Assembly: GCA_036346225.1 (NCBI GenBank)
Contig: JARFIW010001469.1
Location: forward strand, 11,936,001 to 12,000,000
Reading direction: 5' to 3'
Length of the DNA stretch: 64,000 nucleotides
Source: Platerodrilus igneus
Lineage: Eukaryota > Arthropoda > Insecta > Coleoptera > Lycidae
Shown here in pieces: positions 1 through 64,000 of the stretch. The notes beneath the pieces are model-generated. The model worked only from the letters and a program-made list of their open reading frames with translations. It had not been told where the DNA came from and searched no databases. Numbering within the stretch: the stretch's first letter is position 1; every line of letters starts with the position of its first letter. The position numbers and the translations under genes were made by a program.

Positions 1-428
1 GATTTTCTGAATGCAGCGATTTTCTGATCGTCCTTATAATTTTTTTTAACCATGTGAAACATTTTGTTGGTCTAGAATTTTACGCAGAATCCGAATCTGC
101 AAACAGATTTAAAATCGGACCATCCGTTACAAAGTTACTCCTTTAAAGTCTCAAACCTCTTTAAATTGTTTTGTTCATCTATAACATATGCTTTAAACAA
201 CCATTTCCCTAGAAATCTAAAACTGTGGGGATTTTAGAAATGAGTTCTTTATAAGCCATAAGTGTATAATATTTAAAATCATTTTTTCAAACAGTAATGT
301 TACTGTTTTTAGAATATTCAATACCGCGGCTTTTTAAAATTTTTCTGGTTTAACATTTTCTTAAATAAGTACGTCACAAATTATGCTCAATGCTAAATAG
401 TTGGAAATTACGTAGACGAGGACAAACA
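1..428. repeat. Left arm of long terminal inverted repeat
   Basis: Position 1 pairs with about 7030 and position 421 with about 6611; pairing runs across the whole arm with scattered mismatches. It ends at GACAAAC (421-427), mirrored by GTTTGTC (6605-6611). The arm continues past the left edge of the window. Confidence 0.85.
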
Positions 429-435
429 AATAAAA

Positions 436-493
436 GGAAAATTTGATAGGTTAGGTCAGCGCCGCGGCGCTGACGTAACCTATCAATTTTTCC
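436..493. other. 58-bp near-perfect palindrome next to the left inverted repeat
   Basis: Two 28-base halves pair with two mismatches around the perfect 20-bp palindrome GTCAGCGCCGCGGCGCTGAC (about 455-474). It lies 8 bp inside the left terminal repeat. Placement and symmetry suggest an extruding hairpin such as a replication or packaging signal, but that is inference. Confidence 0.75.
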
Positions 494-524
494 ATTTATT
501 TAACCTAGGTCCACACTTGGTTTT

Positions 525-630
525 TAATAAGAAAACTCATTAAAAAGCAATTAGTGCTAATGGGTTTCTAATGAGAAAACTCATTAAAAAGCAATTAGTG
601 CTAATGGGTTTTTAATGAGAAAACTCATTA
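525..630. repeat. 44-bp tandem repeat, about 2.4 copies
   Basis: Units begin at 525, 569 and 613 and differ by one or two bases. Each contains its own small inverted repeat, AATGAG-AAAA-CTCATT. Followed to about 740 by CCTAA-rich sequence. Confidence 0.85.
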
Positions 631-845
631 AAAACGGCCTAACCTATCAATTTTTACTTTTATCTAACCTAAGTCCACACAAGTCCAGCTAACCTAACCT
701 AACTCCGGACAACACTAGCTAACCTATCCCCCGACAAGTCCACATCCAACCTAGGTCGGAGGCAATTTTACCCTATGGGGTAATTTCATCCCAACCTAAC
801 ATCCTACATATATCCGGACATAAGTCGATGCGCACCCCTGCCCAG

Positions 846-882
846 TTCGACCTAGGTCGGATTAAATCCGACCTAGGTCGGA
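846..882. repeat. Two direct copies of a CCTAGG-centred palindrome
   Basis: CGACCTAGGTCGGA occurs at 848-861 and 869-882, separated by TTAAATC. Each copy is self-complementary. They sit just upstream of the promoter-like block at 939-989. No known regulator is implied. Confidence 0.7.
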
Positions 883-938
883 TAACAAAACTGTTCCTAA
901 ACAAGAGAATGTAAGCGATATGAGGGTGCCCGACATAT

Positions 939-989
939 TCGGGTATCTTCGGCAATATTCGCCCCCACTCTGTAGGGTACATAAGGGCC
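939..989 (+). promoter_or_regulatory. Promoter-like block with TATA-like GTACATAAGG
   Basis: TTCGG-rich sequence followed by TAGGGTACATAA (972-983). The same arrangement recurs at 4594-4644, upstream of another part of the element. The TATA-like core precedes the broken initiator-like reading frame. Functional assignment is inferred from the repetition alone. Confidence 0.35.
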
Positions 990-1200
990 ATTTTCGTATT
1001 CAATTGCGAAAGATCGAAATGTTGTTGTGCTACCTGCGTACGAGTGCATCAAGCTATGGTAATATTTGTTATGTCGAATGCGAGCAGATGCTGACTGGTG
1101 GACTACACACACCAATTACAGAACCATTTTGTGGCAATATAATGTTGCATAAAATTTGCAACCTTTTTGACGCCGAGCAAACATCTGCAAACAAAAGGAT

Positions 1201-2746
1201 GTTTATCCTAAAAAAGAAATTTGTGGTGCATTTAACAGCTATCTACAAAGAAAGTTCGACCGGTTTGTTTCCGCTAGGCATGGTGTTAAAGCTAAGCTTC
1301 CGTTTTCTCTGGAAAGCACTAACAAGATGGGTCTGAGAATAAAAGAAATTATCGGAAAAGAAGACCTCGAAAGCATTAATATAAAAAATTCCAAAATCCT
1401 ATATGTGTTCCATACAAAGTAGAACTAGCAGATGTCAAGTTGGAAACTTTATTGTAGAAACTACCAGATATATTAGACGAACTCAAAAAGATTATTACTA
1501 TCTTTTTGACATGGATGTAACCCAAGATTTTGCGGGCATATTTAGCAAGATGGAGATGTGTAATTATTTAACTACAAACCATAACTTTTGCTATAAGGGC
1601 GAATACGAAGAAAAGTGCAATATTATAGTTGACAACGATAAAACTGTGGGAATTGATTGTTTAACATGGCTAACAACCAATGCAAGAATAAAGATATACA
1701 ACAAATTTGTGTGTCAGATAACAAGTCCTGGTGTTAATAAACAACTTGGCAATCATATACTAGATTTTTTACGTTACCCAGATGTACGTTTAAGGGAAAC
1801 ATTTGCGTCTACTTTGGCCAAAGAACATGGTATTACGCAATTGGAAGCGACAATATACAACTGTACAATTGGAAGCTATGTCGGTGCGAAACGGGTGTAT
1901 AATCCCTTAAAAAACTGTTTAACATTATTGGAAGATAGCAAGTTATACTTCCTAAAGACGCCAATGTACTCGGTACCACTTGCCAAAATGTGGAGTAAGC
2001 TATCGGACAAGCTACAAAATAGCTGCTGTTTAGCGTATAATAACCTACTACGGTACGTGTATTGGGGGAATGGCAATACAAAGAAATTGACGGGCTTGCA
2101 AATTAAGTTGTCCGAAAAACCAAAGGAAAGGGAAAAATTGATAAAGTATGTGCTTTCGGCTTTTAGTTTTAACTATTTACCTGTAAATTATTTGGAGATA
2201 GTAGAGGAGGAAGACAGCCAAGATAAAATAAAAATCTTACACAAGTGCTACATTAAAGCAGGTAGTACATATTTTACATAATCTACAACACCATATTCTA
2301 CAATTCCAAAAGAAATAGTCATTTCGGAATTGGGGTTGATATATACGCCTAACATTCGTCCAGAGGTTGTACGACAACGCGTAAATATTGGTAGTAAACT
2401 CTATCCGTTTACGCTAAAGGAAATTGCCCCATTATGCATACCATACGCTGTAAGTGGAAGAAAAAGACAACTGGAGTTAGAGGAAATGGATGCAAAAAGG
2501 CGAAAATTGGACTACATGGAAAACACTGCGACAGTACGCGATCAATACAAAGGTGTGTTAGACAAAGAACATCTTATTAGAGAAAATGAGGAAGAATTAA
2601 AAGATTATTTTATGTGCCGATGGACTGACTTAGATACATCTGGTTTCTACAAGTTGTATGCATTTGTGGTTAGTAAAAAAGACCCTTTTAGTTATGTAGG
2701 CCTCCTTGCGGAAAAGGATGGTACTAAATCCGTATATTTTTTTTAA
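1201..2746 (+). pseudogene. Broken replication-initiator-like gene of the inverted-repeat element
   Basis: Most of the coding signal is one frame from 1403 to 2746, broken by a single TAA at 2279-2281. Upstream (about 1201-1400) the protein-like signal is in a different frame, so at least one indel lies near 1400. Visible motifs: an acidic DMDVTQDFAG stretch about 35 codons into the 1403 frame, KIYNKF about 100 codons in, and LEATIYN further on. This spacing resembles the Rep_trans type of rolling-circle initiator (strand core, R-x-Y-x-K, then an R/L-x-E strand), but I see no HUH motif and the match is weak. A basic/coiled segment (GRKRQ to KRRKLDY, about 2450-2515) follows. The gene ends in a run of eight T at 2738-2745, and the next ORF (2776) is open upstream to that run in another frame, so the two could once have been one gene. 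Function unproven. Confidence 0.45.
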
Positions 2747-2775
2747 AAGGATATTCTAAAAACGTATTTATCGAA

Positions 2776-3321
2776 ATGGCAGATAACATAGACGACCTAA
2801 GGGATGCGGGTTTCGTAACCTTTGCGTACACTACACGCAAAGGGGGTCCGTTAAACATTGTATATTTGCCTAGTAAAGAACCTTTCGAATCATTTAAAAC
2901 CGAAGGTCCTACAACCTATAACAACCATATATTTCCAAAAGTGGTGGACATGCAACTATGCAACAGTGAGTGGGAGAATAAGGATTTCCTCCAATACCGA
3001 CAAAAAGAAGTCGATCAAGCTAACAAGATACGTATGCAGGATATAGTGGGAAAGCTGCGATTAAAAGATTGTCACAAGCTGCAAGAATTACACGAAGGAA
3101 TGGATATGGTTGTCGGTAGAATCAAAGACTTTAAATATAGAGGCAAACTTCGGTACATTTTACAATTCGAAAACCTAGACGGTCTCTATGTATCAAACTA
3201 TTGGCTAGAAAAGGAGATAGAAGACTTTGGTGTCGATTTAAATTTTAAGCTGCGAATAAAATTAGATAAAATTAAAACCACTCCAAACAAACATAAAGAA
3301 AGGACTGTCTTCTGTGTATAA
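2776..3321 (+). CDS. 181-aa protein of unknown function, possible OB-fold-like C-terminus
   Basis: An uninterrupted ORF starting in a good context (GAAATGG) 29 bp after the preceding broken gene and on the same strand. The N-terminal third (FVTFAYTTRKGGPLN) is followed by a lysine/glutamate-rich helix and then a beta-rich segment around residues 110-155 (MDMVVGRIKDFKYRGK) that reads like the strand-turn-strand core of small ssDNA-binding OB folds. No signal peptide or membrane segment is present. It may be the C-terminal half of the upstream initiator-like gene, separated by slippage in the T8 run at 2738-2745. An AATAAA signal lies at 3400-3405. Its integrity among decayed neighbours is notable. 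Function is not established. Confidence 0.55.
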   Translation: MADNIDDLRDAGFVTFAYTTRKGGPLNIVYLPSKEPFESFKTEGPTTYNNHIFPKVVDMQLCNSEWENKDFLQYRQKEVDQANKIRMQDIVGKLRLKDCHKLQELHEGMDMVVGRIKDFKYRGKLRYILQFENLDGLYVSNYWLEKEIEDFGVDLNFKLRIKLDKIKTTPNKHKERTVFCV

Positions 3322-3444
3322 CTTTGTATTAAAATTAAGTTTAAATGACTCCATGCTTAGTATTAAATATTTTTAAATTTTGTTATGTATAATGTCAGAA
3401 TAAACATTTTAGAATAGTATTACATTGTTCTTTATTTATAAAAA

Positions 3445-3605
3445 AGGGGGTGCGCATGGGCAGTGCGCATAGGCAGGGGTGCGCACGCGCAGGGGTGTGC
3501 ATGAGCAGGGTTGCGCACGCGCAGGGGTGCGCATGAGCAAAGGTGTGCACGCGCAGGGGTGCGCATGGGCAGGGGTGCGCATGGGCAAAGGGTGCGCATG
3601 GGCTG
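3445..3605. repeat. 16-bp GC-rich minisatellite, about 10 units
   Basis: Degenerate units of GGGGTGCGCATGGGCA, with variants CACGCGCA and CATGAGCA, run without interruption. The composition contrasts sharply with the AT-rich surroundings, and alternating purine-pyrimidine GTGCGCAC tracts are frequent. The overlapping ORFs on both strands are low-complexity artefacts. Confidence 0.9.
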
Positions 3606-3703
3606 GGATGTGTTTGGGCGTACACGAGGGAAGCGGATGTTAACAGTCACCAAGCATCTAATTCTTTATTTGGTAACGAGTACTTGCCGGTGTATATATC
3701 CGG

Positions 3704-3817
3704 AGTAAAAAACACGATTTGTACACGCAGATTATTAATAAAATTAGTTTATCGAGCGAAGATGACAAGCGTAACGTCATTCCTGGAAGCATAACAACAT
3801 ACACATGGTGGGCATAA
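3704..3817 (+). pseudogene. Fragment: extreme C-terminus of family-B DNA polymerase
   Basis: The frame read from 3713 shows the tail seen at 21250-21340: an INKISLS-type segment, then the acidic-basic DDKR signature and an aromatic ending before a stop at 3815-3817. Polinton/adintovirus-type protein-primed polymerases end this way. Only about 35 codons remain. It lies upstream of the pieces at 4254 and 4683 although it is the most C-terminal part, so the gene has been shuffled. Confidence 0.6.
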
Positions 3818-3984
3818 AGATATAAATCTAAGATAGTTGTATAGATTTTGTAAATCTATTGTATATATTAGTTTTAAGAATCCATAATTTTTAAGTTCTT
3901 CGCCCACCTTACAAATCCTTTCTGTTTCTATCTCGGTTGACAGAATATACGTGTTACCTCCACGTTGTGTTCGCGGGACACAGC

Positions 3985-4215
3985 GGTTTTAGATTTCTAG
4001 GAAAATGGTTGGTTAAAGCATATGTCTTGGGTAGCAAAAAAAGGCTTTTAAAGATGTAGTTAAATAAAGATGAATAAAAATTAGAGGTTTGGGTCTTTAA
4101 AAGGCGTGACTTTGTATTGAGATGGTCCTATTTAAAATCTATTTACAGGTTTGGACTCCCTAGAAAAATCTAATATTAGTTGATACCAAAAAAGATATAT
4201 TTATTTTAAAAGAGT
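3985..4215 (+). repeat. Internal diverged copy of the terminal-repeat sequence
   Basis: Matches parts of 6800-7140 in the same orientation, including the blocks TTTTAGATTTCTAG, TTAGAGGTTTGGG and AAAAATCTAATATTA, with deletions between them. Confidence 0.6.
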
Positions 4216-4253
4216 GACTACCCCAAGAATAATAAATACAATATACCGCTTGT

Positions 4254-4404
4254 CAACAAAAAGTTGTAGGGAAATTCAAAGACAACTTTAATGGGGGTCT
4301 AGTATTAGAATTCGTTGGTAGTAGGGCCAAGTCCTACTGTATTGTAGACAAGAAAGACACGATTAAAAAGATTAAAGGAATCTCACAAAGTGTAGTGCAA
4401 CCAA
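4254..4404 (+). pseudogene. Fragment: C-terminal (thumb-side) segment of family-B DNA polymerase
   Basis: About 50 codons read open: a GKFKDNF block, then an EFVG-x-R-x-K-x-Y block and a basic KKIKGIS block. This order is characteristic of the region before the C-terminus of Polinton/adintovirus-like PolB. The basic block is the same one that begins the better preserved copy at 21099. Reading is lost after 4404. No catalytic DTDS-type motif is present, so the piece is inactive. Confidence 0.65.
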
Positions 4405-4593
4405 TTTGTGTACGTGTGCTACAACCCTTTTGGGTTTTTATTATGCGCGCGATGCGATTGCTGTCCTGTATAACATGGAAGACGTTTCCGATGACTCTAC
4501 TAACTACATTCGCATGGTGCTAAATGTACTGGACGAGTAGCAAGGATTGATAAAAGATGATGTCGTTTAGTTCCCCGCTGAATCCTCAACTTT

Positions 4594-4644
4594 GTTCGGC
4601 TGTCTTCGGAAACCTTCGGTTTGCATTCTATAGGGTACATAAAG
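4594..4644 (+). promoter_or_regulatory. Second copy of the TTCGG / TAGGGTACATAA promoter-like block
   Basis: Repeats the 939-989 arrangement: TTCGG repeats, then ATTC, then TAGGGTACATAA at 4631-4642. Repetition inside one element suggests a shared control signal. No start site is shown. Confidence 0.35.
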
Positions 4645-4682
4645 AAGCTACGCAAGAGTAAACTTTTTAGTTTGTAGTTAAG

Positions 4683-4721
4683 AATATTAATGTAAATAGT
4701 TTTAAGGACATTGTACATAGA
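4683..4721 (+). pseudogene. Short PolB C-terminal fragment
   Basis: Thirteen codons match the NINVNSFKxIV block that follows the basic KKIKG block in the copy at 21099. Too short to stand alone; called only because of that internal match. Confidence 0.45.
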
Positions 4722-5026
4722 CTGGTCTGTAAACAATTATAGTAGAAGTGAAAGTTAAAGTGATACATCCGATAATTATAGTTGTAGTGCGTAAGCAAAA
4801 AGCTAATTGGTTTTCACCGACGTGAATAGACTGGTTTGAAATGTAACTCGAGGTCAAAAACGACGTTGGCTTTCTCCTAATTTAAAAGTAAACTACCTAA
4901 TTATTCCAACCAGGTATAATAACACCGTGCGATACAATATAATTCAGTTTCTGTTTAGCCTACCAGTTGTTTCGTGCGTGCACACAAATCGGGTACAATC
5001 GGTACATATCGGAATAGGAGTAGCTC

Positions 5027-5036
5027 ATATAAAAGG
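5027..5036 (+). promoter_or_regulatory. TATA box for the 86-codon ORF
   Basis: CATATAAAAG followed by GGCTG, about 65 bp before the ATG at 5098, a normal distance for a short arthropod or viral leader. TCGG-containing repeats (GGTACAATCGGTACATATCGG) lie just upstream. Confidence 0.6.
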
Positions 5037-5097
5037 GCTGTTCGCGTAGAAATTATTATTTGTTGATTGTACAGTTTAAAGAGACGATATAACAAAT

Positions 5098-5358
5098 ATG
5101 TATAAAGACTTTGGGGAGGTTATTCGAAGATTTCGCAATGCTCTACGAGTAAAAAAAGCAGAATGTGGGCAACGCTTTTCGATAGAAGGAGAAAAATGTC
5201 TTATGTGTCAGTCATACGAGGAAGCAATACGGCACTGTACTGCTGTGTTAGCAATGCCTGAGGATCTGGATGATTTTATGGAAATAATCGAGGAGTTGGG
5301 GTTTATAAAATTGTTGGCAGATATTCAAATGGAATATATACTAAATTGTAAGCTTTAA
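5098..5358 (+). CDS. 86-aa intact small protein of the inverted-repeat element, unknown function
   Basis: An uninterrupted ORF with its own TATA box at 5027. The protein has a basic N-terminal helix (residues 6-20, VIRRFRNALRVKKAE), a CxxC pair at residues 34-37 (KCLMCQ) with further cysteines at 23 and 47, and an acidic helical C-terminus (PEDLDDFMEIIEELG). The CxxC plus basic helix could be a small nucleic-acid-binding or regulatory protein, but I recognise no family. It is one of only two intact frames in the element. The ATG is the first after the TATA box. Confidence 0.55.
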   Translation: MYKDFGEVIRRFRNALRVKKAECGQRFSIEGEKCLMCQSYEEAIRHCTAVLAMPEDLDDFMEIIEELGFIKLLADIQMEYILNCKL

Positions 5359-6060
5359 AGTAAAAAATTTAACCACCGCAACTATTATCATAAGAAATGA
5401 ATGATGTGAATTTAGAAATTATTTTTGTATATATTAGCTTGTTCATGTTATAAAATATAAAGTATACATTGGTATTGTTTGATTTTTCAAAATGTCCATG
5501 CAACTGAAATGGGCATCTAAGTTCTTATTAAAAGAATTATAACAAAGAGCGCTACATTTAATTTTAATAGAAATGAGTACAACTGCGTGTTTAAAACATA
5601 TCTTTTAGTTTAAAATTTTTTTGTTTAACTTCGATGATATTACATAAACCAAGATTCTGCTACTGCTTCCGAGTAACGGAAGTATTGTATTTTTATTGTA
5701 TCCTAATAATACCATTATATATAAATAAAACCAAAACGTTTGAAACCATAATTATATTTCAAATCAAATACTTAACAAGTACACTACACATAGAAATATA
5801 TTTTTATTCATTAAAACTAATACACACACAAAAGTCACTTTTTCCTCCTTTTAATTGACAAATGTGTAGTATACGTTTCCAAATTTTGTACACGATTTTC
5901 GTTTGATCTGAGTTTCGTATAGAGTGTAGCTTTTGGAACATTGTAGAGTGCGAGTACCACAATTAAATATCAACCCACTAGTTGGTAAGACAACCTATAG
6001 GTTAGACGAATTTCTACCAAATTCTCACCACCATATAATAGAAGTTGGTTTTGATTTATA
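5359..6060. other. AT-rich stretch, nothing recognised
   Basis: Interior of the inverted-repeat element. Short chance ORFs only; no motif, repeat or RNA gene seen. Confidence 0.5.
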
Positions 6061-6085
6061 TGGCGGTCTTCAATAGATGTATTGC

Positions 6086-6450
6086 ATGATTAAAAAATTT
6101 ATAAGGACGACCATAAAATCGCAATCGGCAAAAAATCTTAAAATTAGGGTTACTCTCTGGGGGATGATGCAATCTAAGAAATTCTTAGAAATTCGGGTAG
6201 ATGAGAAAAATCTAATATTAATTGATACCAAACAGGATAGGTTTATCTCGAAAGATGCAATGGCTAGTTGAAGAAAACTATTTGTTATGTTATAGAGCAA
6301 AGAGCAAAATTTAGAGGTTCAGGACTTTATAAGTGTAACTCTGTAAAGGCCGATCCTATTGCAAATTTGTTTGCAGATTCGAACTCTGCGTAAAATTTTA
6401 GACTAACAAGATGTGTCACATGGTTAAAAAATTTATAAGGACGACCATAC
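6086..6450 (+). repeat. Internal tandem copy of the right terminal repeat
   Basis: 6086-6290 matches 6978-7175 and 6300-6446 matches about 6850-7005, same orientation. The right end of the element therefore carries two partial copies of its terminal sequence in tandem. Confidence 0.75.
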
Positions 6451-6603
6451 TAGAGCGCTCATTGTATGATTAATAAACCCTCTAGCAATGATGCGACGAT
6501 TCTAATGGATGGCATTGAGCATATCTATTGTATTTCTCAAATCGTATAGCCGCTAATTAATAAAAAAGAAAGGCTACTTTCACTTGTACTTCGACAAAGA
6601 ATT

Positions 6604-7030
6604 AGTTTGTCCTCGTCTACGTATTTTCCAACTATTTAGCATTGAGCATAATTTGTGACGTACTTATTTAGGAAAATGTTAAACCAGAAAAATTTTAAAA
6701 AGCCGCGGTTTTGAATATTCTAAAAACAGTAACATTACTGTTTGAAAAAATGATTTTAAATATTATACACTTATGGCTTATAAAGAACTCATTTATAAAA
6801 TCCCCATAGTTTTAGATTTCTAGCGAAATGGTTGTTTAAAGCATATGCTATAGATGAGCAAAACAATTTAAAGAGGTTTGAGACTTTAAAGGAGTAACTT
6901 TGTAAGGGATGGTCCGATTTTAAATCTGTTTGCAGATTCGGATTCTGCGTAAAATTCTAGACTAACAAGATGTTTCACATGGTTAAAAAATTTATAAGGA
7001 CGATCAGAAAATCGCTGCATGCAGAAAATC
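6604..7030. repeat. Right arm of long terminal inverted repeat
   Basis: Reverse complement of 1-428. The same sequence family continues outward to about 7175, matching the internal copy at 6086-6290, so the full arm is at least 570 bp. The apparent ORF 6970-7164 is only terminal-repeat sequence, since the same ORF recurs in the internal copy; it is not called a gene. Confidence 0.85.
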
Positions 7031-7309
7031 TTAAAATTGGGGTAGCTCCCTGGGGAATGATGCAATCTAAGAAATTCCTAGAAATTCGGGTAGCTAAGAA
7101 AAATCTAATATTAATTGATACCAAACAAGATAGGTTTATCTCGAAAGATGCAATGGTTAGATGAAGAAAACTATTTGGTTCAGATATGTGATTGTGTGTG
7201 GAACTGTGGATGCTAAGATAGATTTATCTCAAAAGATAAAAATGGTTAGTCGAATGCGGGTGTGACGTAATCAAAATGGCTGGGGTAAAAATTCCACAAG
7301 GCGGTCCAC

Positions 7310-7580
7310 TAGGCGGAGCAAATGAGGGAGGAAAATGAGGGAGGAAAATGAGGAGAGAAATGAGGAGATTCGCTAAGATTCATTTTCACATTTCCACCTT
7401 ATGGGGTTTACATATAGTCGAAGAAAACTATTTGGTCTAGATGAGTGAGGAAATGTGGAGATGAATCTCCTCATTTCCTCCTTATGGGAATTTACATATA
7501 AATGTGTGTGGAAATGTGGAGATGAATCTCCTCATTTGCTCCTTATGGGAATTTACATGCAAAATGTGTGTGGAAATGTG
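7310..7580. repeat. Short tandem and inverted repeats with GAGGAGATTC motifs
   Basis: GGAAATGTGGAGATGAATCTCCTCATTT-type units occur twice (about 7450-7500 and 7509-7560), preceded by GAGGGAGGAAAAT tandem copies at 7323-7350. Each unit contains GGAGATGAATCTCC, which is self-complementary. Confidence 0.65.
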
Positions 7581-7636
7581 GATGCTGGTGGAAATGTGGC
7601 GGCAGAACGTCACTAAATACCCTACTAATACAGGTA

Positions 7637-7752
7637 TTCTTTTTAATCTTTCTTGAGAATAAAACCACTTATATTTGTTAAAATGGTGGTTTTATTTCCA
7701 AGAAAGATTAAAAAGAATAATTAACAAACCACAACAAACATACAGGGAGTAA
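7637..7752 (-). mobile_element. 116-bp hairpin mini-retroposon, 10-bp target duplication
   Basis: Flanked by AATACAGGTA at 7627-7636 and 7753-7762. On the minus strand it starts near ACTCCCTGTATGTTTGTTG, contains an inverted repeat around AATAAAACCACC, and ends in an A-rich tail (AAGATTAAAAAGA). A longer relative sits at 17281-17474. Variable 10- and 14-bp duplications and an A-rich end fit retroposition rather than a cut-and-paste MITE. Confidence 0.6.
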
Positions 7753-8045
7753 AATACAGGTAGTTTAGAACTTTTAGAGTTTAGTCTTAGACATTTGTTT
7801 TTCTTTTGTACCGTGTTATTTACTTACAAACCTTCATACAATGTACCTTGTCTCTCCTTTCTGTTACGTATTGTATAGTTTATTTTATCTGTCAATTTAG
7901 AAAGGTTTTATTTAAACCTAAGTCAGTGTGGTAGGCATTCTTTATAGTGTTGGCGACTACAGTAACTTAACCGGGAACTAGAATAGTTAAACAAACAATA
8001 GCTAGTGCCAGGATCAACTATAAAATTTGTTGCTCTGTTAAAAAC

Positions 8046-11000
8046 ATGCCTTTGCATAAAAGTAAAGTGTGGGACTATTTTGAAAAACTTGACTTAATAA
8101 AATCAAAATGTAACTTGTGTGCAGCAGTAATTAAATGATGAAGTTCTACTGGATTCTTGAAAGAGCACTTACCATAACGATACGGCAGTAGTCAACAGGG
8201 GATGTGACAGAGAAATAGTTGCAGTGGTTGAAGAACAAGCTTCAACCTCGAATTGGTAAGTATTTTATCATAATGCAGTATTTGTCTTAGTAAAGTTCTT
8301 TTTATTAATTTACTTTTTATCAACTGAATCTTGCCGTAATCTTTTATATTGAATAATCATCGCGCTGTATTGGAATTTTAGAGTAATCTTTTATATATTG
8401 TAACAGTTTTTTTTGACCACAGTTGAACACCAACGAATTTTTAGTCCTAATAACTCTAGTAAACAAATAAATACAGGTATTGATATTGTATGTGCTAACC
8501 GCCATACAGAAATGCTAGTTTGGTTGCTAACATCAGGCGCAGAAAGTTAATACAATTATTATCAAGGCCAAACAGCTTTCCTGTTTAGTGCATAGCACAT
8601 TTGCGCTCACATTAGCTAGAGCTCTCGTAGAGAAGATAATGGAACTAATAAGGGTTCTGGCGTGTAACTTGCGCCTGGCTTTTTGTGCGGTAGTTGAACC
8701 CTATTGCGCTCGACACTAGGCCTTGATGTTTTAACGATGGTAAGAATTAAAATAATAATTAATTAGACCAACTAAATAATTTGTTGTAGCGCTCTTTCCG
8801 TAATTTAACTTTTAGAAGATTTTCTTTTCGTAAATTTCCCTTCTCATAATTGCACTCTTCGTAATTTTGCTTTTAATAACCTTCCATTTTTTTGTTATAA
8901 CGTTCCTTTTAAAAGACGTTTTTAAATGACTTCTAATAAATAACTTCGTTTCGATCATTAATGAGATAAATTCATTTATAATTTTTTGGACATTTGTGTA
9001 AATAACACAGAAAATATATTTTTAATGATTTCGTAAAAGTTCGATAACATATGTTTTTCAACGCTTCGTAGAAGTCCTCAATTAGATTTTTATATTATAA
9101 TTATCAACTCTAAGAAGTCGTTTTGTATTATCTGGTATTACAAAACTAAAGCAGCGAGTAGGCTGAGTTTAAAAGAAGATAAAATTCTACTTTTGCACCT
9201 GTGAATATCAAATTATGGTTCATTTATGTCAACTTTGCGATAAGTGATTGATACAATACGAACGTCCTTCAACCGTACGATGGATAGTTGGATTTTGTGT
9301 AATGTTATGGGAAAAGCAATAAGTTCGAATGTAAAGGAAACGTCCTACAAAGTAGGTAAAAAATTTTATGGTTTGTAAATTGAGTCCGACGATGATTGGA
9401 ATGGTACTGTTGAAACTTTTGTTCAATATCTACACACAATAGCACGTATAAGTCTAGTATTGAAATTTGGTTGGTCCAGTTCGTGCGTATAACAAAAACG
9501 CATAGAAGTTAGCATGGTTCAGTCCAAGGGTCAAGCAGCTGTTTGCGTCCTGTGAAACATGTGGATTTTACGTCACTTGTTTTCTGAAAAATGTATGTAT
9601 TAACACCTGCCCGAACATGTTGTGACGACATGTAAAGAACACCTGCAGAACCAAGGTAAGAGATTAGAATCATTCTTGCATCACGTCTACATTTGGCGAA
9701 CCTTGATACAAGGCTGATTCAGAAAATATTTTTGTAACTATTTATTCTGATAAACCCGTTTCACATATTATGAAGGACCTTAGTAAATTTTTGTTGTCAA
9801 TACTAGTTCAGTACAATTACAGTTATTAAATTTTATGAAATTACGCCAACTAAAGAGTTCTTTATTATGTAAATATTAATAATAATAATAATAATAATAT
9901 TACTTTATTGTGCACTATGTACATGAAATTAAGCAAACTTAAAGAGTTCCTATTGATGTTTTATATATGCATGAGTTCACTTACGATTTTTAAATAATGA
10001 ATTAATAGACAAGTAGTTAAAGTTTTATAAAAATGTAAACAGAAAAAGCAGATCTGATATTTCTGGTATAAATTCAAGTTAAACTTTTGTAACTAAAGTA
10101 ACATTTGAAGTTTTGATATTTTTCTTTGAATATATAATCCTACCCTATGAGTAGATAAAACTTGTATTATCTTTTCTTAAACATGAATTTTATATTTACG
10201 ATTTTTATGAAAGGAAAATTTTAATTAAAGAAACGACATTTAATTTTCTTAATTAATTGTTTTATTCTGAACAAGTACGTTCAGAAGTAGGGTAACAAGG
10301 TATAAGATCAAATAGAGTAAAGTGGTAAACCCAATTTAACAGGAAGCTGTAATAGCATTTTCAGTATTCGAAGCATAAAATCTGTGTTCATATTATTGTT
10401 GCCTGATTAATCTTTGTTGTTTTTTTATATGAGGTAGCAAGAAAATACTTCTTGTGTCCTCATTTTAGTATATTTAATTAAATTTTCTTTACAGCTCCTG
10501 CGTTAGCAGTTAATACGATATTACTCCCTAAGGACGCCCAAGTCCCCCTTAGGGAAACCCTGTGTTTAAAGTTAATGACTTGGTGGCGTCCTATTCAAAC
10601 CCCTGTTTTGTCGAGAATCTAGCCCTAATAATCAAATAATGTTTTGTAAAAAGAACCACGACCAATCCTCATAAGCTCTGCCCAAAGAATAGACCCCTAG
10701 CATAGTCGGAAAATATTTGCGTTCCATCATGTTAAGGAAATCCTTCCTTAAAGGTTACTGGTCACATTTGGGGATATAAAAATAACTCCAAACTAATTAA
10801 CCCCATCAGTAAATGATAAGATTACGTGATAATATTTCAGCTTAAAGAAGAGTGAGTTCGAAGAGGCTGATGTGGAAATGGTAAGCGTAGTTCAGACTAC
10901 GCCGGATTCGGTACCTACAAAATCAGCAGAATCCTCAACACAAAAATTAGCGCCGTTGCATTGAAAACGTTTAGCAGATCAGTCGCAAATTTGTTTGCAA

Positions 11001-12531
11001 CCTTCTGCTACGTCTCCTACGTTTTCAGAAAAAATTACCGGGCAAATAGCAAAAATGATTTGTATGGATTTGCTGCCAGTGTCTATAGTACAAGACGTTG
11101 GTTTTTGTGAATTGTTACGCTTACTGTCTCCCGACTATGTAATGCCATCACGAGGAACTAATATGAGTAGAATTCATCTTTTATTTTCCGAAGTACAAAA
11201 TGAGCTAAAACTAAAGCTAAGTGAATGTGAATTTGTCTCATGTACTTCCAATACCTGGACATCATGTCATACTGAATCCTACATTACTTAAACTGTCCAT
11301 TACCTAGATAGAGGGTTTAAAATGCAACACTTCTGCTTAGATACAGCAGCAATGCCCGAGCTTCATACTGCTACTAACCTAGCAGAAAGAATTAAAGAAA
11401 TTATACACGCCTGGGGATTGGATAAAAAGGTATCGGCATTCGTTCAAGACAACGCAGCAAATATTACTAAAGCAAAGACAGAAATTGATTCTGAAAGTGT
11501 TTCATGTTCAGTTCATTCACTGCAGTTGTCAATAAATAAAGGATTGGAAACTGACAAATTCACCATAGAACTAATTTCGAAAGTAAGTTCCGTTGTGGGT
11601 CATTTCAATCATTCTACAACTGCAACTGCAGAACTACAAAAACGACAAAAACAAATGGGCATGCCAATTAAACGATTAGTTCAGAGTGTAAAAACAAGAT
11701 GGGATTTGACATGTTTTATGATTGAAAGGATTTTCAAATAAAATCTGTTATTGCTGCGATTTTAAATGATAGAAAAGTTACTTCGTTCCAAAAGGCCATA
11801 GCTCTAGAAATAACGCAAGAAGAATGGGCGCTAATTGAATAACTTCTAGCAATTTTAAAGCCTCTTCAAATAGCGACAACAACACTGCATGGATAAAAAT
11901 GTGTCATGCTCCTCCGTAATACCTATCATTGTGTAACTAACAACGAAGTTTTTAAAACCGTAATCTACTAATTCTGAAATGCCATCAAACTTTAAATGTA
12001 CTGTTAACAACGATCTAGAAAAACGTTTTGATTTATCGTTTCGTAATGAACAATTATCAACATTAATCTTAGCTTCATTCTTAGACAATAGGTTCAAAAA
12101 CTTGAAGCTTCTGCCAAACAATGTTAAAGAAAAAGTTCAACTAAAAGTTGTTTCAAAATTGAGAGTTCAAAACAAAAATCAAAACAACATTTTAAAAAGT
12201 CATCAACTGCACTTGATTTTCTTCTGGGCAAAGAAGTGGAAGAAGCAGAAGAAGATTCTGGAATTGGAGAAAACTTTGAATTTAGCTGCTACAAATTGGA
12301 ATTACCAATAGGCCGTAATGAAGTCCCTTTGATTTGGTGGAAGCAAAACAGCCATCGCTACCCTACATTGGCAAAAGTCGCAAGAAAATACTTGTGCATT
12401 CCCGCAACCTCAGCTGCGTCAGAGAACGCGTATTTTCAGCATCCGGAAATATTATAGCGCAGAAACGAGCCTGTCTTAGTATGGAGACTGTTCGATGTCT
12501 AGTGTTCTTACATCAAAACGTTAAAAACTAA
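8046..12531 (+). pseudogene. Decayed hAT transposase with BED zinc finger
   Basis: 8046-8190 encodes a BED-finger start (SKVWDYFEKL, then CNLC, then FLKEHL) with two stops in it. A GTAAGT at about 8256 and a TTTCTTTACAG ending at 10495 could bound a 2.2-kb intron. From about 10845 the core follows: catalytic-region blocks (CTSNTWTS, FVQDNAANI, CSVHSLQL, KTRWDLT) and, at 12300-12531, the hATC dimerisation domain (WWKQNSHRYPTLAKVARKYL, then the ATSAASE box). Stops at about 10963 and 11289 and several frame changes (11740, 12310, 12430) make it non-functional. It resembles the ZBED1/ZBED4 branch. A hAT-like left tip may start near 7949 (AGTGTTGGC); no matching right tip is seen. Confidence 0.75.
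8257..10494. other. Gene-free stretch inside the hAT remnant (possible intron plus debris)
   Basis: No coding motif on either strand. An (AAT)n microsatellite lies at about 9877-9902. Length and decay make it either an old intron or later insertions. Confidence 0.4.
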
Positions 12532-12616
12532 AATGCATAGAGATATTAACCGATAAATTACCCACATGTTTCTTTCTCTTTTTAGTTTTTACTTAACTTT
12601 TTAATACAGTGTACAG

Positions 12617-13085
12617 GGTGTCCATATTTGGACACTTTTGCAAGATATCTCGTTTATTTTTAAAGAAAGAAGGATGCGATTTTCGCAACACTACTCTCTT
12701 TTTGTGGAACTAAACATGCCGCCTACAAAATTTCCATAGTCCTCTTGGTTGTTGAGATACATGGTAAAATTGAAAATTATCACTTGGGGGAAATTCCCCG
12801 TATCTCCGTTCTCTTTTAACTTATTAGAGAGGTGACAAGGTATTCTTATAGAATCTTTTTCGTAGAATTCATTAGCCTAGTTTGTTTCTTTCTGGCACCC
12901 TTCGCCTTTTAGTTATTAAGCAAACTTTTTTTTTAAATAGGACACCCTATATATTTTTAACTAAATTAATCATTTTCTGGGATTTTCCAGAATATATAAT
13001 AGTATATATACTTATTTTAAAAAATAACTGAATAAACTACACTTTTCTCAAAATTAATACCTTACTAATAGTAGGTCATGGCGCC
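12617..13085. repeat. Left arm of the foldback element
   Basis: Reverse-complementary to 17020-17708 apart from the 194-bp insert at 17281-17474. It begins with an imperfect 18-bp palindrome. Confidence 0.75.
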
Positions 13086-13249
13086 GATAAAAGAAAAGAA
13101 ATATGTTTGCAAATTATTTATTCTGAAAATGCTATAAAGTAATTTTTGTATAATTTTGTTTTATTTATCTAACAACGTACCTAAATAGTTATCTGTATAA
13201 TTTGTAATTATAGCGTTTTCAATTTTTTATATAACATACATTAACCACA

Positions 13250-13410
13250 TCATCATTTTGTTTTCGACCTTATTTAAGGTCGGTTTGACACAGCTCTAAC
13301 TTCTTTTCTATTCTGTGCTAATCTAAAAAGCTCTACATACCCTTCACAACCTAGATTTCTAATAATTTGACTAATATAGGTTGGTCTAGGTCTTCCTATA
13401 TCCTTCTATT
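13250..13410 (-). mobile_element. 5'-truncated LINE 3' end
   Basis: Minus-strand sequence matches the 3' end of the larger LINE at 13670-13830 (the region coding LFRLAQNRK). It ends at a CATCATCAT run (ATG repeats on the minus strand), the usual simple-repeat tail of RTE-type LINEs. Confidence 0.7.
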
Positions 13411-13684
13411 TTTTTCCAATCCACCTGGCACTACATAGATATTAGCAACCTGATGGTTGTTAAAGAACTCTAACATGTTTACATGGTTACCATTTATAAG
13501 GAAATGAAATATAACCTGGTTATCTGCTTCAAAAAAAAAAAGTGTTAAATTATATGTTATGGTAAGGCTTAAGCAACGAATCGCTGCCAACATGCCAGAC
13601 CGCTACCTAATTGTGAGTTATGTCATGGTGACATTTAGTTAACTGATTTTTATTATTTTTTTTTTGTTTTGTTTTCGAACTTAC

Positions 13685-14929
13685 TTAAAGTCGGTTTGAC
13701 GCAGCTCCAAATTCTTTTCTATTCTGAGCTAGTCTAAAAAGGTCTACATACCCTTCACAAACTAAATCTCTAATAATTTGACTAATAAAGCTTTGTCTAG
13801 GCCTTCCTACTCTATTTTTATTTGGTAGTCTATAATCTAAGACTTTACTAAATAGTCCCTCATGTTTTAACTGGTGCCCTATCATTCTATCTCTCCTGAC
13901 CTTTAATTGTTTCCACATACAGGGTTCCTCACCTATCCTTCTATAAACTTCCTCGTTTGTTACTCTATCTGTCCAACTAATCTTTAACATTCTCCTAAAA
14001 CACCAAGTTTCAAAAGCTTCTATCTTTTTCTTATCTACCTCTTTAATTGTCCAAGTCTCACTACCGTATAGTAGAACGCTCCATACGTACGACTTTAAGA
14101 AACTTTTTCTATTATCTAAACTGATACTGTTAGCTATTAGTAAGTCTTGCTTTTTTAAAAACATTTTTCTAGCTTGAGCTATTTTAGCTACTATATCCCT
14201 TCTGCTACGTACGTCCTTTGTAATTATACTACCTAAATAGCAAAATTCATCTACCTCCTCTAACTCGGTGTTACCTATTTTTAATTTTGGTTTAGAACTA
14301 GGCTGTAACTCACTTGTCATTATCTTTGTCTTTACTGAGTTAATTCTCATACTATAGTTACTCTGTAGTATCTCATCTAAAATATTTAAAAACTCTCGTA
14401 ACTCTTTTCTAGACTCTGCTATAATGGCTATATCATCTGCAAAACGTAACATGTCTATTTTCTGTCCCTGTACACTAACACCTATCTCTTTTCTCTCTCT
14501 AGCTAAGTTTAAAGCTTCCTCAATATAAACATTAAAAATTAAGGGAGACAGTATACAACCCTGTCTAACACCATTTCTAATCTTAGCTTCCTTTTCTATT
14601 TCATCAAATCTAATTACTACGCTTTGGTTTTTATATAGACTGTAAATAATTTTTCTATCCCTATGAGAGATTCCTATTTTTCGCAAAACTCTGAACATAA
14701 CAATCCAATTAACCCTATCAAATGCTTTTTCTAAATCTACAAACGCGAAATGATTCTTTTTATTCTTTTGTAACCTTTTTTCGATAAATACCCTAATCAT
14801 TAGTATTGGTTCTCTAGTCCCTCTGTCTTTACGAAAACCATATTGGTCTTCGCCTAAATAATTCTCAGTCAAAGCTTCTAATCTATTTTTAATTATTATT
14901 GTTAGTATTTTGGAAGCATGAGAAGTCAA
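13685..14929 (-). pseudogene. LINE reverse transcriptase half
   Basis: A 414-codon ORF covering RT palm and thumb: YGFRKDRGT, FVDLEKAFDRVNW, RQGCILSPLIFNVY and the catalytic FADD box (MLRFADDIAI), then a long C-terminal region ending LFRLAQNRKEFG that is shared with the other LINE fragments here. The N-terminal fingers are separated from the endonuclease ORF by about 120 bp with a frameshift and stop. The catalytic Asp pair is intact. Polypeptide continuity is broken, so the copy is probably dead unless corrected by variation in other individuals. Confidence 0.85.
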
Positions 14930-15047
14930 ACCAACCGTTCTAAAATTCTCACACCTATCAGCTCCTGACTTTTTTGGGATTGGGATAATAATATTTTTTT
15001 CGAAATCTATTGGAACCTCACCTGTGGCATATATTACTTTTACTAGT

Positions 15048-16700
15048 TCATATAATCTGTCTAAAGTTTTCTGACTTGCATATTTTATTAATTCTGCGGG
15101 TATATCGTCTATCCCCCGGCGCTTTATTTAGTTTAAGATTCCGAACAGCTCTATCAAATTCCTCTCTTAATATTGAGAACCCTATCTCTACATCCTCTTC
15201 TTGGTCGTTCTCTAGCTCATCCATATCTCCCTTATATAAATCTTCTAAATATCTTTTCCATCTATCTGCTACCTCATCTTTATTTATTAGAAGCTCATTA
15301 TTCTCGTCTCTAATACCATTATATTTTTTTCTATCTTCCCCAAAAAACTTTTTAACTGCCCTGTAAGCCCTGTCTGTCTTACCTACTCTCAAATCATCTT
15401 GTATTCTCTTACAATTCTCCTCCATCCATTTATTTCTAGCATTTCTACACTCATGTACTATCTTATTTCTAACTGTATTATATTTTTGCTTACTTTCACT
15501 ATCGACTAATTTGTAAGGTTTAAGCTTTCTTCTATTCTCTATTAAATCTAATATCTCTTTTGTTACCCAGAGTTTTCTCGCTTCTATTTTTTTCTTACCT
15601 ATAGTCTGTGTTGCTGTATCATGTACAGTCAGTTTTATTTCTTTCCATCTATTTTCTACGTTCCTTCTTACAGCTATCTCGTTGCTCTTATTATCTAATA
15701 CTTGTTTATATTCTTCTTTTACCCTACTATCATTAAGCTTACCTAGATCCCATCCCTCTCTTTTAACCTTTCTCAATTTTTTGAATTTTAGTTTACATTT
15801 CATTTTAACTAAGTTATGATCGCTATCTATGTCAGCCCCTGGATAACTACAACAGTTTCTAACTTGGTTTCTAAATCTTTGTTTAACTAAAATATAATCT
15901 ATTTGGTATCTAGCCCTATCACCTGGCGCTTTCCAGGTATATCTTCTCCTAACATGTTGTTCAAATAGGGTGTTTACAGTTACTAATCTATATTCCTGGT
16001 AAAACTCCACTAATCTTTCTCCTCTATCATTTCGTCTGCCATACCCAAATTTTCCTACCATTTTTCCCTCACTACCTTCTCCCACTGACGCATTAAAATC
16101 GCCCATAACTATTAAATTCTCATCTCCTTTTACTTTTCTCACTATACTATTTATATCCTCGTATACCTTTTCTACTTCCTCATCCTCGTACTGAGTTGTT
16201 GGCATGTAAACCTGTACTAAAACAGTGTCTGTGGGTTTTGTACTCAATCTAACAATAATTATTCTATCACTAAATTGTAAGTACTCTTTAAATTTATGTC
16301 CTAATATTTTACCTAACACTATTCCTACCCCTGCCTGTCCATTAGTTGAAGAAGTTGTAATTATTCTATAATTATCTTTCCAAACGTCATTACTATCTGG
16401 CCATCTCACCTCACTAATACCTAAAATGTCCAGCTTTTCCTTTCTCATTTCGACTAATAAATTCGTTAACTTATCTACTCTAAGTAATGACCTTACATTC
16501 CAAGTCCCTATCACTAAATCGGACTGTTGTTTTATATTCTTACGATGACGAGCCCCAAGTACCCTCTCCCGGAGATCCGAATGAGGGAGTATTTTATCTC
16601 CGGACAAGAATTTTACTTGTGAGCTCTCCATCATATATATTTCGTGTTTTAGGCCACGCACACCTGGGAAATATTGTGGTAGGTTCCCATATCTTTCCAC
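15048..16700 (-). pseudogene. LINE endonuclease half (APE type)
   Basis: A 550-codon ORF. Near residue 65 is the start of an endonuclease/exonuclease/phosphatase fold (GTWNVRSL), then EVRWP, VGIVLG, VMGDFNASVG and finally YQIDYILV and DSDHNLV. These are the metal-binding and catalytic Asn/Asp/His blocks of APE-type LINE endonucleases that nick the target for primed reverse transcription. The C-terminal part is a basic linker leading into the RT fingers (LKLNKAPGD), where the frame is lost near 15110. All endonuclease motifs are intact, so only the junction is broken. Confidence 0.85.
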
Positions 16701-17019
16701 AACGCAGTTTTTAAAGATTTTAGCAAAAAGCCGTATCCGTCACGGCCAACCCCCAACAAGCTTGTAAATTATTGGAGATTCGCCCGAGACCAACCGACCC
16801 TCCTCCAATATCTTTTAGCCAGCAAGGCTGCTGCCCCTTGCTGCGCCTTTTAATCGCTTTTTACGATAAGCAGGCTTACTATAGTAGTATTCTTTATCTC
16901 CTACTATAGGGAACTATGGAAATTGTTCAAAATGATTACCATTTTCTATAATAAACAATTCGCACAGTTTGGTTGTTTGTTGTAGGGCATTTAGGAGAAT
17001 TATTGAACGTTATTGTATT

Positions 17020-17708
17020 TACCGTTGCCATGGCCTACTCCTACTATTAAATAACGTATTAATTTTGAAGGAAGTGTAGTTTATTCGGTTATTTTTCAAA
17101 ATAAGTATAAACTGTTATATATTTTTGAAAAGCCCATACAAATATTAATTTAATTAGTTAAAAGTATATGGGGGTGTCCTATTTAAAAAATCATGTTTGC
17201 TACATGATAAAAAAACGAATGTCGCAAGAAAGAAATAAATTGCTCCACTGGATTCTACGAAAAAAGTTCTATAAGAATACTCCCTGTATGTTTGTTGTGG
17301 TTTGTTTAGCATTTTTCTTAAGCTTCTTTGGGAATTAAACCACTCATAGTTTTTAAAATCATGTTTATTTACGTTTCGATCCATGATCTACGATCGTTGT
17401 CGTGAATCGAAACGTAAATAAACATGATTTTAAAAACTGTGAGTGGTTTAATTCCCCAAGAAGATTAAGAAAAATTCTATAAGAATACCTTGTCACCTCT
17501 TAATAAGTTAAACGATAACCGAGATACGGGGAATGTCCCAAAAGTGATAATTTCAATTTTACCCGTATCACAAAAACCAATAGGGCTATGAAAATTTTGT
17601 TGGCCGTATGTTTAGTTTCACAAAAAAAAGTACAGTGTCGCGAAAACCGCAACCCTCTATCTTCCAAAATAAGCGAGATACTTTGCAAAAGTGTCCAAAT
17701 ATAGACAC
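17020..17708. repeat. Right arm of the foldback element
   Basis: Pairs with 12617-13085. Interrupted by the hairpin mini-retroposon at 17281-17474, whose 14-bp duplication marks the insertion point. Confidence 0.75.
17281..17474 (+). mobile_element. 194-bp hairpin mini-retroposon, 14-bp target duplication
   Basis: Flanked by TTCTATAAGAATAC at 17267-17280 and 17475-17488. It starts TCCCTGTATGTTTGTTG, contains a long perfect stem (ATCGAAACGTAAATAAACAT and its complement, centred near 17397) and ends in GATTAAGAAAAA. Related to 7637-7752. Confidence 0.7.
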
Positions 17709-17869
17709 CATTTAATTGTAATTGTAATCGTATGCTGTGTAGTGTACTAGTCTACTAAATAAAATTAAAAACTAGGATATATTACTATATTTACTAAGTG
17801 CTATAGTAATATTAGTTATCTATTTTACATGCAGATTTGAATCTAGAACCGCCTAGCTAGGGATCAAAT

Positions 17870-18330
17870 ATTGCTGGTATCCGGAATTGGGATCCTGATC
17901 CAAAATCCGAGTTTGGAATTCGAACTCGGATTTGGGATCTGAATATAGACTGCGAATCCGCGATGCGGATTTACACAACCTATTTTTGGATCCGGATATA
18001 CAAATCCGAAGCTGCGATTTCGAATTTATGCAAGCTATTTTGGGATCCGGGTTTTGAATCCAGTACCAAATTTATACAACACGTTTTTGGATCCGGATTT
18101 ACTTAGATACGAATTTCGGATCTGAGATCCGGATCCACAAAACAAATTCTGAATTCGGATTTTCTTAGATACGGATTTCGGATCCGAGATCCGGATCCAC
18201 AGAAACAATTTTGGATCCGGATCCCCTTAGATCCGGATTTCGGATGCGATATCCGGATTTGCAGAATCAATTTTTGGATCCCGATCCACTAAGATCCGGA
18301 TCTTAGATCCGAATCCGGATCCGATTGACA
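17870..18330. repeat. GGATCC/ATCCGG-rich minisatellite, about 62-bp units
   Basis: Degenerate units, clearest at about 18074, 18138, 18200 and 18262, each with TTTTTGGATCCGGAT followed by TTAGATCCGGATTTCGGAT. Self-complementary GGATCC and ATCCGGAT motifs dominate. It abuts the left arm of the palindrome. Confidence 0.8.
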
Positions 18331-18337
18331 GCCCTAA

Positions 18338-18495
18338 TACAAATTGTGTTTGCTGCTTCTAATGCTCGTCATTGTATGTCTGAGGGCACCTATATTATTT
18401 TGTACAATATTTTTAAAACTATTTACATTAATATCATTTACAACACTGCGGCTGACGCTTTTGATCTTTTTAACAATGTATTTTTCTGTGTTCAT
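18338..18495 (-). pseudogene. PolB C-terminal fragment, left palindrome arm
   Basis: About 52 codons on the minus strand, nearly identical to the first part of 21099-21377 (basic KKIK block, DINVNSFK, GALRHTMTS, RSSKHNLY). Cut at 18338 where the minisatellite begins. It reads away from the palindrome centre. Confidence 0.65.
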
Positions 18496-21256
18496 ACAGT
18501 AGGGTAGTAGAGGATGGTGTTCATTCTGGGACAAATCCACCTTTTGGAATTCACCTATAGAATCCACCGAATCCACCCAATCCAACGAATCCACCGCGAC
18601 ACCGCGCCACCGATCTAACCTAGGTAAGAGTTTTCTTCGATTAGCCACTTTAGCCTGATCTAGAATTTCCCGGGCATATAATCCTGTTTGAATTTTTAAA
18701 ATTGGTCCACCCCCCCTATAAATTTATACCCCTATAAAAACCTCTAATTTTTTGCATTCATATCTAACCTAGATAAAAGTTCTCTTCGACTAGCCATATT
18801 AACCTTATCTATTAGTTCCCGGGCAATCTAACCCTGTTTGAATTGTTTAAATCAAACCAGCCGTACAAAGGCTTCTACGGGATAATTTTAAGAAACCTAA
18901 TAAAACGCATAGACTATGTTTAGAAATTTATTAACTGTAATAATTTCCTCCAGAATCCCTCATTTCCTCCTGCCTTCCTAGCTCATCTTTCGAGATAAAT
19001 CTATCTTGTTTCGTATCAATTAATATTAGATTTTTCTCAGCTATCCGAATTTCTAGGAATTTTTTAGATAGCATCACTTCCTAAGGCGGTACCCCAATGT
19101 TAAGAATTTTTACCAGCCGCGATTTCTGACCGTCCTTATAAATTTTTTAGCCTTGCGATACATTAAATTAGTCTAGAATTTTACGCAGAATCCAAATCTG
19201 CAAACATTTAAAATCCGACCACCCCATACAAAGTTACACCCTGTTAAAACCTTGTTACTTTACAATGCATGGACAACGTCGTCTAAACGCTTCACGCCGT
19301 AATACCTCCTGAATATCTGCAATCCAACATACACGCACACTATGAATGATTTGTTAATTGAACCTGAACCCTAATTTTCGGACTACCCAGTAATGCGCGA
19401 TTAATTTTAGTACTATTTCCAAATAAGATCAACTTTAAAAAGCTCTATAGACAACTAATTATACATAAATTTCTCTTATGCCTTAAAATTCAATTTAAGT
19501 TTTGAAGTATTTTATAATCCTCGTTAGCATAAATTTTAAATACTTCTACGTCATATTTATGGAATTTATGATTTGTTAGTTTCCAAATGAATTATGGATG
19601 GTTGTGTGAGAATTTTTTCAAAATTATCAGTAAGGCCGACGACAATTTTTAATTCCGGTAAATACAATCAATTGCCTCGTAGGAATATTCGAGTTCACTT
19701 CCAAATAATTTACAAAACTGATCTCGTATAACTAATTATAGCTAGATCATTAGACAACATTGATAAGCTTATAAGTGGTTTATGACGTCTGACTATTAAT
19801 TGTGAAAGTACCTTTAGTAATTACACTTAATGGGTAACCTTGCTGGGATTTACCAAAGGTATTTACGTATAACAATAATTATTTGAATATTAATAGTACG
19901 CTTTAAAAGCAATTATCGTAATGATAGCTAATGTGGTTTTGATAGTAAATCGATAAACTTTCGCTTGGTAATTTATTTCGAAACTAGCAATTTATAAATT
20001 CCATAAATATGACGTAGAAGTATTTAAAATCTATCCTAACGAGGATTTTAAAATATTTCCAAACTTAAATTGAATTTTAATGCATGAAAGAAATTTATGT
20101 ATAATTAGTTGCCTATATAGCTTTTTAGAGTTGATCTTATTGGGAAATAGTACTAAAATTGAAAACCGCGCAATACTGGGTAGTCCGGAAATTAGAGTTC
20201 AGGCTGAATTAGCAGATCACCCATAGTGTGTGTGTGTGTGTGTGTGTGCGTGTTGGGCTGCAGACATTCGGGAGGTATTACGGGGTGAAGCGTTCAAGCG
20301 GCGTTGTCCATGCATTGTACAGGGACGAGACTTTAACGGGGTGTAACTTTGTATGGGGTGGTCGGATTTTAAATCTGTTTGCAGATATGGATTGTGCGTA
20401 AAATTCTATACTAATTTAATGTATCGCATGGCTAAAAAATTTATAATGACGGTCAGAAATCGTGGCTGGTAAAAATTCTTAAAATTGGGGTACCGCCTTA
20501 GGAAGTGATGCTATCTAAAAAAATTCCTAGAAATTCGGAAAGCTGAGAAAAATCTAATACTAATTGATACCAAACAAGATAGATTTATCTCGAAAGATGA
20601 GCTAGGAAGGCAGGACGAAATGAGTAATGAAATGAGGGATTCTGGAGGAAGTTATATTATAGTTAGTAAATTTCTAAACTTGGTCTATGCGTTTTATTAA
20701 GTTTCTTAAAATTATCCCGCTGAAACCTTTGTAAGGGTGGTTTGATTTAAACAATTCAAACAGGGTTAGATTGCCCGGGAACTAATAGATAAGGTTAATA
20801 AGGCTAGTCACAGAGAAATTTTATCTAGGTTAGATATGAATGCAAAAAATTAGAGGTTTGTGGCTTTAAAGGGGTGTAACTTTGTAAGGGGTGGACCAAT
20901 TTTAAAAATCCAAACAGGATTAGATTGCCCGGGAAATTCTAGATCAGACTAAAGTGGTTAGTCGAAGAAAACTCTTACCTAGGTTAAATCGGTGGCGCGG
21001 TGGATTTGGTGAATTGGGTGGATTCGGTGGATTCTATAGGTGGATTCCATAAAGTGGATTTGTCCTAGAACGAACACCATCCTCTACTACCCTACTGTAT
21101 GATCACAGAAAAAGACATTGTTAAAAAGATCAAAGGCGTCAGCCGCATTGTTGTAAATGATATTAATGTAAATAGTTTTAAAAATATTGTACAGAATAAT
21201 ATAGGTGCCCTCAGACATACAATGACGAGCACTAGAAGCAGCAAACGCAATTTGTA
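18338..21256. repeat. 2.9-kb palindrome with PolB tails in both arms
   Basis: Left arm 18338 to about 19590 and right arm about 19975-21256 are reverse complements; the outer 50 bp differ at about two positions. A spacer of about 385 bp separates them. From the centre outward each arm holds sequence of the 7-kb element's terminal repeat (19000-19250 and 20330-20620), GGTGGATTC repeats, then a PolB C-terminal fragment reading outward. A (GT)n tract lies at 20227-20250 in the right arm. Confidence 0.8.
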
Positions 21257-21377
21257 TACTAAACTCGTAAATAAAATTAGCTTATCTGGGGATGATGACA
21301 AACGTTTCGTCATCCCCGGAACTGTTAATACGTATGCCTGGGGGCACCGAAAAATAGACAATTTTTATTTTACTTAG
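21099..21377 (+). pseudogene. PolB C-terminal fragment, right palindrome arm
   Basis: A 92-codon open frame carrying the end of a Polinton/adintovirus-like family-B polymerase: the basic KKIKGVS block, DINVNSFK, RSSKRNLY, KLVNKISLS, DDKR and an aromatic AWGH ending before the stop. Homologous tails occur at 3704-3817 and 4254-4721. Only the thumb-side end of the enzyme (normally near 1000 residues) is present, so it cannot polymerise. The AT-rich 3' flank also resembles 3830-3985. Confidence 0.7.
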
Positions 21378-21540
21378 TTTTAAGTTACACATTATTTAAA
21401 TGTTTGTATATAGTAGTTTTAAGATTTTATAATTTTTAAGCTCTATCCCCCTACCTACCCGTTCTTCGAATCCCTCCCCCTTCTATCCTGGTGAACGAAG
21501 TGTGCGTGTGACCTCCCCGTGGTGTTCACTGAACTGCTAA

Positions 21541-22130
21541 TATTTTGCTGTCTTTGTAATCTGCAAAATGTTGGTTGACTAACAACACGCATCAGTTGTA
21601 AATATTGCAGTTAATAAATTTCTAAACTTATTCCATGCGTTTTATTAGGTTTCTTAAAATTATCCCGCAGAATACTTTATAAGGGCGGTTTGATTTAAAC
21701 AGTTCTAGCAGATTCGAGTTCCCCAGAAAGTTCTAGATCAAACTAATGTATCATATACTAAGAAAAACGGTCCGAGTGGTGGATCCTATAAGGTGGATCT
21801 AACATAGCGAGTTGAAGAAGACTTTTACCTAGGTTAGATATGAATCGGGTGGATCCAATGGGTGGATGGGTGGATCCCATAAGGTGGATCTGCCTTCGGA
21901 TGCACCTCGCCCTCTACTGAGTTGAGTCAAGCGCAGAATGGCCACTGAAGATGAGTTCTGCTCAACCATGAGAATTATAAGTTTGAGTACCGTAATTATT
22001 ATTTCAATTATAGAGACCACAAAAGAAGCTATAATTACGATGACCATTCTTTTTTGGGGAAAATACAGAACATCTCGAGTAAAATAAAAAAATACCTTAT
22101 AAAATTCAAAAGTATATATCATTTATTACA
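21541..22130. other. Diverged copy of palindrome-arm sequence, then unrecognised DNA
   Basis: 21605-21900 repeats parts of 20650-21090 (TTATTAAGTTTCTTAAAATTA-type block, GGTGGATCC repeats). Nothing coding is recognised. Confidence 0.5.
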
Positions 22131-22399
22131 AAAATTGTAGCATACAACAATGCACCCGCGTGAAGTTACCATTACACACCATCGGAAACTCCCGAAGGTT
22201 CAGTGGCGTAGATAAATTAATTTAAAACTACCATTACACGCTCACTTATTATTATGCTAAATATCCTTTGGTAACAGAGATCTATACCAGTGGATGAGCC
22301 TTGCCCCTTTGAATACCATCCAGAAATAAATTATTGGCGTTAATTTCAAAAAAGTAAAATTGCCTAAACGCAAACAACAAAAAATTAAAAAGTAAAAAA

Positions 22400-22980
22400 A
22401 AAAATAAACTGTCGGGAGCAAACCCAGCTGATAACATGTGCATTAACTGTATCTAAGACCAACAAAATGAGAAATTACTGACCAGCCGTCTAAGGAATCA
22501 AAATGGCGCCAAATGATAAATATTATATTACTTAATACTTCACTCATCATTAGGTCTTCAGTCCTGGAACTGGTTAGACGCGTACCCTCATTGTTTCTTA
22601 TTCTGAACTAACCTTCACATTTCCCTGAAATTTGCACAGTCTGCATCTATCAGTATCTGATCTAGGTCTACATCTACCTTCTTCTTCTTATCTCTGCTTG
22701 TAATATATCCCATACTATTCCCTAAAAATGCCTTAGAACGTATTCTGCCCTTCTATTTCTTCTATTTTTTTCCACAGATATCCTTGTTCCCCTACTGAAA
22801 ACTTAAAATCTAGTAGAAGGAAATGAACTGCCAAAGCCACACCAACACTATTACATGTACATTTTCTACATCTATGACCGATATAAATGAAAATCACTGA
22901 TCAACTGTCTGACGAATCAAAATTGCGTCAAATGATAAATATTATATTACTTAATATTTTACTAAAAAGTTGAAAATTAG
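22400..22980. repeat. Satellite-like direct repeats flanking a LINE fragment
   Basis: CAAATGATAAATATTATATT-containing blocks at about 22470-22545 and 22887-22965 are direct repeats, and a second block (AAGGAAATGAACTGC) recurs at about 22820 and 22985, giving a period near 165 bp. Confidence 0.55.
22546..22800 (-). mobile_element. LINE 3'-end fragment
   Basis: Starts CATCATTAGGTCTTCAGTCC and matches 39420-39680 closely. Same family as the LINE at 39420-42160. Heavily 5' truncated. Confidence 0.7.
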
Positions 22981-23049
22981 GTACAAGGAAATGAACTGCG
23001 AGACAGGTGCGTTAACCTGGTGCCTCCCACAATATCTGATTGTGCTCAA

Positions 23050-23284
23050 TATGCTAGCGCAGCTTAATTAGACCTAGCGCAACCTAGCGCACCCCTTACC
23101 AATGCTAGCGCAGCAAAATTAGCGCATTTAGGGAATTAAATCGGTTGGGAAGCGGAGCTAGATTAACGTTACCCCCTCCATGTTAAAAGTATTTAGTTAT
23201 ATTGCTAGCACAGGTTACTTAGACTTAGCGCAACCTGGCGCACCCCATACCAAAGCTAGCGCAACAAAATTACCGCATTTAGGG
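23050..23284. repeat. Two direct copies of an about 83-bp CTAGCGCA-rich unit
   Basis: 23050-23132 and 23205-23284 share the order GCTAGCGCAG, TTAGCGCAACCT, GCGCACCCC, ACCAA-GCTAGCGCA, GCATTTAGGG. The 70 bp between them is unrelated. Confidence 0.65.
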
Positions 23285-23382
23285 CTCGAATAATTAAAAG
23301 AGTGTTTAATTAATTTGACAAGTTTGACTGTTTCCCCGATATCTATACTAAAATAATATTTCAAACAGTAGATATATCTTAT

Positions 23383-24044
23383 TTGTATCAAAATATGGGG
23401 TTTTATCAAGATATTAGAGCAATGTATGGAAATAAAGCTGCCATCAGTCTGAAAAGATGGTCAAAGCTTACAACAAAACTTGCAGCTATCAGAAATCAAC
23501 GAATCTTTTCATTAGCATGCCGTTCAAACAATTTGTATCCTTCACATATAGTTCAAAATTTAAAGTGTTGTGAAGATCTTTTAACTTCTAATTCAGGCAA
23601 GATCAAAAATGCTGTGTGTAGATTTAACGAAAATATAAAGAGTATACTAAATTTTGAAATTTTAATAACACATGACGATCTAAATAATTTAGAAATCCAG
23701 TTAAAAGAAATAAAAACAACCGTTAATTTTCTTCCACAACACATTCTTTTTGAATTTTCTAACAGAATGTTGATTTATTACAATAAGATAACCTTAAAAA
23801 GTTTCAAACTCTCAGGGACACAAATAAGAACAATATTAAAGTTCAGGATTCTTGGTTTAAAAATCTATCTAATGTAAATGTTCCAAATGAAATGAAACAG
23901 TTCTTATCGTTAGGTCCTAAATTCAGTGTAACCCCTACAATCAAAAATATTAATGTACCACAACTGCTTGCTGATGTAGAATCAATAGTTTCCGAAGCAG
24001 GAAACGAAAGTGAGCAACGGAACATGAATCAAAAATTGCTGTGA
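23383..24044 (+). pseudogene. Penelope-like element: N-terminal fragment of the RT ORF
   Basis: Open frame 23383-23877 continues after a frameshift near 23820 to 24044. The layout matches the region before the RT domain in arthropod Penelope-like elements: a basic WSKLTTKLAAIRNQRIF helix, an array of hydrophobic/charged helices, then LSNVNVPNEMKQFLSLGPKF and an acidic VESIVSEAG segment. The LSLGPKF-type box is the strongest single resemblance. RT and GIY-YIG parts are missing; the element is cut before about 24190. Confidence 0.55.
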
Positions 24045-24189
24045 AAATGTATTCATGATTAAGAATATTTTTGAAAAAAAGCGGTTACAACGTTTAGTTG
24101 ATACAGAAGTGGAAGCTAGCTTGATTACAGAAAATTTTAAAATACAACATAAAAATTTGTTAATAGAAAGTACCATATTTTTAAATAAA

Positions 24190-24593
24190 AATAATTAATA
24201 GCGCCGAACAATAAACAGATAACAATTAACAGTATGGTGATATTGAACCTAAAAGTAGGAAGTGCTGTAGAGGAAATGAATTTTGATTGTACCAGGGTTC
24301 ATGTTAGGGAGTATGTTAGTGATGGATCTAGTAAATAGATTAAAAATAAAGTCTTACGCCGAGAGCAGAACTTTTATTATTATGGGGATTATTGTGATAT
24401 GTGATGAAATGAACATCAATACATAGATTGATTACATAAGGTTGATTATATTAATTATGAGGCTGGATCCAATTAATTGTTCTGATGAAGTAAAGGAACA
24501 AATTGTCTTGGTGAAGTTATACATTAATTGTTGTAGTAAAGTATAGAAACAAATTATCTTGATAAAGTTGCAAAATAGAGAAGATATCGGTAT
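24190..24593. other. Short unassigned stretch
   Basis: AT-rich, no motif recognised. Ends at the AGAG target duplication of the following solo LTR. Confidence 0.5.
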
Positions 24594-24597
24594 AGAG

Positions 24598-26380
24598 TGT
24601 AACATTATTTTGTAATGTTAACGAATAAACAGATCAATTAATTAAAAATTCAGTAACTTGCATAAAGTATAGACAAAAATTCCCACAATAAATTATCATA
24701 TTTTAGTTAGGCTCCCTTGTAATAAAAGACCACATTTATACCGATAGCTTCAGGCTACTAAATTCCAGCGGCAGGTCATAATAATTTAAAGCTCTACCCT
24801 CGTAAACCAAGTACAATAAACCTCTTAAAGTTAGGTCGGTTACAGACTGACAAATCGGATAAAATTAAAATGTATAGTACCTTTTAGCGTAAAAAAAGGA
24901 AACCAATTTCAGTTTGAAAAGCTTAACCTTCTTAATACTTTTGTTGATTGACAGCGGTTATACAAAAACGAAACCTTTTATAAATAGCGGAAACTATTTC
25001 CAATTTGATTTGTTCAAATATTACAAGTAATTTTAAGTAGTCTGGAGATATCCATTGTATTTAAAATCCATTTCGGCTCAAGTACGTTAGCCGGTCTTTG
25101 TTAATGCCAGACTACGGCCGCCATAGGAAAATTCCACATTGCCATATTTAAGAAATTCGTAGAAAGAAAAATATAAATTAAACTCTTGGGAAATAATTGC
25201 TTCCGTGATTCTCATCTAAAAAGGGGTTGGATTTGGTTTCTGAAATCTTGTTTTATGGGAGGTTCTGTTCAGTCATTGGATAACAGAAAATGACGTACAT
25301 AATTATTAGAGTAGGAATTAGTCTATATATTTGAAGGCTTTAGCCAAAGACGGGGAGTTTTTCCAATGGGGCCGTCCGTGGTCAAGAAGTAGAGAGAAGC
25401 GTAGTTCGCGGGTAGCGTTTTCCGGCTCACAGATAGAATATTCCACTTCGTATCACGATACATCAAAATTGGAAAAAGGTGAGTACTCTTCCAGTTTCGC
25501 GAGGGTTATGCCCATATGTTCGCGGATTTATAGTGATGCAAGATAAATATTAAACAAAAGCTTGTAGGCGTGTGACGCACAAGTAAGTGATATTGTCAAA
25601 AAATTCTGCCGGGATCGTGTGCCAGTCAATTCTTAAAAAATTTATGAACAGAAGCAACAAGCGAGATTCTCTTCCCAAAATTAAGAACTGTTCTACGTTG
25701 GAAAACCAACCCTCAAACAATGGACAATTTTTAGTAAGTAAATTTTTATAGTTAAGTAGCATGACCAATTTTTAGTTAGTTTGTTTGTTAGGACGTTTTG
25801 GTCATAAACCGTAGGATTAATTTAGTGTATGATTTATAATATAAGTTTTCGTTCATATACAAGTGTTTGATAACTACTTATGTACTCAAAATTTTCATAA
25901 ATTCCATAGTCACCTATTCACTTAAATTTCTAAATCAATGAATGTAAGAGGTTCAAGTTTATTGCTCTGTGAATTAAATAGTTTTGTTTGCCGTTGATTA
26001 AGTCAATAGTCTTTTTTTAATTTTTTATCATGGAAGTTTATAAGTAGTAAAAAGTGAGGAATTGATTAAAAGAAACAATTGTCCTCTTTGGGATGACAAG
26101 TCTCCTAAGGTTTTGTACGAACATTTGGACATTCTCTACTTGTCTGGCGCCCTTGGCAATTGTCATTAAGCCACAATATTTTATGAAAGGTAAGTGCCAC
26201 ATCTTTGTAGTATATTATAAATTAATTAAACCCTTTTGTTCAAAATTTTAACCTCTATATGATCCACGACCTTCCGCTAGCTAGTGCCGGTGACCCCCCT
26301 TTAATTTTTGTTTTACAGGCCGCCCCCATGTTATAATTTGACTGGAAAAGATACACTTAGTAGCTTTTCCGCCTGTAACA
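24598..26380 (+). mobile_element. Solo LTR, about 1.78 kb, copy 1
   Basis: Begins TGTAACATTATTTTGTAATG and ends GCTTTTCCGCCTGTAACA, flanked by AGAG at 24594-24597 and 26381-26384. Two more copies (45857-47624, 60424-62200) share both ends. TG...CA termini and a 4-bp duplication fit Ty3/Gypsy-type LTRs, although this length is unusual. No gag or pol of the same family was identified in the window. Orientation is arbitrary. Confidence 0.75.
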
Positions 26381-26384
26381 AGAG

Positions 26385-28770
26385 TAGCATGGAAAAATAT
26401 TCGAAACATTATATTAGATCGCGAAAAAGAAAAATGAAGAGAAAAAGATGTCATTTTGGTCAATTAGGGCAAGTTCCTAATTTATAATAATTAATTATAG
26501 AAGCGCAAACTTTCATTAAATACGCTTGCGTATATACAAGTACTCTTTATATTACCTAAATAAATAGATATTTTGCTCACATCATACATTCCCTATCAAG
26601 ACAAGAAATTCAATAAGCAAGAGTTATTTACTCTACTGAAGAGTTGCGTTTTAATTTAATATAAAACTCTACAGTTAGATGGTCATATAGTTACTTGTTA
26701 TTATATTCAATAAAAGCTAACATTTGTATAATGAACTGCGATATCAAAACAAATTTTCCGTTTATAAAGGCAACATTTGAAGATTAATAATGAATATGAT
26801 TGGATTCTATGTATCGAAAATGAAAGTCGATTTTGTATTAATCAAAGCTCTCGACGAAAAAAGCTTTTGTATTGGTATAAATTACGTGACTAGTAAGAAG
26901 CTTCATATTTGGGGTAATAGTGAATTTTCTAAAGGCATGATTGTTTATAATCTGAATGGAAGGTTATATATACCGTAAGAGTAACGGTAAAAGGATTAAT
27001 CCTGTTATTTCTGTAAGCCAGTGAAGTAGTTTGAAAATAGCAGAGTTTTACAATTTTCTTTACAATCTTTCTCTAAACCATCCCTTATGGACTAGCAAAG
27101 ATCCATGCGTCAAATGATATCCCATATAAATTTCTACTTATGTCCCAACTATGCTTAACCTAACCTACTTTTGGTTCCAGCAATAAAGTAATAAAATTTC
27201 TTACTGCCTTTAATTATTTAAACTGGAATTTTAATTAAACCCACGTATTATCAAAATATACTAAAATTACAATCTGTAAAAGTTGCTAATTAGAATTTAG
27301 ACTAGAAGCTTAGGCAGTCTATAAATTACATCATAACCAAATAAATACAAAAAATGTCATACGATTACCAGATGTCTAAGACTTGCAACTTCCTTCCGTT
27401 CGACCATATACCGTGGGCGCTCCCTTTCCAAAGTCGTAACTTCAGTCGGGATAAAAACCTTTTCATAAATTAAATCAATGAGATGGTACACGTTTGGCGC
27501 TTTGTAGTGACAATACGTAAATAGTGTTTTCAGAATTGTTGTGATTTTTGCGTAGTTATTTTTCCGATGCAATCTTTAAAAATACTCAATTTGAAGCAGC
27601 AGTTCCATGTATCTAAAACTTACGATAGTTGATTTTTTAGCATTATGTATGATTGCTGTTTTCATATGTTTTCATTTAAGTCGTATGAAAGATACAGTGG
27701 CACCTTTTATCGTTTTTTGTTAATTTAAGAAGCGAGACAAACTCTAATGCCTTCGTAGAGATAACATCTCGGTCCAGTCATTGTCTTTTCTTTTAAAGTT
27801 ATTGAACAACTTATTCTAGTCTTAGCTGGTAACCAATTTTGTAAAAAAATTTTCAATTTCAATATAAATCTTTGAAGAATTGCTTTTTGACGAATTTTCC
27901 GAATAGTAAAAAATATCTATTTGAAAAAGAAAATTTCGTACTTTAAACATTCTCACTAAAGTTTCAATTTCCTGTAAGTAGTCACTGGAAGACTTCAAAT
28001 AAATTCAATTGTTTGTTAAATCAAGAACCATAACAATTACCAAGGGAGATATTTTGTAACTGAATTACTGATTTATTCATGTAGGCTTATGAAATGTATT
28101 TGAGTTTACCCGTTTAAAATTTGCAAAATGTCAGCAATAAAATTTACAACCTCATAAAACTGGCGTGTTTAAAAACCTTACAACGGTATTGTTATAGTGA
28201 GCTTTAAAATTTTTAATAAGTTTTGGGTCCCGATTTCATTGTTACGAAAAGTTTACTATCGGGAGTATAATAATAACCATCAGCAAAAAGCAACATACCT
28301 TTGTTATTTTTTAATACCTTTGCCACAAAACAAAAATACCGGTGACCTAAAAATACAGAAAGCATTGTCTGTCTACAGAAAAAAAAAACAATAAATCAGT
28401 CACTGTACATAAAACCCTAAAGTTATTGAGATGGAGTAGCATTGTAACAACTTTTACCGTTAGTCATAATTCACACCACGATTTCTCAAATTTTCACTAG
28501 AATCGATGGGGTAACAACACAGCCACACGCCTGTGTTAGAAAATTCTTCCGGGCCCCAAATCAAATCAAATATTATCTTTTTATCATCAGTATCAAAAGT
28601 GATACAGATACCTATTTAATTTTAGCACAAATAATGCAAGTGTTACGCTCGCAAGTATTTATTTTCTCGAACATAAAAAAAAACACAAACACAAACCAAA
28701 AACAATACATATTAAGAATAATTAACCAATCGTACTAATTCATACAACAAAACCAAAACAAAATCTGAAA
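26385..28770. other. Gene-free 2.4-kb stretch
   Basis: Only short chance ORFs (for example 26790-26978, 27357-27572, 28197-28394) with no recognisable domains. No terminal repeats found. Confidence 0.5.
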
Positions 28771-28774
28771 ATAG

Positions 28775-29365
28775 TGAAGCAGGCTACTGCTACCGCGTTT
28801 CTTTAATTTAAAACAAGTAATAACCAGTCTTTATTACTCACTGTTCACAAGTCTAATTAACAGTATATGCCTTGTTTATAGATGTTTTCAGTCCACTTAA
28901 CAATAAAGCACTATTACACTAATGAATTTACAAGCACTAATATCTTCTTAAACTAACTTCTTTACCATAGGTCCATTAATAACACTAACACAACTATTTA
29001 TTTATTATACACTTTGTCTATTTATGTATACTACAAGCTGCAGGTACATTAAACACAGCATATAACATTTATGTATACACTTGAACTTACAAAAGCCAAC
29101 TACTATTACTTTACAACGATATAATTTATATTAGACATTCTAGTATAGACTGACCCTTGCATTTATTAGCGGCCTTATATATACTCTGAGTTAAAGATAT
29201 GACTCATCCTCTAGTAATTACGAGATCTTCCCGGTCCATTGAGAATAAACAGTGCTGGCGGCGTTTTGTGTGTTTGATTGCCAGAAGAATTCTCGAATCC
29301 TGAAGACAATGCAGAGCCTACAGCGCTTGTGTGTTTGATGGGTTGCCTAATAGAAGCTTGCAACA
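28775..29365 (-). repeat. 3' LTR of the Gypsy element
   Basis: 591 bp; minus strand starts TGTTGCAAGC and ends CCTGCTTCA. Close match to 35652-36245. The last about 50 codons of the macrodomain ORF lie inside it. Confidence 0.85.
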
Positions 29366-29905
29366 CTACCCCCTCTTTAAAACCGTTACGTCTCGTAACT
29401 GTAACTACATTTTGACGCCAATTCGATGAATGGTGTCGGTATCGGCAGCTATCTCCTCTGGTGCATCCACCGCGTCGTTGGAAATAACAGTCAACACTCT
29501 TTTCTTGGTCTTGGTAGGCAACCGGTTGATAACACACAAGGACCTGGACGTTGATTTCCTGGAAAACTACTTCTAGCATATTTCGGACTATCCTCCAATC
29601 TAAGCGATCCAGTTCACAGCCTAGCTTGGGCACTGCTAGTCTCGTTACTTCATTTTCCATCATCTGCGCCTTAAGACTTAGCAAAGCCTCCCATAAATGT
29701 CCATAACTAGATCTCTGCCATGAAGAATTTTTGGTGACCAGATAGTAAACATAACGATTTTTATCCTGAAGAACCAAAGCTTTTCCTACAGTTGGCTGCT
29801 GTTGTACTAATTCATCCACACATCCAAACTTTTTCTTGAAAACAACAGCTATTCCCCTTGACATTGATTGCCAAATCTTGAGCTACGCAATGTGCAAGGG
29901 AATAC
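29211..29905 (-). CDS. TARG1/OARD1-like macrodomain plus CCCH zinc finger, carried by the Gypsy element
   Basis: The 217-codon frame from 29864 begins MSRGIAVVFKKKFG, the macrodomain phosphate-loop region. An upstream strand/helix (SLAHCVAQDLAIN) is readable in another frame at about 29900-29865, so one indel separates them. The macrodomain runs to about residue 112. By comparison with human TARG1, which removes ADP-ribose from glutamate, both catalytic residues are present: Lys45 in YYLVTK and Asp86 in ELDRLDW. A CCCH zinc finger follows (C126-x7-C134-x5-C140-x3-H144). The final about 50 codons run through the PPT into the 3' LTR. It lies directly downstream of integrase, suggesting expression as a Pol extension or separate accessory protein. 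It may reverse ADP-ribosylation of host or element proteins and bind RNA; that role is inference. Confidence 0.75.
29366..29378 (-). promoter_or_regulatory. Polypurine tract
   Basis: Minus strand AAAGAGGGGGTAG immediately before the 3' LTR. The same tract precedes the middle LTR (36246-36258). Confidence 0.8.
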
Positions 29906-30109
29906 TCTTCTGGTGCTCTTGCTGTATTCAACAACAACGCCAAATCTTGCCTTAGCCGAACCACCATACGCCTCCATAAAGCTCTCAAAATCTACATTTG
30001 GCTCATGATTAATAACTTGTCGAACACGATTCTCATCATTCGAGCTTTCTTGGTTGTTGCCAGCGTAGGATGTTAAACAGTCAACAGTGTACCACTTTAG
30101 GTTTACCAC

Positions 30110-30967
30110 AGGGCGATCTTCTGATCCGGTACACTACATCATTAATCCTTTTCATCACTTCGTACGGCCTTCCCATTGTCTTCGTAATTTTGGCGACAAC
30201 CCACGTTTTCTTTGCGGATTATACAACCACACCAAATCTCCAGGTTGATAACCACCTTCTTGTGCTCTCGTGCCATATTGTGATTTCATTCGATCGCTTG
30301 CTGCCTGGATATTCTTTCGGACGTTTTCGTGAATGCTATTTGATCTTTCACGAAGCTTACTAACGTAATCTTCTCCTGCGATCTCTTCTCCAGGTTTAAA
30401 TCCAAACTGCAGATCACATGGTAGCCGCAATTCATGTCCTAGCATTACGCAAGCGGGCGAGTACCCTGTGCTGTCATGTACCGAAGATCGGTACCCCAGT
30501 AGGAACAAATGTAAATATTGGTCCCAGTCTCGTTGATGTTCAGAGACAACTTTGGCCAGGTACTTCCCTAACGTCCTGATCATTCTTTCAACCTTTCCAT
30601 CCGATTGGGGATGAAGTGGCGTGGTTCTAGTCTCCCTGATTCCAAGATGCTTGCAGACATTTTGAAACATTGCTGATTCGAAGTTCCGACCTTGATCGGA
30701 GTGTAATTCCAACGGAACTCCAAAGCGACAAAACAACTCCTTCACTAGTACATCTGCAACCGTATCGGCTTCTTGGTTAGGTATAGCATATGCCTCCGGC
30801 CATTTGGTAAAATAATCCATTGCAACCAAGATGTATTTATTTCCTTTCTCTGATTCAGGAAACGGACCAGCTATATCAATGGCTACCCTCTCAAAAGGAT
30901 TCCCCACGTTATACTGTCTCATTGGGGCTTTCCGTTTTGTGACCGGGTCATTTGCAGAGGCACACAA
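30110..30967 (-). pseudogene. Gypsy integrase catalytic core and C-terminus
   Basis: The 270-codon frame holds the DDE catalytic triad: Asp31 (AIDIAGPF), Asp91 (HSDQGRNFE) and Glu127 (SDGKVERM), with the correct 35-residue spacing between the last two. It is followed by the GYRSSVHDSTGYSP block and the GDLVWLYNPQRKRG chromodomain-like C-terminal fold. Frame breaks occur near 30155 and 30095, just where the tail (DVVYRIRRSPCGKPKVVH) leads into the macrodomain region. The enzyme inserts cDNA into chromosomes; catalytic residues are intact but the ORF is not. Confidence 0.85.
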
Positions 30968-31012
30968 TTCACATTTCCGGCATCACTCCTTCACATCATC
31001 TTTGCAGTTCAG

Positions 31013-31614
31013 TCAATAGAATCTTTCTCTCACTCTTTCGAGAGTTCTTTTCACGCCAAAGTGCCCTCCGGAAATACCATCGTGCAAGTGCTGCAACACT
31101 TCCGGCACTCTGCTTCTCGGCAATATCACTTGAAGTCTCTCAGTGCCATCTTCACATTCCAGGCGTCGTTTCAAGATTCTATTTTCTATCATCAAGGAGT
31201 CCCACTGTGCCCAGTATGCCTTCAGGCTCCTACTTAAAATACTAATTTCTTCCCACTGGTCGTTGTCCTCTATTCTTCCGCTCAATAATACGTCCCAATT
31301 TGGCGTCATTCTCCTGGTCTTTTCTTATTCTTTCGAGTTGCCAAGTATCATCGGTTGCAGTCATTTTATGGAGGACACTTATTTTCTCTTCCATCTTGGA
31401 GCAACGATTGCAGTTTATCGGACAAGGTCTCCTTGACAAAGCGTCTGCATTCCGATGGCTAGTTCCTACCCGATGTTCCGTTTCAAAGTCATATTCCTGC
31501 AACCGCTCTATCCACCTTGCCACTTGCCCTTTAGGATTTCGAAACTGCAGTAACCATTTCAGTGCAGCATGGTCTGTTCTCAACAGGAATTTACGGCCGT
31601 ATAAGTACTTATAA
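31013..31614 (-). pseudogene. Gypsy RNase H C-terminus and integrase zinc-binding region
   Basis: Begins with the LYGRKFLLRTDHAALKWLL block (about 31604-31545), then VARWIERLQEYDFE and the ADALSRRP end of RNase H, which ties it to the upstream RT piece. After a frame change near 31245-31310, HLHDGISGGHFGVKRTLERV begins the H2C2 integrase zinc domain; its cysteine pair lies just before the integrase core (CRKCELC region, about 30960-30985). Confidence 0.8.
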
Positions 31615-31618
31615 AAGT

Positions 31619-32316
31619 TCTTACAATTTAAAAGTTACAGTTACAATCCCGCACGCGCGAGATTGCGTAACGCACCGGCAGATGGTAACCATTATCTTGG
31701 TTACAGATTTTGGCGCGCCCATCTGTCAATGACGTCACACAATAACCATATTTAATTGCGCAATTGCGGAATAAATATAAATGTTTGAAATGCAGTATAA
31801 ACAAATAAGGTACTTACATAAATAGGTCCAGCTTCCCACGAAGTACGCCAAGGATGGCGTCCCACAGGATAGCGTCCTTCCACCTTTTAGATAATTGACG
31901 GAGGGTACGCCCAGCGTCCTTCCAAAGCGCTCCGACTAGCTACGCGGCCATGGACATCCGGATCGCTCTAGGCTGCTTCAAATTGTCCTCTACCTATGTA
32001 GGGAGCGAATAAGGAAACAGGTATAAGGGCGACAACAAAGATAAACAAGGCAAGGATCTACATAAATGAAAGATACAGACACGATACGATACCTAACACG
32101 ACCACTCTTCTCGAAGTCCCAGGCAAAACAGTCACGTTACAGAGTCCCCCGGAAACTTCTCCCACTTTTCTCTTTCGCCACTCGCGTCGCGCGATCTGGC
32201 GCAAACGCACTCTGACGTGACGGAAATACACGCCAAGTCTTTTGAATTTGTGGCGCGAAATTCCCGCACATCAAGACTAAACTAAAAAATGTTTAGTGCC
32301 AATTTGGCACGTAACA
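31619..32316 (-). mobile_element. 698-bp solo LTR inserted in the Gypsy RNase H domain
   Basis: Flanked by AAGT at 31615-31618 and 32317-32320. Minus strand starts TGTTACGTGCC and ends TTGTAAGA (a near match to the expected CA end). Removing it with one AAGT restores reading continuity of the host RNase H. It is more GC-rich than its surroundings and belongs to a different family from the 591-bp and 1.78-kb LTRs. Confidence 0.75.
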
Positions 32317-32320
32317 AAGT

Positions 32321-33848
32321 GCTCTACGGATTTGACGACAGCCAACAGCTCCCTTCTTGTCACACAATAGTTCCTTTCTGGCCGCGACAAGACCTTGCTG
32401 AAATACCCAATAACTTTTTCTTGTCCGTCCTGCACTTGAGAAAGAACGCTTCCTATAGCTGTGTTACTGGCATCGGTATCCAACACAAATTTCTCCTCCA
32501 TCCGTGGATAACTCAAAATTGGTGCGGTAACTAGTAGCCGTTTCAGTTGTTCAAATGCACTGTGGCAGTCGTCATTCCAATCATATTCTTGTCTATCTTC
32601 GGTTAATTTCGTTACCGGTTTGGCAATGTTCGCAAACCCAAGTATAAAACGTCGGTAATATGTGCACAATCCTAGAAAACTGCGTAGTTGGTGTATATCT
32701 GCTGGTGTAGGCCACTCTTGTACCGTTTTTATTTTGTCAGGGTCAGCTCTTATTCCGGTCTCCAAAACGACATGTCCTAGGTATTTCACCTCTTTTCCAA
32801 ATATGTGACACTTCTTAAAGCTCAATGTAAGGTTTGCCCCCCGTAATCTTTGCAATATCTCCTCTAGGTTCTTAAGGTGCTCTTCAAAGCACCGGCCTAA
32901 CACTATCACATCGTCGAGGTACACCAGACAAGTCTTCCAAGACAGTCCACGCAGTATTGACTCCATCAATCGTTCAAAAGTAGCAGGAGCATTGCATAAT
33001 CCAAATGGCATGACCTTGAACTGCCATAATCCAGTTCCAATTGTAAACGCAGTCTTTTCTTTATCGTTTGGCTCCAAGCCTACCTGCCAGTATCCGCTTT
33101 TCAAGTCCAAGGTCGAAAACCATTTAGATCCGGATAGAGTATCCAAGGTGTCATCAATTCTGGGCAAAGGATAGCTGTCTTTCTTTGTCACATTGTTCAA
33201 CCTCCGATAGTCTACACAAAACCCTGTCGACCCATCCTTTTTCTTGAGAAGCACTACCGGGGATGCCCATGGACTTTTCGAGGGTTCAATCACTCCTTGT
33301 TCTTCCATGTCGGTAATAATTTGCTCGGCTTCCTTACGTTTTGCCAAAGGAAGCCGCCTGGGGTGTTGTCTTATCGGTTGCACATCTCCAGTATTGATCT
33401 TATGTCGCACAACATTCGTCCTTCCTTTCTCACTATCATCCACTGCAAACACACCTCGATTTCGTCCGACCAGTTCTTTTACCTTGCCCAGTTGGTCACC
33501 GTTTAATCTTTGACACGAAGGTATCAACATATCCAGCAATTTCTTTGAGCAACCGTCGGCTGGTTTATCTTTCGTGTCGTCCACACAATGTTTAATATGG
33601 CATACTGGAATGCAACTTCCTACAATCATGTCTTTCTTCAGGGCCACCGTATGCGGATTAATGTTCAGCACCCTTACTGGTATCATATTTCGAAACTTTA
33701 CCAGCGTTTTTCCAATCAGTAATCCCTCCTGACCCATTCCCGATTCAGCTGCTTCCATCATGCATACTTGTCCTTCCCGGAGCGTACCATCCGCGCGTCC
33801 CATTACTATCATTTCCGCCTTCTCGGGTTTTTTCATATCGCAAATCAT
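32321..33848 (-). pseudogene. Gypsy reverse transcriptase and N-terminal RNase H
   Basis: RT motifs in order: SPWASPVVLLKKKDGS (about residues 192-207), VDYRRLNNVT, STLDLKSGYWQ, FGLCNAPATFERLM, and the catalytic YLDD at residues 310-313. The RNase H domain starts with VLDTDASNTAIGSVLSQ near residue 455 and continues through the RRELLAVV box. The reading frame is then interrupted at 32316 by the solo LTR at 31619-32316; coding resumes beyond it at about 31614. RT catalytic residues are intact. Confidence 0.9.
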
Positions 33849-34229
33849 TCAAACTTGCATCGTCTGGTTACTCGTATCTTGAAATGGAATCTCATCATCA
33901 TCTATCCGAAGCACATTTTCTTTCATGTTTACATGACACCCATATTCTCTCATGAGATCCATTCCCAAGATCACTTCTTCTGTAATTTCAGCTACCAACA
34001 CTCGATGATTAATTAGTTTGTCCCCAATTGCCAACCTAACGGCAGTCTCTCCGTGCTTACAAATTTTCTCACCACTTGCCGTTCGGAGACAGACCGATAG
34101 AGGTAACACTTTTCCACGACCAACCAAATCTGGTCTCACAATAGTTCTTGTCGCTCCTGTATCCATAAGTAATCGGACAACCCTACCATTAATTCTACCA
34201 TCGATATAAATGCTGTCCAGACTTCCCAT
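33849..34229 (-). pseudogene. Gypsy aspartic protease domain
   Basis: A 126-codon stretch with the retropepsin signature LLMDTGATRTIV (catalytic Asp at residue 23) and the later hydrophobic-Gly box ILGMDLM. It reads directly into the RT ORF in the same frame, separated by one TGA at 33849-33851. That stop is either a mutation or a readthrough site; mutation is more likely given the other damage. Normally this enzyme cuts the Gag-Pol precursor. Confidence 0.8.
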
Positions 34230-34319
34230 TGACGATGCAGCACGGATAATTATCTCCGGGGCACTACGTTGTGCTGTCGACGTTCGCCCCCTTACGTTGA
34301 CTTGTTTTAGTTTTCCTGC

Positions 34320-35572
34320 TGCTCAACCGGTTGTTTTTTTGGTTGAGTACAGCGTATATGACCAACTTCACCGCAGTTCCAGCATCGCAGACCCCATCTC
34401 CGCGGTCGTTGTTTTTTCAGCTTTTCCGTTTTTTGCTTTTCAAATACACTGTTGATTATTTCTTCTATGCTGTTCTGCGATTGCTCAGGTTCTTCTAATG
34501 CAGACCTAAGTTTGTGACTTTCCTGTGTGACGTCTGCTTAGCTGCTTCAAATTCAAGCGCATGAGCCAGTGCATTATCTAACATTTTTGGCCGTGCTAGT
34601 ATTAGCGCTTGCTGTATTCCGCTGTCTTTAATGCCATCCACAAATGTTTGAACAGCCAGTTGTTCGAGGAAGCTATCTGGTGCCGTTAGGTATGCCAATC
34701 TAACTTATCTGGCGATGTCAGCTTCAAATTCTTGCAGGCTTTCACTTGTCTTTTGCGAGCGGTTCTTAACTTGTGCATGGTAAACCTGTTCAAGATGAAC
34801 GTCTCCATATCTCATCTCAAGCTTCGACGTTAAGAGGCCGTAATCATTCTGCTGGTGATCGGGAATCGTTTGTAAGATGCTAACAACTTCCCCCCCGTAA
34901 GGCTACTATTAGAGAGATAGCCTTCTCTTTGTTGCACCAATCGTTGGCTATTGCAGCAGTTTCAAATTGTTTCAAATATGTGGGCCAAGGTGTTTTACCA
35001 TCGAATGTGGGTGGTTTCACTCTAAATTTTGACGGTATTGACTCGCTTCCTTCCATGCTTCTTATTTCTGGAATGTTCTCATTTATAGCTTGGTTTGCTA
35101 TTTCAAGTGGCCGTGCTGTTAGTGAAATCACTTGTTCTTACAGCCTCATCATTTCTTCTTCCATTTTTACCAATTTACTGTCCAACTTTTGCTCAACTGT
35201 TTTTACCTGTTCAGTGACAACTTCTTTCAATGCAATGAAGCTTTCTATTAATCTTTGTTCTAACGTAGCCGTCTTTTCATTCAACTTTTCTTCCAATTTC
35301 ACAGCATTTTCACTTAGCTTTTCTTCTATTTCCTCAGCATTTTTACTAAACTTTTCTTCCATTTTCTTAGCATTTTCACTTAACCTTTCGGTAAGATTTG
35401 ATTCCAGTTCAACTGACCTCACTACGTTTTCATTTAGTGTCACTTCCAATTTAGCCGACCTTTCCTCTATTTTCTCAGCATTTTCGTTTAACTTTTCTTC
35501 TACACCAAAATCCTTAAGGAAATTCATTAAAGCTTCTGCGTCCATCTTATTTTGACTTCTTGTAACTGGCAT
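34320..35572 (-). pseudogene. Gypsy gag (broken)
   Basis: Starts MPVTRSQNKMD at 35572. A long coiled coil of ENAEKIEE-type repeats (35138-35550) is followed by the capsid-like block PPTFDGKTPWPTYLKQFETA (near 35020), then a DNALAHALEFE block (near 34570) and a zinc knuckle at about 34350-34400 (CWNCGEVGHIRC). The knuckle has only two residues between its His and final Cys instead of four, so it is probably damaged. At least three frame breaks occur (35130, 34880, 34490). The product would normally coat the genomic RNA in virus-like particles. Confidence 0.75.
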
Positions 35573-35632
35573 ATATAAACTACTTAAATGGCTTTAGACT
35601 TGTGTGCTTTCCTTTTAAATTAATCACTATAT

Positions 35633-35650
35633 ACCCCGCACCTGACACCA
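35633..35650 (-). promoter_or_regulatory. Primer-binding site
   Basis: Minus strand TGGTGTCAGGTGCGGGGT one base after the LTR end. TGGTGTCAG is the usual start of a PBS complementary to tRNA-Leu in insect Gypsy elements; the following bases diverge. Confidence 0.6.
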
Positions 35651-35651
35651 G

Positions 35652-36245
35652 TGAAGCAGGCTACTGCTACCGCGTTTTTTTAATTTAAAACAAGTAATAA
35701 CCAAAGTCTTTATTACTCACTGTTCACAAGTCTAATTAACAGTATATGCCTAATTTCTAGATGTTTTCAGTCCACTTAACAACGAAGCACTATTACCTAA
35801 TGAATTTACAAGCACTAATATCTTCTTAAACTAACTTCTTTACCATAGGTCCATTAATAACACTAACACAACTATTTATTTATTATACACTTTGTCTATT
35901 TATGTATACTACAAGCTGCAGGTACATTAGACACAGCATATAACATTTATGTATACACTTGAACTTCCAAAAGTTCAACTACTATTACTTTACAACGATA
36001 TAATTTATATTAGACATTCTAGTATAGACTGATCCTTGCATTTATTAGCGGCCTTATATATACTCTGAGTTAAAGATATGACTCATCCTCTAGTAATTAC
36101 GAGAAGCTTCCCGGTCCATTGATAATAAACAGTGCTGGCGGCGTTTTGTGTGTTTGATTGCTAGAAGAATTCTCGAATCCTGAAGACTATGCAGAGCATA
36201 CAGCGCTTGTGTGTTTGATGGGTTGCCTAAAAGAAGCTTGCAACA
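35652..36245 (-). repeat. Middle LTR of the Gypsy dimer (5' LTR of the main unit)
   Basis: 594 bp, same ends as the 28775-29365 copy. Followed on the minus strand by the primer-binding site and gag, and preceded by a PPT and the macrodomain end of the first unit. Confidence 0.85.
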
Positions 36246-36715
36246 CTACCCCCTCTTTAAAACCGTTACGTCTCGTAACTGTAACTACATTTTGACGCCA
36301 ATTCGATGAATGATGTCGGTATCGGCAGCTATCTCCTCTGGTGCATCCACCACGTCGTTGGAAATAACAGTCAACACTCTTTTCTTGGTCTTGGTAGGCA
36401 ACCGGTTGATAACAACACACAAGGACCTGGATGTTGATTTCCTGGAAAACTACTTCTAGCATATTTCGGACTATCCTCCAATTTAAGCGATCCAGTTCAC
36501 AGCCTAGCTTGGGCACCGCTAGTCTCGTTACTTCATTTTCCATCATCTGCGCCTTAAGATTTAGCAAAGCCTCCCATAAATGTCCATAACTAGATCTCTG
36601 CAATGAAGAATTTTTGGTGACCAGATAGTAAACATAACGATTTTTATCCTGAAGAACCAAAGCTTTTCCTACAGTTGGCTGCTGTTGTACTAATTCATCC
36701 ACACATCCACATCGG
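36187..36715 (-). pseudogene. Second copy of the macrodomain/CCCH gene (5' truncated)
   Basis: The 171-codon frame 36702-36187 is about 95 percent identical to the 29211-29864 protein, keeping YYLVTK, ELDRLNW and the complete CCCH finger. Its first part is replaced by an LTR fragment at the 36715/36716 junction, so it lacks the macrodomain phosphate-binding start. It is the remnant of the first unit of the dimer. Most differences are substitutions rather than stops. Confidence 0.75.
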
Positions 36716-36819
36716 CGTTTTGTGTGTTTGATTGCTAGAAGAATTCTCGAATCCTGAAGACTATGCAGAGCCTACAGCGCTTGTGTGTTTGATGAGTTGC
36801 CTAATAGTAGCTAGCAACA
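36716..36819 (-). repeat. Truncated outer LTR (first about 104 bp)
   Basis: Matches the start of the other LTRs and then joins abruptly at 36715/36716 to the middle of the macrodomain gene, marking an internal deletion of the first unit. Confidence 0.8.
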
Positions 36820-37062
36820 CTAGTCTACAAAATAACATGATGTTAAGGCCCGATTGCACATATGTGGGTTTAAGCTTAGCTCTACTGAACTCGAGTTCAA
36901 CTTAAGCCAACGTTTAACTCCGTGAATGATTGTACAAGACAGATTTAATGTTGGCAATAACGACGCCGGCGCATTATAACTGTTTATCTATGCCAAGGTA
37001 TGCTTTTATTAACGTAACCTGAAAAGTTGTGTATTTCTTTATAGTTGTATTTTATTTTTATT

Positions 37063-37936
37063 ATGAACATCATGAGCAAGAAAGAGAGGGCATTAAACTT
37101 CAGCGCTAAAGCGGAAATTGTTTTAGTTTCTTTTTCAAAAAAATATAAAGGGGTGCTTGAATGTAAGCTGACAGACACAAAAACTCATCGCCTGAAAACG
37201 GACTGTTGGCTGTCAATTGAAAAAGAATTTAATTCAGCCGCTGGTGAAGTACATTGTCCTGTAAAAGTGTTGAGGAAGAAATATGATAACATCAAGAAGA
37301 GGGTTAAAAAGAAGTTTGTTGATGAAAATTGTTATTGGAAGGGAACAGATGAGGGAGGACCTCCTCCAGATATTATATTTACAGATGTAGACGAGGAGAT
37401 AAATGATGTTTTAGGAGCGAGGATAGATGGATTGCTATCAGAATTTGATGATGACGCTGAAGGTAAGCTTTAAAATTGTATGTATATTTTATATACTGTT
37501 TGTAATGTTGCAGTCACTGTGGAGGTAATCGACTTTATTGGAGATGGTAATTTAAATTAAACTACTTTATCATGTTATAAAAGAACTATCTTTTAGAATA
37601 ACCCCAAAATGAAGAAGAAGTTCATCTTGTCGAACATAATTATAACATAAGCAATGCTGATATCTGCATACCCACTTCCAAAATTGGCAACGAAGAGGCA
37701 GGTATATTAATTTTAGAAAATGTATACTGCATAACTAATGTATAGATAATGCAATAGAATCAAATGATTGGACAAATTACACACCCAGCATGTTACGGTC
37801 AAAAAAAGCCCACCCATTAAATACTGGAAAATCCAAAGGTAAGAAAAATTTTAGAAAAATGTTAAGTATTATTATATTTAAAGGTAAAAGGAAAGAATAT
37901 GTTGAAAGCTCTACAAGCGAGCAAATTCCTCAATAG
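37063..37936 (+). pseudogene. Harbinger Myb/SANT-like DNA-binding protein, multi-exon
   Basis: Exon 1 (37063-37462) encodes a trihelix Myb/SANT-like domain: SKKERALNFSAKAEIVLVSF, then DCWLSIEKEFN and LRKKYDNIKKRVKKK, followed by an acidic tail. Short introns follow with GT...AG ends (37463-37513, 37547-37596, about 37704-37745, about 37841-37884). Later exons are acidic (NEEEVHLVEHN) and end EQIPQ at 37936. Joining exons 2 and 3 gives a TAA near 37599, so the copy is probably broken or uses another site. In Harbingers this partner brings the transposase to the ends and into the nucleus. The second ATG at 37072 may be the real start. Confidence 0.7.
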
Positions 37937-39896
37937 GCAGACGCCAAGTAGAAAAATCTAGGACTGCTTTTCTGAAAGAGGAATTTCGCTTAAAATTATA
38001 GCAAATGAGAGAACGGCATGAGCAAGAAATGAACAAGGGCAAGTTAGACATAGAGTGGCTTAAAAAAAACATGAACTTAGAATTGAAATATTAGAATTAG
38101 AAAAACTGCGTGCAAAAAATAAAATGAAAATGTGTAAGTTAGATTAAGTTTGTACATATAGCCTATTAAAGTCATATAAACATTCAGATATTCTACATGA
38201 AATTATTGTTTCTTCTAATTATTTGTTAATAATGCATTAAAATATTTATTGATAAACTGATATCGTATTACATTATTTACACCACCAACAACATCCCTCA
38301 AGTTTTCAACCTCGACATCGTTAACAAATTTTATTTGTACCTCTATCTCTTCATTTACTGGTGGTACTTCTTCGTGTAATAACATTGCAAAATTATGAAA
38401 TACCGCTGTAGCAATAACAATTGTTTCAACTTTGTGTAGTTGCTGTCTAATTCCTAGTGCAAGAAATGGAAATCTTCTTTTTCAAATACCAAACGTTCGT
38501 TCGACAGGATTTCGAGTAGGTATTTGTGACTCATTGAAAAGATGTTCCGCTCGTGTTACAGCATTGGCTGCAAGTATGAGGATTAGTAAATACATTTAAA
38601 TATTGTATGACAATTCAACCTAACGGTATAATTAAATATGGTTTAATTCCACATCCGCTGGCTCCAACTAACAAATACCTATTGTTCTGATCATTTTCAA
38701 AATGTGCTTTTAACCGAGAGTTATTAAAAATAGTACTGTCGTGTGCAGAGCCAGGCCATCTATTTGGTGTACAAGAAAGTTCTGAGCTTTAGATTTTATA
38801 CAACCGAAACCACAATTTAAAATTCATTAGTTCCTCGCCATTTTACGGTTTAACAACGTTGACATTTGGTCTTTGAAAATACAATGCGGTTTGACGTTTG
38901 ATGCACATAATCTGCAAAATCAATAGTGTTCACGATGGCAATAACAAAAAAGCATATTCGATTTTCCATCCACTTCGCGTTTCATGTGAACAAAAATGCT
39001 GCTGAAGCCACTGAAGTGATTTCTGCGGCATATGGTGAAAAGGCTGTAAGTCATGCTACGTGAAAAAGGTGGTATGAAGAATTTCGCCAAGGAGATATCA
39101 GTCTTGAAGATGAACCGCGTGCTGAACACCCTCAAAAGATTGAAACCGGCGAACTGCAAGCATTGTTCGATATAAACTCTGCACAAACTTAAAAGGAGTT
39201 TGCACAGCAGCTTGGCATTACGTAGCAAGCCATTTTCACACGTTTACATGCAATGGGAAAAGTTCAGAAGGAAGGCAGATGGGTTCCGCATGCACTGTCC
39301 GAAGACAACAAAATCGACGGCATTACACCGCACTCACTTTGCTTTCAAGGTTCCGGAAAAAGGATTTTCTGCACCAAATCATTACAGACAATGAAAAGTG
39401 GATACTTTATATTTAACTCATCATCATCATTAGGTTTTCAGTCCTGAAACTGGTTAGACGCGTACCATCATTGTTTCTTATTCTGAAGTAACCTACAGAT
39501 TTTCCTGAAATTTGCACAGTCTGCATCTATCACTATCTGATCTCGGTCTCATCCGCCTCTTTTTTCCTACCTCTGCTTGTCATATATCCCATACTATTCC
39601 TCAAAAATGCCTTAGAACGTATTCCGCCCTTCTCTTTCTCCTATTTTTTTCCAAAGATATCCTTGTTCCTCTACTGTTTCTATAACCTATTTGTTATTAC
39701 TTTTGTCTGTCCATCCTCATACATCTGAAACACGGCATTTCAAAAGCTGCTACCGTTCTTCTGTCTGCGTTTCAGACTGCCCGTATTTCATAGGCATACT
39801 GTCTGTGCTGTTCTCCACACATTTGCTTTCAACAACTTGTTGTTCTATGTTTGTTGTCTTTCATCATAGGAGCTGTTCTTTCGTGTTAGATGCAGT

Positions 39897-40560
39897 TCGG
39901 TCCCTTTCTATTGTTTTACAATAATATACACTATTTCTCCGACATTCAGTGATTGTGAAGGGGGGTAAGCAGCTTGTGGCTGCCAAGTTCCCCCAGCACT
40001 TGAGCATTTACCGATTTAATATTTTTTCCAATATATCTTTTCGCACAGTCAACATTAGTTGCAGATATTTCACAACCAACAATTAGTTGTTTATAATAAT
40101 CATCAGATTTATCTGCGCTTATTTTTTTATGTCTCAAAACTGGTTGGACACGTACCTGCACTTATCTATTTTCTGAACTAGCCTGCATAGTTCCCTGAAA
40201 TTTTCACACAGCATGTATAAAGCTCGGTTCCCCTTCTATTGTTTTCTAATTTTATGCTCTATTTCACCGAGATTCGGTGAAGGGGGTTAAGCAATCTGTG
40301 GCTGCCAAGATCCCCCAACACTTAGACATTTGCCGAAATAATAGTTTTCCCGTAAATCCTTTCACACAATTATCATTATTCGAGAATATTTCCCACTTAA
40401 TACTTGTAGTTGATTATAATAATCATCATGTTTAAGTACAGTTATTTTTTTCGTCATTAATTTATCCATCTTGGGACTGGTTGGATGCGTACCTCCATTG
40501 ATTTCTATTCTGAGCTAGCCTACACATTTCCCTGAAACTCCTACATCTTTCACTATCTGT
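39897..40560. repeat. Direct duplication, two units of about 330 bp
   Basis: 39897-40223 and 40224-40560 run in parallel (TTCTATTGTTTT, GTGGCTGCCAAG, TATAATAATCATCA, CTGGTTGGA-CGTACCT). Each unit is a LINE 3' UTR followed by the end of the coding region, so it is a tandem duplication of the LINE tail. A third partial match on the opposite strand is at 44290-44360. Confidence 0.65.
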
Positions 40561-40746
40561 GTGCAGTAGTCTAACCTGGGTTTACCTCTTCTTCTTTTTT
40601 TTCCTATATCTGCTTCTAGTATATTCCGCACTATTCCCTCATGCCGTAGTATGTAGCCTATTATCCTACCTCTCCTATTTTTTACCATTTTCCACATATT
40701 TCTTTCTTTCCCTACCACTTTTAGTACCTCTTTTGTTCTCAACTTT
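40500..40746 (-). pseudogene. LINE RT C-terminal piece
   Basis: Encodes LRTKEVL, then NRRGRIIGYILRHEGIVRNI and RRGKPRLDYCTQIVK, the C-terminal block shared by all LINE fragments of this family in the window. It is the continuation of 41062-42130 across the MITE. Confidence 0.75.
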
Positions 40747-41061
40747 AGGCGATTTTTCGCGACATACTTGAATTGTTCGAGTATGATATGTTGAAGTATC
40801 CCCCCACTATTTAAAAAATACTTACTTGTGCGGCACCGCGAAAACGTATTGTAGTTTCCTAACCTCGCTTTGAATAATTACCCGGTAAAAGTCAAGTGTT
40901 TAACAAACACAAGCATAACCTGGTACAGATCAGGGTATGTTCGTTTATTTGACAGAATGGTGCCGTACAATTTTCCCTCCAGTAAATTTTATCGCCAAAA
41001 CGCAAGTTTAACACATACACACATAATTAAGTATGTTAGTTTATGTCGCGAAAAATAGCCT
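40747..41061. mobile_element. 315-bp MITE inside the LINE
   Basis: 19 of 20 terminal bases are inverted repeats: AGGCGATTTTTCGCGACATA at 40747 and its complement (one change) ending 41061, flanked by TTT on both sides. No ORF. It interrupts the LINE RT reading frame, so it is the youngest layer of the nest. Confidence 0.8.
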
Positions 41062-42130
41062 TTTGTCTGTCCATGATATTTTCATCATTCGTCTGTAGCA
41101 CCACATTTCAAAGGCTTCTACCTTTTTCTTGTCCGCTTCTCCTGCTGTCCAGGCTTCACAGCCGTACAATGCTGTGCTCCATACATATGTATTTTTCTTG
41201 TTTATATGTTTGTTGTCTTTGAACATAGTAGTTGCTTTTTCTTGTTAAATGTAGTGCGACCTTGTGCTAATCTTCGTTTTATATCTTTTGTGCTTTTCCC
41301 ATTTTGCGTTATTTGGCTTCGTAGGTAGCAGAAATCCTTAACCTCTTGTAAGTTCGTGTTACTTATTTGTATTCTTGTTTTTGATTTATTTTCTCCTCCT
41401 TTGCATACTAGAATTTTAGTTTTATTTTTGTTAATTTTCATACCGTATCTCTCTGTTAGAACCGTTTCCATTTCATTAAGAGCAGCTTCTAACTCTTTCT
41501 TGCTAGATGCTAATACTGCTATATCATCTGCAAATCTAAGCATATTAATTTTTTGTCCCTGCATAATAATTCCAAATGTCTTCCTGCATTTGACAGTATT
41601 CATTGCCTCTTCAATGTACAAGTTAAAAATTAGTGGGGATAGGGAACATCCCTGTCTCACCCCTTTCCTAATGCTTACTTCTCTACGTTTCTGCTCTAAT
41701 TCTATTACTGCTGTTTGCCCTTTGTATAAGCTATGTACTATTCGTCTATCCCTATAACTCATTCCAATCTTTTTGAGTATTTCAAACATTTTTTTCCATT
41801 TTACATCGTCGAATGCTTTTTACAGATCTACAAACCCTATATACACGCTTTTCCCTTTTTTTATTATTTTCTTCATTATCACCCTCAGTGCTAAAATAGC
41901 CTACCGTGTTCCCCTGTTTCGCCTAAACCCAAATTGATCTTTTCCTAGTATTTTTTCAGCTCTTTTTCCATTCGTCTTTGTACAATTCTAGTTAGTATTT
42001 TGGACACGTGTGCTGTCAAACTTATTGTTTGAAAATTTTCACATCTATCCGCGCCTTTCTTTTTTGGTATAGTTACTATGATGTTACGTTTGAAATCTTT
42101 GGGTATTTCACCTGTCTCATACATATAGCT
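41062..42130 (-). pseudogene. LINE RT palm region
   Basis: Minus-strand pieces 41789-41202 and 41226-41062 encode KKIGMSYRDRRIVHSLYKG, RQGCSLSPLIFNLYIEE, the FADD box (MLRFADDIAV), then a LYGCEAWTAG and RMMKISWTDK block. The region upstream to 42130 shows frameshifted fingers. The family is related to, but distinct from, the 13640-16900 LINE. The coding region is interrupted by the MITE at 40747-41061 and resumes at 40746. Confidence 0.8.
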
Positions 42131-43696
42131 TACAAGTCGGAAGAGACTCCTTGTTACTTCTATTTAACTCGAAGCGTAAAAAATCATGGGTTGACCCTGG
42201 TCAACCTTCGACATCGACTCCAAAGCTCAATATCCACGGCAAGAAAGTTTTGCTTTGCATATGGTGGGATTGGAAAGCTGTATTGTATTACGAGTTGTTA
42301 CAGCCGGGTGAAAAAATTACGGTAAACCGCTATCAGCAACAATTGACCAATTTGAGCGATGCGTTTGAAGAAAAAAGGCCATTTACTGGCAAAGGACGTC
42401 GTAAAGTGATACTGCTTCTTAACAATGCCCGGCCACATGTAGGGAAAGTGACTCGGGACCATATTTTTACGTTAGTCTGGTAACTTCTCCCGCATGTGGT
42501 GTAAAGCCCAGATATGGCGCCTTCCGATTATTACCTACTCCGGTCGCTGCAGCATCACTTGTGACACTTGAAGAGGTACGTAAATGTTTATTGATTTTAT
42601 CGCTTCGAAGCCAGTGAGCTTCTATCATTAGGGAATTCGCAAGCTGCCCGAAAGATGGCAAAAGGTCATCGATGCAAACTTGGAATATTTCGTTGATTAA
42701 TATCTTTTTGTTTGTTTTTAAATAAATAAATATTGAATTTTGCAAGAAAAAGCTCAAAACCTTTTTGTACACTTAATACACATAATGTTTCGAATTTTAC
42801 AATTCGCATCACATACAATTTGACAATTTAATGAAAACAAACTTTTGCGGTTTCTATATATTTCAGGCTCTGCTCCACCAGGCGATGTAATTTTAATGTG
42901 TGTACAATCTAGGGCACCCACAGTTTTGGGAAAACGTGCAATATCATAGAATTAGGCACTGTTAATGGGCATCTCCTCTTCTGCGCTAGGCATTAGTATA
43001 AATGTTCTATGCAGAAAGGCTATTGTTCTGCTAACTTTATTTACAATTCGACAAACTGTTGAAGTGTCAATTCCAGTAAAGTCGCCCACAACTTATAGAA
43101 ATGAACCAGTAGCAAAAAATCTTAAGGTTACGAATAACATTATATCTGCAGATACTGCGTTATTTCTGAAAGTATACACACATTGATTATTTCATTACTC
43201 CAATTCGATTTTACCTTTGTGTTGTTTGCGAAATTTTCCCCTCTATATTTCGTAGCACAAACCGGACTGCATTTTTTGACAGACGAAATCTTTTAAAAAT
43301 TTTTGCATCATTCCATTTCCTAAAATGATCCTCTCGAGGGAGATACACTTTCCTTGCTCGCCTACGGCCGACTATCTCTACTAATTCTATCATATCTTCA
43401 TCATCTGTTAAAATGATAATAAACTGACCCATAATAATATATTAAATATAATTGAAAAGCACTTCTCCAAATTTTCCAAATAAATAGAGATATTTGAGGT
43501 TAGAATGGTATATAATTAATGCTACTACCTGAGCCACGCTTAAACGATCTATTTTTGTGGTTTAAGTTAAACCTTAGATTAACTACCGCTCAAGGTTTAA
43601 ACTGACAATGTACAATCGCAATATTCCTTGAACCTAAGTTTATCCTCGGTTTATTTTTAAACTAAGCTTACGCTTTAATTGTACAATCGGTCCTAA

Positions 43697-44060
43697 GAGG
43701 AGTAAGTGCAAAATCGGGTTAAATACAATCACATAGTAGAGTTCCCAAATAATGCGCCATCTAGTATGAAATACAACTTTCAACACATATTTAGTACCTT
43801 TGATGTACATCAAAATAATAGACAGAACAGATCACTTTTTTACCTACATACAGCACCTTTGCTTATGGCAGCAGTGGGTGATTAATTACGGCATGGGTGT
43901 AGGTCTCCGCCGTAATTATTATGTATGTAAGTGTTTTAAATATACCGGTAAAGTAATTTCTTTTATGCTTAGTGTATGTATACTTAATGTTAAAGTTTAT
44001 AAGAGTATAGTTTTTAATAGAAATTTATATTGTTCAAAAAGTAATTCTCGTGGAAAACAG
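43697..44060. other. Unassigned stretch
   Basis: Nothing recognised. A short ORF at 43800-44063 has no family features. Confidence 0.5.
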
Positions 44061-44350
44061 TAAAACATAAAAGAGCTAGGATGATAGGTCACATACTAAG
44101 ACATGAGGGAATAGTGCAAAATATAGTAGAAGCAGTGATAGAAAAAAGGGAAAGCAGAGGTTGACCTAGGTTAGACTATTGTACACTATTGTCAAAGCTG
44201 TAGGCTGTGGAAATTTCAGGGAACTGTCTAGATTAGCTCAAAATAGAAATCAATGGAGGTACGCGTGCAACCAGTTCCAAGACGGAAACCTAATGACGAA
44301 AAAAATTGTACCTAAGCCTGATATTTATTATAAACAATTACAGGTGTTGA
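44060..44350 (+). mobile_element. LINE 3'-end fragment, plus strand
   Basis: Encodes RARMIGHILRHEGIVQNI and, after breaks, GCGNFRELSRLAQNRNQW, then the CCAGTTCCAAGAC and CTAATGACG 3' sequence of the LINE family at 39420-42160. Heavily 5' truncated. Confidence 0.75.
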
Positions 44351-44578
44351 TTATGCAAGAATGTGTGCATTCAGCGGAAAACCAGCTCCATAGTAGCACT
44401 ACTTATGCTACTTTTGAGCGCCTACTGATCTGCTGGCAATTCTCTTTTTTTTTAAATTTCGTAACGTACTTAACCTTAAAATACTATAATTATGTTTTTG
44501 TACTGGATACAACTAGTGCAAATCGAAAAATTTCTGTTATTATAATTATTTAATACGACTCATCACAATACGGTAATT

Positions 44579-47500
44579 ATGATGCTTGATGATCGCTTAG
44601 ATCTAAATCAAGTTTTGGGAATTGCTGAAGCGTTAGCAAATCCTATACAAGTGGTAGATATTGGGCCCCGAAATAGACGTGTTATTCCTCGAAATGAATT
44701 GTTTTTTGAACAGACCATTCCGAGGTACGTTGATTTGCAATTTAAGGAGTATTTTCGGATGACATGAGGAACTTTCGAAGTATGTAAAGTTAATAGTATT
44801 GTTGTAGCCAAAATTATGTGTTAAAATATAGGTATTACTTCAGAATATTGCACATGCGAGACCGAATATTGCCAGAAATACTGTAGTGCCCTTAGAAAAG
44901 AAAGTTCTATTTATGACATGGATTCTGTCTAAACCGGAAAGTTTTTTGGCTTGTGGCGATAGGTTTGGTTTGGCCGGTAGTACTGCTTATTGTATATTTG
45001 AGGAAATATTGGCAGTTTTTGTGGATATTTTGCCGAACCATATTGTTTGACCAATTAACTACCTACCATCTGTTAACGTATGTATACAGGTAATTGTATT
45101 AAACGGGATACATAGGGGTTATGTATACTTTTATAAAAACACCTCAATATATTGGGATGTTGTAATTGTACTAATAAAATAGAGTGCTTTGAAAAGTGCC
45201 CCAATCATTAACTGTGGATTTAATTTATTACACTCCAGAGTTTATTTTTATACTTTATCATGCTGCATTAATTTAATCATCATGTACAACACAGGTAAAA
45301 GAAAGGAAAATAATGTGGTATCAGAATGGCAATAGGCTAAAAGATATCAGAGATTTATTTCGTACTAAATATAATAAACTTTGACTGAAGTGTAATTAAT
45401 TTGACAGTTAATGATTTGGGCATTTATTTTTTCAAAGCATTCTATTTTATTAGTACAATTACAACAAATTATCATTACCAATGCATTGAAGTATTTCGTA
45501 TAAAAGTTTACATATCCCATATGTATACTGTTAAGAAAATTCCCTGTATATCGAAACTGAAAAATTTTATCCCAAGAAAACGTTTACCTGTAGGTTTTTG
45601 AGGAACGTTCAAGAGGCTTTCCAGGGGTAATTGGAGCAACAGATGGGTGTCACATCAAAATAAGACAACCACCGCAAAATGCCATAGATTATTACAATAG
45701 GAATAAATATCATTCGATCATCGAGAAATATATAAAGCAGTTGTGAAGATAATTTCACAGTATTTTTTTAGAAATATCAGATCATACTATGAAGTTTATT
45801 GATATTTTTGTGGGCTCTCCTGGTCGAATGCATGATGCAAGTCTTTCGGAATAGTTTGTAACATTATTTTGTAATGTTAACGAATAAACAAATTAATTAA
45901 TTAAAAATTCAGTAACTGGCATAACTTATAGACAAAAATTCCACAATAAATTACCTCATTTTAGTTAGGCTCCTTTATAATAAAAGACCAGCTTTACAAA
46001 TAGCTTTAGGCTACTAAACTATTAGAATTCCAGCGGCAGGTCATAATTTAAAACTCTACCCTTCCTGGTAAATCAAATACAATAAACCTCTTAAAGTTTA
46101 GGTCGGTTACAGATTGACGAAAGTGATAAAATTAAAATGTAATAGTACCTTTTGGCGTAATAAAGGAAAGCAATTTTTAGTTTAAAAAGCTTAACCTTCT
46201 TAATACTTTCGTTGATTGACAGCGGGCTATAGAAAACGAAACATTATAAATAGCGAAAACTATTTCCAATTTGATTTGTTCAAAGTGTACGAGTAATTTT
46301 AAGTAGTCTGGAGACATCCATTGTTTTAAAATCCATTTCGGCTCAAGTAGGTTAGCCGGTCTTTGTTAATAGCAGACTACTGTCGCCATTGGTATGGTCC
46401 ACATTTCAACAATTAAGAAATTCGTAGAAGATACAATATATGTAAACCCTTGGGAAGATAATTGCTTTCGTGACCCTCATCTAAAAAGTGGTTGGATTTG
46501 GTTTCTGAAATCTTGGTTTGTGGGAGGTTCTGTTCAATAATTGGATAACAGAAAATGACGTACATAATTATTAGGGTAGGAATTAGTCTATATAGCTTAA
46601 AGCTTTAGCCAAAAGACGGAGAGTTCTTCCAATGGGGCCGTCCGTGGTCAAGAAGTAGAAAGAAACGTAGTTCGCGGGTAGCGTTCTCCGGCATCACAGA
46701 TAGAATATTTCACTTCGTATCACGATATTAAAAATTGGAAAGGAGCGATAACTCTTCCAGTTTCGCGAGGGTTATACCTATATGTTCGCGGATTTATAGT
46801 GATACAAGGTAAATAATGAAAAGCTTGTAGGCGTGTGACGCACAAGTAAGTGATATTATCAAGATTCTGCCGGGTTTGTGTGCCAGTCAATTCTTTAAAC
46901 ATTTCAAACAGAAGCAACAAGCGAGATTCTCTTCCCCAATTTAAGAACTGTTCTACGTTGGAAAACAAACCCTCAAACAATGGACAATTTTTAGTAAGTA
47001 AGTTTTTATAGTTAAGTAGCATGACCAATTTTTAGTTAGTTTGTTTGTTAGGACGTTTTGGCCATAAACCGTAGGATTAATTTAGTGTACGATTTATAAT
47101 ATAGGTTTTCTTTCATATACAAGTGTTTGATAACTACTTATGTACTCAAAATTTTCATAAATTCCATAGTCACCTATACACTTAAATTTCTAACTTAAAA
47201 TCAATGAATGTAAGAGGTTCACGTTTCTTGCTCTGTGAATTAAATAGTTTTGTTTGCCGTTGATTAAGTCAATAGTTTTTCTTATTTTTTTTATAAGTAG
47301 TAAAAAGTGAGGAATTGATTAAAAGAAACAATTGTCCTCCTTGGGATGACAAGTCTCTCAAGGTTTTGTACGAACATTTGGACATTCTCGACTTGTGTGA
47401 CGCCCTTGGCAATTGTCATTAAGCCACTATATTTTATAAAAGGTAAGTGCCAAATCTTTGTAGTATATTATAAATTAATTTAACCCTCTTTTTCAAAATT

Positions 47501-47690
47501 TTAACCCTCTATATGATTCACGACCTTCCGCTAGCTAGTGCCGGTGACCCCCCTTTAATTTTTGTTTTACAGGCCACCCCCATTTTATAATTTTGCATAC
47601 GTAGTAGCTTTTCCGCCTGTGACAAGTTCAATATATAATAAAATTATTAATCAAGATATTGTTTTAATACCTTTTAATTTACAGAGAAAT
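44579..47690 (+). pseudogene. Second Harbinger transposase with introns, split by a solo LTR
   Basis: Exon 1 (44579 to about 44778) ends IPRYVDLQFKEYFRMT, then a TGA (44765-44767) and GTFE. A short GT...AG intron (about 44779-44831) and exon 2 (about 44832-45078) follow, the latter with VVPLEKKVLFMTWILSKPES and CGDRFGLAGSTAYCIFEEI and a second TGA at 45048-45050. A further GT...AG intron (about 45079-45597) leads to FPGVIGATDGCHIKIRQPP, the first catalytic Asp block, and GSPGRMHDA. The frame then meets a solo LTR (45857-47624) and continues after it (47625-47690) with the VFRNSSIYNK-type block before the copy is lost. HARBI1-like. Two TGA stops plus the LTR make it inactive, but splice sites are still visible. 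Confidence 0.8.
45857..47624 (+). mobile_element. Solo LTR, about 1.77 kb, copy 2
   Basis: Same ends as copy 1 (TGTAACATT...CGCCTGTGACA, one base changed at the end), with a perfect AGTT duplication at 45853-45856 and 47625-47628. Inserted in the coding region of the second Harbinger. Confidence 0.8.
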
Positions 47691-47699
47691 TATATTTAA

Positions 47700-47930
47700 C
47701 ACAAAACTTTGTTCAATTCGTTCCATCATTGAACGTAGTTTACGAGAATACTTAGTTTTAAAAGATCTGCTTCGGGACCTTCTGCTGGAAAAGTCAGGGA
47801 ATCAATTAAGTTTTGAAATGTTTGAAACCATTCTTGGGTGGCAGTCTGTAAGTTAGGATCTACGCCAAATTTCTCAGGACGTAGCAATTGATCCATTTTA
47901 CAAGTTATAATAGTTCTGTTCATTAAATTG
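47700..47930 (-). pseudogene. Gag-like N-terminal fragment of an LTR retrotransposon
   Basis: The minus-strand frame reads MDQLLRPEKFGVDPNLQTATQEWFQTFQ-type sequence (quoted in part), then ADLLKLSILVNYVQ. This PEKF/W-x-x-x-F-x-x-F layout is common at the start of insect Gypsy-type gag proteins. It is about 65 codons long and unrelated in sequence to the gag at 34320-35572. Confidence 0.5.
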
Positions 47931-47949
47931 TAATGAATTAGACCTGTAG

Positions 47950-48509
47950 TAAGATTTTAATGAACAGAGAACTCAACATATACATTAGTTAATTACTTGA
48001 CATTAACTGACAGTATGTAAGACAAAATAACACAAATAACTAAAGTATTTAATTAACACCTCATCCACACCACATAATTGTGAACCTCTATAACATAATA
48101 ATTTTTTGTTTACAACTTTAAATTAACTCATAACATAACTTACCTCTAATATTAAGTTTCTCCATTACTTACTAAAACCTTCAACGTATTTCAATAATAT
48201 AAATATAAATAATATAAAATAATATAATATAACCTCAAACCTCATTCTAGCTGTCATTTACGAAGCGGGAGCGTTTCAACGGTAGCGAAAAAAATTTTAG
48301 CTACAAAAAATGGCAACCGCTCCAAGAACGGCTCACTTGAAGTGAAGTACCTTCAGCAGAAAAATACCCAGCCGCTCCGTAGCTGCTCCGTCGGCTGAAT
48401 GCACCTATTCTCAACTAATGTTGATTGCGCGAGAGCATTTATTAAAAAACTATTAATTCGGTAAATGTCCAAGTGCTCGGAGATCTTTGTAGTTGTAAGT
48501 TGCTTGAGC
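47950..48509. other. Unassigned AT-rich stretch
   Basis: No coding or repeat structure recognised, apart from CGCTCC-containing near-repeats at 48265-48395. Confidence 0.45.
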
Positions 48510-48522
48510 ACCTTCACATACC

Positions 48523-48820
48523 TACATTTGATTTTCCAATGCTCCACCCGAAGGTACTACATTGGCCAGGAAGCAAGTTTTCTTATACCTGAAAAATTTT
48601 GAATTTTGCCGAACCCTTGCTGTTCCTAGCAAGGTAGGGATCTTTAACGTGCATGACAACACTCACACACGCGACCTATACTTTTCCTCTCATCCGAACG
48701 AGGGCGTATTTGTGTGAAAAATGCTTGCCTAACAGTTTTCAAGCGGACCGTATCGGGATTCAAACCCGGGACCTTGAGCGCAGTAGTCACACGCATACCA
48801 ACTACGCCACAGAGCCGCCA
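48523..48820 (-). mobile_element. tRNA-derived SINE, copy 1
   Basis: On the minus strand the head (48820) reads GGCTCTGTGGCGTAGTTGG (A box) and then CCCGGGTTTGAATCC (B box), typical of a tRNA-like Pol III promoter. The body runs to 48523. Flanked by a perfect 13-bp duplication ACCTTCACATACC (48510-48522 and 48821-48833). Confidence 0.9.
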
Positions 48821-48869
48821 ACCTTCACATACCACTGAATATCGGTGAAATGGGGTATATATTTATAAC

Positions 48870-49385
48870 ACAATAGATGGGGAACCAAGCTGTGTCTATG
48901 AAAAAGAGCAGCTGCTATGTTCGAAGACAACAACAGAAACAAGGAAAAAATTATTGAACGCATATGTGTGTAGCACAGCACTGTACGGCTATGAAAGAGG
49001 GGAAGTTAGTAAAAGTAGACTGGAATAAGACAGAAGTATTGAAATGCGGTGCTTCATATGTATAATGATGATAACATGGACAGACAAAGTTAATAACAAA
49101 GAGGTTCTATAAATAGCAGGGGAAGAAAGATATCTGTGGAAAACGAAAGAAATATGAGAAATGAAAGAACAGGATACGTTTTAAGGCATTTGGGGAATAG
49201 TGAGGGATATATTACAGGCAGAGATAGAAATAGAGAGATAGAGGTAGACCTAGATAAGACTATTGCACGAAGATAGTGAAATATGTAGGCTGTGTGAATT
49301 TCAGGGAAATGTGTAGGTTAGCTTAGAATTGGAAACAATGGAGTTGTATGTCCAGCCAGTTCTAGGACTAAATACCTGTTGCTGA
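48870..49385 (+). mobile_element. LINE 3' fragment, plus strand
   Basis: Decayed coding end (LNAYVCSTALYGYE-type start, GYVLRHLG) and 3' sequence CCAGTTCTAGGACTAAATACC. Same family as 39420-42160. Confidence 0.65.
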
Positions 49386-49436
49386 TGATTTTATAATATT
49401 GTCGATTATGAAACATACAACCAAAAGCCCCATACA

Positions 49437-49915
49437 ATGACATCTGTGTGTGCGGAACACCAATCGTGTATAAAAAGTTACGCTCGGTTTAGGAAAATAC
49501 TTTACACAGTTGACAATAAAATTAGTAATCAACCACATGTGTGGAGCACAGCACAGTATGCCTATGAAATACGGGCAGTAGGAAAAGCAGACAGAAAAAC
49601 GGTAGCAGCCTTTTGGAATGCAGATGTATGAGGATGATAGCATGAACAAACAAAGTTAATAACAAATAGGCTATAGAAATGTAGGGGATAAATAGGAAAA
49701 ATAGAAGGACAGGATACGTTCTAAGGCATTTTTGGGGAATAGTATGTGATATATTACAAGCAGAGATAGGAAAAAGGAGGTAGAGGTAGACTTAGATCAG
49801 ATAGTGATAGATGCAGACTGTGCAAATATCAGGAAAATGTGTAGGTTAGTTCAGAATAGGAAACAATGATGGTACGTGTCTAACCAATTTCAGGACTGAA
49901 GACCTAATGATGATG
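49437..49915 (+). mobile_element. LINE 3' fragment, plus strand, second copy in tandem
   Basis: Repeats the 48870-49385 order, from SNQPHVWSTAQYAYE through the 3' block CTAACCAATTTCAGGACTG, and ends in GATGATGAATCATC. Confidence 0.65.
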
Positions 49916-51560
49916 AATCATCAACATCAAATTCCAACCGACGAATGCTACCATACCACTAGGGACTAGGGCAACCACAGCTCAAGTGTTACCTCGTCGG
50001 AACGGTAATCCGGAGCTTATTGGTTCAGGTAGAGCTGATGGCGTTTATTTAATAATAATGTAGCTTTTTGCAAGTTAAACTAGGCTTTTCGTATACATAA
50101 AGCACAACAAAAAGCTTTGTATATACTGTAAGGTTGCATTTTAGTAGTAATGAAATATAGATGTTTCTATAGGATTGAGCAACTTGCCGCAATGGAAGAA
50201 AAATAACAACAAAGGCTCTGAACACGATTTTTGTGATGGGTTGTTATTAGGGGTAAGATTTTATTGGCTAATGGATGTTATATATAACATTTTTGCATTG
50301 GAAACCAAGTACAAAGCATGATCTCATCGCTGATCAAAAACGTTGCCGATATTAATACTTATAGCGATATGCAGGCTAACGACCTGAACTAAGGTTGAAT
50401 TATCACTTGCACTGCGGCTTATTACAAACGCAATTGTAAGCTGTAGCTGATGTAACAATTGAGTAACGCCATCCATTTCTATCACGTTGAAAATATCTTG
50501 AGATAATTAAATTGTATTGCAAGCGAAATTGATAACACTTTCTTATGAATAATATAAATCATTTCAGAGTGCAAAAGTTACTATAGCAAAGTATTATCAT
50601 TTAAATTAAAATTAAACTGGTTTAATACGTTACTATGTGTATTAATGTCGCAGTTGCATTAATAAGCCTAAAATTGCATATATATTTTTGTATTGCTATC
50701 TATTGCAATTAGTGTTTATTATAATTTAGAACTTTTTATCACAAAAATATCTTTTGCATTTTAATATAATTATCACTGCAGTCTCTGTTGCAATCAACTA
50801 CAAAATTGTAAGCAATAATGTTGCATTCAATGATTTTTTGGTGACATAGTCCATGGTTCAATTACATAAGACAAATATTCCTTATGCTATTTTTAGTTTT
50901 CAGAAGAGAAAATATCAGCGTAAATAATGATGAACTGACAGAGATCAACCACTTCTTGAATAATAACTACGATTGTGTCATTTATTTAAATAAAACGTTT
51001 AAATTAAAAATTGAACAGGTTAAAAACCTACTTCGTAACAGAAATTTGAAAGTAAAACTGCCACGTGCTTTTTATGTATAGGCAAGCTAGGCGCAAAACT
51101 TGTGGTAGAAGATAAATTTTAGTTTTCTGTCACTAGAACGAGGTAATTGGTACAATTCTAGTACAACCATACGAAATAGTTGATACACCAAATGAATATA
51201 TACAGCATCGTAAATGAACCGTCTTTAGAACAACCCTAACACGAAATCAATATCAGCAACCCTCAATACTCAAATTTTGAATTTGAAATGGTATTATAAT
51301 TTTTATGTTCGTTATACAATATGGTAGTCAGTTTCGAATTTGTACCCAACACCATATTAAGTTGCAACCAATTTTATTTAGAGGGTCGTAGACGTTGAAA
51401 TGTTTCTTCGTAGTCCCACTTCGGGCGGGAGAGTGACTAACTACAAAATCTGTTTCCTAAAGGAAGTTGTTAAAAGAAGGGCAGTCTTCCGAAGTAGCTA
51501 GGGGTGTATTCCTGGGCAGCGCAGAGAGATGGTCGGGGATCTTCAAAAGCTATACTTCAT
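49916..51560. other. Unassigned 1.6-kb stretch
   Basis: AT-rich with TTGCATTT/TTGCAATT-type short motifs from 50400 to 50800. The ORF at 50884-51081 (65 codons, lysine/asparagine rich) has no recognisable domain. Confidence 0.45.
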
Positions 51561-51574
51561 ACAAGAAAGACCGT

Positions 51575-53000
51575 AAGATGGGACTACTTTGAACACTTTT
51601 TCGTTCATTTTGTAATAACTTTTTTGGCTTAAGTTTTTTTTTATCGTATAAACGCTAAATTTTGGGCATCAACTAGCAGAAGCAATCTAGAAAATTTGAG
51701 TTTGATAAAATAATTGTTTCCATTTTTTGTTTTTTAAATATGGGTGTTCAATGTTACCCCACTCTCGGGGCTACACGTGAAAACTAAATTTATCTTCAAT
51801 TATATGGCACTCTAGGGCCTACCTTGAACACGTAAACTCGAGAGTATACTTCAATAAATTTATTATTGTAACCTGAGATTTTTGAAATTCAAATTTACTG
51901 ATATATATTTATTTTTGAAAATGTTACATACAAAAACAAAAACAATAATATCGTATCATTAAATTGAAAAATATAAGGTATAGGTTATTCCAACGTCTTC
52001 AAAAAATTTTTTTAAGTTTTTTGATAAAAAAACCAAAGCTCCCCTTCGATCGGCGATAGAATTTGGCAGCGCTTTCACAGTTTCATTCACAGGAATTCTG
52101 CCTTCGTTTGGGACATGTGGTCAGGAAAATTTGTAATTTATTTTGCGCGAATGACGCAAAAAGAAAGTTCCACTGTTTTATCTTTCAATTCTGCAATCGA
52201 AATTACTTTTCCCACAAAGTGTTTAATAATGTTTTTGACTTCAAATTTCGCTAAATATAACATTCCAATTTCTAGATTTATGTACTTATTATCACTATCA
52301 TTTTCAGAGTCACTATCAGACTCATTTTCGCTTACTAAGTTACTGTTACTTGAACTGCTGCTGCTATTATCAGCGACCAAAGTTTCTATTTCTGTAATTT
52401 CATTTTCTTTATTATCGTAATTTTCCGCATCTAAAATTTCTTCATTAGGTTCTAAATCAGCTGTGGAGATACTTTTTCCGGCGGCAACATTTAATCTTTT
52501 CTTTTTTCTTTTCTGTACAACTTGTTCTACTCCTCTCAGGTTTTGTAATAGTTCAATAACAGCAGTGGATGTTGCTTGCTCTACTTCATTTTTATCGCAT
52601 TTCATGTTGTGAGGTAAGCGTTCTAAGATTTTATCTGGATTATGTGGAAAAATCCCATATTTTTCAAATCCAGATATATTGTTAGACGTTTCATTTTCGT
52701 CTGGGTATAGCTTCTTATATAATTTACTTAAAAGCCCAGGAAATTCATCCTTTAACAGAATTTTGCTCTTTCTTCTCAAACTAATTTTCCACCTATCTAA
52801 AATTTGTCGCCAGTATTTTTTTAAGGGCGCATAAAACGCCACGTCCAGAGGCTGACACAGATGAGTAGTATTTGCGGGTAAGCAAATAAATCTAATGTCA
52901 TTTTCTTCACAAAGGTTTATGATTGTATTATTAAAATGACTTGAAAGATTATCCCCTACAATAGTCTTTGGGCCAGGTAATTTATTTGCCGCAGGCACAA
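51575..53000 (-). mobile_element. Tigger/pogo-like DNA transposon, partial
   Basis: The transposase C-terminus lies at 52138-52998. On its 3' side, repeated GGG-x-TACTTTGAACAC-like motifs (51580, 51812) and an inverse GTGTTCAATGTTACCCCA (51746) look like sub-terminal repeats. The other end is lost near 53120, where BEL/Pao sequence begins. Confidence 0.55.
52138..52998 (-). pseudogene. Tigger/pogo (DDE_1) transposase, C-terminal half
   Basis: A 286-codon open frame. TIVGDNLSSHFN carries the second catalytic Asp, and the LPANTTHLCQPLDVAFYAPLK block is diagnostic of the pogo/Tigger/jerky DDE_1 family. The third catalytic acid is expected within LCQPLDVAF. A basic region (VVQKRKKKRLNV) and an acidic low-complexity tail follow. 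The DNA-binding N-terminus and the first Asp are missing, though the open frame is long. Such transposases cut at TA dinucleotides. Confidence 0.8.
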
Positions 53001-53140
53001 AAATAGACGCAAAACAGTCCGAAAATGCACAGGAGTCAAATCATCCTCTCCTCGTTCATCCATATCTTGTTTTCCGAGGACCATTCGCACACCGGGTACT
53101 CCACAAGTTGTATGCTTTGTAAACTACGTAGGGTGGTAGC

Positions 53141-53853
53141 ATGTCACCTGATGCACTGCCAGCAAACATGACAGAAGCTATTGCAAAGAAATTGGTTAGT
53201 ACATATACCGCGTTTCATTTTAATCCTCCGATGTCACCACATATGGGAGAAACATGGGAGCTTCTAGTCAAGTCTCTGAAAACAGCGTTGTATAATGCTC
53301 TACCTACACGCACTCCAAACGACCCTATTTACTTAATTGCGTTATTGCTGCGGAAAACATAGTAAGCTCACAGCCTTTAACTTACCTACCATTGGATAGC
53401 GAGGAAAATGAGGCTCTCACCCCAAACCATTTCCTATTAGGATTTTCTAACGGAGAAAACCTGCAGTAGAACTAATTGCGGATGCTAAGGTTTTAAAATT
53501 TAATTACTTGTATCGGGAGCAGTTTGCTAATCGTATGTGGAAGCGATGATTTGTGCCCGAATATCTTCCCGATTTATTGCTGCGATTCAAGTGGTTTAAC
53601 AAAGCGAATCCACTTCAGATTGATGAGGTTGTACTAATAGTTGGATCTACCTTGTTGCAATTGGCCCAAGGGTAAAGTTGTGCTTATAAAATTAGCTAAA
53701 GATGGTCAAGTTAGATCAGTATCAGTACAGACAGCCACAGGTTTGTACGAACGACCGACCGTGAAAGTGGTGCAATTAGACATAAAGAAGAAGGGTACAG
53801 CACTCCTTAGCGTGAATGATGTACCAAGCGGGAGTGTTAATAAAGGTATTTAA
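53141..53853 (+). pseudogene. BEL/Pao retrotransposon integrase C-terminus
   Basis: Reads FHFNPPMSPHMGETWELLVKSLKTAL, the integrase region around the catalytic Glu (here E of GETWE) typical of BEL/Pao. After a frameshift it continues SSQPLTYLPLDSEENEALTPNHFLLG, then FANRMWKRWFV-type sequence near 53530 (with a stop), and in frame 53641-53853 KLAKDGQVRSVSVQT, the DUF5641-like C-terminal domain found in BEL/Pao integrases. At least two frame changes. No LTR is visible nearby. Confidence 0.75.
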
Positions 53854-53879
53854 TGGTAATCTTTGTTTCCTAGTGTGCG

Positions 53880-55140
53880 TTCCTAGCAATTAAAAGTTGA
53901 CAGAACGAATCGTGATCGATCTAGTAGGATGCACTTTTTGTTATAAATCTTTCAATTTGACTTTTCTTAAAAATAAAATTTAAACAACTTTTTACTAAAA
54001 GGCTGGGACAAATTGTAAGTAGAATGGATGTTCTTCAATATTTATAAACCTATATACCTTGTAGGAATTAGAATAAACTGTTAAAGAGTTATGATACTTC
54101 AGTGTATAGCTTCCTCTTAGAATATCCAGTTATTCCCTTCGTTGCACTGGCTGATGTAAGTTGTTACAGAAGAGCTCAATAGATTTTTACAAAATCTATA
54201 CTCTTTTTTATGTTTATTGATTTCATTTACAAAGTATACAACAAATATTCATAAAAAATAAAACTTTAAACAAGCGGCAGCAGGCTTAATTTTAGTTGAG
54301 TATATTTTCCCTACTAATTTCATATGAAAACGGTAATTTTTGTACGTCCTGTACTATGCAGTCCTGTATATGCAGGGGCACAACAATACTGCAAATTTTA
54401 GAACTACAAATTAAACAATTCCTTAAAATATGGCCCAAAAATCTATACTAAATTATAACCAAGGTTAGCATTCCCTTGATAATAACAAATAAACGGGTAA
54501 CTCTACCATTAAAGTATCTAGTATATCTGGATATCAATAACTTGTATAGATAGGTTGAGCTGCTCTATCTCCATAAGAGATTTTAAGTGCCTAGTTAGAT
54601 GCTGAAAGTAGTGTCCTGTTAAATAATGCATTTTAGATAATCTTACTGCTCACGATAAAGGGTATACGTTGGAAGTAGGCCATACCTATCTTTAGGTTTT
54701 ATACAAAAATAAGTGTTGCAAGACACTACAGTTTCTAAAATATTGATAGTGTGCTAGACCTTTGTTGTGTTGTTAAAATTTCAAACAATGTCAATGTTAT
54801 GTTTTAATGAACCACTGCTTTTGTAAATAAAAATCCTTCTCCACAAAGAATGTCATTAAAAAATATGTAGTTTAATGCGTCTCAATAGGACAGTGACATG
54901 TGAAACCATTGTTCTCACAAAAACTTGATTTTGTACGAGCCGCAAATTATAAAACCTAATATTATTCTCGTGAGTGTAAAGTAATAAGTTGATAGTTTGG
55001 GTACATGTCGAAGGTGCCAGGGTTATCCTACTTATGTTAAGAGGATCCATCAAACTCTTAGAAGCATCTATACTTGGTTACAAAAAGAATATTGACATTG
55101 CGTAACTGCAACTGTCATTGAATGTCTACTGAGATCTTTT
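53880..55140. other. Unassigned 1.3-kb stretch
   Basis: AT-rich, no motif recognised. Confidence 0.5.
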
Positions 55141-55178
55141 CTTGTTAAATATAAATTAAGTAAGTTGTCGCCTATTGT

Positions 55179-56256
55179 ATGTTTAGGTCTTTAAAGGACT
55201 GTGAAAGATGCTATGGGTACGGTTTGATTTTGGTAATCTTGCAAATACATGCTTATCAAAATATAACAGAATATCGCAAATACGTTTTTAATGCAAATAC
55301 ATCTAGTCAAAATTTGAATATCATTCTAAAAGACTGGGGATGGAATATGAAAAAAGAAGATGGTGACGACTATACAGAATACTCCCTAAAACTTATGTGG
55401 AATTCCACTGCAAAATCGCTCCAAGAATTATATTTCAAGGAATACCAAATAAAAAAGATCCATTTCAAACAATTGAGTTTAAAAGTGCAACGCTAAACAT
55501 AGTGAATTACAAAAATGTACAAAAAAACGAAAACAAAGTGCTTCAGCTCTTGGTATTCAGAATGTATATGCTCTAGTTGATACATGTAACGAGGAAACTC
55601 CTGACGCGCTCCAAAAAAAGTTTTATCATTTAGCTGCTGTAGAATTGGCATGGCGTAGTGGTGAAGTTGTTTAATTGACGGTTTTAACTTGAAGTGAAAA
55701 TTGATGGTACTGAGTCTGATAGAGTAGAATATACCCAAATTTCACTAAAACTTGCAATTGAGGAGACAAAAAATGTGCAGACTGCAAATTTCTAACTCAG
55801 AATATTGATCATCCTGAACGTTGCCTAGTGAGATTGTATAAAAAATTAATGGAGAAACGTGGACCCGACTTTACCTGTAACCGTTTGTTTTTAACTCCTA
55901 ATCAATATTGGAAAAATGCAGATGCTCTTTCGTATAAAAATTTGCCAGTTGGAAGGAATGAGTTTACAAGGTAGACGAAAATAGTAGCGCAGTGTATAGG
56001 TTTAGACACTAAGCGTTTTAAAATTACCAACCATTCCTACCGGTCAACCGCAGTTTCCCAATTAGCAAAAGCTGGAGTGCCTGAACAACAGCTTATTAAA
56101 ATAACAGGGGACTCCAATTCTTCATCCATACAGCACTATTTACAAATGGATGAAGAGCATCATCGAAACATTTTAAATAAATTAAGAGAGTGTAAAAAAG
56201 CTGAAACGTCAGTAAAAACTGCTCCACTACATCGTCGTTCAGGAAGTGCAATTTAG
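55179..56256 (+). pseudogene. Crypton-like tyrosine recombinase remnant
   Basis: After an N-terminal coding block (55179-55496, with SLQELYFKEYQIK), several frame changes lead to ALQKKFYHLAAVELAWRSGEVV (near 55600-55670), the first-Arg region of a tyrosine recombinase catalytic domain. The C-terminal part (56010-56256) reads KRFKITNHSYRSTAVSQLAK, containing the H-x-x-R catalytic pair, then ITGDSNSSSIQHYLQ, which holds the nucleophile Tyr, with Asp where the family usually has His after TG. This is the architecture of Crypton-type YR transposases and their domesticated relatives. Ends with a stop at 56254-56256. No partner genes. Confidence 0.6.
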
Positions 56257-56512
56257 AATAACTGTACATTTAATATTTTTTAACAACAAAGAGCTATTGA
56301 GCGTTGCATTTTGCTAATTTCTTAATTTGTTTTTTTTTTTGGTAATTTTAAACATAAATACAGCGTTTACTTTATTATATCCACATTGGTTCAAGAAATA
56401 ATTTTTCAAAATACAATGCGGCCTTGATAAATTAGCGGCTATTTTGTTGTGTTAATTTTCCTCGAGTACTCTGCAATCCGACTCGACCAAATTGCCATTA
56501 ATAACACTAGAC

Positions 56513-56812
56513 ATTACATGTGATTTTCCAATGCTCCACCCGAAGGTACTACATTGGCCAGGAAGCGAGTTTTTTTTACCTGGAAAATTTTGAATTTTGC
56601 CGAATCCTTGCTGTTCCAAGCAAGGTAGGGATTTTTAACGTGCGTGACAACACTCACACACGGGACCTCCATTTTACCTCTCATCCGAACGAGGGTGTAT
56701 TTTTGCGAAAAATGCTCGCCTAACATTTTTCAAGCGGACCGTGTCGTGATTCGAACCCGGGACCTGGGGCGTAGTAGTCACACACATACCACTACGCCAC
56801 GGAGCCGCCTAA
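56513..56812 (-). mobile_element. tRNA-derived SINE, copy 2
   Basis: Same family as 48523-48820. Minus-strand A box GGCTCCGTGGCGTAGTGG and B box GGTTCGAATC are better preserved here. Flanked by TAACACTAGAC (56502-56512) and, after an (AT)n run, TAACACTAAAC (56831-56841). Confidence 0.85.
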
Positions 56813-57002
56813 TATATATATATATATATATAACACTAAACAACACAATTTTAGTTTTTGTTTGTTACAAGAACTGTAATAGCTGAATCTTAAAGTATTT
56901 TTGGCGCTAATTTCAAATATGTTAGTGGGGGTTTTCTATCGGGCATAGTTTTTTTGTAATTTCAATTTAAAGAAAACCTTTGTTATACACATGTAATATT
57001 GA

Positions 57003-58160
57003 CACATTCCTAAAATCTGCTTCGTTTGGATTTTCTGCCGTACTCTGCTGCAGGTAAATCCGTCTTAAGATTCCGGCAAAAGTCAGCTAGCATTCTGGTG
57101 CTCCACTTTCCTTGGTAACGTGTTTCCATGGTGAATATTTCCTGATGGAAGCGTTCACCATGTTCGTCACTCACAGCTCCAAGATTGTTGGGAAAAAAGT
57201 CCAGATATGAATCTAAGAAGCGGATCTTTAGTGACATATTACAGCCAAGTGCTATATAGCTTTCCAGAAGCTCAGTTATCAGTTCTTTGTAGTTATCTGC
57301 CTTGTAATTTCCAAGGAAGTTATTAACAACATTTTTAAAAGATTTCCAAGCAGCAAGTTCACAGGCATTCAAACTGCCTTCGAATCCAATATCATTCATT
57401 AGTTTTCTTATATCCAAACCAACAAATATATCTTCTTCTATTTTCGCATCACTTAAATTGGGGAACTTCTTTTTAGGAACTGAAATCTACTTTCCTCCCG
57501 ATCCATTGCTTCAACAAAAAATTTTATAAAACCTCTTAATGTGTGGGGGGGGGGCTTTTTCATGTTTTACTAGTGCTGGACTCACAACGTTCTTCTCTCC
57601 AACAGTCATTGTTTTTCTTTTTGTCCACTGTTTCTTAAGATAATGATTCTTTTTATCTCTGCTGTTCCCCTCGCACAAAAATCAACAAAATTTTGTATAA
57701 CCAAGTTGTAAACCAAGTAACAGTGCTATAACTTTATGACCTCCACAAACATGCCATGAATGTTTCTCGTACTGAATCATATCCAACACAAGTTTCATAC
57801 TTTCATATGTCTCCTTCATGTCAGCTGCATGAACCAAAGGAATCGACGGGTATATATTCCCAACATAAAGAAGTGCCACTTTCAAACTACGTTTTGAAGA
57901 GTCTATAAAAAGACGTCATTGTGGGTATGTCCAAAAGTTTCCAGTATAGATTCCACATGATTGCAGTAAACTAAGTCCGCACACTGTGAGAAAAATATTC
58001 GAAGTCACACTGCCTGTCACGGAAACCACTTATTTTTGTGTTGCGTTGTAAAAGATTCCATCCCTTCAGTCGTGATGTTAGTATTTCAGCTCGATTTTTG
58101 GACAAATGTAGATCACGAACGAGATCATTTAGTTCAGACTGATTTATTAAGTGCGGTTCA
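57003..58160 (-). pseudogene. Widespread unclassified arthropod TE-type protein, partial
   Basis: Minus-strand pieces: about 58140-58000 (DLVRDLHLSKNRAEILTSRL), 57885-57682 (VALLYVGNIYPSIPLVHAAD, then YGxHSWxVCGG-type sequence ending LGYTKFC) and 57417-57010 (IGFEGSLNACELAAWKSFKN, SDEHGERFHQEIFTMETRYQ, RKSKRSRF). I recognise the order and the GERFHQ-x-x-x-x-E-x-R-Y block from multicopy uncharacterised proteins in many arthropod genomes, which behave like transposon-encoded proteins without an assigned superfamily. The piece between 57480 and 57680 is frameshifted. The conserved Glu/His/Arg suggest an enzyme, but no function is known to me. Confidence 0.55.
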
Positions 58161-58429
58161 GTATTTGTATTTTCTAAAAAGTCTGGTCCCTCGTTTCCTC
58201 ATCATCCAATAAATCTGTACAACCTTCAACAACATTGTCGTCTAATTCCCATGTTTTTGGTGCTACCGGAATTGGAAGCTATGGACTGTGAGGCACTGGT
58301 CTTAAAGCTGAGGGAATATTAGGATATTTAACAGTGTGTCGAGTCTTAGCTGTTACCCCCTGATATTTTCGTTAAACAAAAACAACAGTCTGTGGAGTGA
58401 TCCATAGGTTTTCTCCAAACCATCGGAAC

Positions 58430-59720
58430 TGAAAATGTCACGTGACGGGATCCGTTCTACTAACCAGTTAACAACGTTACACACGAATTACAACAACTAT
58501 GAGAGGCCCAGGACTTATCCTGATCACCCAATTTATATCCAAAATTTAATTCATACGATTTTTTTATCAATGGAGTTATATTTCTCCTCTGAGACTTTAG
58601 TGTTACCTCGCCACAAATATATCAGAAACAATCTGGGTGGTTAATACAACTACGTGGCATTATTATTGAAAATTTCACTGTAATACACTCACAAACACTT
58701 AACACAGATCATTTGAACAGTACAACACGGAAAATTAAATCACAAACTGATAGGAAAAGAATCGGTACCCGACGAATGAGCTGCAATACTCGAGAGCTCA
58801 CATTAGACTGACTGGAGATATTTGTTAGTTGCGTTTGTTTGATTCATTTCAATATAGACTGAGTCATCTAAGTCGTAAAAACTGGACAAAACTAAACACG
58901 CATAAAGTACGCGCACTTCAGTGTGATTAATCACGCAGGACATAATTGCTAGTTATGTAATTTGGATGAATCATAGTAGTGTGTCATTTGTAAATGATTT
59001 CATTAATGTGTTGAAATAATAAAATTATATTATTATTTATCCTGGACATTAAGAACAAAAATAAAATGTTTAGTTTGAATAGCAAGATAGATATTGAAAA
59101 AAAATCAACTTATTATTATTAAACAGGCACAGTTAGTGCCCATGTTACGTGCTAAATAAAAAAATAACAATTACAAAAAAAACTGAGCCCGATAGGGAAT
59201 TTCTGACTTCATATTCGGAATCAGCGCTCAAAAATACATAAAAATCAGCAAATGTTATCCTTGTAACAAAATCTTTGTTGACCAGTGTAATCAAAGACTA
59301 AAACCCTCGCGCTAAAGCGCTCGGGCTTTAGTCAGATTATTAATGGCAATTTGGTCTAGTGAGATTGACATGCATTGCACTTTTGAAAAATTCATCACAA
59401 TAAAATAGCCGACTATTTATCAAGGTCTTATGGTATTATCTATGAATATTTCAATTCGGCTAGCGAACTATACAGGCCAAGAATTGTTTATAAGTAATAC
59501 TGATTGCTGTGAAAGATTGTGAATGCATTTCTATTTTTACTGCAATAAGAAAATAGATATATTTAAAATTTTTATTAATATACAAAATTATATATTCATT
59601 AACTATACAAACGTTCAAAATAAATCGTTAAATTTTTGAAATCAACTGAATATTTTGAACTACACTTTTTGAAATTAATTGTAAGCACTTTTACAATTAT
59701 CTGTATAAATAATGTTGCCT
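58430..59720. other. Unassigned stretch
   Basis: Possible N-terminal debris of the preceding gene to about 58430, then AT-rich sequence with no motif. Confidence 0.45.
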
Positions 59721-59724
59721 TAGT

Positions 59725-59990
59725 AGTAAAACATTTAGGCAACTAACATAAGTTGAAATCTCAACTATATTTTCGCCGTAACACTATTTTCACACATATA
59801 CCCTTTCGATTATTTTTTCTTATTTTTTCTTTGCAGTAAGACATATCGAATACTAAGCTAAGTTGAAACCTTAACACTATTTTCACACTTTGGGTATTTC
59901 TTCTTAGCAGTAAGACATTCCTAACGGTAACATAACCTCAACAGTATTTTCATACATGTACCCTCTTGGGTATTTCTTCTTACTAATCAA
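59725..59990 (-). repeat. About 97-bp satellite, inverted block
   Basis: Same repeat as 59996-62960 but in the opposite orientation: AACACTATTTTCAC-ATGTACCC and TTAGTAGTAAGAC-type motifs read as the complement of the right array. Confidence 0.75.
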
Positions 59991-59995
59991 CAGTG

Positions 59996-62960
59996 TGGGG
60001 GCACATGTGCGAAAATAGTGTTCAGGTTTCAACTGAGGTTAGTTGTCAAAATATTTCACTGCTGCGACAAAATAATCGAAAGCATACATGTGCGAAAATA
60101 GTGTTAAAGCAAAAATAGTGTTGAGGTTTCAACTTAAGTTAGTAGTTGCAATGTTCTACCGCTAAGACAAAATAATCGAAAGTGCACATGTTCGAAAATA
60201 GTGTTGAGGTAAAAGTAGTGTTAAGATTTCAACTTAGGTTAGTTGTCGAAATATTTTACTACTAAGACAACATTAGCGATTGGGCTTACGTGCACAAATA
60301 TTGCAGAGGCGAAAAGAGTGTTAAGATTTCAACATAGTAGTCGAAATGCTTTACTACTAAAACAAAATAATCTAAAGGTTACATATGTGAAAATAGGATT
60401 GAGGCAAAAATAGTGTTAAAGTTTGTAACATTATTTTGAAATGTTAACGTTTTAACAGATTAATTAATTAAATTTCATTAATTTGTATTACTTATAGGCA
60501 GAGTTCCATGATAAATTATCGTTATATTTTAGTAAGCATCCCTTATAATAAAGACCTCAAGTATAGAAATAGCTTTACCCTTAAATATTACAAATTGCAG
60601 CGGCTGTCATAATAATTGAATGGTCCTACTTTGCAAACCTAATACAATACCCTTTTAAAACTTATGTCGGTTATAGATTGACGAATCTGATAAATTTAAA
60701 TAGAATATTACCTTTCATCGTAAACAAAGAAAAGCAATTTTCACTTGTAAAACTTAATTTTCTTAATATTTCAGTGATTGACAAGGGTTTGTAGAAAACA
60801 AAACACTACAAATAGCCAAACTATTTTCTAATTTGATTTGTTCAAAGATTGCAAGTAATTTTAAGTAGTCTGGAGACAACCATTGTATTGAAATTCATTT
60901 CGGCTTAGGTTCGGCTATCCGGTCTTTTGTCAATGGCAGACATGGTCAACAATTTTAGTACTTAAAATTCCAAAAATGTACAACATATTTAAACCGTTAG
61001 AAAAATAATTGCTATCCGCGGTACTCATTTTGAAAAGGGCTGAAATTTTGTTTTTGGTAGGTTCTGTTAATAGTCATTGGATAACAGGTATATTACGTAA
61101 ATAATGGTGAAGGAAGGATTAATTTATAGCTTAAGACTTTAGTCAAAAGAAAGAGGTTCTCATGGGTTTTCCGTTGTCAAAAGGTAGAAAGAAACGTAGC
61201 CACAGAAGTTTACTGGTAGCGTTTTTCGCCGTAGCAGATATGATATCGCACTTAGTATCACTTTTGTAAAAGTGGAAACGGCTAATTAGCTCATTCAGTT
61301 CTCGAGGGTTTATGCCCGTGTGTTCGCGGATTTATAAGTGATATTAAAGTATGTAATAAAAAGCTTGTGTGCGTGTGGCGCACAAGTTAAGTTATCAACA
61401 AGATCCTGCCGGGTACGTGTGCCATTGAATTATTTGAGTAGTTGCGAAGAACAAGAGCAACAAACGAGATTCTCTCCCCCAATTTAAGAGCTGTTTTGGG
61501 TTGGAAGGCAAGCCATCAAACAATTGACGATTTTTAGTAAGTAAGTTTTTATAGTTAAGCTAGCATGACGAATTTATAGGTAATTTATTTGTTAGGACGT
61601 TTTGGCCATAAACCGTAGGATTAATTTAGTGTAAAAATTATAAAATAAGTTTTCTTCTATATAAAGTATTTGGGAATTACTTATGTACGTAAAATTATCA
61701 AAATTCCATATCAAGCATTCAATCAAATTTCTAAATTAAAATCCATGAATTTCCTAATGTAAGAGGTTCACGTTTATTGTTCTGTTGATTAAATACTTTT
61801 TGTTTGCCGTTGATTAGGTCAATAGTTTTTTTTATTATTTTGATCATGAAAGTTGCATAAATAGTTAAAAAGATAAGAATTGATTAAAAGAATTGTCCTC
61901 CTTGGGATGACAAGTCTCTCAAGGTTTTGCATGAACATTTGGACATTCTCGACTTGTCTGGCGCCCTTGGTAATTGTTTTAACCCACAATATTTATGAAA
62001 GGTAAGTGCCAAATTTTTTTGGTTATATAATATATATATTAATTTAGCCCTTTCTGCAAAATTTTAACCCTCTATACGATTCACGACCTTCCGCTAGCTA
62101 GTGCCGGTAAACCCCCTTTAATTTTTGTTTTACAGGCCGCCCCATTTTTTAATTTTAATTATAATAATATACTTACTTAGTAGCTTTTCCGCCTGTAACA
62201 GGTTTATACGTGGGTTAGTTGTCGAAATATTCTACTACTAAGACAACATAATCAATTAGGGTCATGTGCGAAAATGGTGCTGAGACGAGAATAGTGTTGA
62301 CGTTTTGACTTAGGTTAGTAGTCGAAAGCGTTTTACTGCTAAGACAACATAAACATTAGGCTCACGTGCTCAAATATTGCTGAGACGAAAATAGTGTTAA
62401 GATTTTAACTTAGGTTAGTTGTTGAAATGTTTTACTTCTAAGACAAATTAATCTAAAGGTTACATGTGTAAAAATAGGATTGGGGCAAAAATAGTGTTAA
62501 GATTTACACAGGTTAGTTATCAAAATATTCTACTACTAAGATAACTTAACCAATTGGGCTCATATGCGAAAATGGTGCCGAAGTAAGGATAATGTTGACG
62601 TTTTAATTTGTTAGTAGTCGAAGCATTTTACTGCTAAGACAAATTAATCGAGAGGGTACATGTGCGAAAATAGTGTTAAAGTGAAAATAGAGTTCAAGTT
62701 TCAACTTAGGTTAGCAGTTGAAATGTTTTACTACTAAGATATAGTAATCGATTGGGTACATGTGCGAAAATAGTGTTGAGGAAAAATTAGTGTTGAAGTT
62801 TCAAATTACGTTATTAACCGAAATGTTCTACTACTAAGACAAAATAATCGAAAAGGGTACATGTGCGAAAATAATGTTGAGGCCAAACTAGTGTTGAGGT
62901 TTCAACTTAGGTTAGTAGTCGAATTGTTCCACCACCAAGACCAGATAATCTAAAATTTGT
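59996..62960 (+). repeat. About 97-bp satellite array, interrupted by a solo LTR
   Basis: Units contain ACATGTGCGAAAATAGTG, then GTTTCAACTTAGGTTAGT and TTTTACTACTAAGACA, with spacing of 96-101 bp (for example 60090, 60187, 60288, 60384; then 62268 to 62858). The LTR at 60424-62200 splits it. Confidence 0.85.
60424..62200 (+). mobile_element. Solo LTR, about 1.78 kb, copy 3
   Basis: Ends TGTAACATTATTTT and CCGCCTGTAACA, flanked by AGTT (60420-60423) and GGTT (62201-62204), one mismatch. Inserted in satellite DNA. More diverged than copies 1 and 2. Confidence 0.75.
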
Positions 62961-63480
62961 AACGTCATGCCACGTTGTGATTATTTATACACGGTCGTAT
63001 TCAGAACACCATGCAGTTCTTACAACTTACATACATACCCTTATGTGCTTACTTGTTTACTATTTTGTTTCAGATAAAATGGTCACCTGAAACCCGTATT
63101 CCATAAAATAGCGAGGATGGAATATCAGACGATAATGACCACACAATTCCTCAACCTTTAGAGGTATGCGAGTTACGTATCCCCCAATCCATATTTGTAC
63201 AATCAAATAGAAATTATTAGGAAGTTATTAAGATATGTAAGTTACATGCAAAATTGTAAATTTAAAGATAAATAAGAAAAGGTTATTAAAAGTTCACAAG
63301 CAAGTTGTGAGAACGGATGTGAATACATTGTATTCCAGACGTAAGTGATACTGCAGGTGCAGGTCACAGACGGTTAAGAAACCCTAATTATTGGAAATTA
63401 AGATTGTTACATTGTTTAATGAATAGAATAAAGAAATAAGCAGACATGAGTTCTGCAAGTTTCCACAGACATGTGAGGAG
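62961..63480. other. Unassigned stretch before a promoter-like site
   Basis: A TTTGTTTCAG at about 63065-63074 and a GAGGTATGCG at about 63161 look like splice acceptor and donor, but no coding frame supports an exon. Confidence 0.4.
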
Positions 63481-63490
63481 CAGGAACAAC

Positions 63491-63527
63491 ATAAATACCC
63501 CGGGAGCCTCAGATTAATCAGTCAGTC
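63491..63527 (+). promoter_or_regulatory. TATA-Inr promoter, possibly inside an LTR
   Basis: CATAAATACCCC at 63490-63501, followed about 28 bp later by ATCAGTCAGTC (TCAGT initiator). AATAAATAAA at about 63657-63666 could be the polyadenylation signal of an LTR. No LTR partner is in the window, so LTR identity is only likely. The sequence after it (63700-64000) is acidic-codon rich but has stops. Confidence 0.45.
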
Positions 63528-64000
63528 TTGAGTATTTCAGCTTTTACATTGTTGTTTGCTTAGGCTACTCGCCCTCATTTAAATTCAATTAATAGTAAAT
63601 TTCGACTTGGTATAATTTTATCAAGTTTGTCAAAATTCCAATTGTAATTTCTGTTTAATAAATAAATTGTTATAAGAAGTTTTGGAAGAAGAATTTTTAA
63701 AAAGGCAGCTCCCAAGACCCGAAACGTAACTTGCGTGGCAGACAAAAACTACAGCAGTGGTACAGATTCAGATGAGGGGAAAAGTGAGAATGAAGAGGAT
63801 GGGAAATAGATCGAACATAAAGAATTGATATAGGATGAAGGCGTGGTGGAACAAAAAGTCATGGTAGGGTATGACAGCGTAATAGAGCATAAAGATGAGA
63901 TTAGTAATCAACCCTCAACTTTAAAGCTACTTTTCTACAAGAAAAAGAAAAACTATAAAAAAAGCAGAGATGGTGTGGTCTAATAAAAGTATCACATACG

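What the first reader, a model, noticed from the sequence alone, without database searches (positions are those of the whole stretch)
29211..30109. Gypsy retrotransposon carrying a TARG1-like macrodomain fused to a CCCH zinc finger
Directly seen: downstream of a DDE integrase and upstream of the PPT and LTR, one ORF encodes a macrodomain of the OARD1/TARG1 type with the two residues known to be catalytic in human TARG1 (Lys in YYLVTK, Asp in ELDRLDW), followed by C-x7-C-x5-C-x3-H. Established: TARG1 reverses glutamate-linked ADP-ribosylation, and viral macrodomains counter host PARP defence. Inference: the element may have captured a host hydrolase to counter ADP-ribosylation-based silencing or antiviral responses, with the zinc finger tethering it to RNA.
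Basis: partly seen in the sequence, partly recalled or inferred. Interest (0 to 1): 0.88.

Follow-up and report, generated by a model that had tools for sequence, protein, structure and literature searches.

The report
Retrotransposon integrase fused to ADP-ribose eraser
A family of virus-like jumping genes, in what is probably an insect genome, has fused a domain that matches the human ADP-ribose-removing enzyme TARG1, plus a zinc finger, to the end of its DNA-inserting protein, and selection appears to have kept both.

The parts
36713..36819 (-). Partial 5' LTR start (TGTTGCTAGC...), left end of the element's remains
   Evidence: 110-nt repeat of 29259-29368, 95%; TG at 36819
36246..36709 (-). 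Second, truncated copy of macrodomain 3' part + CCCH + PPT, upstream of the complete 5' LTR; probably a tandem-copy or recombination remnant (inference)
   Evidence: part of a 97% repeat of 28773-29826; ORF 36187-36702
35652..36245 (-). 5' LTR, TG...CA
   Evidence: LTR pair 96.5% identical (L024)
35634..35650 (-). Candidate primer binding site TGGTGTCAGGTGCGGGG
   Evidence: position directly after the LTR; the tRNA was not identified (0 hits)
35138..35572 (-). Start of gag (first ORF; gag is broken further on)
   Evidence: assigned by position only
33849..34229 (-). Aspartic protease
   Evidence: Pfam gag-asp_proteas 1.5e-11
32277..33848 (-). Reverse transcriptase and RNase H
   Evidence: Pfam RVT_1 8.7e-35, RT_RNaseH_2 7.7e-31
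30155..30967 (-). Integrase core, frame interrupted afterwards
   Evidence: Pfam rve 4.8e-17
30084..30167 (-). Integrase C-terminal GPY/F-type module, in another frame of this copy
   Evidence: translation; Integrase_p58_C and SH3_Tf2-1 in intact relatives; the name GPY/F is recalled
29865..30000 (-). Linker and N-terminal part of the macrodomain, split over two frames in this copy
   Evidence: continuous in copy L040
29532..29864 (-). Macrodomain, TARG1 type; K45 codon 29730-29732, D86 codon 29607-29609
   Evidence: fold of an intact copy
29433..29489 (-). CCCH finger C-x7-C-x5-C-x3-H
   Evidence: Pfam zf-CCCH_3 4e-5, zf-CCCH 7.9e-4, both under the curated cut-offs
29366..29378 (-). Polypurine tract AAAGAGGGGGTAG, inside the reading frame
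28775..29365 (-). 3' LTR, TG...CA; the ORF's last codons (29211-29365) are U3

Best explanation
Shown: this is a decayed copy of a multicopy Ty3/Gypsy family whose pol ends integrase - linker - TARG1-type macrodomain - CCCH finger (the finger is missing in one sublineage), and the added part has been under purifying selection while the family spread. Inferred: the domain is an enzyme carried into the particle and nucleus by integrase. In the pre-integration complex it strips ADP-ribose that host transferases put on Glu/Asp of integrase and partner proteins, or on phosphorylated ends of the new cDNA or RNA, so that integration is not blocked; the finger may help it bind nucleic acid. The confidence given is for this mechanism; for the anatomy it is about 0.97.
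Against: No activity measured. Eight of 42 representatives lack the intact pair (4 with R for K; 7 without D, one of these, P0036, possibly an alignment gap), against 0 of 49 others. K is only the 23rd most conserved of the window's macrodomain columns in that set and D is not in the first 25. The loop motif is MSRGI in 27 of 42 representatives, MG(A/K)GI in 27 of 49 others, so substrate preference may differ. Cleavage of the linker by the protease, which would free the domain, was not tested. The interval for the stretch after CCCH (17 codons) includes values below 1.
Confidence: 0.4

Rival explanations
1. Reader, not eraser: the macrodomain is a targeting module at the integrase C-terminus, like the chromodomain of chromoviruses, binding ADP-ribosylated chromatin or a partner protein to steer integration.
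For: Same place as the chromodomain, behind the integrase C-terminal domain. The catalytic pair is not intact in 8 of 42 representatives while the macrodomain persists, in most of them with the finger, as the vestigial chromodomain of Ty3 integrase kept a targeting role (PMC8632968, passages).
Against: The pair is intact in 34 of 42 representatives, and Lys in 89 and Asp in 87 of 89 copies, more than a pure reader needs. The measured insertion preference is a 4-bp sequence, RTAY at 58 of 81 distinct sites, which needs no chromatin reader; chromatin preference was not tested.
Confidence: 0.25
2. Counter-defence enzyme against ADP-ribosylation-based silencing or antiviral modification of the element's RNA, gag or chromatin, with the finger binding element RNA.
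For: Same enzyme type and selection data. SIRT6 silences mammalian LINE-1 by mono-ADP-ribosylating KAP1 (PMC4695847, passages). TARG1 and viral macrodomains remove ADP-ribose from RNA ends (PMC6582358, passages). CPSF4-type CCCH chains match the finger.
Against: Fusion behind integrase gives it pol stoichiometry and ties it to the late complex. No insect PARP that restricts Gypsy elements turned up in the listings. A sublineage without the finger exists.
Confidence: 0.27
3. Passenger: a captured host fragment with no function for the element.
For: The window copy itself is frameshifted.
Against: Depletion of amino-acid changes among shared variants, pN/pS near that of integrase, and retention in relatives whose macrodomains are 50% identical on average.
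Confidence: 0.03

Closest known systems
Human TARG1 / OARD1 / C6orf130 (PDB 4j5r, 4j5s)
   Different: Here the domain is the C-terminus of a retrotransposon pol, followed by a CCCH finger; loop MGAGIA is MSRGIA
[quoted passage not shown] 2009, as cited in PMC4977317; passages read; the original not seen)
   Same: A macrodomain carried by a reverse-transcribing element
   Different: Vertebrate retrovirus, described as an additional open reading frame; the macrodomain type is not given in the passage; no fusion to integrase is mentioned
Orchid Gypsy elements with an AlkB m6A demethylase (PMC9289625; abstract, introduction and passages read)
   Same: A Gypsy lineage that acquired and kept an eraser of a covalent mark
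   Different: Plant, additional ORF, RNA demethylase with activity shown in vitro; here ADP-ribose, fused to integrase, activity not tested
Chromoviruses and Ty3 integrase with C-terminal chromodomain (PMC8632968, passages read)
   Same: An extra module fused behind the integrase C-terminal domain
   Different: No chromodomain in the five fused proteins scanned by Pfam; the module is of an ADP-ribose enzyme type
Viral macrodomains (alphavirus nsP3, coronavirus nsp3)
   Same: Macro fold in a genetic parasite; possible counter-ADP-ribosylation role

Membership tests
TARG1/OARD1 macrodomain family | TARG1 fold | tested here: met
TARG1/OARD1 macrodomain family | Lys84/Asp125 catalytic pair | tested here: met
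   Present in the window; Lys 89/89 and Asp 87/89 copies; both in 34 of 42 lineage representatives, not intact in 8
TARG1/OARD1 macrodomain family | Hydrolysis of Glu/Asp-linked or nucleic-acid-linked ADP-ribose | not testable with these tools
   Needs an assay
Ty3/Gypsy LTR retrotransposon | Protease - RT - RNase H - integrase order | tested here: met
   window; relatives
Ty3/Gypsy LTR retrotransposon | LTRs with TG..CA ends, PPT, PBS | tested here: met
   the PBS tRNA was not identified
Ty3/Gypsy LTR retrotransposon | Short target-site duplication | tested here: inconclusive
   3' flanks fit a 4-bp NTAN site; 5' flanks of other copies not read; window copy CTAG/CTAT, one mismatch
Chromoviruses | Chromodomain C-terminal of integrase | tested here: not met
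   No chromodomain in Pfam scans of P0023, P0025, P0037, P0042, P0050 at E<=0.01
CCCH zinc fingers | CCCH spacing and Pfam match above cut-off | tested here: met
   P0050 29.4 and P0042 21.3 bits against the zf-CCCH cut-off of 20.5; the window is just under at 19.7
CCCH zinc fingers | RNA binding | not testable with these tools
   Needs a binding assay

The most novel reading that the evidence does not exclude
An integrase that carries its own ADP-ribose eraser: the domain clears host-made ADP-ribose from the ends of the incoming cDNA or from the integration complex, so that an ancient DNA-damage response acts as an integration barrier that a transposon lineage overcame. In sublineages without the catalytic pair it turned into a non-enzymatic tether.
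Probability: 0.3. Interest if true: 0.92.

Novelty: new variant of a known kind. Interest (0 to 1): 0.74.

Why it matters
If the domain is active, ADP-ribosylation is a step at which hosts restrain retrotransposon integration, and a transposon lineage evolved an eraser against it. A natural integrase-hydrolase fusion would make the question which ADP-ribose marks hit an integration complex directly testable. It also adds to the few known cases in which an LTR retroelement acquired and kept an enzyme that removes a covalent mark.

Tried and rejected
Rejected: (1) macrodomain inside a very long LTR (Nef/Sag-like). The 1.06-kb repeat first suggested it, but the PPT and the TG..CA borders put the LTR at about 590 bp; the upstream copy is a remnant. 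(2) Separate accessory gene: contradicted by continuous frames. (3) Passenger: see rivals. (4) Relatives in viral contigs: a first scan with the window protein gave 0 loci; an alignment scan gave 17 loci, none with a tblastn match to the window's RT or integrase. (5) Two independent captures (P0097, integrase-macrodomain without finger, groups near vertebrate TARG1): AU tests do not reject one clade (p 0.94; p 0.30), so not claimed. (6) Two independent losses of the catalytic pair: one clade not rejected (p 0.45).

Led nowhere: tRNA for the PBS (0 hits; unanswered, machine busy); host OARD1 of this genome (matches resembled the element copies; a host gene was not told apart); the lineage without the catalytic pair in this genome (unanswered, not repeated); Foldseek viral library. 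VIA rows cover mainly model residues 104-249, so the folds of integrase end and finger were not tested by structure.

Limits: one search listed 120 of 353 hits, one search listed 120 of 1513; counts are for listed proteins. Database gene models are unchecked, and truncated ones cannot show absence. The set of 73 lineage macrodomains was read off the tree and then used, so its unity is not an independent test; 12 of the 73 show neither integrase nor finger in their own sequence. The finger was found in 45 of 73; 20 end too early, and 8 have a long enough tail without it, three of these (P0008, P0041, P0205) with one that looks damaged. One search's 25 copies were judged in ruler columns only, insertions ignored; one search gives the stricter 20, used. 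Copies were not random: 29 of 30 loci from the list ranked by similarity to the window (L024, the window's remnant, left out) and 60 chosen from the 94 ranked by similarity to P0074. Related copies are not independent. misread the LTR end and was replaced; one search used 99 loci, found LTR ends in 92, 81 distinct flanks.

Full report
What is there. The finding lies in a Ty3/Gypsy element on the minus strand of the window. Reading along the element: partial LTR and remnant (36819-36246), complete 5' LTR (36245-35652), candidate PBS (35650-35634), gag start (35572), protease, RT-RNase H, integrase core (30967-30155), integrase C-terminal module and linker in broken frames, macrodomain (to 29532), CCCH finger (29489-29433), PPT (29378-29366), 3' LTR (29365-28775). 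Pfam gives protease, RT, RNase H and rve above cut-offs. The two LTRs are 96.5% identical.

The remnant. The macrodomain-finger-PPT block is repeated upstream of the 5' LTR (97% over the whole repeat), preceded by about 107 bases of LTR start. My reading, an inference, is a tandem arrangement of two copies with an internal deletion. It first looked like a 1-kb LTR carrying the macrodomain; other copies ruled that out.

Where it sits. In 30 loci of the same genome the LTR follows in 30 and integrase precedes in 28 (one exception is the window's own upstream remnant). Of 89 copies, 20 read without stop or indel from integrase core to the finger and 68 over macrodomain and finger. In databases, single predicted proteins join rve, the integrase C-terminal domain, macrodomain and finger; P0125-P0127 also carry RNase H and P0128 RT and RNase H. 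A Diabrotica protein matches Ty3 integrase at 13-283 and TARG1 at 329-465. So the unit is integrase-linker-macrodomain-CCCH at the C-terminus of pol. The frame runs through the PPT into U3: the protein ends FKEG(V/A).. or LRRGQCN.. read like PPT plus LTR start; 37 of 73 lineage proteins show one of these motifs, and others end earlier. For relatives outside this genome, that these motifs are the PPT is inference from the protein letters.

How widespread. The profile search gave 353 hits, 120 listed. Database names in the lineage include Molorchus, Aromia, Exocentrus, Gonioctena, Leptinotarsa, Diabrotica, Callosobruchus, Acanthoscelides, Brassicogethes, Harmonia, Pyrocoelia, Aquatica and Holotrichia, and the hemipterans Macrosteles and Nilaparvata (that these are beetles and bugs is recalled). 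In a tree of 122 macrodomains, 50 of 51 integrase-bearing rows lie on one side of a branch with 99% support, in a set of 73; the exception is P0097. A smaller careful tree gives 100/99 for 35 chosen lineage rows against 32. In the integrase tree, 16 macrodomain-bearing rows lie in one set of 20 (99%); the other four have tails of 17, 22 and 43 residues, which may be truncation, and of 4 in the basal P0133; the 42 sister rows have none. One gain is the simplest reading, not proven. The genome of the window gave 150 scored matches, the cap.

Selection. Singleton variants, mostly mutations after insertion, give N/S ratios of 0.75, 0.77 and 2.07 in integrase core, macrodomain and finger, while variants shared by three or more copies give 0.15, 0.26 and 0.14; the linker gives 0.86 and 0.45 (p=0.29), the stretch between finger and PPT 1.17 and 1.44, and the U3 end 0.70 and 0.64. 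In the 20 continuous copies pN/pS is 0.22, 0.25 and 0.11 against 1.31 after the finger, with wide intervals for the short segments. Related copies are not independent, so the p-values are guides. The pattern says that macrodomain and finger were kept by selection while the family was active.

Catalysis. Lys is present in 89 of 89 copies and Asp in 87 of 89; the finger's three Cys in 89, 88 and 88 rows and its His in 84 of 88. Across the lineage, 34 of 42 representatives (85% identity cut) keep Lys and Asp; 8 do not, among them two from Diabrotica, while all 49 non-lineage sequences compared keep both. K ranks only 23rd among conserved columns and D is outside the first 25. So most of the lineage looks enzymatic, and some of it does not. 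The loop motif is MSRGI in 27 of 42 against MG(A/K)GI in 27 of 49.

How it most likely works. Shown: position, fold, catalytic pair, selection. Reported for human TARG1: removal of ADP-ribose from Glu/Asp and from PARP3-modified DNA ends, lost in D125A (PMC5725667, passages), and from RNA ends (PMC6582358, passages). Inferred: the enzyme travels with integrase, so its likely substrates are the integration complex or the cDNA ends. One rival is a chromodomain-like targeting module; Ty3's vestigial chromodomain has a histone-independent targeting job (PMC8632968, passages), which would fit the members without the pair. The other is relief of ADP-ribosylation-based silencing, for which SIRT6 and LINE-1 are a mammalian precedent (PMC4695847, passages). 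Insertion sites show a 4-bp preference (RTAY in 58 of 81 distinct flanks, T at the second place in all, A at the third in 96%), which needs no macrodomain.

Novelty. Ten paper searches in open-licence PubMed Central were read as listings, apart from seven papers opened in part. One of these cites macro domain ORFs in Epsilon-like endogenous retroviruses of fish (Basta et al. 2009, in PMC4977317, passage), so a macrodomain in a retroelement is not new as such. A macrodomain fused to integrase, or in a Ty3/Gypsy element, did not turn up; subscription papers, preprints and repeat databases were not searched. The orchid Gypsy lineage with an AlkB demethylase (PMC9289625) is the nearest case of a Gypsy element with an eraser. 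I therefore call it a new variant of a known kind.

Noticed in passing
P0226 (952 aa, unnamed contig), residues 821-951: Another Gypsy pol carries a deoxynucleoside kinase domain (PF01712, 2.1e-23) behind integrase, at the same place as the macrodomain. It suggests that the 3' end of pol can dock host enzymes more than once.
   Followed up: partly
P0096 (385 aa, unnamed contig): A TARG1-type macrodomain before a retroelement aspartic protease, nearest to P0100/P0104: another position in another element.
   Followed up: partly
P0097 (237 aa): Integrase C-terminal domain followed by a macrodomain ending the protein, no finger; placed nearer vertebrate TARG1, possibly a second capture, not shown.
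   Followed up: partly
P0033 (Aromia moschata gene model): A predicted protein joining gag (PF03732) directly to the macrodomain-CCCH end; probably a deleted copy or a gene-model artefact.
   Followed up: no
P0069 (Holotrichia oblita gene model): A lineage macrodomain with N for the catalytic Asp in a protein with a Psq-type HTH domain (PF05225, 1.5e-5); host fusion or gene-model artefact.
   Followed up: no
L018-L117, 3' LTR flanks: Insertions fall at 4-bp sites NTAN, mostly ATAT, GTAT and ATAC (81 distinct flanks).
   Followed up: partly
window 24587-26339, 45846-47593, 60420-62200: Three related repeats of about 1.8 kb (77-89% identical) in the window, not examined.
   Followed up: no
P0145 (Cyamophila willieti), residues 329-533: About 205 residues behind integrase without a Pfam match at E<=0.001.
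   Followed up: no
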